IMG/VR virus record: IMGVR_UViG_3300006753_000045 | Span: 1-28,206 of that record | Source of the DNA: a virus | DNA: 28,206 nt | Strand: one strand, 5' to 3' | In this document: one piece after another, positions 1-28,206 of the stretch | Layout of the letters: each line of letters begins with the position of its first letter | Numbering within the stretch: the stretch's first letter is position 1 | Position numbers and translations under genes: made by a program | Notes under the pieces: model-generated | Database searches by the model: none | What the model saw: only the letters and a program-made list of their open reading frames with translations | What the model was told of the DNA's origin: nothing

Positions 1-363
1 AAAGCAAGTAAGAGTGAGAGAAATGATGGGTGTGAGGAGTTGGAGAAAGTACACGGCTCTAAAATTACAGGTAGAAAAGTTGGAAGTGCAGGTGCTTTAA
101 ATAGTGCTTATGCGGGGACAACCGAGACACCAAAACAAAACCACCACCCAACAGTTAAACCTCTAGCTCTTATGGAATACCTAGTAACCTTAACCTCAAC
201 ACCGACAGGTGGAATAGTCTTAGACCCCTTTGCTGGTTCAGGAACTACTGGAGTAGCTTGTAAGAAACTAGAAAGAGATTTTATTCTGATAGAGAAAGAA
301 GAAGAATACATCTCTATTATCAAAGCAAGACTCTCGGCTCTTACTCAAGGGAAATTATTATGA
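1..363 (+). CDS. DNA methyltransferase (N4-cytosine/N6-adenine, beta-class), C-terminal part, cut by window edge
   Basis: The reading frame is open from base 1, so the N-terminus, including the catalytic (D/N/S)PP(Y/W) motif IV, lies outside the window. Visible are KASKSERNDG near the edge (common in phage DNA methylases), HPTVKP, and the AdoMet-binding motif I, LDPFAGSGTTGVA, followed by an acidic strand end (LIEKEEEY). Motif I lies near the C-terminus. This order, catalytic motif before AdoMet motif, is that of beta-class N4mC/N6mA enzymes. The likely role is modifying phage DNA against restriction, or acting as an orphan regulator. The target sequence cannot be read. The stop overlaps a tiny ORF start (TTATGA). 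Family confidence is high; the modified base is unknown. Confidence 0.93.
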   Translation, partial: KASKSERNDGCEELEKVHGSKITGRKVGSAGALNSAYAGTTETPKQNHHPTVKPLALMEYLVTLTSTPTGGIVLDPFAGSGTTGVACKKLERDFILIEKEEEYISIIKARLSALTQGKLL

Positions 364-410
364 CAAAGCTTAAAGACATAAAAAGAGAATGGGAAAAGTT
401 ATTGAAATGA
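360..410 (+). CDS. possible 16-residue coupling ORF
   Basis: An ATG overlapping the methyltransferase stop opens a frame encoding MTKLKDIKREWEKLLK. It ends in TGA, which overlaps the ATG at 407 (ATGA) of the nuclease. The peptide would be a short amphipathic, lysine-rich helix. The two junctions with 1- to 4-base overlaps suggest it may serve translational coupling rather than encode a stable product. Chance is a real alternative for an ORF this short. Confidence 0.3.
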   Translation: MTKLKDIKREWEKLLK

Positions 411-730
411 TTAACGAAAAAGAAAAAGACGTACAAAACGCCATACTTGATTGGCTCTCTTTCAAAAAGATTTTTCACTACCGCAATAACACGGGGGCAT
501 ACCCAAGCACCTATAAGGGTAAAACGTACTTTACTCGCTATGGTGCGGTAGGATCACCGGATATTATCGCTGTAATAGGTGGTATTTTTATCGGCATTGA
601 ATGTAAGGGGACTAAGGGTAAGCAAAGTAATGATCAACGAAACTTTCAAATACAGCTAGAAGAGGCGGGGGGTTTATATTGCCTTGCCCACAGCTTAGAC
701 GAATGGATAGATTTCTTCAATAATCTATAA
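407..730 (+). CDS. VRR-NUC domain nuclease
   Basis: A small PD-(D/E)XK-type nuclease of the VRR-NUC family, found in phages as stand-alone domains thought to act on branched or recombining DNA. Numbering from the alternative upstream ATG at 389, the signature is an N-terminal helix with E and Q (EKDVQNAILDWL), GSPDII (D58), IECK (E71, K73) and a following KQSNDQ helix (Q83). The whole protein is one domain of about 107 residues, normal for the phage form. I chose the ATG at 407 because it overlaps the preceding stop as ATGA and gives a typical family N-terminus (MINEKEKDVQ). The start at 389 would add six residues. It is the last gene before the convergent terminator. The family call is firm; the exact substrate is unknown. 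Confidence 0.9.
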   Translation: MINEKEKDVQNAILDWLSFKKIFHYRNNTGAYPSTYKGKTYFTRYGAVGSPDIIAVIGGIFIGIECKGTKGKQSNDQRNFQIQLEEAGGLYCLAHSLDEWIDFFNNL

Positions 731-765
731 CAGAAAAGACCCACTGACTGCAGTGGGCTTTTCTG
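731..765. terminator. bidirectional intrinsic terminator between convergent operons
   Basis: A near-perfect hairpin: CAGAAAAG, one unpaired A, CCCACTG, loop ACTG, CAGTGGG, CTTTTCTG. The GC stem of seven pairs is flanked by an A-run on one side and a T-run on the other, so it can end transcription from either strand. It starts one base after the nuclease stop and 20 bases from the holin stop on the opposite strand, where a shared terminator for convergent early and late operons is expected. Confidence 0.9.
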
Positions 766-784
766 ATGCCATTAAAACATAGCT

Positions 785-1021
785 CTATTTTAATGCCTTC
801 ATTGATCCAGTCAACAGACCATAAAGACCTGAAGCTGTAACTAACATTGCAACTGCAGACTCCCAGTATCCTAGTGATTGTAAAACAGAATAGCCCCACG
901 CTCCTAGTAAAGCCAATACTACGAGTGCAATCATAGTCTGCATTGGTTTAGTCCCTACATATTTTTTAACCAACTGGACTACGATAGATAGAATAGCTCC
1001 TCCTATTAGTTCGGGTATCAT
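785..1021 (-). CDS. holin-like small membrane protein
   Basis: 78 residues with two or three hydrophobic segments: roughly residues 3-17, 28-46 and 55-71, the last glycine- and alanine-rich. It starts on the periplasmic or cytoplasmic face with few charges and ends in a short basic tail (MKALK). Size, membrane topology and position directly downstream of the amidase, as last gene of the late operon, fit a holin that would permeabilise the inner membrane for the endolysin. No conserved family motif can be named from sequence alone. The ATG at 1021 lacks a good Shine-Dalgarno sequence, as do many genes here. It could also be a generic phage membrane protein. Confidence 0.7.
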   Translation of the reverse strand: MIPELIGGAILSIVVQLVKKYVGTKPMQTMIALVVLALLGAWGYSVLQSLGYWESAVAMLVTASGLYGLLTGSMKALK

Positions 1022-1034
1022 AATTTATAAAAGA

Positions 1035-1694
1035 TTACTTCTTAATAATTACGACCTTTTCACCTTCCATCTTAACTACTGCACTTTCATTTGATCCCAA
1101 AGAAATTACCCTTGAGGATGCGGGTTGAGATGGTGGTGTTGGTTGGAAGTCTGTATCTCTGTCTCTTTCCTGTTGTAAAACAGAAAGAAACATAGCTCTC
1201 TGAACTTCAAGATCCGGTTTGTAACTCGCAATATCTTTGTGAGTTAAAACGTTATGACCTGAAAATGTTATTCCAAGCTCCGGTTCTATAACGTCAATAA
1301 CGAGTCTGGCGGTGGCTTTCATTTGAGCGGGGGTGTATAGCTGTTCCCATTTCTCAAGAACGCCATCTCTGTCAATATCGTACCCTGAAACAAACTCTAT
1401 TCCTATGGTAGATTTGTTAGGATTCTTAAGAGTACCCCAACGTGTCTTAGGTAAGACATCCTTTGCACGTTTTGAGGGATTTTTCCTTGCACCTGCGTGC
1501 CAAGCACCCTGATTAAGATCTACGAACTGAACTATCTGACCATCCCTATCAACACCAAAATGTGCAGAGACTTGAGAATTAAGGCTCAAAAACCAGTTGG
1601 TTGTTGAAGCCATTGATCCTAAAGTAGTATGCAAAACTAAAGCTACAATATCTCCTCCTAGATTATAATGATTAGGACTTTCTTTTTTTATCAT
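1035..1694 (-). CDS. N-acetylmuramoyl-L-alanine amidase (Amidase_2/PGRP-type endolysin) with an EF-hand-like loop
   Basis: The endolysin: a zinc amidase cleaving the MurNAc-L-Ala bond of peptidoglycan. Zinc ligands expected of the fold are visible as H22 (VLHTT) and H152 (THKD), with D161 in the KPD motif as the likely third. E100 (TIGIE) matches the catalytic glutamate and K159 the active-site lysine. Between E100 and H152 lies DIDRDGVLEKWE (residues 106-117), which matches a canonical twelve-residue EF-hand calcium loop: Asp at 1, 3 and 5, Gly at 6, hydrophobic at 8, Glu at 12. After about residue 175 comes a proline-rich linker and a short beta-like tail that could bind the wall. The start overlaps the stop of the upstream gene as ATGA. 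There is no signal peptide, so export would need a holin. Confidence 0.92.
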   Translation of the reverse strand: MIKKESPNHYNLGGDIVALVLHTTLGSMASTTNWFLSLNSQVSAHFGVDRDGQIVQFVDLNQGAWHAGARKNPSKRAKDVLPKTRWGTLKNPNKSTIGIEFVSGYDIDRDGVLEKWEQLYTPAQMKATARLVIDVIEPELGITFSGHNVLTHKDIASYKPDLEVQRAMFLSVLQQERDRDTDFQPTPPSQPASSRVISLGSNESAVVKMEGEKVVIIKK

Positions 1695-1918
1695 AGATTT
1701 AATTTATTACTAATAAACGCCCAAACTATAGACACAACAGAAGAAACTCCAATAACTATACCAGTCTGTTTAGCCCTAGAAACTTTAATTGAACTAATAT
1801 CATCAGTATTAACTTTGACAGATCCATTTATTTTTTCAAGTGCTTTGTTGATACCATTTAGTTCGCCAGAGATCACTCCCAACTCGTGCATTATTTCTGA
1901 ATGTTTATCTTTAGACAT
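1691..1918 (-). CDS. XhlA-like holin accessory protein (coiled coil plus C-terminal membrane segment)
   Basis: 75 residues: an amphipathic N-terminal helix of about 40 residues (heptads of I, L and V through GVISGELNGINKALEKI), a short middle region, then a single hydrophobic segment at about residues 52-69 and a basic or polar end. This matches the layout of XhlA/hemolysin-type phage lysis proteins, which sit beside holin and amidase genes as here. The start at 1918 follows the stop of the 1390-residue gene by one base (TAA-A-ATG). A longer GTG-initiated form would overlap that gene and is unlikely. The stop overlaps the amidase start (ATGA). Family assignment is by layout and neighbourhood, not by a specific motif. 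Confidence 0.65.
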   Translation of the reverse strand: MSKDKHSEIMHELGVISGELNGINKALEKINGSVKVNTDDISSIKVSRAKQTGIVIGVSSVVSIVWAFISNKLNL

Positions 1919-1919
1919 T

Positions 1920-4900
1920 TTAAAGACTGTATTTATTACCCTTTTTGCTTTTATAAGTTTGGACACCTACCCCAAAGAATGCGGGAACACCAACTGAAAA
2001 GATGCCCTCCGATCCTCTGTCTTGTACTCCCTCATAGAGGTCTTGAAGATAAAGAGGTATTGTTTTTTCTGCTACCTCTCCCTTCAATTCTATATCCCCT
2101 CCGAAAAGTTTTTGACCATCAAGAAGTTCAAGTGTTAGTGCCGGAATCGGTGCGAGTTTCCCTCGTGCAAATCGTGTGCCGATTGTAAGTCTTGTATCAA
2201 ATGGGAATTTATCTTTATCTAAAGGAACTACATCACCACTAGTAGTTTTCTTTGATCCTGAAACTATTTGTGAGAAGACTCTAACCCATTGCTGAAAACC
2301 TCCCCACATATCCCACCTTGTATTTCCTACTCTAATTTTTCCAAAGTCTGTACTACGTGGATCAACTTCAACGTCAACATTATCTCCGCCAATAGCATTA
2401 ACCAATCCAAGTATTGTAGTTCCTGTGGCGATAAACTGTGCAAAATTTTTAATTGCCTCTTTTCTGACTTGAGGAGTTTGTTTTGCATACCATACTGGAT
2501 TGAAAAGACTGAAACGTGCAGAAATCAAACGAGGTGAAAAGAAGGCTGTGTTAAGCGCTTGTGCAGACTTTTCTAAAGCACCAAGCTTTCCACGACCAGT
2601 ACCAACATTTACAAACTCTGCGATAGATTTTAAATCTTTAACAGTAAGTTTCTTTTCCTTTCCAAATTTAGTAACGAGTTGAGTGAAAACATCAACTCTT
2701 AATTTATTTAAAAATCCGACAAAAGATCTTTCAGAGGCTCTAACCATTGCTCCTATAACTGGAATTTTACCTGCAAGGTTTGACATAAACGCTTCTTCTT
2801 TTCCTGAAAGACCACGAGCTAAACTATCAGGATCAGCCAAGTAAAGTTTTCCTGCTTTCATTTGAGAATAAAGAGGATGATTAGGGACATCATCTAACCA
2901 TTGCTTAAAGTTCTTAGGTGAAAAAACCTGACGAAACATCTCTTTTGTAGCACTAGCAAACGCCTTAGGTTTTGTTGTGAAGAATAATCCCTGTCTTAAT
3001 GGTGCGGACATATCAAAAGAAGTAATCAACGTTCTAGGAACATTCATCGCTTCAGTTATTGCATCACCAAGTTTTGCAGTGAATTTTCTTTTCTTAAGAA
3101 TTTCAGCCACAAGCTCTCTGCCATAAACATCTTCAAGAAAACCAAGCTCTCCTTTTGTAGGAAGAGATCCATTCAAAAGTTTATTCAATGAGTTTTGGAC
3201 TGTAACCTTCTCAAAGACATCAAGATGAGGATGCTTTTGTGCGATATTAAATAGATCGTCAACATCTTCAATATCAAGTTTAACTAATTCAAAAGTTTTC
3301 TTTTCAGCTAGTTCTCCCTTCAATTTTGAAAGAGACTGATAGTATCCTTTCTGACCTTCTCCTCCCTTAAAGATACCCCCAATAGCACCTGCTCTTCTAG
3401 CCCTCTCTGCTGTGAAAGCAGTCTCAAGCTCTTGACGTGGCGTTCCTGCCTCTTTAACAGCTTTAATTAGCTTTGATACTGCATCATCAACTTTGGCTAG
3501 GGGTTCAAGAGAGCTTTCAAACATTTCTCCACTTGTTTTAATTTTAGGTGCTTCGCCTCGTATCTTAGCTTTAATCTCTGGTGTTAGTTTTATACCTTGT
3601 TGGGTTGTGAGTTTTTGTGAGATGTCAAAGGGTTTCATTCCACTTGGAGCAACTTTCTTTAAGTATGCAATCGCTTCGGGAATTGTTTTGTTTGTAGCAA
3701 ACCTCTTGTCGTTTATCACTGAATCAATATGACTTTTCGGCACTGCCTTAAACTTTCCATCTCCTAGTATGTCGGTGATGATGTATAGTTCGTGGCTGGA
3801 GCCATCATAGGCATCTTTCTGTAATTCGTAACCAATTTTATATTTATTCCCTAATTCTTCTGGTAATATCCCCTCTCTTGTTTCATAAGTATTGCGTGGG
3901 TCAATAAATCTTGACTTTTTCCTAGCGTTTTCTATCGGCAACCCCATATCCAACTTCTCTATCTTAGCTCCTGTGAGGTCTTCAACGATATTCTTAACTT
4001 GTTTGTCATAGAGGTTATCAGCCCATTCACCACCGAACTTTAAGCCCTCTCCTGATAGAGTGCCTTTCTCTTTGCCCATTATCTTGTCTGCTAGACCTTT
4101 GCCTAATACTTCGTCTAGTTTTTTACCCTTCATATCTAAAGGAGTGCCATCTTCTATTGATTTAATTACACCATTTTTATCTATTCCAAACTCAAATCTA
4201 CCAGCATCTCTTGGGTTTAATTTTATAGTTTTAATTGTTCCGGGTGTTACATCAAACAAGTCACTACCACCCCATTTAACATCCTTAACATAAGTAGCCA
4301 AATTATACCTAGCACTTGTTTGTTTTCCATTTATCCAAGCGAAGTAATCGCTGTCGTTCTCTACTGCTTCTTTTAATGCTCGTTTGACACTAGGAGTTTC
4401 CCAATTTTTTAACATTTGATTAACTGGAGTTTTTGATTTTACCTTGCCAGACAAAGCGTCACGAACATACTGATTTGCTTTTTCGGTATCAACAACGCCA
4501 TTAACTGTAAACTTTTCTTTAGCTTCATCTCGCAATGCTCTCATCCAATCACTCTGTAATTCTTCCATAAAAGAAACCTTCTTACCCTTGTAGGTTCTTT
4601 CGTTCATACGGAGGTGAGAGAGGACATTAGGTTCGTCCCAGTGCCCAGTTCTAAATTGTTTTTGCCTACCTTGTTCTACTGTTTGTTTCAAAAATTCATA
4701 ATCACTTTTTTGTTGTGCTGTTAAATTTTTCCCAAGGGAATTTTCTAAAAAATCTAATCTTTTTATTTCAGCATTGGTTAAAATTCCTTTTGTCGGTGCC
4801 TTAATCAATATCTCCTTATAGTTCTTACCTTCTGGGAGTTGGTATTGGGAGTATCTGGTATCCTGTGCTATTTCTCTAGCCTGTTCAACTGTTTCATCTC

Positions 4901-6092
4901 CACGAAGTCCTTTATATGTTTCCTCCAACCCCTCTAATTCAGGTGCAAAAGGTTTAGCCTCACCACTTATGCTTTGTCCTTTAATGTTTTGGAATTGGTT
5001 TTTGGTTACAATATAAGTTTCTCCATCTTGAAGAAGCACCTTATTCCCTTTCATCTCATAAGGTCTTAAAGCTAAGCCTTTAGGTAGTTCTACTTTGTTT
5101 CCATAAATATCTTTAGCTGGAACATCTCTTTTAAGCTGTATGTCGGGATACTTTTTCATTATGTCATCAGCAGTCATCCCTTTTGTGCCACGAAGTGTAT
5201 CAGTAAATTCTTCTACTCCTTTAGAAATCTTTTGACCTACTGATTCAGTAATTTTTTTACTCACTTGCTTACCTACTCTCCTTAATCCTCCAGCAAATCC
5301 AAATGGGTCAAGACCAATTCCACCTTGTGGTTGTGAATAAAGATTAAGAGTTTCTTTACCTAAATGCATTCCACCAACTGGTGTCCTCTCTTCAGGGGGA
5401 TGAAGGAATGAAGTTATCTTTTGTTGGATTGGAGTTTCTCTTCTTAATATCTTTCCAATAGGTTTGAAAAAAGGTTTTGTCGCATCTTCAAGAAGTTTAA
5501 TCCCTACAGACCCCTTTAAGAGTCCTACAGTCTCAATAACCTCTCTTTTTGTGGAGGCACGAGCTAGTTTAGGAGCATATTCTTTTGCTACATCAGCCGG
5601 TATGCCTGACTTAATCAATATCTTCATTACCCCCTCTGAAGTAGTCTCTCTAACAAGAGCTTTAACTGCTGTTTTACTACCAATTAAGGGTGTTAGATCA
5701 AGGGCTGTATCCCCGATAATTGCACCAAAAGCTAGAGGCAATGCAAACTTATCTATTCCCAACTTTTGTGCAGTAGGGCTACTCTTAACTGCGATCTCTG
5801 CATCAGCAACCCTTCTCTCAACTGTTTGGATAGGTTCATCACCAAAGATCGCCTTAAAGACTTTGCCTTCAGGAGTGAACTCATCATCAGCACCAAGTTT
5901 GTCTGCAACAGTAACACCGGCACTTCCTATATTCCGTGTGATACCCCTGAAAATAGTTTTAGCTGTATCTTTTAGAGCCTTAGGTAACCCCAAGACTGTA
6001 TTCAAAGCAACACCAAAGTTTGTTGAAGCAAAAGGTGTATCAACTTCAGGAGTGTTAAATTTATTTGTTGGTAGATCAAACTTATTTGCCAT
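1920..6092 (-). CDS. large polyvalent internal virion / ejection-type protein, 1390 aa
   Basis: The longest gene in the window. No signal peptide is seen. The N-terminal third is helical and Ala/Lys-rich with a hydrophobic stretch near residues 120-140. Around residues 413-525 is a module ending in HWDEPNVLSHLRM (H484) and FMEELQSDW, which I recognise as a recurrent motif of large phage polyvalent proteins without a known reaction. From about residue 1020 (SFDMSAPLRQG) to the end is a second module with FFSPR, then DFGKIRVGNTRWDMWGGF near residue 1250 and a TIPLYLQDLYEG tail. This is also typical of the C-termini of such virion proteins. In podoviruses these giants are usually internal proteins ejected with the DNA. 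It lies downstream of the LysM protein and upstream of lysis genes. Catalytic activity, if any, is unassigned. Confidence 0.75.
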   Translation of the reverse strand: MANKFDLPTNKFNTPEVDTPFASTNFGVALNTVLGLPKALKDTAKTIFRGITRNIGSAGVTVADKLGADDEFTPEGKVFKAIFGDEPIQTVERRVADAEIAVKSSPTAQKLGIDKFALPLAFGAIIGDTALDLTPLIGSKTAVKALVRETTSEGVMKILIKSGIPADVAKEYAPKLARASTKREVIETVGLLKGSVGIKLLEDATKPFFKPIGKILRRETPIQQKITSFLHPPEERTPVGGMHLGKETLNLYSQPQGGIGLDPFGFAGGLRRVGKQVSKKITESVGQKISKGVEEFTDTLRGTKGMTADDIMKKYPDIQLKRDVPAKDIYGNKVELPKGLALRPYEMKGNKVLLQDGETYIVTKNQFQNIKGQSISGEAKPFAPELEGLEETYKGLRGDETVEQAREIAQDTRYSQYQLPEGKNYKEILIKAPTKGILTNAEIKRLDFLENSLGKNLTAQQKSDYEFLKQTVEQGRQKQFRTGHWDEPNVLSHLRMNERTYKGKKVSFMEELQSDWMRALRDEAKEKFTVNGVVDTEKANQYVRDALSGKVKSKTPVNQMLKNWETPSVKRALKEAVENDSDYFAWINGKQTSARYNLATYVKDVKWGGSDLFDVTPGTIKTIKLNPRDAGRFEFGIDKNGVIKSIEDGTPLDMKGKKLDEVLGKGLADKIMGKEKGTLSGEGLKFGGEWADNLYDKQVKNIVEDLTGAKIEKLDMGLPIENARKKSRFIDPRNTYETREGILPEELGNKYKIGYELQKDAYDGSSHELYIITDILGDGKFKAVPKSHIDSVINDKRFATNKTIPEAIAYLKKVAPSGMKPFDISQKLTTQQGIKLTPEIKAKIRGEAPKIKTSGEMFESSLEPLAKVDDAVSKLIKAVKEAGTPRQELETAFTAERARRAGAIGGIFKGGEGQKGYYQSLSKLKGELAEKKTFELVKLDIEDVDDLFNIAQKHPHLDVFEKVTVQNSLNKLLNGSLPTKGELGFLEDVYGRELVAEILKKRKFTAKLGDAITEAMNVPRTLITSFDMSAPLRQGLFFTTKPKAFASATKEMFRQVFSPKNFKQWLDDVPNHPLYSQMKAGKLYLADPDSLARGLSGKEEAFMSNLAGKIPVIGAMVRASERSFVGFLNKLRVDVFTQLVTKFGKEKKLTVKDLKSIAEFVNVGTGRGKLGALEKSAQALNTAFFSPRLISARFSLFNPVWYAKQTPQVRKEAIKNFAQFIATGTTILGLVNAIGGDNVDVEVDPRSTDFGKIRVGNTRWDMWGGFQQWVRVFSQIVSGSKKTTSGDVVPLDKDKFPFDTRLTIGTRFARGKLAPIPALTLELLDGQKLFGGDIELKGEVAEKTIPLYLQDLYEGVQDRGSEGIFSVGVPAFFGVGVQTYKSKKGNKYSL

Positions 6093-6094
6093 TT

Positions 6095-7480
6095 TTAATT
6101 TAGTCCTAAGAGGAATTTAATTCCCGACCACGCCTTACTTCCAAGACCACTTCCTCCACCATCCGCAAGAGCATCAACAGCAATGCTATCAATCCTGTTT
6201 TTGATATAGTCTTTTACTGGCTGTGATAGGTTACTCTCATCAATCTCGTCCTTCTCATCTTGAGGATCTGCATCCCCATTTGCAATATCAACGAACACTT
6301 CATTTACAGTATCAACGTTGTCCTTTGGAGAATTGATGAAATAATTTTTAACATCAGCACTAAGTGTCTTGAATTCCGCTATTGGAATACCTGACTTTGA
6401 AGAACCTTTATTTTCTTGAGTATCAGTAAATGATGTTGTTGTATCTACTGCAGTATCACCCAATCTCTGTTCTCTTCGTGCCGCCAAAGATCCTCCTGCA
6501 TTTGCAACCTTCTGACTTGCTTCATCAAGAGTATCTCCTATTGAGATATTAACACTAGGATTATCAATCATAAGCTGTGCTACTTGCTGTTTCTCTTCCC
6601 GTGCATTATCAAGTCTATTTTGAATTTCAGTTCTGTTTGTCTCAAGCAATTCCTTTGTCTCTGTATCAAGGTCATTGATGATGTCCTCATTCAAGTCAAA
6701 GAGATCGTTGTAATCTTTAAGCTCCTGACTGATGTCAAAGAGTTCAGCTTCAACTGCAGAGTTTGCAAGTTTTGAAGCTAGAGCAATATTCCCATTAAGG
6801 GCTTGTAGAGTAGATGACTTAGCACCCAATTCGGCTGCAACACCGGCACGTCTGATTGCATTCTGCCTTTGTGTTTTAGCCTGTTGCCCTCTGATAATTG
6901 ACAAAGGAATACCTCTTCCCTGTCCTGAAAGTTTCTCAACAGCAAGTGCGCCCTCTGTATCAAGGACTGCTAGTTGAGATCTAAGACCTTCAATATCACC
7001 TATAAGAGATCTTGAAAGATTAAGATCCTCTCCTATTCCTAGAGCCTCACGCTCTCTTTCAAGCAGGTCTGAAGAGTCGGGACGATTAAATATAAGACCT
7101 TCTATTTTTTCTCTAGTAGTCTTTCTTGTTGTCTTTGCCTCTTCCTTTTCAGCATCAAGTTCATCAAGTCTAGTTTGATTATCTTCAAACTGCTTTTGAA
7201 TCTGATCGTTTATACCTTTAGTACCGGCTGTAAGATCAAAGATGCTATCTATTGAACTTGTATCAGCTACTCCATCAGCAAATGCTAGTGGACTCTTTTC
7301 AACAACATCTGTAGCAGAAAACGCATTGGTGTTAGTCTCAGGGAGACGAAGAGACGCACCAGTTTGTATGACATCTGGGTTTGAGATATTGTTGAGACGT
7401 GCAAGTTCACTGACAGTTGTTTTGTTCTTTGCCGCCAATGCACTCAATGTGTCTCCCTCTTGTATGGTAATTTGAGCCAT
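6095..7480 (-). CDS. LysM-domain virion protein with long coiled coil
   Basis: 461 residues. A LysM domain fills residues 3-47: QEGDTLSALAAKNKTTVSEL, then LNNISNPDVIQTGASLRLP. LysM binds the glycan strands of peptidoglycan. After it come long charged helices at about residues 90-130 and 220-320, rich in E, K, N and Q with coiled-coil spacing, then a low-complexity acidic stretch (about 385-425) and a Gly/Ser turn before a hydrophobic C-terminus. There is no hydrolase motif, so this looks like a structural or ejection protein that anchors to the wall during DNA entry. It ends two bases before the 1390-residue gene starts, so the two are very likely made and assembled together. Confidence 0.8.
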   Translation of the reverse strand: MAQITIQEGDTLSALAAKNKTTVSELARLNNISNPDVIQTGASLRLPETNTNAFSATDVVEKSPLAFADGVADTSSIDSIFDLTAGTKGINDQIQKQFEDNQTRLDELDAEKEEAKTTRKTTREKIEGLIFNRPDSSDLLEREREALGIGEDLNLSRSLIGDIEGLRSQLAVLDTEGALAVEKLSGQGRGIPLSIIRGQQAKTQRQNAIRRAGVAAELGAKSSTLQALNGNIALASKLANSAVEAELFDISQELKDYNDLFDLNEDIINDLDTETKELLETNRTEIQNRLDNAREEKQQVAQLMIDNPSVNISIGDTLDEASQKVANAGGSLAARREQRLGDTAVDTTTSFTDTQENKGSSKSGIPIAEFKTLSADVKNYFINSPKDNVDTVNEVFVDIANGDADPQDEKDEIDESNLSQPVKDYIKNRIDSIAVDALADGGGSGLGSKAWSGIKFLLGLN

Positions 7481-7492
7481 AATTAAATTCTA

Positions 7493-7822
7493 TTAAACAT
7501 CTGATAATTCAGCTTTCTTCCACGTACTACCAACCTTCACAGCAAAGTATGATGTTGATCCAACTGTATAGACCTTTATCACACCCTGCTCTGAAACACC
7601 GGATACAGTAGAATTAAGCACCTTCACACCTCCCTGTATATCTTCAAAAGAAATACGATCAATTTTATGGAAGTGTTCTGGCAAATCTCTATTTTCAAGA
7701 TCTTCGACAGTACCTTGAAGTTCGATTATTTGGTTATTTTGGTCATCAATAAGACCCCTTTCAGTTTCTCTGTCCTCTTTTAGCTGTATTATATCTTTTT
7801 CTAGTTCTTCAAATGTTGCCAT
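7493..7822 (-). CDS. short coiled-coil tail fibre-like protein
   Basis: 109 residues. Residues 3-48 form a continuous charged coiled coil (FEELEKDIIQLKEDRETERG, then repeats of I/L at heptad spacing). This is followed by a histidine-containing turn (LPEHFHKI) and a small beta domain ending in TSYFAVKVGSTWKKAEL. A trimeric coiled coil with a small beta tip is common in phage fibres and adaptor pieces. It sits between the tail protein and the LysM protein with a one-base gap upstream. Function is inferred from layout only. Confidence 0.5.
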   Translation of the reverse strand: MATFEELEKDIIQLKEDRETERGLIDDQNNQIIELQGTVEDLENRDLPEHFHKIDRISFEDIQGGVKVLNSTVSGVSEQGVIKVYTVGSTSYFAVKVGSTWKKAELSDV

Positions 7823-7823
7823 A

Positions 7824-9338
7824 TTACAAATCGTTATCTTGTTCTACAAACTTTGCTCTTAATCCTGTAATTTCTGCTCCCCCTGTACTAATTGCTCTAA
7901 TCTGTGCTTCACTGAAATCAGAAAAATTCTTTGCCTGATCAACCTCAAGTGTAGCCATTTTAGAAAGAGCATTGTCATCCTGACTTGTAAAAATAGTAGT
8001 CCAAGCAGTATTCTCATTCACCCGATATTGAACCTCTACCGCCTCTCCCGATCCAAGAGCTACGTGTGAAACTCCAACAGCAAGTAAGGTATGTACCTTA
8101 TGAGGATCACCAAATTTCTGCATAACTACATCAGAATTTGTATAGTTTGCACCATTGTCAGTCCTGTCAATCGTTCCATTTGCTCCGTGAGACACCCACC
8201 AGTAGTCTGACATCTTTTTCATTGCAGAGAAACTAGCCACTGTCGCTGTATTATTTATAGCTTGATCAATCGCAACAGCCCAACGTCCTCTTTTGTTTTT
8301 TGTAACAACATAAATTCCTGCTAAATCAGTACCGGTTGAATCGTAGATTGTAAAGAATAATTTACCGCTTTCAACTTCTTCTCCTTCATTAGCTCTATAA
8401 GTATTTCCATCAGCATCAAAAAGAGGTAATTCTTTGATCGTTCTAACCATACCTCCTGACCAAATTTTAACTCTAACAACTGGCTTAAGAACTAATGAGG
8501 CTAGAGAAGAGTCCATAACTGCAACAAGTGTGTCATCAACATTACCGAACGCAATTAGTTTTCCTGCACCTAGATCAATAACTTCAGACACATCATCTGA
8601 AACATAGTCCCAAAGATAAATTCTTGAATTAGTATTATCTGTCTTAGTACATCCCATAGCCATAAATTTTCGCCAAGCGGTTGTTGATTTTATATTGTAA
8701 TCAGTTGGCACTGAAATATCTGCATCAGTTACTGTTGATCCATCAGTACTTCCAAGCTTATTTTCATATGGGAAATAAGCTCTATCATCAATTCCTACTG
8801 AACTTCTACCAGTCCTTGAAAGAGTAGTGTCATCTATATTAAATGGATCAGTACCAAAGCGAAGATCCATAACTCTAACGCCAGTTGAAAGCGCACCATA
8901 TTTAAATAATCTTCCTTTATTATTGTTTGCAGAAGTCCTTAACGCATAGATATAATCCTTGTAAATAAGACCTGAGGTTTGATAAGCAGTACCTGCATCA
9001 GTTTGAGTACCCGTGCCTGACAAAGTCCAATCTCCCGCAGGAAGTGAAGTTTTTTCAAGAACCCTTAACCTCCCACCAAGACCTGAATCAACAATGCCTA
9101 GACCGATTAGTGAAGTACCATTATTTAGAAAATGTTTGACGTGGAACTCTGTCATAGTAGAACTAGTACCATTAACAGTCATATCATTTTCCTTCTTCCT
9201 GTAAGGAGTTAATTTTGAAGGATTACTAAACACATCAAAGTTTAATACTCTTTCATACTGATTATTTGAAGGTGTCCTGACATCATCAGAGTGTCCACCA
9301 TCAAACCTTTTTAATTCTACTCGTTGTATTCTAGCCAT
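7824..9338 (-). CDS. podovirus tail structural protein (tail hub / stabilisation type)
   Basis: 504 residues, almost entirely predicted beta structure, with repeated short strands and Thr/Gly/Asp turns suggestive of a beta-propeller. The N-terminus (MARIQRVELKRFDGG, then ERVLNFDVFSNPSKLTPYRK) is typical of podovirus proteins that sit at the tail hub below the adaptor. The start shows no cleavable signal. The C-terminus is helical and includes FSDFSEAQIRAIS. Neighbours are the LamG fibre-like protein upstream (two-base gap) and a coiled-coil protein downstream. The structural role is well supported by position; the exact equivalence to P22 gp10 or T7 tail tube proteins is not proven here. Confidence 0.65.
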   Translation of the reverse strand: MARIQRVELKRFDGGHSDDVRTPSNNQYERVLNFDVFSNPSKLTPYRKKENDMTVNGTSSTMTEFHVKHFLNNGTSLIGLGIVDSGLGGRLRVLEKTSLPAGDWTLSGTGTQTDAGTAYQTSGLIYKDYIYALRTSANNNKGRLFKYGALSTGVRVMDLRFGTDPFNIDDTTLSRTGRSSVGIDDRAYFPYENKLGSTDGSTVTDADISVPTDYNIKSTTAWRKFMAMGCTKTDNTNSRIYLWDYVSDDVSEVIDLGAGKLIAFGNVDDTLVAVMDSSLASLVLKPVVRVKIWSGGMVRTIKELPLFDADGNTYRANEGEEVESGKLFFTIYDSTGTDLAGIYVVTKNKRGRWAVAIDQAINNTATVASFSAMKKMSDYWWVSHGANGTIDRTDNGANYTNSDVVMQKFGDPHKVHTLLAVGVSHVALGSGEAVEVQYRVNENTAWTTIFTSQDDNALSKMATLEVDQAKNFSDFSEAQIRAISTGGAEITGLRAKFVEQDNDL

Positions 9339-9340
9339 AA

Positions 9341-10588
9341 TTAAGGTTCATTTCTTGCTAAAAATGTCCACGACCCCGATGCGTTTTTTGAAACCCAAGA
9401 CCAACCACCCTTAGCAAGATCATCTACTATATTAAGTGTTTCTGTAACTGTAACAGTAAATACATTCACAAGTGAAACGCTATCTGAAATAGACAATGTT
9501 TCTGTAATACTTTCAATAAAACCTCTAATAATAGTTACTGAGTCTGAAATACTTAATGATTCTGAAACTATTTTTCCATATGTAGTTACTAATGTTGACG
9601 TATCAGATAAAGAAAGACCTTCAGTTATTGATATTGATTGAAGTATCTCAAGTGACGATATATCAGAAAGACCTAAAGCCTCTGTAATTGATTTTGTTAA
9701 TGACAACCCAACAGTAACTGTCTCTGAAAGTGAAAGAGTTTCATTAACAATTTCACCAAAAGTTACAGCATAGACAGAACTCGGGGAAAGACTTATTGCT
9801 TCAATTATACTTACAACAAGTGTATGCAGAAGAGTTACTGTGCTACTTATTGATACTGTTTCAGATACAGATGTTGTGTAATCTACATTTGATACTTCAT
9901 AAGGAATACCTGAACCTGAATTGTATAAATCTGTTACTTCACCTACTGATAATTTCTTACTCCAGTAACCGACCTCATCTATAACTCCATCAAAATCTTC
10001 TGACGAATCCCCCTCAACACCACCAATGTTAAAGTTTTGAGTAGAGTTTCCTACACTTCCAGCTCCCGAAGACTGAGAATTTTCTGTATCAACACCATCT
10101 TGGTAAATTATTGAGGAGTCAGCCGAAGCATCATAAACAATGACACAATGAACAAATACACCGACCTCTGAATCAGTTAAGAGTCCTCCACGGTCTTCCG
10201 TCGTGTTGTGGTTGTTTTTAATAATGACAACAATATCTTTATCACTACCAGCAGTACCAAGCTCAACTCTCCAACCTTGTTTTGGAGAGGAGTTGTATAA
10301 CTTGTCAAAGACTTTCATTCCTTGCTTAGTCTCCATTTTCATCCACCAAGAAATTGAGAAGTCACCAGCTGGGTCTAGTCCTGTTTGATCTCCGTCTGTT
10401 ATAAACAACTGTTGGTTGTTATTAGACTCCAAGTCTACACCATTGCCTTGTTTTCCTGCTACATAATTAGGTGAGTTTGTTTCGCTTAAATCATTCCCAG
10501 TCCCAGTCACAGAATCTGTCCCATCTGATTCTAGTTCCCAATAAGAAACTAAAGAAGTAGATAATGTTGCGTGATTTTTTACATCCAT
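9341..10588 (-). CDS. LamG/ConA-like lectin domain fibre protein with eight exact 20-residue repeats
   Basis: 415 residues. Residues about 12-225 form a LamG-type jelly roll: LVSYWELESDGTDSVTGTG at the start, FSISWWMKM in the middle, and DGVIDEVGYWSKKLSVGEV with LYNSG at the end. These domains bind sugars or other ligands. From residue 241 to 400 there are eight repeats of exactly 20 residues with core (I/V)xEx(L/I)S(L/I)S, then about ten residues rich in T, S, L and V. A short Trp-rich tip follows (GGWSWVSKNASGSWTF). The layout of lectin head, repetitive shaft and aromatic tip is that of a tail fibre or capsid decoration fibre. The ATG overlaps the stop of the preceding gene (TAATG), so translation is probably coupled. 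The receptor is unknown. Confidence 0.75.
   Translation of the reverse strand: MDVKNHATLSTSLVSYWELESDGTDSVTGTGNDLSETNSPNYVAGKQGNGVDLESNNNQQLFITDGDQTGLDPAGDFSISWWMKMETKQGMKVFDKLYNSSPKQGWRVELGTAGSDKDIVVIIKNNHNTTEDRGGLLTDSEVGVFVHCVIVYDASADSSIIYQDGVDTENSQSSGAGSVGNSTQNFNIGGVEGDSSEDFDGVIDEVGYWSKKLSVGEVTDLYNSGSGIPYEVSNVDYTTSVSETVSISSTVTLLHTLVVSIIEAISLSPSSVYAVTFGEIVNETLSLSETVTVGLSLTKSITEALGLSDISSLEILQSISITEGLSLSDTSTLVTTYGKIVSESLSISDSVTIIRGFIESITETLSISDSVSLVNVFTVTVTETLNIVDDLAKGGWSWVSKNASGSWTFLARNEP
9389..9868 (-). repeat. eight degenerate 60-bp coding repeats (20 residues each)
   Basis: Within the LamG protein the cores VSETVSIS, IIEAISLS, VNETLSLS, ITEALGLS, ITEGLSLS, VSESLSIS, ITETLSIS and VTETLNIV begin at residues 241, 261, 281, 301, 321, 341, 361 and 381. 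The spacing is exactly 20 with no indel across the whole array. At DNA level the copies are diverged but keep SerAspSer- and GluThrLeu-type codons. This strict period suggests a solenoid or fibre-shaft fold under length constraint. Confidence 0.85.
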
Positions 10589-10902
10589 TATAGTTTTTCA
10601 ATTACTTGCCAATCGTGAGTCTGACTTCCACACCCATAACCAGTTCTTTTAATAAAGTCGTTTCCTGTTTCTGTCTTTTTCTCTATAATTGAAAAACCAA
10701 CCTCTGAGTTAGGACAAAAATGCTCGTGTATTTCAATGTCTTTAGGTAAATCAGATAAATCTAAGCCATCTTCTTCTTGTTTTGACTTACTCCCATCTCT
10801 TAGTTTGGGATGTTTTCCACCAACAAGAACCTGAAAAAACTTATTATGCTTTTCCTTAAACTTATTTTGTTTTCTTAAAATTAGTTCAAAATTCATTTTC
10901 AT
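10588..10902 (-). CDS. hypothetical protein, charged, cysteine-containing C-terminus
   Basis: 104 residues, or 102 if it starts at the second ATG at 10896. The N-terminal 45 residues are strongly basic (LILRKQNKFKEKHNKF). The middle is acidic (EEDGLDLSDLPKDIEIHEH). The C-terminal part has two cysteines, in FCPNSEVG and GYGCGS, and ends THDWQVIEKL. The spacing does not make a standard zinc ribbon. It lies after a terminator hairpin and its TAA overlaps the ATG of the LamG fibre gene, so it may be a chaperone or partner of that protein. I do not recognise a family. Confidence 0.6.
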   Translation of the reverse strand: MKMNFELILRKQNKFKEKHNKFFQVLVGGKHPKLRDGSKSKQEEDGLDLSDLPKDIEIHEHFCPNSEVGFSIIEKKTETGNDFIKRTGYGCGSQTHDWQVIEKL

Positions 10903-10919
10903 TAAATAATGACAAGCTT

Positions 10920-10961
10920 AAAAAAGCCCATATTTCAAACTATTTCATTGAGAGCTTTTTT
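10920..10961. terminator. bidirectional A/T-flanked hairpin after the 156-aa structural gene
   Basis: AAAAAAGCCC at 10920-10929 pairs with GAGCTTTTTT at 10952-10961 (one G-U pair on the minus-strand transcript), with a 22-base AT-rich loop. It touches the stop codon of the gene on its right. The T-run follows the stem on the minus strand, the direction of the late genes. The loop is long and the GC core short, so it may only attenuate and give less transcript to the fibre genes downstream. Confidence 0.55.
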
Positions 10962-11430
10962 AAGATACAACGATTTTGTGAGTCACTTGAAGAGTGTCTC
11001 CTGATACAAGGTTCTTTGCAGTGAAAGTAGCCCTTGAAATCATTGTGCCTGCTGACTCAGTAGATGTGTCAAAGACTCCAACTTCCTGAACAGCTTGAGT
11101 AGCCGTAGAACTCCAAGTCTTAACCAACTGGTCTGTGTCATTTGTAACTGTTGTAGTTACACGAGTTGCTGTAGCAGCGATCCTGTCGAGCGAACCGGAA
11201 GTAATTTCCGCAGCAAGAGCAGTGTCGGCAACAACAGCCGCAGTAGCTGAAGAACCAAGAGCCATATATGTGTAAGTACTTGTACCTACAGCATTTATAA
11301 GTCCTGCAACACCAGCGATACCTGCATTTGTGATGGTATTATTAACAACCATCTCATCTAACAATCTCCCGCCTCTAAAGTGCTTGATGTTAAATACTCC
11401 CTTTAGGGAAAGTGCGCCGTTTAATTTCAT
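10960..11430 (-). CDS. phage structural / tail fibre-like protein, 156 aa
   Basis: A small beta-rich protein with an N-terminal basic segment (GVFNIKHFRGG), then VVNNTITNAG, YMALGSSATAAVVADTALA, and a C-terminal half with VQEVGVFD, TMISRATF and GDTLQVTHKIVVS. The pattern 'YMALGxG..PxxxDTxLxxEI ... EVGVF ... MxxRxxF' is a widespread arrangement in phage virion proteins near tail-fibre genes. No enzyme motif is present. It follows the adaptor gene by 31 bases and is followed by a terminator-like hairpin, so it may be made in larger amounts than the genes beyond. Structural role likely; location in the virion unproven. Confidence 0.7.
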   Translation of the reverse strand: MKLNGALSLKGVFNIKHFRGGRLLDEMVVNNTITNAGIAGVAGLINAVGTSTYTYMALGSSATAAVVADTALAAEITSGSLDRIAATATRVTTTVTNDTDQLVKTWSSTATQAVQEVGVFDTSTESAGTMISRATFTAKNLVSGDTLQVTHKIVVS

Positions 11431-11461
11431 AAATCTAAATAAATTAACGAATAACTAATAA

Positions 11462-12208
11462 TTATATGCTCGACCTACGCTTCGGACGTATCTTTGTTTT
11501 GAAGCCTCTATTGTGTCGGAGAGCGTAAAACTCCTGTAGGTCTTTCTTTAGACCACCATCATCTTTCTTTACTGTAATATCCCCGTACAACATACGCTTG
11601 AAAGTAGTAACCTTATCTTGGTTCATAACTTTCACAGCATAGTCTAATGCCATACCAATAGAGACAATTTGATGGAACATAGGATTGAAGCCCGGCTCTT
11701 TCGTTGTATCGTCTGAAGCAAAATCATCCGTTTCACGTGAGATATAAATCCTAAGTCCGTTTGTTTCAGTTACTAAAGTTATATCAGGTGCGGGTTTAAG
11801 AATGATTGAATTACCAACCATATCGTAATACTTTGGAACACCTTTAGTTTCTTTAAATTCTTCGTAAGACTCAGCAGTAATTTGGGCTTCATCAAAAGAA
11901 ATAAGTTTAATATAATTTCCGTCAATATCCTTAATATGTGCGCTATCAATCTTAAAGATATTTGTAGGAAGAGCATAATCCTCTGTACCATCAATGACAT
12001 CGTGATCAGCACGAGGAAGAGTAGTATAGTTTGAATCATCAAATGACCAATCGGCAACTGCCTGCCAAATCCACGTACCAATAGTTTTAACCCACTGTGT
12101 AGCTCTACGAGCTTTGTCCACAAGAGGATAGTTGTCAGTAGTAGTTCCTGCGTAAAAATCGCAGTCTTGAGTCAAACCAGTTTTAGTTGTTGTTTCGTTA
12201 AATTGCAT
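11462..12208 (-). CDS. head-tail adaptor / connector protein (podovirus type)
   Basis: 248 residues. The N-terminus (DNYPLVDKARRATQWVKTIG, then TWIWQAVADWSFDDSNY) followed by LPRADHDVIDGTEDYALPTN and a central beta region (YYDMVGNSIILKPAPD) is the pattern of phage adaptor proteins that assemble under the portal ring. The C-terminus is very basic (KTKIRPKRRSS). It starts 25 bases after a strong terminator that closes the sugar block, so it probably heads its own transcript, although I cannot see a convincing promoter. Assignment rests on pattern and gene order. Confidence 0.65.
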   Translation of the reverse strand: MQFNETTTKTGLTQDCDFYAGTTTDNYPLVDKARRATQWVKTIGTWIWQAVADWSFDDSNYTTLPRADHDVIDGTEDYALPTNIFKIDSAHIKDIDGNYIKLISFDEAQITAESYEEFKETKGVPKYYDMVGNSIILKPAPDITLVTETNGLRIYISRETDDFASDDTTKEPGFNPMFHQIVSIGMALDYAVKVMNQDKVTTFKRMLYGDITVKKDDGGLKKDLQEFYALRHNRGFKTKIRPKRRSSI

Positions 12209-12232
12209 AAAAATATTTTTGGCTTATTTAAT

Positions 12233-12258
12233 AAAAAAGCCCGACAACAATGTGTCGG
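12233..12258 (-). terminator. intrinsic terminator closing the sugar block
   Basis: On the minus strand: CCGACA, loop CATTGT, TGTCGG, then GCTTTTTTAT. This is a six-pair GC-rich stem followed directly by a T-run. It lies 29 bases after the stop of the Com-family gene and 25 bases before the adaptor gene, separating the sugar operon from the tail operon. Confidence 0.85.
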
Positions 12259-12264
12259 CGCTCT

Positions 12265-12296
12265 AGGAGGCACTCCTTATAACGCTCTAAGGCGTT
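12265..12296 (-). other. two small hairpins in tandem before the terminator
   Basis: AGGAG-GCA-CTCCT (12265-12277) and AACGC-TCTAAG-GCGTT (12281-12296) are perfect five-pair stems. The second contains the Com-gene stop codon. On the minus strand the first hides an AGGAG Shine-Dalgarno-like sequence. With the terminator they form three adjacent stems. Possible roles are RNA 3'-end protection or a short 3'-derived RNA; neither is shown. Confidence 0.5.
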
Positions 12297-12472
12297 CTTG
12301 ATTTTTTAACACTACTAAAAATCTCCGTTTCTGTCAAAACGAATAGGTTGATAAGTTTGCAACGTTTGCACTTAATCTCTACGCCTCCAATTAGACCTTT
12401 TGCTGCTTTTGCGCACAGACTTTGACACGCCACGCATCTTAAATCTTGAGTTTTGTTTCTTGATGATTTCAT
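12287..12472 (-). CDS. Com-family zinc-finger protein (Mu Com-like)
   Basis: 61 residues with LRCVACQSLCAKAAKG and IEIKC-like VEIKCKRCKLINL. The zinc-ribbon CxxC pairs are C13/C16 and C35/C38. The 'LRCxxCxxLxAK ... EIKCxRCxxxN' pattern is that of Com, the phage Mu zinc protein that binds mom mRNA and opens its translation start. I chose the ATG at 12472, since the longer form would need TTG. It overlaps the last 100 bases of the dehydrogenase-like gene in another frame, an unusually long overlap, and precedes the terminator. Here it sits with sugar genes rather than a mom gene, so its RNA target is unknown. Confidence 0.8.
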   Translation of the reverse strand: MKSSRNKTQDLRCVACQSLCAKAAKGLIGGVEIKCKRCKLINLFVLTETEIFSSVKKSRTP

Positions 12473-13184
12473 TTGCAGGGAAGTCAAATAAGTCTAAGTT
12501 AGGAATAATGCAATGTCCCCCAATCTCTCCTTCAGAATGATGAAGAACAGGACGGCGAACGTGGCGCATATTCATAGCAGTATATCCTTGATTATAAGTC
12601 TCTGTAGCATCACGATAAATGAGATCATAGTCTAAATTATTCTTTTTACAGAACTCATAGACCATCTTCTCCCACATAATTTGCCACCCATATGCAGTAG
12701 TTGAAAGTAACTTTAGTGCCTCTGTATCTCTTGCCCTCTTCCCAACGTGAACCTCAATTTGAACATCTTGAAAATATTTTTTTAGCCAGTTATCACAAGG
12801 AGCAACATACTTAACAAACGTCCATAGTGATTTGTCAAGAACTGGATGAACACCTCTGATAGGAGAATGAGATGCACCCAATTCTTCTGAAGTACCAATA
12901 GGTACAGTGCCGTGAATTACTGTGTACTTCGGATCAAACAGTAATTGATATTGAGCAACTATATCTATGAACTTATGGGAATAAGGGATGCAAATATGGA
13001 GAACATCTAGCTGACCATATTCAAACATTGCCTTACCTAAATCCTTAAGATCATCCCCTTCTTCAACACCAAAGGTTTGATGTTTTTTCTTCCAAAGAAG
13101 AATACGATATAGTGCGCCACCAGTTTCGCCCTTGTAACCAACAACGAGACTGGTAACTTTATTTGTGGACTCTTTCTGTAACAT
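12372..13184 (-). CDS. NAD(P)-dependent dehydrogenase-like protein (nucleotide-sugar dehydrogenase fold)
   Basis: 270 residues. The N-terminus has a beta strand and glycine-rich turn, SLVVGYKGETGGALYRILL (G16, G19, G22), typical of a Rossmann NAD site. Next come VLHICIPYSHKF and VIHGTVPIGTSEELG, as in 6-phosphogluconate/UDP-sugar dehydrogenase-like folds, then HSPIRGVHP. Residues 218-232 contain GEIGGHC, resembling the GGHC dimerisation or active-site region of UDP-glucose and GDP-mannose dehydrogenases. At 270 residues it is much shorter than those enzymes (about 390-450), so the reaction is not certain. The C-terminal 33 residues are basic and share DNA with the Com gene. Expected role: oxidising or reducing a sugar in the same pathway. 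Confidence 0.6.
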   Translation of the reverse strand: MLQKESTNKVTSLVVGYKGETGGALYRILLWKKKHQTFGVEEGDDLKDLGKAMFEYGQLDVLHICIPYSHKFIDIVAQYQLLFDPKYTVIHGTVPIGTSEELGASHSPIRGVHPVLDKSLWTFVKYVAPCDNWLKKYFQDVQIEVHVGKRARDTEALKLLSTTAYGWQIMWEKMVYEFCKKNNLDYDLIYRDATETYNQGYTAMNMRHVRRPVLHHSEGEIGGHCIIPNLDLFDFPANEIIKKQNSRFKMRGVSKSVRKSSKRSNWRRRD

Positions 13185-13923
13185 CTTTACCTTGTTTAAT
13201 CTTTTGTAGTTTTATTTCATTAGCTGTTGAAACCGCTTGATATACATCTTTTAGATTTATTTTTACCCAGTGAGAACAAATATAATCAAGATGAGCAAAA
13301 ATTTGAAAACCTTTTGCTTTCGCTTTTTGGCAAAATGAAAGGTCAAGTCCTAAAGTTTTAAGACCCTTCTCGTCATACCGATTACAAAATGGTTGTTCAT
13401 TTTCAAGTGCCTCAAGAACATCTCTACGAATAACAATTAACCCTGTACCAATAGCATCAACTTCTGCAACACCCTCATCTCCTTCTAAATCCATAACTTT
13501 ATAAGGCTTTCTAGGATCTTTTCTTTCCTCCTCCGGTATTTCCTTAAGAATAAGCGGAATAATCCCGTCATCCATATAAGCGAAACATACGCAACCCATT
13601 ATAGGTTTTTGATGATCAACTAAGTCAAGAATATTTAGCGGTGGGATTATATCAGAGTCAATCATCATAAGATAATCATACTCAGGTTTTGAAAGGAAAT
13701 CTTGGACAATTTCATTTCTATTATTAGAAATTGGCTTAGCTGAGGGATACGAAAGATGTAATCTATATTTTCTCTGATGTGTCATTTCCGTAGCTAGTCC
13801 TGCCAACTCTACACGTACATTACCTTGATTAAGAATAGCAACGTAGACTCCTTTTGAGTTAAGTTCAGGATTAGTTTTTGGTTCAAACTTTACCTCAACT
13901 TCTTGTGGTTCTTTTTTAGCCAT
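13159..13923 (-). CDS. GT-A fold glycosyltransferase (family 2-like)
   Basis: 254 residues. After a charged N-terminal tail, VYVAILNQGNVRVELAGL and NNRNEIVQDF lead into YDYLMMIDSDI, where DSD (residues 89-91) is the DxD metal and nucleotide-sugar site of GT-A enzymes. Residues 192-207 (LGLDLSFCQKAKAKGF) give the acidic catalytic-base region, followed by a conserved-type histidine (SHW, H219) that commonly binds the metal. No membrane segment, so it is cytoplasmic. It overlaps both neighbours by a few bases. It may add one sugar of the glycan built by this block; donor and acceptor unknown. Confidence 0.82.
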   Translation of the reverse strand: MAKKEPQEVEVKFEPKTNPELNSKGVYVAILNQGNVRVELAGLATEMTHQRKYRLHLSYPSAKPISNNRNEIVQDFLSKPEYDYLMMIDSDIIPPLNILDLVDHQKPIMGCVCFAYMDDGIIPLILKEIPEEERKDPRKPYKVMDLEGDEGVAEVDAIGTGLIVIRRDVLEALENEQPFCNRYDEKGLKTLGLDLSFCQKAKAKGFQIFAHLDYICSHWVKINLKDVYQAVSTANEIKLQKIKQGKDVTERVHK

Positions 13924-15007
13924 TATCTTTCTTTGTTAAACTTTTAAAATACTCTCCGACTTTTTGTACTACATAATCGACCTCCTTCTTAGTCATTTGA
14001 GTATAAGTAGGTAGGTAGAAACCTTCTGTAGATCTTCTGTAAGCTTCGGTCATAGCGTGATTATCTTTGTAATACATAGGTTGCATACTTATCGGCTTGA
14101 AAAACAAACGAGTATCAACTCCATTTTCTTTCAAGAATTTCCTTAAGCCGTCACGAAGTTCTGAATGAGTGACACGAATATCATACATCCACAAGACTTT
14201 TCTAGGAGGCATCATTATTAAATATGGACAATCAAGCGCAGACAATCCAACGTTATACCATTTCTCTATTTGTTCTCTCTTTTTAAGAATTTCATCAATC
14301 ATTTCAACTTGAGATAGAGCAACCGCCGCCTGAAGATTTGTCATACGATAATTGTATCCAATCTTTCTGTGAAAAAATGTATGTTCAGGATCAAACGCCA
14401 TCGCTCTTAAGTGCTTCATTTGTTCTGCAAGACGTGGATCATTTGTTAGACAAATTCCACCTTCACCTGAAGTTAAAATCTTATTTCCAAAAAGAGAATA
14501 ACAAGCTATATCTCCAACTGGTTTAATGCCGTGAGACTCTGCAGAGTCCTCAATCACAAAAAGATTATAGTCGTGAGCAAAATCCATAATTGTTTTCATA
14601 TCACACTGCCTCCCATAAATATGAACAGGCATAATGGCTTTAATATTTGGATGTTTTCTCAATAGTTCAGGAATCTGTCTAACATCCATAAGTAGATCAG
14701 TAGTACAATCAATAGGTACAACTTCTACTCCACAATAGGTAGCAGACCAAGCTGAAGCCACCATAGTGAATTCGGGTACGAGAATTGCATCACCTCTTTT
14801 AAGACCTAAACCTCTAATAGCTAGAGTTAGAGCCGTAGTTCCTGAACTACACGCAACTCCGTGAGCATAACCATTATACTTAGCCCACGCCTCTTCAAAC
14901 TTATCAATATAACCTCCCTTTGAAGAGATCCAGTTTGTATCATAAGCATCAAGTAGATACTTACGACCTTGTTTATTTAAGTAGGGTTGGCTAACTGGGA
15001 TGTTCAT
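13916..15007 (-). CDS. per: GDP-perosamine synthase-like aminotransferase (DegT/DnrJ/EryC1/StrS family)
   Basis: A PLP enzyme of about 363 residues. Counting from the TTG at 15028 used for numbering, SGTTA (62-66), IEDSAESHG (D161 facing the PLP ring nitrogen) and SLFGNKILTSGEGG (K183, the PLP Schiff-base lysine) are all present. 'GNKxxTxGEGG' is typical of perosamine synthases, which make GDP-perosamine from GDP-4-keto-6-deoxymannose using glutamate. A lysine rather than histidine at 183 argues against the ColD-type 3-dehydrase. I chose the ATG at 15007 because MNIPVSQPYL matches the family start; 15013 is also possible. The gene overlaps the gmd 3' end by about 17 bases, so substrate-making and -using enzymes are coupled. 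The product could be another 4-amino sugar. Confidence 0.85.
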   Translation of the reverse strand: MNIPVSQPYLNKQGRKYLLDAYDTNWISSKGGYIDKFEEAWAKYNGYAHGVACSSGTTALTLAIRGLGLKRGDAILVPEFTMVASAWSATYCGVEVVPIDCTTDLLMDVRQIPELLRKHPNIKAIMPVHIYGRQCDMKTIMDFAHDYNLFVIEDSAESHGIKPVGDIACYSLFGNKILTSGEGGICLTNDPRLAEQMKHLRAMAFDPEHTFFHRKIGYNYRMTNLQAAVALSQVEMIDEILKKREQIEKWYNVGLSALDCPYLIMMPPRKVLWMYDIRVTHSELRDGLRKFLKENGVDTRLFFKPISMQPMYYKDNHAMTEAYRRSTEGFYLPTYTQMTKKEVDYVVQKVGEYFKSLTKKDNG

Positions 15008-15992
15008 AGTCATAATGTACCATTTCAAATACCAATTCCTTAAAGGAGATACTAGGTGACCACCCCAACTCTTCCTTTAATTTTGTAGAGTCCCCGTGAA
15101 GTTCTTTAACCTCATTAGGACGTATCAATCTATCAGAGATCTTAACGTGTTTTTCAATAGACAAATTTGATCCATATCGTTCGTTCGCTACTCTAAATGC
15201 CTCCTGAACAAACTCTCTAACTGAGTGAGTTTCACCTGTAGAAATAACAAAGTCATCAGGCTTATCGTGCTGTAAAATTCTCCACATTCCTTCAACATAA
15301 TCTCTTGCGTGTCCCCAATCTCGTTTTGCATCAAGATTTCCTAAAGTAATAACATCTCTTTTCCCTTTCAGAATTTCTGCAATAGCAATGGTAATCTTTC
15401 TAGTAACAAAGTTCTCTCCTCTTCGTGGTGACTCGTGATTAAACAAGATTCCATTTGAAATAAACATTCCATATGCTTCACGATAAACACGAACCATATT
15501 ATATGCATAGAGTTTTGCAACTCCATAAGGAGACTTAGGAAACATAGCTGTATTTTCATTCTGTGGAGTTTGTTCAGGATCACCAGAGTAAAGCTCTGAT
15601 GTTGAAGCTTGATAAATTTTTATAGAAGGATTAAGTATTCTAACTGCCTCAATGACATTTAAAACACCAAGAGCATCTACCTGACCTGTATAGATTGGAG
15701 TATCATATGAAACCTGAACGTGAGATTGAGCAGCTAGATTGTAAATCTCATTAGGTTTCACTTCTTTTATGATTTTGATCAAGGATGCAATATCAGACAC
15801 ATCACCATAATGTAATTGAAATAAACTACCAACATTTTCGTGACTAGGATAGAGATGTTCAATCCTTCCACGATTAAAACTGGAAGATCTGCGAACAATT
15901 CCGTGAACCTTGTAACCTTTATCAAGAAGCAATTCCGCTAGATATGAGCCATCTTGCCCAGTTACGCCCGTAATAATTGCTACTTTTTGCAT
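14991..15992 (-). CDS. gmd: GDP-mannose 4,6-dehydratase
   Basis: 333 residues, full length for the family. It converts GDP-mannose to GDP-4-keto-6-deoxymannose. Seen: GVTGQDGSYLAELLL (NAD(P) glycine motif, residues 9-23), YNLAAQSHVQVSYDTP, ASTSELYSG (T131, E133 of the catalytic set), YGVAKLYAY (Y156 and K160 of the YxxxK pair), ILFNHESPRRGENFVTRKI and GNLDAKRDWGHARDYVEGMW. No GDP-fucose synthase follows, so the product goes to the aminotransferase encoded next. GDP-mannose must come from the host, since no mannose-1-phosphate guanylyltransferase gene is in the window. One of the safest calls here. Confidence 0.96.
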   Translation of the reverse strand: MQKVAIITGVTGQDGSYLAELLLDKGYKVHGIVRRSSSFNRGRIEHLYPSHENVGSLFQLHYGDVSDIASLIKIIKEVKPNEIYNLAAQSHVQVSYDTPIYTGQVDALGVLNVIEAVRILNPSIKIYQASTSELYSGDPEQTPQNENTAMFPKSPYGVAKLYAYNMVRVYREAYGMFISNGILFNHESPRRGENFVTRKITIAIAEILKGKRDVITLGNLDAKRDWGHARDYVEGMWRILQHDKPDDFVISTGETHSVREFVQEAFRVANERYGSNLSIEKHVKISDRLIRPNEVKELHGDSTKLKEELGWSPSISFKELVFEMVHYDYEHPS

Positions 15993-17014
15993 AGGTTTTC
16001 AAATTCTTCCATATACTTAGGAGCGAGTTTCTCCCAAGAAAACTCTTCTGCGAGTTCATTGGATTTTTCTGATAATTCTTCAATCTTTTTACTACCCATC
16101 TTTGCAATCTCATCAATCTTTTGAGCAATAATTTTAGGGGCAACAGTACAAGTTTGAATATCTCTAAGAGGTAGTTGAGACATTCCAGTAGCTGACGGCG
16201 GGATCATCATTTCCTTAGGTAAGATCGTATTATAAGGTTCACGATCAATAGCAAGGATTGGTAGCCCTGCTGACAGTGCCTCCTGAAGAGGTAGAGAAAG
16301 CCCATCAAACTTATGAAGATGAATATAGACATCCCCTATAGCCCACAGAGCTTCGTGAGGCACTTCACCCATAGTGATCTTTACTCTCTTATCTTTGAAG
16401 TCCATTTCAAAAGGTACTTGAGATCGGATATGAAATGTCACATCACTCTCAACAAAAGGTAGAGCTTGTAGAAATTCATTGATTGAGTTTCTTCCCCCAG
16501 TTCCTCCGTGTCCATTATTAAACAAGAATTCTGTGCCACCTGTTCTTTTGATAAATTTAGTTTTTTCACGATCAACAGGTACTGGTATAAGAACCTTGTT
16601 TCCCCACAGAGTATCGTAGTCTAATTGTGTAGGACATAGATATAGATCAAACTCTTCAGGCATTGAGTCTTTCATTGGAGTCCATTCATACATCACAACT
16701 AAAGCAGTTTTAACTCCTTGCTCTCGTGCATATTTGATTAAATTCCAATTATAAGGAGTCTCAAAACATACCAACATATCAAGATCCTTAACGAATTCAA
16801 GACACTCATCCCTCGTAGGAATTCCACGAGCGGCGATAAATCCATTTGGCGCACCATCATAACGATCATAGAATTGTTCGTAAGTTGATCCTGCAATCAT
16901 TATCTTGCTAAAAGGCAAATGTTTATAAAAATCGTAAGACAGAGTTCCTAGACCTGAATTGTCTGCCCTCAAAACTGCACCTATTCGTAAATCTGTTTTA
17001 ATTTTTTGTGACAT
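15980..17014 (-). CDS. glycosyltransferase, GT-B fold (family 4-like)
   Basis: 344 residues. The N-terminal domain includes GLGTLSYDFYKHLP and FETPYNW. The C-terminal domain has a glycine-rich turn (NNGHGGTGGRNS, 166-177) and the donor-binding signature DGLSLPLQEALSAGLP (237-252), with E245 as the expected EX7E-type acidic residue. This is a retaining GT-B enzyme using a nucleotide sugar, probably GDP-linked given its neighbours. I chose the ATG at 17014, with a 17-base overlap of the methyltransferase gene; the longer form would use TTG. It overlaps the start of gmd by 13 bases. The gene is coupled to both, and it may transfer mannose or the perosamine derivative. Confidence 0.85.
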   Translation of the reverse strand: MSQKIKTDLRIGAVLRADNSGLGTLSYDFYKHLPFSKIMIAGSTYEQFYDRYDGAPNGFIAARGIPTRDECLEFVKDLDMLVCFETPYNWNLIKYAREQGVKTALVVMYEWTPMKDSMPEEFDLYLCPTQLDYDTLWGNKVLIPVPVDREKTKFIKRTGGTEFLFNNGHGGTGGRNSINEFLQALPFVESDVTFHIRSQVPFEMDFKDKRVKITMGEVPHEALWAIGDVYIHLHKFDGLSLPLQEALSAGLPILAIDREPYNTILPKEMMIPPSATGMSQLPLRDIQTCTVAPKIIAQKIDEIAKMGSKKIEELSEKSNELAEEFSWEKLAPKYMEEFENLCKK

Positions 17015-17585
17015 ATACAAGAAATACTTTAACGTTATCGCTATTAACTGTAATTTCTACTCTTCCATATTGGTCAAAAAGTTCAGACATATCAGCATAT
17101 CCAAAAGACCAGAGATGCTCATCTGAAATTAAGGATTGTCCTCTTCCTTCCATATATGGTGTAGAAATAGCCATAGTACCACCTGACTTCAAAACTCTCA
17201 TTGCCTCTGCAATCATTTCTTGAGGCACTTCAAGATGTTCAAGCAATTCACCTGAAACAATGTAGTCAAAGTACTCATCCTCGTAAGGAAGTTCGTAGCA
17301 ATCGCCGACCTTATAATTAACATTTGGAAATTTAAGACTCATTACATCAATCACTCTTTTAGCGTGATCAATGCCGTGTATTTCATTCCCTTCAATCTCT
17401 GCTAACTCACCTAGTTTAGGAGAGTTAAAACACCCAATATCAAGGTATCGTCCCCCCTTGAAATCACGTGCAAGTTCATCAAATCTATTACCATCAACAG
17501 TATGGACATCCTCATTCCATTTCTCTTTAAAAATCTTCTCAGATAATTCAGGTGTATTTATATTTTTTCGTGTAAATCTTTCCAT
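16998..17585 (-). CDS. class I SAM-dependent methyltransferase (small-molecule or sugar type)
   Basis: 195 residues from the ATG at 17585 (MERFTRKNINTPELSEK). AdoMet motif I is YLDIGCFNSPKLGEL (47-61), with an acidic residue at the end of the next strand (GIDHAKRVID, D73). Next come GDCYELPYEDEYFDYIVSGE and the LLEHLEVP post-motif, and MRVLKSGGTMAISTP. This is the Methyltransf_11/23 layout common in O-antigen clusters, where such enzymes O-methylate terminal sugars. The upstream extension to 17708 overlaps the formyltransferase gene and is rejected as the start. Substrate unknown; the block suggests the perosamine glycan. Confidence 0.82.
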   Translation of the reverse strand: MERFTRKNINTPELSEKIFKEKWNEDVHTVDGNRFDELARDFKGGRYLDIGCFNSPKLGELAEIEGNEIHGIDHAKRVIDVMSLKFPNVNYKVGDCYELPYEDEYFDYIVSGELLEHLEVPQEMIAEAMRVLKSGGTMAISTPYMEGRGQSLISDEHLWSFGYADMSELFDQYGRVEITVNSDNVKVFLVYVTKN

Positions 17586-17607
17586 ATTAAAAGTGATGAA
17601 GGGGACA

Positions 17608-18243
17608 TCACTCCAAGAGCTTTGCCCCCTTCTCATAATCCAGTTCAAACTTACGACCATCACGAGTAACAAAGAAACCCTGCGGCTTCCCGTCAAACGT
17701 GAAGGCACGAACCTGACGTGTTAGATTCATTCCTCCTTCAAGAGCTTTGCGGAGATATAGACCTCTCTTCTCCAAATCTTGAGGCACAGCCATCCATTGA
17801 CCTTGAATTAAGTCAACGAAACGTCTTTTGAAGAGTGTGAAGATAGCCTCTTCTGCCTTAGAAAACAAGGTTTGCGCTGTATCACTCTCCTCAATAGAGA
17901 AACGCTCAATCTCAATGATATTTCCCGTGTCAATTCCCGCCGAGAGGACGTGAAGGGTAATACCCGCTTCATCTTCGCCATTGAAAAGACTCCAAGATAA
18001 GGTACAACTTCCCGCATATTCAGGAAGAATTCCCGGATGCAGATTGAAGTAGCCAACATCAGGATCAAGGAGATTATCAGGAATAATCCTCTTATACATC
18101 ACCGAGATTACGACATCATAGCCAGTATTATCTTCAGTATAGGTATCGGATATAGACAACTCCACTTCATTAGGAAGATGCATTGAAGCCCATTCAAAGC
18201 ATCTTCTTCCTATTGGTCTTGATGTTAAAAGTAATAATCTCAT
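17608..18243 (-). CDS. sugar N-formyltransferase (WbkC-like, formyl-THF dependent)
   Basis: 211 residues. The N-10-formyltetrahydrofolate transferase core is clear: FNLHPGILPEYAGSCTLSWS with catalytic N67 and H69, and HVLSAGIDTGNII with D105. These three residues form the Asn-His-Asp catalytic set of the family. At this length it is a stand-alone sugar N-formyltransferase, not methionyl-tRNA formyltransferase, which is about 310 residues with a C-terminal domain. The tail YLRKALEGGMNLTRQVRAFT, then FDGKPQGFF, is also typical of sugar formyltransferases. With gmd and the perosamine-type aminotransferase it gives GDP-N-formylperosamine, as in Brucella O-antigen. It overlaps its upstream neighbour by four bases (ATGA type). 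Another amino sugar is possible. Confidence 0.87.
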   Translation of the reverse strand: MRLLLLTSRPIGRRCFEWASMHLPNEVELSISDTYTEDNTGYDVVISVMYKRIIPDNLLDPDVGYFNLHPGILPEYAGSCTLSWSLFNGEDEAGITLHVLSAGIDTGNIIEIERFSIEESDTAQTLFSKAEEAIFTLFKRRFVDLIQGQWMAVPQDLEKRGLYLRKALEGGMNLTRQVRAFTFDGKPQGFFVTRDGRKFELDYEKGAKLLE

Positions 18244-19085
18244 AGTATCTCCTTTAGTCTATTATGTATGGCTTTAGCCATTACTTGTGGTGTGAACTGA
18301 TTACAGAACTCTCTACATTTTATTTTATCTAACTTACGTGGAAAATTCCACATTTTTCTTAATTGTTTTTTAAGATCAACAATATAAGCATAGTCAAAGT
18401 ATTCTGCCTTGTCTCCGAAATAATCTCTTGCTCCCATATATGGAGAGTTTGAAACTAAAACAGGCTTACCTAAGTTATAAGCTTCAAGAAGAGTCAATCC
18501 TCCTGTTGAAGCCTCATAATAAGGGCAAACTAAGAAAGAACAAGTTGAGAGTTTTTCTTGAAACTCTGCTTCACTCCATCCGTGATTTGGTGTAAAAGAG
18601 GGAATACCCAATTCTGCCACCGCCTTTTCAAACATTCCGAGATTACGATCAGGTTGTGAACGCATAACGTTAATAATGAAACGTTTATCTTCAACCTTGA
18701 CTGGCGGTTCAAAGAAACGAGCAAACGTCTTAATGATATAATAACTCTTTAAGTTGTAGTATTCAATAAGTCTCCTGTTGACAGATTCAGAAGGAGTCCA
18801 AGTCTCAATTCCTTCGTGCATAAACTGCCCGTAAGCATCCCAATCATAGCCACGAGGATTAGTCCTAGTCCATTCGTAAACATCCCAACAATAATTTACA
18901 ACAGGAACATCAGGGCATTGATCGTGCAGTCTCTTAGCAAGATTAAGCTGAGAATTGCTCCATACGATCATTACGTCAGTTTGTGGGGTTACATCATTCC
19001 AAAGAATAATATGCCCTAAATCATTAAGATAAGGTACGAGATCCTTTAGAAAGTTATTTTGTGGAATGATAAAACTTATTCGCAT
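18240..19085 (-). CDS. glycosyltransferase, GT-B fold (family 4-like)
   Basis: 281 residues, shorter than most GT4 enzymes because the N-terminal domain is compact. Visible are VVNYCWDVYEW, WTPSESVNRRLIEYY, and the donor-site signature EASTGGLTLLEAYNLGKPV (residues 191-209), with acidic residues E191 and E201 in the EX7E-like arrangement and a CP(Y)YEAST lead-in. No membrane segment. It overlaps the formyltransferase by four bases and the methyltransferase upstream by ten, so it is firmly within one operon. Donor unknown; GDP sugars made here are plausible. Confidence 0.82.
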   Translation of the reverse strand: MRISFIIPQNNFLKDLVPYLNDLGHIILWNDVTPQTDVMIVWSNSQLNLAKRLHDQCPDVPVVNYCWDVYEWTRTNPRGYDWDAYGQFMHEGIETWTPSESVNRRLIEYYNLKSYYIIKTFARFFEPPVKVEDKRFIINVMRSQPDRNLGMFEKAVAELGIPSFTPNHGWSEAEFQEKLSTCSFLVCPYYEASTGGLTLLEAYNLGKPVLVSNSPYMGARDYFGDKAEYFDYAYIVDLKKQLRKMWNFPRKLDKIKCREFCNQFTPQVMAKAIHNRLKEIL

Positions 19086-19540
19086 AATATTTTGTGTGGA
19101 TTTGGATCGTGACTAGGAAAAACAATTATTCTTTTTGCGACTCTCTTTGCCTCTTCAAGTAAACAATTATTGAACTCTTGTCCTTCAATCGCACCAATTT
19201 CATCATTCAAAACTCCGACAGAAATAACCCAGTCAAACTCATTATCCTTAAAATCATTATTAAGAAAATCAGCTAAGATAAATCTTTTCTTAGGATACTT
19301 CCTGTGTGCTTCATCAATAAATTCAGGAGTAATATCAATACCGGTATATTCAGTAACTTCTGAAGGAAGTACATCAACAAGTCGTCCATAGCCACAGCCA
19401 AGATCAAGAACCTTCCCCCAAACACATTTTTTAAGAACTTCTTTTTTATTATTCATTCCACTATTACCTGAGATAGCAGAGATAAACCCTGTTTTTCTAA
19501 GTCTATTTTGCCAAAACTCAGGTGTAGTGAACGCCCACAT
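19076..19540 (-). CDS. class I SAM-dependent methyltransferase, short form
   Basis: 154 residues. Motif I is VLDLGCGYGRLVDVL (44-58), followed by TGIDITPEFIDEAHRKYP (D69), FILADFLN and FDWVISVGVLNDE (motif IV region). It stops soon after the fold's core, so it lacks the C-terminal strands seen in larger members; about 150 residues is nevertheless near the lower limit of complete small methyltransferases. The start overlaps the previous stop (TAATG). It may methylate a sugar in the same glycan. Distinct in sequence from the other methyltransferase at 16998-17585. Confidence 0.78.
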   Translation of the reverse strand: MWAFTTPEFWQNRLRKTGFISAISGNSGMNNKKEVLKKCVWGKVLDLGCGYGRLVDVLPSEVTEYTGIDITPEFIDEAHRKYPKKRFILADFLNNDFKDNEFDWVISVGVLNDEIGAIEGQEFNNCLLEEAKRVAKRIIVFPSHDPNPHKILCE

Positions 19541-20436
19541 TAGACTATTTTGTTCTTTACAAGAGTATGAATAAGAGTCTCAAGTCTCTTAGAGTATGTA
19601 TAATCAGTTATTGTCTTTTTATATCCTGCTATTTGGATCTTCTTTCTTTCTTCTTCATTTTCAAGATAATAATCAATTTTATCTTTCAGTTGATGCCCTG
19701 TAGCATACATAGCAACCTCCTCATCCTTTTTAAACTCTTCCTTAAGACCTTCAAGTTTAGGATAAAGCATAAATCCGCCTGATCCAGTAGTCATATAAAC
19801 ACGACTAGACCAATAAAAATCATCTTGAGGTGTACGGGGCGAAACAATAATTTTTACCGAAGCACAGGCATCATATAAATCTCGTCCAAAGACATTTGAA
19901 AAGATCCTAAACTTATCGCCATAAGTTTCTTGCAGACCTCTAACAAATGACTCTCGTTGAGCGCCATAGACACTTCCAAAAAATGCAATATCACAAGCAT
20001 ACTCTTCTTTAAATTCTCCTAGAGAAGTATCCTCATCACCAATTCCCTGATTAAGATAAGTTATATTTGGATAGTTCTGCCTTCTGATCCACGTACCATC
20101 AGTTAAGAAGGCGTGATCAATATACGGAATAACCGTGTGCATCCAATGTTCTCTTTCACCATCAAAAACCTTATCAAAATACCAAAAAACCTTAGGTATG
20201 GTTACCTTGTTTAATAATTCAATAAGTTCAGGGAGTTCAACATCAAATGCTTGACCTCCTTTATGAAATAGTAAAAGATCCTTGCCTCTGCAAGTTTTAA
20301 CTATTTCATCAACATCAAAGTCCTTCTCATCAATTTGAGTAACTTCGTGTCCTAGTTTTTCAAGAGAAAACACTATGTGTTTCTCAGTAGTGTCTGAAAA
20401 TTTGTTGCCAAAATTTCCTAAGTACGCAATTAACAT
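19540..20436 (-). CDS. CgeB-like glycosyltransferase (GT-B fold)
   Basis: 298 residues from the ATG at 20436 (MLIAYLGNFGNKF). An upstream TTG at 20499 would add a leader that runs into the hairpin after the capsid gene and is rejected. Features: KHIVFSLEKLGHEVTQID at the N-terminus, FHKGGQAFD, FWYFDKVFDG, DHAFLTDGTW, CDIAFFGSVYGAQRESFV, VSPRTPQDDFYWSSRVYM with TTGSGGFMLYP, then a C-terminal helix. The 'SSRVYMTTGSGGFML' region is typical of CgeB/spore-maturation type glycosyltransferases. It is the first sugar gene after the major capsid gene, so it would be expressed at high late-gene level unless the hairpin at 20494-20520 attenuates. Confidence 0.78.
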   Translation of the reverse strand: MLIAYLGNFGNKFSDTTEKHIVFSLEKLGHEVTQIDEKDFDVDEIVKTCRGKDLLLFHKGGQAFDVELPELIELLNKVTIPKVFWYFDKVFDGEREHWMHTVIPYIDHAFLTDGTWIRRQNYPNITYLNQGIGDEDTSLGEFKEEYACDIAFFGSVYGAQRESFVRGLQETYGDKFRIFSNVFGRDLYDACASVKIIVSPRTPQDDFYWSSRVYMTTGSGGFMLYPKLEGLKEEFKKDEEVAMYATGHQLKDKIDYYLENEEERKKIQIAGYKKTITDYTYSKRLETLIHTLVKNKIV

Positions 20437-20493
20437 AAGCAGTATAGATAATTTAATAATGAGTAGTGGAGTGGGGAAGAGCCTAGCTTTCTT

Positions 20494-20520
20494 CCCCAAC
20501 CCGCTAGACAGGGGTCGGGG
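20494..20520 (-). other. stable hairpin after the major capsid gene, no T-run
   Basis: On the minus strand CCCCGACCC pairs with GGGTTGGGG (nine pairs, one G-U) around the loop CTGTCTAGC. No run of T follows, so it is not a standard intrinsic terminator. It lies between the capsid stop (20541) and the first sugar gene (20436). It may protect the 3' end of capsid mRNA after cleavage or slow read-through, letting the capsid be made in excess over the sugar enzymes. Confidence 0.65.
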
Positions 20521-20540
20521 GCTTAGAGTCAGCCTATGCT

Positions 20541-21398
20541 TTACGCACCACTAGCGAGGATCTTGACACCGGCTGTAGCATTTAGTGTTTTAACACCATA
20601 TGCAAGGTCGGCGTGGATTTTAACCTTAAGATCTTCGGATGGCTTTTCAGACAATCTAACTCCCTTACCACCGCCCGGAAGAGCAGCATATGCGTAAACA
20701 AATGCTCTCCTATGAACAATAGCGTTGGTGTAACCAGAACCCGCAGCCGCAGGAACTTGAGGGGTAACAACGACTGGTACTCCGTAGAATAGGTCGTGCG
20801 CACCCTTAGGAATAACTGGTTTTCCAAACAATGAAGCTTGGGAATATTTGGTGATATTCATCAAGTTATTCCAGTACACCTTAGGCTCAATAAACAGCAC
20901 ACACTCGTCCTTTGGAATTGAGTTAGACTCAAGAATTCCAAATGCCTTTTCAACTGAAGTAGCTAACAACGCTGTGCCGGTAGCACCGACAGAAGGCGTA
21001 ATGTTATCAATCTCAGCAAGAAGATCAGTATCAAACTGACGAGCAAGTGAGTGGGACATAGCAACAGCATAACTGTTCCTTATGTTAAATGACTTCATAA
21101 CCTGAGCGAACTGGAAGTCCGTTAGGTCATAAGCGACACCCTTCCACTTGTTTACTGTAAGGTTGGTGTTAGTGTCTGATAAGTTTGTAGCGGTAACAGT
21201 ACCAGTGGTAACTGCAATGTCGGTGATAGATGTGAAACTATCAGCAACATTTGGAATGTGAATAATATCACCTCCATCCGATACATCATCAGAGTAGTCC
21301 GCAAAGAAAGGCGCAGCCGTCAACTTCGTCTTGAAGAAGAAGTTTATTCGGGGACTCCAAACTTCAGGCGTAAACGCCGTAAAAGTTTGAGTAGCCAT
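20541..21398 (-). CDS. major capsid protein (HK97-fold, podovirus type)
   Basis: 285 residues. It starts MATQTFTAFTPEVWSPRINF and continues with NFFFKTKLTAAPFFADYSDD, DIIHIPNV, AYDLTDFQFAQVM, then HSLARQFDTDLLAEID, a typical capsid spine-helix region, FIEPKVYWNNLM, GAHDLFYGVPVVVTPQVP, and a C-terminal VRLSEKPSEDLKVKIHADLAYGVKTLNATAGV. This pattern of P-domain, A-domain and Ala/Gly-rich C-terminus is that of HK97-fold coats. It follows the acidic scaffold-like gene by seven bases, the usual order. It lacks an N-terminal delta domain of the HK97 maturation type, so a separate scaffold is consistent. The start ATG is at 21398. Confidence 0.85.
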   Translation of the reverse strand: MATQTFTAFTPEVWSPRINFFFKTKLTAAPFFADYSDDVSDGGDIIHIPNVADSFTSITDIAVTTGTVTATNLSDTNTNLTVNKWKGVAYDLTDFQFAQVMKSFNIRNSYAVAMSHSLARQFDTDLLAEIDNITPSVGATGTALLATSVEKAFGILESNSIPKDECVLFIEPKVYWNNLMNITKYSQASLFGKPVIPKGAHDLFYGVPVVVTPQVPAAAGSGYTNAIVHRRAFVYAYAALPGGGKGVRLSEKPSEDLKVKIHADLAYGVKTLNATAGVKILASGA

Positions 21399-21405
21399 AT
21401 ATTAT

Positions 21406-22074
21406 CTATATGCCCTTTGCATTCTGCTTATCGAGAGCGTCTTTTTCAAGGGCTTTAAAGTCCTCGTCAGACATCTCACCGATTTCTTTGTCGGTTTTGT
21501 CAATGTGCATACCGCCAGAGTCAGAAGGCGCAGGGACTGCGTTATCTTTTTTAATTGCGTCCCTATGCCCTGTAGAGAATTTTTGAAAACTCTCAGACTG
21601 GACAGCTTCAACCGGAGATACACCTAATCCTTTTGCGACAATAGCCAAGTGTTCAAGCTCAGCATCATCATATTTGGCTAAAACCCTAGCGGCTTTAGCT
21701 ATAGCAATAGGATCTGAGTCATTTGCCGGAGCAGAAGGTGAAGCAAGTTCAACTCCATCAACGAGCAAATCTCCAAATTTATCCTTGTAAGCCTTCACAG
21801 TTTCTTCAGCCGTATTCATACGATTGTAGATCTGATTAGGTACAGACTTTGGAGTATCCTTCGGGTCAACCGGTAGCTTAGTGTCTGCCGGTGAGTCAGA
21901 CGAAGCAGTATCAACCAGAGGTGTATCTTTCGGATCAGAAGGCGGAGTGTCCTTAGGTTTAGTAAGGTCATCCCTCTCTGTCGGAAGATTAGCCTCATCG
22001 GGGTCTGCCAGAACCGGAGCAGGTGGTGTCGCAGGGACAGCATCAGCTTTCGGCGGTAAATTTTGTTTTACCAT
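21406..22074 (-). CDS. scaffolding-like protein
   Basis: 222 residues, acidic and low-complexity. The first 85 residues are Pro/Asp/Ala/Lys-rich with repeated DPKDTP or KPKDTP units. A helical region (NRMNTAEETVKAYKDKF, then AIAKAARVLAKYDDAELEHL) precedes a C-terminus rich in D, E and K (MSDEDFKALEKDALDKQN). Position directly before the major capsid gene, acidity and helix content fit a procapsid scaffold. The proline-rich head is unusual for a scaffold and may be an extended tether. No protease motif seen. Confidence 0.65.
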   Translation of the reverse strand: MVKQNLPPKADAVPATPPAPVLADPDEANLPTERDDLTKPKDTPPSDPKDTPLVDTASSDSPADTKLPVDPKDTPKSVPNQIYNRMNTAEETVKAYKDKFGDLLVDGVELASPSAPANDSDPIAIAKAARVLAKYDDAELEHLAIVAKGLGVSPVEAVQSESFQKFSTGHRDAIKKDNAVPAPSDSGGMHIDKTDKEIGEMSDEDFKALEKDALDKQNAKGI

Positions 22075-22182
22075 ATAAGATTTTCTTTATGCGTAAATCT
22101 ATTAAAAAACGACCGGTATTTTTGAAAGAGCTTTCCTTCTCTTAAACCACACCAACCTTGATTGCTGTAGCTTATGGAAAAA
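22075..22182. other. 108-base gap between scaffold and a small gene; nothing assigned
   Basis: AT-rich, with one near-palindrome, GAAAGAGCTTTC. I see no minus-strand ORF, promoter or terminator of quality. A plus-strand ORF of 18 codons here is most likely chance. Confidence 0.3.
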
Positions 22183-22413
22183 TTAAACTCCTTTCGGAAC
22201 TTCTTTGTGATCTGCCGCTCGATTATCTTCAACGACTTTGATCCGCTTCATAAACTTTTTAAATTCATTTGCAAGATCTATTTTCAAAAATCTTTCTTCT
22301 TCAGGGCAAATTAAAATATCAGACTTTAAATCTTCTATTGCTCCATCAAAAAGTTCACGAAGTTGTCCTCTGTTTTGCATTATCCATACTTTCTGCGCTT
22401 GAGTCAATTTCAT
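22183..22413 (-). CDS. small hypothetical phage protein
   Basis: 76 residues, mostly helical: LTQAQKVWIMQNRGQLRELF, then GAIEDLKSDILICPEEERFL and a basic helix ANEFKKFMKRIKVV. It has no membrane segment and one cysteine. It lies nine bases after the portal stop, in the head-gene order portal, this gene, scaffold, capsid. Small helical proteins in this slot are common in phages; no function can be read. Confidence 0.7.
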   Translation of the reverse strand: MKLTQAQKVWIMQNRGQLRELFDGAIEDLKSDILICPEEERFLKIDLANEFKKFMKRIKVVEDNRAADHKEVPKGV

Positions 22414-22421
22414 AATGTGGA

Positions 22422-24146
22422 TTAAGCAGATACTGGTTCACGTACAGAACTCGGAACTGGGTTCGGACGTGGTACACTACCTCCACTGGCTTTGGATGCA
22501 ACATTAACCGCCTCACTAACTTCGGGCAACTCTTCAACACTAATCTCTAATGGATTTTTACCAACGAGACTTAATTGACGATAAAATAGTTTCTTAACTC
22601 TGGGGTCATCAAGTAATGCGGGATTCTGTGCAAGAAGTGTAAGTGCAGTTTGGTTTGTAGTAATTTCTGCGGCAATATCCATTCTTTCGTTAGACATAAT
22701 TACATCAACTGTTGCATTTATGACTTCCTGCTCGTAATACCTTGCAGGGATTGTCATATCTTTTTCTTTTCTTAACTGCTCTTTAACTACAGACTTCATC
22801 AACTCTCTTTCTTCAGCGCTAGGAATTCTTCCATTCTTTTTAACAAAAGCAAAAACTTTTTCTGTAACACGAGAATTTTCAACAAGAAATTTAATTCTTA
22901 TTAACTCATCTTCAGAGAATTCTCCCAACATAATTTTATGTTCAATCCTTCTTTCTTTTCGGAATTCAGGAATAACCCAATCAGTTATGATAGAGCTAAA
23001 CCAAATACTAAACTCCTCACCCCTTTGATCAAAGTAAGAACCACTTTGTCCGAGTGTTAATTTTGTAGTACCAAGAGGTGTACCTGAAGGAGGTCGCTCA
23101 CCTGAATTTTCAGCAAAAGCAAAAGTTTTTTCTTTCCTGTTTTGATCCCATTCCTGATTAGACTCTCTGTAAGCAGGTAGATTTTTCTCAGAGTTATTTA
23201 CTTGTGTAAGATTATCTTGAATATTAAGTACTTCTCCATTATCAACATCAGTCAAAAGGTTACGAGCAAAAGTGTCATCTCTAGTTTGAAAAATAAGTTT
23301 TGAAGTCCAATCAAGTGCAGAGTTTTTAAAGTCCTCAACTCTGTTTCGGTTGATTTGGTTTTCCATTAAATCTTCAACAACACCTCTTCCAATTCCTCTT
23401 CCTTTTATTCTGTCCCAATCTAACTTCCTCCAAATTTCATCAACACTTTCGTATTCCGCTTTATGTAAAATTACTCCACCCTCTGTAACAATATGATAAT
23501 TATTTTTACCCGCACCTTTATGAATTCCAAAACGATCATAAACTTTTATTCTTCCTGTTGCAGATTTTTTAACTTCAGCTAAAGCTCCCGCAAGTCCGTC
23601 CCAAATTCCTTCCATTTCATTTAGCTCGTGTTCTGCCATCTCCATTTCACTATCAACAAAACGAGACTTCCTAAGAAGTCGTTGTGTCGCCTCCCACCAA
23701 ACATTATCCAAATGTGTATTAAAAATTTTATTACCCGCCGCTTTTTTTACAATAATACTTCCGTACTTCGGAAGATCTAAAACTAATTCATTTAAAAGTA
23801 AACCAAGCTTTGTGGTTTTCATCCAACGTTTAAGATCACGAGAGTAGATCCAAGCAGGGTAATGGCTTTGACCTTCTGCAGGGATTACACGGATGTCTTT
23901 TGTATCACGATCTATTTGTTTTGAAGTAACGAGTGTAGGGTTTTTTATAACATTAAAGAATGCTCGTTTCCATCCATTTTCATCAACAGCGTTCCCCTTA
24001 AATCTGTCAACCCAATAGAGGTCAACAAGCTCTATAATTCTAGGTATTGTATTAGCATATGAGGGGGCTAATTCAAAAGATGCTTTTTGAAATTCAGCTT
24101 TTTCCTTTTTTATAGTTGAAACTAAATTTTTTCCTAGCTGTGACAT
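22422..24146 (-). CDS. portal protein
   Basis: 574 residues, within the usual size range of podovirus portals. N-terminal NTIPRIIELVDLYWVDRF and KRAFFNVIKNPTLVTSKQID precede a conserved central region (VNNSEKNLPAYRESNQEWDQ, then SGERPPSGTPLGTTKLTLGQ and SGSYFDQRGEEFSIW). A long C-terminal helical part follows, which would form the crown or clip (EINATVDVIM-like VINATVDVIM). GERPPSGTPLG is typical of portals of this group. The protein forms the dodecameric ring at the capsid vertex for DNA packaging. It is downstream of the large terminase across a 61-base promoter-like gap, and upstream of the scaffold and capsid genes. Start ATG at 24146 coincides with a possible transcription start. Confidence 0.88.
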   Translation of the reverse strand: MSQLGKNLVSTIKKEKAEFQKASFELAPSYANTIPRIIELVDLYWVDRFKGNAVDENGWKRAFFNVIKNPTLVTSKQIDRDTKDIRVIPAEGQSHYPAWIYSRDLKRWMKTTKLGLLLNELVLDLPKYGSIIVKKAAGNKIFNTHLDNVWWEATQRLLRKSRFVDSEMEMAEHELNEMEGIWDGLAGALAEVKKSATGRIKVYDRFGIHKGAGKNNYHIVTEGGVILHKAEYESVDEIWRKLDWDRIKGRGIGRGVVEDLMENQINRNRVEDFKNSALDWTSKLIFQTRDDTFARNLLTDVDNGEVLNIQDNLTQVNNSEKNLPAYRESNQEWDQNRKEKTFAFAENSGERPPSGTPLGTTKLTLGQSGSYFDQRGEEFSIWFSSIITDWVIPEFRKERRIEHKIMLGEFSEDELIRIKFLVENSRVTEKVFAFVKKNGRIPSAEERELMKSVVKEQLRKEKDMTIPARYYEQEVINATVDVIMSNERMDIAAEITTNQTALTLLAQNPALLDDPRVKKLFYRQLSLVGKNPLEISVEELPEVSEAVNVASKASGGSVPRPNPVPSSVREPVSA

Positions 24147-24152
24147 AAGGGT

Positions 24153-24182
24153 ATTTTACCCTGACAGTTATCCACAAGTCAA
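24153..24182 (-). promoter_or_regulatory. sigma70-like promoter upstream of portal, possibly leaderless
   Basis: On the minus strand, TTGACT (24182-24177), an 18-base spacer, then TAAAAT (24158-24153). The expected start point, about seven bases on, falls at or within a base of the portal ATG at 24146, so the transcript would have no 5' untranslated leader. The perfect repeat AGGGTA-TTT-TACCCT overlaps the -10 element and may be an operator. Confidence 0.45.
24168..24176 (+). promoter_or_regulatory. DnaA-box consensus match TTATCCACA
   Basis: An exact match to the nine-base DnaA box, inside the spacer of the promoter ahead of the portal gene. A second exact match lies at 26817-26825 near the early promoter. 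A nine-mer can occur by chance, but both copies sit at promoters. Confidence 0.35.
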
Positions 24183-24200
24183 TTAACTTGACAAGGTGGA
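24171..24200. repeat. nested inverted repeat in the large terminase-portal gap
   Basis: TCCAC, AA, GTCAA, loop TTAAC, TTGAC, AAG, GTGGA: ten pairs in two stacked arms separated by a small internal loop. It covers the -35 region of the portal promoter. There is no T-run, so it is more likely a protein-binding operator than a terminator. Confidence 0.5.
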
Positions 24201-24207
24201 AAACTTT

Positions 24208-25494
24208 TTAAACAAACGAGTTCCGCTTTTTTCTAGCCCCTTCTTTCATTGTCTTTTTTAACAAACTTTCTTGCCTACCTTTTCCAATTAAAGTCCAAAC
24301 AGATAATGCCAAAGAGTTAACACAATCATCGTGTTTGCCTGTCGGCGCTCCGTAAGAAAAGTGTCCCTTGTCTGTAAGGATATAACCAAAATGATCTAGC
24401 TCATCAAGTAGCGGACGATATGCCGGAATAAATATATTCCCCTGCTCTATCCAAATTGTTAGCTTTTCAATAAGTTGAAGTTTACTTTTCCCTGAATACT
24501 TAAAGTCATCTACCAAAATTCCTGCCCTTCTTAGATCTTCACTGATTGGATCTCCTACTCCTGTAGAGTCAATTACCAGACGGGCATTATTATAACGCTT
24601 TGCTAGGGCAATTATCCTAGCTTTCTGTATATTCCACCCAATTTCATTAAATCTATCTATATGAACGACACTATTTATAGAGCGATCCATCACAGTTAGC
24701 ACTGTATAGTCCCGATATTTCGCTAAATCTACTCCGATTGTATAAAAATGTCCCTTTTCAGAGTCCCTTTCTATCCCATCTCTGATAATATCGTAAACTC
24801 CCCTGAAAACTGCAGAGGCATCATCAAGGAAATCTGCCTGATATTCCTGTTGAAAGACGTGTTTCGGCAACATTTCCTCTGCTCTTTCCCATTCACCCTT
24901 AGGAAAATAAGGATTAGACCTACTCTCAAAACGAAAAGCACCGCCATTTGCATCAGCTTCAACGTACCGGTCATTAAACCAGTTTTTACCTAAAGGAGTG
25001 GAGATGAAAATAGTCTTACCTTGTCTTGAAGAAGTGGTTGGAAACAAAAACTGCTCCCAAATTCTCCGATCTATTTGAGCGGCTTCATCAACAATGAGAA
25101 GGTCAAGTTCTTCTCCCAAAAGCGACTTCGGATTTTCTGCGGATTTACATTCAACCACAGATCCAGTTGCAGTTTGTATCTTCGGGTAAGGTCTATAAAC
25201 CACTCCTTTGAGTTGCGAAGGGGCAACCACACCGAACCACCGGACAAGATAATTGAAAACCTTAAGAGATAGATCATATGTTGGAGAGACAATCCAAATC
25301 TTCTTATTGGGCTGTACTAGAACCCTTAAGGCAATATAGGCACACAGAGCCGACTTACCCCAACGCCTACCTGCACAAAGAACTACAATTCTTAGTTTCT
25401 CAATCGCTCTCAAGACTGGATTCTGATCCTCGTGAGGAGTCCACCCAATCTTTTCTTGCAGTCTTTTATCGTCTATTTTAATTGTCTCTGCCAT
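24208..25494 (-). CDS. terL: large terminase subunit (ATPase plus nuclease)
   Basis: 428 residues from the ATG at 25494 (MAETIKIDDKRL). The ATPase has Walker A GRRWGKS (42-48), Walker B LLIVDE (132-137) with the catalytic glutamate, and the coupling motif FISTPLGKNWF. The RNase H-like nuclease has GVDLAKYRDYTVL (D256), LVIDSTGVGDP (D309) and GKHDD (D389, D390), the three acidic clusters that bind metal. It drives DNA packaging through the portal and cuts the concatemer. The upstream TTG at 25533 is rejected. A strong Shine-Dalgarno-like AAGGAGG lies 18 bases before the ATG, too far for normal use. It lies within a small overlapping ORF that may couple translation. Confidence 0.95.
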   Translation of the reverse strand: MAETIKIDDKRLQEKIGWTPHEDQNPVLRAIEKLRIVVLCAGRRWGKSALCAYIALRVLVQPNKKIWIVSPTYDLSLKVFNYLVRWFGVVAPSQLKGVVYRPYPKIQTATGSVVECKSAENPKSLLGEELDLLIVDEAAQIDRRIWEQFLFPTTSSRQGKTIFISTPLGKNWFNDRYVEADANGGAFRFESRSNPYFPKGEWERAEEMLPKHVFQQEYQADFLDDASAVFRGVYDIIRDGIERDSEKGHFYTIGVDLAKYRDYTVLTVMDRSINSVVHIDRFNEIGWNIQKARIIALAKRYNNARLVIDSTGVGDPISEDLRRAGILVDDFKYSGKSKLQLIEKLTIWIEQGNIFIPAYRPLLDELDHFGYILTDKGHFSYGAPTGKHDDCVNSLALSVWTLIGKGRQESLLKKTMKEGARKKRNSFV

Positions 25495-25540
25495 ACATAT
25501 ATTTAAAGTTGCCCTCCTTGATATAAAGTTCAAAATCCAT
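25478..25540 (-). CDS. possible 20-residue leader peptide overlapping the large terminase start
   Basis: The frame begins MDFELYIKEGNFK with GAGGAAGGGT just before its ATG, a good ribosome site, and ends 14 bases inside the large terminase gene. The downstream gene's own AAGGAGG is inside this ORF. A ribosome finishing the peptide would end at the terminase start, which suggests translational coupling. Short, so chance cannot be excluded. Confidence 0.4.
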   Translation of the reverse strand: MDFELYIKEGNFKYMYGRDN

Positions 25541-25568
25541 ACCCTTCCTCAAAAGAACAATAATACCC

Positions 25569-25700
25569 TCACAGGGAACAGGTAGATAGGAATGGAATAT
25601 ATTTACCAAGTGAAACCTGATGTGTTGACCAAACAACGCCTATCTACCTAGTGAACTCGTGGGGGAGTCACCCCAAACCAACGCCTCATATCCCCTGTGA
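25569..25700 (-). ncRNA. predicted three-way-junction RNA or structured packaging-type site between the terminase genes
   Basis: Outer stem: TCACAGGGA (25569-25577) with TCCCCTGTGA (25691-25700), nine pairs with one bulged C. Second stem: AGGTAGATAGG (25580-25590) with CCTATCTACCT (25639-25649), eleven perfect pairs. Third stem: either GTGAACTC with GAGTCAC (25651-25671, one bulge) or GGGG-AGTCA-CCCC (25662-25674); these exclude each other. The outer stem's 3' arm on the minus strand can also refold as CCCT-GTG-AGGG. It contains no long ORF. Strand is assumed from the late operon; as DNA it would be symmetric. Possible roles: a small RNA, a 5' leader of the large terminase, or the site where small terminase binds. 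Confidence 0.5.
25629..25686. repeat. direct repeat CCAAAC(C)AACGCCT, two copies
   Basis: Copies at 25629-25641 (13 bases) and 25673-25686 (14 bases) differ by one inserted C and lie 44 bases apart. One lies in the second stem and its loop, the other in the linker of the predicted junction. Repeated short motifs of this sort are common at phage packaging or initiator binding sites. Confidence 0.6.
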
Positions 25701-25728
25701 AAGTACTATTACAATTATTATCCCATCA

Positions 25729-25881
25729 TTAAGTGTCAAAGACTAGGAAAGTAAGGTGACAACAAAGCCTGAACAACTTAACTATCTGCTTAGCAGTACT
25801 CTCAGAATTTATAGAAATCTCTACCTCTTGTCCGTCAGGACAAGGGTTATCAGGATAGGGAGTAAATAGATATTTATTCAT
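25729..25881 (-). CDS. small hypothetical protein, 50 aa
   Basis: Starts MNKYLFTPYPDNPCPDGQEV and continues with a polar helix (STAKQIVKLF) and a cysteine-rich hydrophobic end (RLCCHLTFLVFDT). The amino-acid mix looks like a real protein, with three cysteines. No good Shine-Dalgarno sequence. It sits between the small-terminase cluster and the structured element. Below the length where ORF evidence is strong; no family recognised. Confidence 0.45.
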   Translation of the reverse strand: MNKYLFTPYPDNPCPDGQEVEISINSESTAKQIVKLFRLCCHLTFLVFDT

Positions 25882-26174
25882 AGCTGTTATTTGTCATATT
25901 TGAACTTCTAATGTTTGGCTGTACCCTATATCAGTTATAGCAACTCTCCTTTGATACCCTCTCCCCTTAGTTTCTATGATTTAAAGCTATTTATACCTAT
26001 ATTTGAGCTATATCTAGTACTTTCAAGCTAAAAGCTAGAAAAAGGTACTCGGAATGTCTAGTTTAAAGGTGTGAATGGGAGTATTTCATATTTTAGGACA
26101 TATTTTATAATAATACTTCTGATCCTTAATATCCTCTCTCTATGGTACTTATACAACCCCTGACCCTGACGGGA
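25882..26174. other. 293-base non-coding stretch between the terminase genes
   Basis: AT-rich with no ORF over about 25 codons in a sensible context. It holds an imperfect hairpin at 26018-26047 with the inner palindrome AGCT-AAA-AGCT flanked by GTAC arms. Another hairpin, TGACCC-TGAC-GGG(A)TCA at 26161-26177, overlaps the stop of the 26-residue ORF. Several TATA-rich steps could be -10 elements, but none has a convincing -35 partner. Confidence 0.4.
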
Positions 26175-26255
26175 TCAGATGGAACGCCGGTGCTTTATGA
26201 TCATAATTATCCCTATAATGAAAAACACTACTAAAAGTTTATCTACTAAGCTCAT
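26175..26255 (-). CDS. possible 26-residue membrane microprotein
   Basis: Encodes a peptide starting MSLVDKLLVVFFIIGIIMII and ending in a basic tail (KHRRSI): one membrane span, positive end, the form of phage lysis or toxin-like micropeptides. AGGAG lies directly before the ATG, too close for ideal spacing. It overlaps the 3' end of the 59-residue membrane ORF in another frame. Its stop lies in a hairpin. Confidence 0.4.
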   Translation of the reverse strand: MSLVDKLLVVFFIIGIIMIIKHRRSI

Positions 26256-26418
26256 CTCCTGTGTTTAATTTTTCTATTACTTCAATCTTATGATCAGTCC
26301 TTTCACTAATCCGGCGGGAGTTTCCCCGCTTATTGCGGTTTACCCTTTCATAAGCCCGTCCAAAAGTGAACACAAGCCAAACGACTATTAAAATTCCTAT
26401 TATTTTCAGTATTATCAT
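26239..26418 (-). CDS. small membrane protein, 59 aa, coupled to the small terminase gene
   Basis: N-terminal hydrophobic segment (MIILKIIGILIVVWLVFTFG, residues 1-20) followed by a highly charged tail (RAYERVNRNKRGNSRRISE). One membrane span with a cytoplasmic basic domain. Its ATG overlaps the small-terminase stop (TAATG), strong evidence that it is translated. It resembles inner-membrane spanin or lysis-accessory proteins in layout, and the overlapping 26-residue membrane ORF recalls nested lysis genes, but no family signature is present. Confidence 0.65.
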   Translation of the reverse strand: MIILKIIGILIVVWLVFTFGRAYERVNRNKRGNSRRISERTDHKIEVIEKLNTGDELSR

Positions 26419-26801
26419 TATGTTTTTTCTACTACACTAATAGATCCTAGCTCATCTTGATACTTCATAGCCCTAAGTTTATTTTGAGGGTAGCGATCTT
26501 TGAGCTTTAATAGCATATCGGCACTTTGTAAACTTGCCCGTTTATCATCATCAACCAAGATTGAAAAAAGCCGTCCAAGAATAATATCATCATCAATTTG
26601 AGCCAGTAAGTATTGGAATCCAGCACTCTCCGTCACACGTTGCGGGGAGTTTTGAACCGACACAGCATAACCACTTTCAGCGAGAATATCTTTCATTACC
26701 ACTTTCTCCTTGTTTCTGACCTTTTCTGACATCAGTTTAACAACGGACTTGTGGTTTTCCGTTGGTTTAACGTTGTATTTTGGCTCTTTTATAGTTTTCA
26801 T
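26418..26801 (-). CDS. terS: small terminase subunit
   Basis: 127 residues. An N-terminal basic region leads into a helix-turn-helix (residues about 32-58: EKVVMKDILAESGYAVSVQN, then SPQRVTES), the DNA-recognition domain of phage small terminases. A central helix (FQYLLAQIDDDIILGRLFSI) and DDKRASLQSADMLLKLKDRYP follow as the oligomerisation part; 'LQSADMLLKLKDRYP' is typical of the family. It would bind the packaging site and load the large subunit. Normally the two subunits are adjacent; here about 740 bases with a structured element separate the end of this gene's partner ORFs and the large subunit. Start ATG at 26801 has no strong ribosome site. Confidence 0.82.
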   Translation of the reverse strand: MKTIKEPKYNVKPTENHKSVVKLMSEKVRNKEKVVMKDILAESGYAVSVQNSPQRVTESAGFQYLLAQIDDDIILGRLFSILVDDDKRASLQSADMLLKLKDRYPQNKLRAMKYQDELGSISVVEKT

Positions 26802-26816
26802 TAAATTTATCAGGAG

Positions 26817-26825
26817 TTATCCACA
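26817..26825 (+). promoter_or_regulatory. DnaA-box consensus match TTATCCACA
   Basis: An exact nine-base match, ten bases upstream of the early promoter's -35 element and 16 bases from the small-terminase start. See the second copy at 24168. It could couple phage transcription or replication to host DnaA, or be chance. Confidence 0.4.
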
Positions 26826-26834
26826 TTCTTTGGT

Positions 26835-26863
26835 TTGACTTATCCCACAGGTGGGATTATACT
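26835..26863 (+). promoter_or_regulatory. strong early promoter with a palindromic operator in its spacer
   Basis: TTGACT (26835-26840), a 17-base spacer, TATACT (26858-26863): five of six consensus bases in each box at ideal spacing. The spacer is filled by ATCCCAC-AG-GTGGGAT, a perfect seven-base inverted repeat (26842-26857), so a repressor bound there would block RNA polymerase. Expected start near 26870. It drives the rightward small genes and points away from the late operon. Confidence 0.8.
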
Positions 26864-26884
26864 ACATAACAAGAAGGCGAGAAC
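26856..26884 (-). promoter_or_regulatory. possible divergent promoter for the small terminase and late genes
   Basis: On the minus strand there is a perfect TATAAT (26861-26856) overlapping the early promoter's -10 box. Only a weak -35, TTCTCG, lies 16 bases upstream. The start would be near 26849, inside the same palindromic operator, so one regulator could control both directions. Confidence 0.3.
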
Positions 26885-26993
26885 ACGAGAGCGGACGAGA
26901 ACAAAAACATATTCAAAAATTATAAAAAAGTTTCTGCGGTTCGCTCTCTCCCTCCTTCCCGAATTTTATCAGGTCTTTAAAAACTATGCAATT
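26870..26993 (+). promoter_or_regulatory. structured leader of the first early gene
   Basis: Begins at the predicted start point and carries AGGCGAGAACA (26874-26884), the block found again before the next two genes. A seven-pair stem, GAGAGCG (26887-26893) with CGCTCTC (26942-26948), encloses an A-rich loop of 48 bases. CCTCCTT (26951-26957), equal to the 16S anti-Shine-Dalgarno sequence, lies just after. No good ribosome site precedes the ATG at 26994. Confidence 0.45.
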
Positions 26994-27113
26994 ATGAAAT
27001 ACTGGATAATTTTTATCGTTCTGTTTTTGCTTGGGATCGCATACCTTATTTGGCTAGACTGGGGCTGTGATCTCTCTGGCATTATGACTTGGAGCGGTAA
27101 AGTTTGTATTTAG
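26994..27113 (+). CDS. small membrane protein, 39 aa
   Basis: One membrane span (residues 3-20, YWIIFIVLFLLGIAYLIW), then a short outside or periplasmic tail with two cysteines (WGCDLSGIMTWSGKVCI). The pair could form a disulfide. First gene of the early transcript. The longer frame from 26835 would start upstream of the promoter's own start point and is rejected. Possible superinfection exclusion or host-membrane role, by analogy with other early phage membrane peptides; not shown by sequence. Confidence 0.6.
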   Translation: MKYWIIFIVLFLLGIAYLIWLDWGCDLSGIMTWSGKVCI

Positions 27114-27248
27114 CCCTTGATATTGATCTTTAGTAGCGGGAATATTCGCCCCGCTAAGTCGTCTAGCGACAGGGACTCGCTAAAGATCAATAATGAGGGG
27201 CGAAAGCCCTTTTGGTCGGATATTATTACAATTAGGCGAGAACATATT
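27108..27248 (+). promoter_or_regulatory. structured leader element, copy 1
   Basis: Starts in the stop of the previous gene. Long stem: TATTGATCTTTAG (27121-27133) with CTAAAGATCAATA (27180-27192), 13 perfect pairs. Inside: TAGCGGG/CCCGCTA (27134-27140 / 27150-27156) and GTCG/CGAC (27158-27161 / 27167-27170). After it: a GNRA hairpin, AGGGGC-GAAA-GCCCTT (27196-27211). AATAAT (27189-27194) can instead pair with ATTATT (27222-27227), excluding the end of the long stem. It ends with AGGCGAGAACAT, a weak ribosome site eight bases before the ATG at 27249. Copy 2 shares the order of stems. Confidence 0.65.
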
Positions 27249-27647
27249 ATGGATTATAAAAAACAAGGCGAGGACTTTTTGAAAAAGACAAAAACCACGC
27301 TTGAGTTTGTGGAGTGTACCCCTCAAAAATCCCCACTATGGGCGAAAGAAGGAGAAGAACACGGCACAGAATACACTATAACCCTAAAAAACGAAAAAGG
27401 AGAGTATTCTTTTGGTTATTGGGGAAGTATTGCGGACAAAGAGGAGAAGAGAAAGCCAACAGCTTACTCAATCCTTGCCTGTCTTGACGTTTTTGATGGT
27501 GATTTCTCTGAGTTTTGCTCGTGTTTTGGTTATGACGAGGACAGCAGAACAGCAGAAAAAACCTTCCACGCCGTTCAAGAGCAGAGCAACAATTTACGAA
27601 GAATTTTTACTCATAAAGAATTGGGAAAGCTCCAAGAAATAAATTAG
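27249..27647 (+). CDS. conserved hypothetical phage protein
   Basis: 132 residues from the ATG at 27249 (MDYKKQGEDFLKKTKTTLEF). The middle has EYTITLKNEKGEYSFGYWGS, then KPTAYSILACLDVFD, and DFSEFCSCFGYDEDSRTAEK with a C-terminal helix. The 'PTAYxxLACLxxxD ... FCxxFGYDEDSxxAEKxxxAV' pattern is one I recognise as a hypothetical family common in phages and bacterial mobile elements; its function is unknown. The ORF extends upstream to 27117, but that part is the structured leader, so the internal ATG is preferred. Cytoplasmic, no membrane segment. Confidence 0.78.
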   Translation: MDYKKQGEDFLKKTKTTLEFVECTPQKSPLWAKEGEEHGTEYTITLKNEKGEYSFGYWGSIADKEEKRKPTAYSILACLDVFDGDFSEFCSCFGYDEDSRTAEKTFHAVQEQSNNLRRIFTHKELGKLQEIN

Positions 27648-27778
27648 ATTTAGCTCTTGATATTGCTCTTTAGATCCGCAGAGTACTCTGAACGGCTAAT
27701 AATTTATCGGCGGGGTCGCTAGAGAGCAATAATCAGGCACTAAAGGTCGGTGATTATTGGAATAATAGGCGAGAACAT
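27648..27778 (+). promoter_or_regulatory. structured leader element, copy 2
   Basis: Long stem: TATTGCTCTTTAG (27661-27673) with CTAGAGAGCAATA (27719-27731), 12 Watson-Crick pairs and one G-U. Compared with copy 1, an A-T pair has become C-G in step. Inside is CCG-CAGAG-TA-CTCTG-AA-CGG (27676-27695). AATAATCA (27728-27735) pairs with TGATTATT (27751-27758), overlapping the long stem; ATTATT-GG-AATAAT (27753-27766) is a third option. It ends AGGCGAGAACAT before the ATG at 27779. Confidence 0.65.
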
Positions 27779-27940
27779 ATGAACGAAGAAACTTTTGGAG
27801 CATTAAAGCGGATCGTTGAAGAAGTAGAAGAAAAACGCAAAGCTGAATGTTTAATGAAAGATTGCATCATAAACCACAATATCGGCGGGAATGATATAGA
27901 TCTCGTTAAAACTTGGATCAAAGACAATGAAAAAACCTAG
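27779..27940 (+). CDS. small acidic hypothetical protein, 53 aa
   Basis: Starts MNEETFGALKRIVEEVEEKR, an amphipathic helix, then AECLMKDCIINHNIGGNDID with two cysteines, and a C-terminal helix (LVKTWIKDNEKT). It follows the second structured leader directly. The composition fits a small early regulatory or host-takeover protein; no family recognised. The next gene's ATG overlaps its last codons by 14 bases. Confidence 0.65.
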   Translation: MNEETFGALKRIVEEVEEKRKAECLMKDCIINHNIGGNDIDLVKTWIKDNEKT

Positions 27941-28043
27941 AATAGAAATAGACTCATACTATGGAATTATCTCTGTTAGGGCGTTTTCTGACGGCAAAAG
28001 GTATGTATTAGAAAATGAGAAGTTGATCTTCAGGACTTTGTAA
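27927..28043 (+). CDS. small hypothetical protein, 38 aa
   Basis: Begins MKKPRIEIDSYYGIISVRAF and ends LIFRTL. A short beta-rich peptide, basic at the N-terminus. It overlaps the preceding gene by 14 bases in another frame and runs without a stop for its full length. No known family. Could be chance, but tight packing of early genes makes it plausible. Confidence 0.45.
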   Translation: MKKPRIEIDSYYGIISVRAFSDGKRYVLENEKLIFRTL

Positions 28044-28060
28044 AACTAATTAAATAAATT

Positions 28061-28206
28061 ATGATCAAGTGTGATAAATGCAATAGAAAAGCTAAAAAGA
28101 GAGAAAGACTTGGAAGTATAACTGATGAAAGCATATTAAAGGATCAAATGAGTACTGAAAGAGAATATGAGAAAAGGTGGAAGGAAGGCAAGTGTTCTTT
28201 TGGTGA
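28061..28206 (+). CDS. small cysteine-containing protein, cut by window end
   Basis: Begins MIKCDKCNRKAKKRERLGSI with a CxxC pair (C4, C7), then a charged helix, and reaches a third cysteine (KCSFG) just before the window ends with the frame open. An N-terminal CxxC and a later Cys suggest a zinc ribbon completed beyond the edge. A weak spacer of 17 bases separates it from the previous gene. No family can be named from the visible part. Confidence 0.6.
   Translation, partial: MIKCDKCNRKAKKRERLGSITDESILKDQMSTEREYEKRWKEGKCSFG

Follow-up and report, generated by a model that had tools for sequence, protein, structure and literature searches.

The closest described counterpart of the locus considered here is found in phage T7, whose late RNase III site R18.5 reportedly lies between genes 18 (TerS) and 18.5/19, as Dunn and Studier are said to have described in 1983. 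Computed folding of T7 gives a strong long-stem structure after TerS, and this long hairpin is presumably R18.5. Hairpins also stand before early genes in T4-type phages, in the form of PeSL cassettes composed of a promoter plus a stem-loop. RNase III acts specifically on double-stranded RNA, a single 12-bp stem is enough for its single-strand cleavage, and the T7 site R1.1 takes part in the maturation and protection of T7 mRNAs (PMC8708148). A different use of RNA is known from phi29, in which a packaging RNA is the required scaffold for the ATPase ring and no small terminase exists; headful systems lack packaging RNA of this type (PMC7823558).

The stretch of DNA analysed here, referred to as the window, is the whole of a 28,206-base linear IMG/VR virus record (IMGVR_UViG_3300006753_000045), and it carries a folded element directly before the large terminase gene terL. 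The gene order TerS, Rz-like spanin, TerL is that of T7, and the two loci are further alike in having a long near-perfect RNA stem in the TerS-TerL interval, on the transcribed strand, and a small ORF of membrane or spanin type between the genes. T7 differs in that its TerS gene is followed at once by a plain long hairpin, whereas a three-way junction directly before TerL is found here; moreover, the two show no sequence relation, belong to different phage groups, and the host RNase is assumed in the present case. The resemblance to PeSL cassettes consists in hairpin elements between small phage genes and is closer for the early leaders of the same window than for the terL element, which occurs as a single copy in the late operon with no promoter-like site found on the minus strand. 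Non-coding repeats near the terminase genes recall cos and pac sites, from which the element is set apart by strand-specific G-U-only pairing indicative of RNA and by a location that is not conserved in relatives.

Genome context of the terminase genes

The structural genes are carried by the minus strand, and a divergent early region occupies the plus strand from about position 26,900. The terL gene (24208-25494, minus strand) encodes the Terminase_6N and Terminase_6C (RNase H-like) domains, with both the ATPase and the nuclease domain present. The ORF at 26418-26801 (minus strand) is the probable terS gene. No family matches it with confidence, and the assignment comes from homologues sharing 37-42% identity over the alignment and located directly before TerL in relatives L012, L019, L021 and L034, together with a homologue in L015 that gives a weak TerS match (E=0.027). 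The sequence-only reading had placed the element between the terminase genes, which is right only if this ORF is indeed the small terminase, a premise backed by those homologues next to TerL.

The TerS-TerL interval spans about 925 nt and contains a 59-aa ORF (26239-26418, minus strand) featuring one likely membrane helix and a weak Rz-like spanin match (E=0.011). From this ORF to terL extend about 700 bases, mostly non-coding, with the structured element at their end, about 60 nt short of terL. The stop of a possible 20-aa leader ORF (25478-25540, minus strand; SD-like GAGGAAGGGT) overlaps the terL start. Just upstream of the element, a 50-aa ORF (25729-25881, minus strand) shows a weak DUF6888 match (E=0.006) under the curated cut-off. 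Elsewhere in the window, a formyltransferase gene and two glycosyltransferase genes (17608-20499, minus strand) adjoin the capsid gene within the set of structural genes, which suggests sugar modification.

Architecture of the element upstream of terL

On the minus strand, which is the terL-sense strand, the whole element covers 25557-25712 and adopts the form of a three-way junction, in which stems of 24 and 11 pairs stack coaxially into a rod and a side arm branches off. The outer stem, recognized by the stem scan and by pair probabilities, consists of 24 uninterrupted pairs between a 5' arm at 25689-25712 and a 3' arm at 25557-25580, and 7 of the 24 pairs are G-U on the minus strand and A-C mismatches on the plus strand. 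The perfect 11-pair inner stem is formed by a 5' arm at 25639-25649 (AGGUAGAUAGG) and a 3' arm at 25580-25590, the latter adjoining the outer 3' arm without spacer; the inner stem stacks directly on the outer one along the 3' strand, and base 25580 is able to pair in either. The inner 5' arm with its preceding base bears TAG triplets that close all three reading frames. The third arm of the junction (25650-25688) can form two mutually exclusive hairpins, GGGG/CCCC and GUGACUC/GAGUUCAC, and two small hairpins occupy the inner loop at 25605-25637 (25634-25637 with 25624-25627, and 25615-25621 with 25605-25611). In both the outer and the inner stem the core bases pair with a probability of about 1.0, and the third arm is split between its folds with probabilities of about 0.4 versus 0.2-0.3. 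A uridine-rich run, UUCUUUU, follows immediately after the outer 3' arm.

The 11-pair perfect stem and the third stem with two competing folds are both present as the sequence-only reading had described them. Its enclosing stem likewise exists, yet as 24 unbroken pairs on the minus strand instead of nine pairs with a bulge, a description that the plus strand or the truncated coordinates would yield; the 132-base span given for the structure (25569-25700) clips this stem, whose arms extend out to 25557 and 25712.

Within the element, two imperfect tandem copies lie at 25601-25686 (minus strand) with a spacing of 41-45 nt, starting with AGGCGTTG(G)TTTGG and ending with TTCACTWGGTARAT. Repetitiveness of this degree was reached by none of 1500 shuffles, and the internal repeat could have arisen by an old duplication or could serve as two binding sites. 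A third copy of AGGCGTTG, inside terL, is Walker A coding sequence and was taken as a coincidence.

A fold beyond chance expectation

The folded structure upstream of terL is genuine and too regular for chance. The 24-pair stem is the longest of its kind in the window, followed by one of 17 pairs, and the longest stem in 160 dinucleotide shuffles of the whole window had at most 19. The minus strand of 25557-25712 folds at -61.2 kcal/mol compared with an average of -40.7 for shuffled sequences (sd 4.0, z = -5.2), an energy matched by 0 of 1500 shuffles, and the plus strand of the same region folds at -47.6 kcal/mol. In a sliding-window z-score over the whole window, the element region ranks among the structured stretches without being the top one, and coding regions score as well, so the unbroken stem is a better guide than folding energy, which on its own carries little weight.

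The strands differ in that the plus strand, at the same 24 positions, is unbroken only in an 8-pair core and has seven A-C mismatches, and the longest plus-strand stem anywhere in the window has 14 pairs. All seven non-Watson-Crick pairs of the outer stem are G-U on the minus strand only, an asymmetry expected about once in 128 under a duplex-DNA constraint, to be taken as a guide and not as a clean test since the search rule favours G-U. As these pairs are G-U solely on the minus strand, RNA and not duplex DNA is the likely form, and the element is likely an RNA read together with terL. There is good support for a structured RNA in the leader of terL, and among the options raised by the sequence-only reading it is that of a leader which fits best.

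Distribution among relatives

The element is kept only in contigs about 99.9% identical to the window (14 SNPs in alignments of up to 15.6 kb), and the single SNP within it, at 25638, falls on a base that is unpaired in the fold of this window. It is absent upstream of TerL in relatives with TerL identities of 63% (L004-L006), 49-55% (L012-L014, L019, L021) and lower, and was found nowhere in those records of relatives that were searched in full; the collections searched contained no homologues of intermediate divergence. An exact-pattern search of IMG/VR for the inner stem returned one contig alone, the near-identical one, and TerL, TerS and capsid searches for relatives keeping the element yielded near-identical contigs only. 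Viral and bacterial contigs from TerL profile scans were put through the stem scan for the region before TerL if this comprised at least 100 nt, and none of them reached 24 pairs. A covariance model built from two near-identical sequences recovered nothing but the near-identical contig from 34 relative loci and 28 whole records, and the best TerL in a protein scan of phage records had about 34% identity, which is too distant for covariation. Rfam scans, at the gathering cut-off and at E<=5, gave no family at the element.

Lack of conservation of the stems in relatives, which the sequence-only reading had listed among the observations that would count against its proposal, is therefore what is seen at TerL identities of 63% and below. 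This absence argues against an essential group-wide packaging role and not against a lineage-specific element, and what stands before terL is a true structured leader confined to one lineage.

The interval itself varies greatly. The two terminase genes overlap or nearly abut in L012, L019, L021, L034 and L032, and are 284-1577 nt apart in L013, L014, L015, L024 and the window; from these comparisons the terS-terL interval is a site where different inserts gather. Folding of the spacers showed no structure in L005, L006, L015 and L024 and a strong hairpin in L014. The gap of L014 (TerL 53%), at 4673-4708 and 4404-4530, contains this near-perfect hairpin along with AGAACCC repeats about 31 nt apart, the latter noticed by eye. 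In L015, a 1.6 kb terS-terL insert (4943-5940) encodes, by inspection, nucleotidyltransferase-like and polysaccharide-deacetylase-like proteins. Over 6 kb L005 and L006 share 99.4% identity, but a patch of 45 nt that directly follows GATAGGGGGCGGGG ahead of terL (115-160 in L005) is almost completely different, and both contigs start within 2 bases of the same place.

Structured leaders of the early genes

Two related structured leaders precede early genes of the same phage, at 27108-27247 and 27648-27780 on the plus strand, each with a stem of about 20 pairs that carries hairpins at its top. They share the 5' end TTTAGCYCTTGATATTGMTCTTTAG and the 3' end TAGGCGAGAACATAT and differ in the middle, and the changes between the copies of the stem keep the pairing (GAUCUUUAG/CUAAAGAUC versus GCUCUUUAG/CUAGAGAGC). 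Neither is in Rfam, and a pattern search of IMG/VR gave 34 hits outside the near-identical contig, all without the rest of the leader. Together with the terL element, the early leaders resemble the early and late RNase III sites of T7; stems near 20 pairs also occur in coding DNA once one-base bulges and mismatches are allowed, so part of the weight of this analogy falls on the repeat shared by the two leaders.

AGGCGAGAACA is found again at about 26875. In another record, L217 (about 1934-2010 and 2423-2510), a relative of an early gene (41% identity) is present in tandem, and in front of each copy stands a hairpin leader whose flanks (ATTGCCCC...GGGGCAGTAATAAG) are the same and whose loop differs, an arrangement reminiscent of T4 PeSL cassettes.

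Possible roles of the element

We tentatively propose that the element is a cis-acting structured RNA of the terS-terL late transcript serving as an RNase III-type processing or stability element, a reading that we regard as a real possibility with somewhat less than an even chance of being right. The late transcript would run from the probable terS into terL, and the long duplex would be either a substrate for a host double-strand-specific RNase (RNase III) or a plain 5' barrier to decay. A cut or block at the element would separate the terL mRNA from the upstream terS message and define its 5' end and stability, which would result in an adjusted TerL-to-TerS ratio, and it may be speculated that the competing folds of the side arm tune the processing. 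What computation shows is a long RNA duplex on the transcribed strand, from which we infer all the rest, namely RNase III, the transcript and the cut.

In favour of such processing, the element lies in the leader and on the transcribed strand, its 24 uninterrupted minus-strand pairs provide a duplex long enough for an RNase III site, and a scan for intrinsic terminators across 25400-27300 returned no terminator-like site. RNase III sites lack a strong consensus (PMC8708148), and sites without sequence conservation are therefore expected. Against processing, relatives with overlapping terS and terL manage without the element, no diverged relative that would show selection on pairing was found to keep it, and a host RNase III is an assumption: of the two bacterial records with the closest, though distant, bacterial relatives of TerL, one encodes a Pfam RNase III domain and the other, possibly incomplete, does not, and the phage record has none. 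A sigma-70 promoter scan directly upstream on the minus strand found none, and a TTGACA at about 25738-25743 has no matching -10 and was not used as evidence. An intrinsic terminator, which requires a G-C rich short-loop stem plus a U-tract, was rejected on the stem in spite of the U-rich run, and attC, retron, T-box and group I intron were dropped by inspection as their hallmarks are lacking.

The variability of the interval could instead mean that the element is an inserted or mobile hairpin cassette of little function for terL, one of many lineage-specific terS-terL inserts, as the intervals of relatives hold unrelated content and the element is missing from all except near-identical contigs. 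A mobile cassette is nevertheless unlikely, given that the genome contains a single copy, that other viral contigs lack the inner-stem pattern, that 28 related records have no copy beyond the near-identical contig, and that a decaying insert, unless very young, would lose 24 unbroken pairs with G-U-only changes. The same variable interval, the direct repeats in L014 and L015, the G-rich tracts in L005, L015 and L024, and the two imperfect tandem repeats inside the element would also suit a DNA packaging site (pac/cos) for the small terminase, with the repeats as putative binding sites and the RNA fold incidental. Contig IMGVR_3300037586_002145 even ends at window position 25637, inside the element; this is weak, however, as the end adjoins the SNP at 25638, which is able to break an assembly. 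As duplex DNA the outer arms are just 17/24 complementary, with all 7 exceptions G-U on one strand, and the overlapping terS and terL genes of some relatives leave no room for such a site there, so a packaging site is distinctly improbable. We hold equally doubtful a leader switch or attenuator in which the competing folds of the third arm and UUCUUUU control transcription into, or translation of, terL. The two mutually exclusive folds are of similar energy, the U-rich run follows the 3' arm, and the possible 20-aa leader ORF overlaps the terL start; yet no state leaves the outer or inner stem unpaired (pairing probability about 1), and a switch in the third arm would thus not extend to the U-run or to the start codon. 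In addition, the base of the outer stem is A-U rich with a loop of over 100 nt, no terminator-like site emerged from the scan, and riboswitch families gave no match at E up to 5. Both the packaging site and the leader switch are less likely than a processing or stability element.

A trans-acting RNA that forms part of the packaging motor, as in phi29, is very unlikely. The likeness amounts to a three-way-junction RNA that is roughly comparable in size and adjoins a packaging gene, and the sequence-only reading was correct in likening the two in position only, without a sequence match, since the Rfam scans (gathering cut-off or E<=5) are negative and the motor differs, being a genome-cutting one of a type with no known RNA of this kind. 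phi29 has neither a small terminase nor a nuclease-type TerL, whereas this phage encodes a canonical TerL with ATPase and nuclease domains and a probable TerS, which makes a packaging RNA of the phi29 type unlikely, and the element is absent from TerL relatives. That an ordinary TerS/TerL phage should employ a stable junction RNA binding terminase or portal during packaging, the first outside phi29-like phages, is just as remote a prospect; it would overturn the view of phi29-like motors as the sole users of packaging RNA, and the evidence points away from it.

If the terL element is instead a processing element, as tentatively proposed, an uncultured phage group would join the few in which the terS and terL messages are split by an RNA structure, and, taken with the two early leaders, it would suggest that long-stem leaders are placed at several points of this genome.

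Follow-up and report, generated by a model that had tools for sequence, protein, structure and literature searches.

Duplicated intercistronic hairpin leaders, possibly of the RNase III site type, in the predicted early operon of an uncultivated tailed phage

The virus record IMGVR_UViG_3300006753_000045, which represents an uncultivated phage and was analysed over its whole length (the window, positions 1 to 28,206, a total of 28,206 bases), has two related intergenic elements, leader 1 (27108-27248) and leader 2 (27648-27778), each of which spans the gap from the stop codon of the upstream gene to the next ATG. It is suggested here, tentatively and at a little short of even chance, that they are duplicated intercistronic hairpin leaders in a rightward early operon of a tailed phage, with a role in processing or stability of the kind known for the RNase III sites of phage T7. 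The sequence points to paired stems that are conserved better than at random, to the stop-to-start position of the leaders and to a shared tag, and from these we infer cleavage, the nuclease involved and the function of the tag.

Genome organisation and setting of the leaders

The phage has a leftward block of genes, with those for the terminase large subunit, the major head protein, glycosyltransferases and lysis, and, downstream of a sigma-70-type promoter, a short run of small genes that point rightward. The features of this rightward region are as follows.

26835..26863, + strand: sigma-70-type promoter TTGACT-17-TATACT (10/12 matches, 17-nt spacer)
26875..26885, + strand: third copy of AGGCGAGAACA (ATAACAAGAAGGCGAGAACA, 85% identical over 20 nt to 27225-27244)
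26994..27113, + strand: small ORF of 39 aa, membrane-like, its stop codon TAG lying inside the start of leader 1; no family match
27109..27133, + strand: leader 1, left arm of the long stem (repeat comparison, arm pairing)
27134..27179, + strand: interior of leader 1, with two small hairpins and little resemblance to that of leader 2 (folding)
27180..27206, + strand: leader 1, right arm, pairing over 20 bp with the left arm (folding, arm pairing)
27214..27248, + strand: leader 1, conserved tail GGTCGG..ATTATT..AAT.AGGCGAGAACATATT (alignment)
27249..27647, + strand: gene of the phrog_4273 family, 132 aa, function unknown (E = 2e-18)
27649..27673, + strand: leader 2, left arm (repeat comparison, arm pairing)
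27674..27718, + strand: leader 2, interior with its own hairpin (folding)
27719..27744, + strand: leader 2, right arm, pairing over 23 bp with the left arm (folding, arm pairing)
27745..27778, + strand: leader 2, conserved tail GGTCGG..ATTATT..AATAATAGGCGAGAACAT (alignment)
27779..27940, + strand: small ORF of 53 aa after leader 2; no family match

The promoter is likely to be the early promoter of the phage, with a predicted transcription start at about position 26870. Its spacer holds the palindrome ATCCCAC-AG-GTGGGAT (26842-26857), as would be expected of a repressor operator. The right end of the record lies only 430 bases past leader 2, so further copies of the element to the right are possible. 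A Shine-Dalgarno sequence is absent before most genes of the phage.

Elsewhere in the record, the stretch 661-780, located between the convergent genes 389-730 and 785-1021, gives one of the strongest folds on both strands and is probably a bidirectional terminator. Beside the head protein gene of the leftward block, genes for a glycosyltransferase, an aminotransferase, a nucleotide-sugar epimerase, a methyltransferase and a formyltransferase (13159-20499) form a sugar-synthesis cassette. A search of GTDB genomes with the terminase gave no host.

Structure of the two leaders

A preliminary description of this DNA, made from its letters, had placed a pair of structured elements 540 bases apart; both were located, with a spacing of 540 nt. 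They have in common a 25-nt left arm (identical at 23/25 positions), a 27-nt right arm (21/27) and a tail before the ATG that ends in the same 15-mer, TAGGCGAGAACATAT, in agreement with the identical ends first noticed. Loops and inner stems had been said to differ freely, and the interiors of approximately 46 nt are indeed mostly unalike and align poorly. The internal hairpins are also present, these being two small ones in leader 1 and one of its own in leader 2.

The long stem of 13 pairs is found in each copy, formed by TATTGATCTTTAG with CTAAAGATCAATA in copy 1 and by TATTGCTCTTTAG with CTAGAGAGCAATA in copy 2, and with the outer pairs included the stems become imperfect hairpins of 20 bp and 23 bp respectively. 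The compensatory change reported at its sixth pair, A-T in copy 1 and C-G in copy 2, is real, as is a further pair that is T-A in one copy and T-G in the other; the T-G pair mildly favours an RNA structure over a DNA palindrome. Folding energies no better than those of shuffled sequence had been named as grounds against such a structure. Measured against dinucleotide shuffles, both copies fold better (z = -2.9 for copy 1 and -1.9 for copy 2), and in a scan of the whole record with 120-nt windows copy 1 belongs to roughly the best-folding 1% and copy 2 only to the best 10%.

Conservation of the pairing was assessed by randomly distributing the observed number of substitutions along the arms of one copy or the other, a test that involved two copies and was run after the stem had been seen. 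Arm pairing as strong as the real one was retained in 0.8% (copy 1 to 2) and 0.2% (copy 2 to 1) of trials, the corresponding values for the core stem alone being 0.3% and 5.6% in the two directions. Arms swapped between the copies pair at -18.9 kcal/mol, compared with about -26 kcal/mol for arms of the same copy. A shuffle control on pair counts (241/500) is without power at two sequences. Because so few of the random outcomes (0.2-0.8%) match the observed pairing, selection has probably acted to keep the stem paired. The selection on RNA structure that was originally proposed is therefore supported by the substitution test, on a base of two copies with one double change and one G-U pair.

The shared tail

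The sequence AGGCGAGAACA occurs three times in the record, always on this strand, with one copy in each leader and the third at 26875-26885. This third copy lies a few nucleotides past the predicted transcription start, so that the early transcript would carry it close to its 5′ end. A natural reading is that AGGCGAGAACA would be a common 5′ tag of the early mRNAs; another is that it would be a DNA-binding site. In addition, TCGCTA, in the interior before the right arm, is complementary with one bulge to TAGGCGA of the tail, and this is invariant in the two copies. It is distinctly improbable that these features represent cis-acting phage leader RNAs of a new class, with a hairpin under selection and the identical 3′ tag AGGCGAGAACAT, which the primary transcript would carry at its 5′ end as well, together providing all early mRNAs with a shared 5′ leader in place of the missing Shine-Dalgarno sequence.

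Searches for relatives

A lack of further covarying copies in related phages had likewise been named as grounds against such a structure, and as far as was searched none were found, the element being confined to this virus. Pattern, covariance-model, protein and similarity searches detected it outside the window only in near-identical (99.9%) contig(s) of the same virus. In IMG/VR, a DNA pattern for the left arm returned 35 stretches, all of which, apart from the window's own virus, were without the element on inspection; the pattern AATAAT..GGTCGG..ATTATT had one other match, inside a gene, and the other matches to the tail followed by ATG and to the right arm had no such hairpin and look like coding sequence. 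A covariance model of both copies, run against 83 sources and five virus records, recovered only the two copies of this virus. IMG/VR relatives of the terminase, down to about 25% identity, had no copy within the flanks fetched, and blastn of the region against GenBank phages gave nothing of note.

Homologues of the phrog_4273 gene were found in phages and none in plasmids. Two relatives, in L005 (41%) and L134 (49%), have an intercistronic hairpin directly before the gene that is unrelated in sequence (z = -3.6 and -4.5 respectively), as would be expected if the hairpin and not its sequence matters; in two others, L135 and L137, no hairpin was found before the gene. It is worth mentioning that in L005 (7994-8573) the leader and the beginning of the gene are repeated, the arms being identical and the hairpin loops different. 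The repeat, which lies at the contig end, may be a strain variant, a tandem copy or an assembly effect.

Alternative explanations

The main rival, although unlikely, is that the leaders are translational operators, with the ribosome or a protein of phage or host origin binding the hairpin and the AGGCGAGAACAT tail and thereby setting translation of the next gene. The tail, with 15 nt identical in both copies, is located where a ribosome would bind, and its AGGCGAG stands out because most other genes of the phage are without a Shine-Dalgarno sequence; the complementarity of TCGCTA and TAGGCGA in both copies can be read in the same way. However, there is no candidate protein, this complementarity never varies, and AGGCGAG is a poor match to the usual anti-Shine-Dalgarno sequence. 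It is quite unlikely that the leaders are mobile regulatory cassettes, consisting of repeated hairpin-plus-promoter units that recombination has distributed among small early genes, like the PeSL (promoter/stem-loop) elements of T4-type phages, which Arbiol et al. reportedly described in 2010. The occurrence of two related units with conserved ends between unrelated small genes resembles the repeated intergenic hairpin units of those phages, and the tail is A+T-rich (ATTATT). Unlike PeSL elements, the unit has no recognisable promoter or terminator: its tail is without a credible -35/-10 pair, and a scan for sigma-70-type promoters (phage-specific promoters being outside its scope) found none ending in the tails except for a weak match (9/12) within the stem region, at 27166-27194. 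The element is, moreover, known only twice, in one virus. As regards a mobile insertion, a flanking duplication was not seen by eye, leaving that origin unsupported.

The preliminary description had also proposed a conformational switch, in which the long stem would alternate with an overlapping second stem of AATAAT and ATTATT. In their letters the two strands are complementary and the two stems are mutually exclusive, but such a switch, possibly a riboswitch, is very unlikely: the alternative stem has a pairing probability of approximately zero in both copies and forcing it costs +6.58 and +6.73 kcal/mol of ensemble energy (6.6-6.7 kcal/mol dearer), while during transcription the long stem would be complete before the ATTATT strand is made. 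The Rfam covariance models gave no match at the gathering threshold, with only weak unrelated matches at E values up to 10. Transcription antitermination is served in lambda (nut) and HK022 (put) by structured RNA sites in early transcripts, and the leaders are likewise two related structured sites in a predicted early transcript, copy 2 carrying the boxA-like GCTCTTTA. That they are sites of this type is highly improbable, as copy 1 has GATCTTTA at this point, GCTCTTTA is no more frequent in the window than expected by chance and the stretch is buried in the stem in both copies, and on these grounds a nut/boxA site was rejected. The leaders also differ from the nut and put sites in having no conserved boxA and another architecture, with no read-through terminator seen.

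Processing of the early transcript

The reading of the leaders as sites of the RNase III type between early genes, offered in the preliminary description as the simpler explanation, appears to fit best. The RNase III sites of T7 (R1.1 and others) are irregular hairpins of about two helical turns located shortly before the next start codon. The leaders resemble these in being irregular double helices of about two turns (20 bp and 23 bp, with bulges) placed before the next start codon, and in their intercistronic position in what is predicted to be a polycistronic early transcript. The RNase III reading is preferred because known sites of this type take the form of hairpins of such size lying between early genes. 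The leaders differ in having a longer interior with side hairpins and a conserved 3′ tag behind, in being known from sequence alone, and in that no sequence relation to the T7 sites was found.

Under this processing reading, the operon would be transcribed from the promoter at 26835-26863, and the RNA of each intergenic gap would fold into an imperfect hairpin of 20-23 bp, two helical turns long and with bulges. This may be cut by a double-strand ribonuclease (host RNase III) or may block exonucleases, so that the polycistronic RNA would be separated into units, each downstream unit being left with a short 5′ leader ending in AGGCGAGAACAT, as found near the 5′ end of the primary transcript itself. 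Early RNA of bacteriophage T7 is processed at five sites (PMC4858673).

In favour of processing, each leader occupies the whole space between a stop codon and the next ATG, its interior varies freely and its arms do not, and the third copy of the tag lies just downstream of the promoter; a scan for promoters and terminators found no terminator-like site at the elements. Against it, copy 2 folds only moderately better than its shuffles, and conservation is higher in the 3′ tail than in the hairpin, something needless for a mere nuclease site.

The leaders are thus most likely a further instance of an ordinary kind of element. They add a pair of early-operon hairpin leaders with a compensatory change in phage genes that are largely without Shine-Dalgarno sequences, and their shared 5′ tag offers a concrete lead on how translation may start in such phages.
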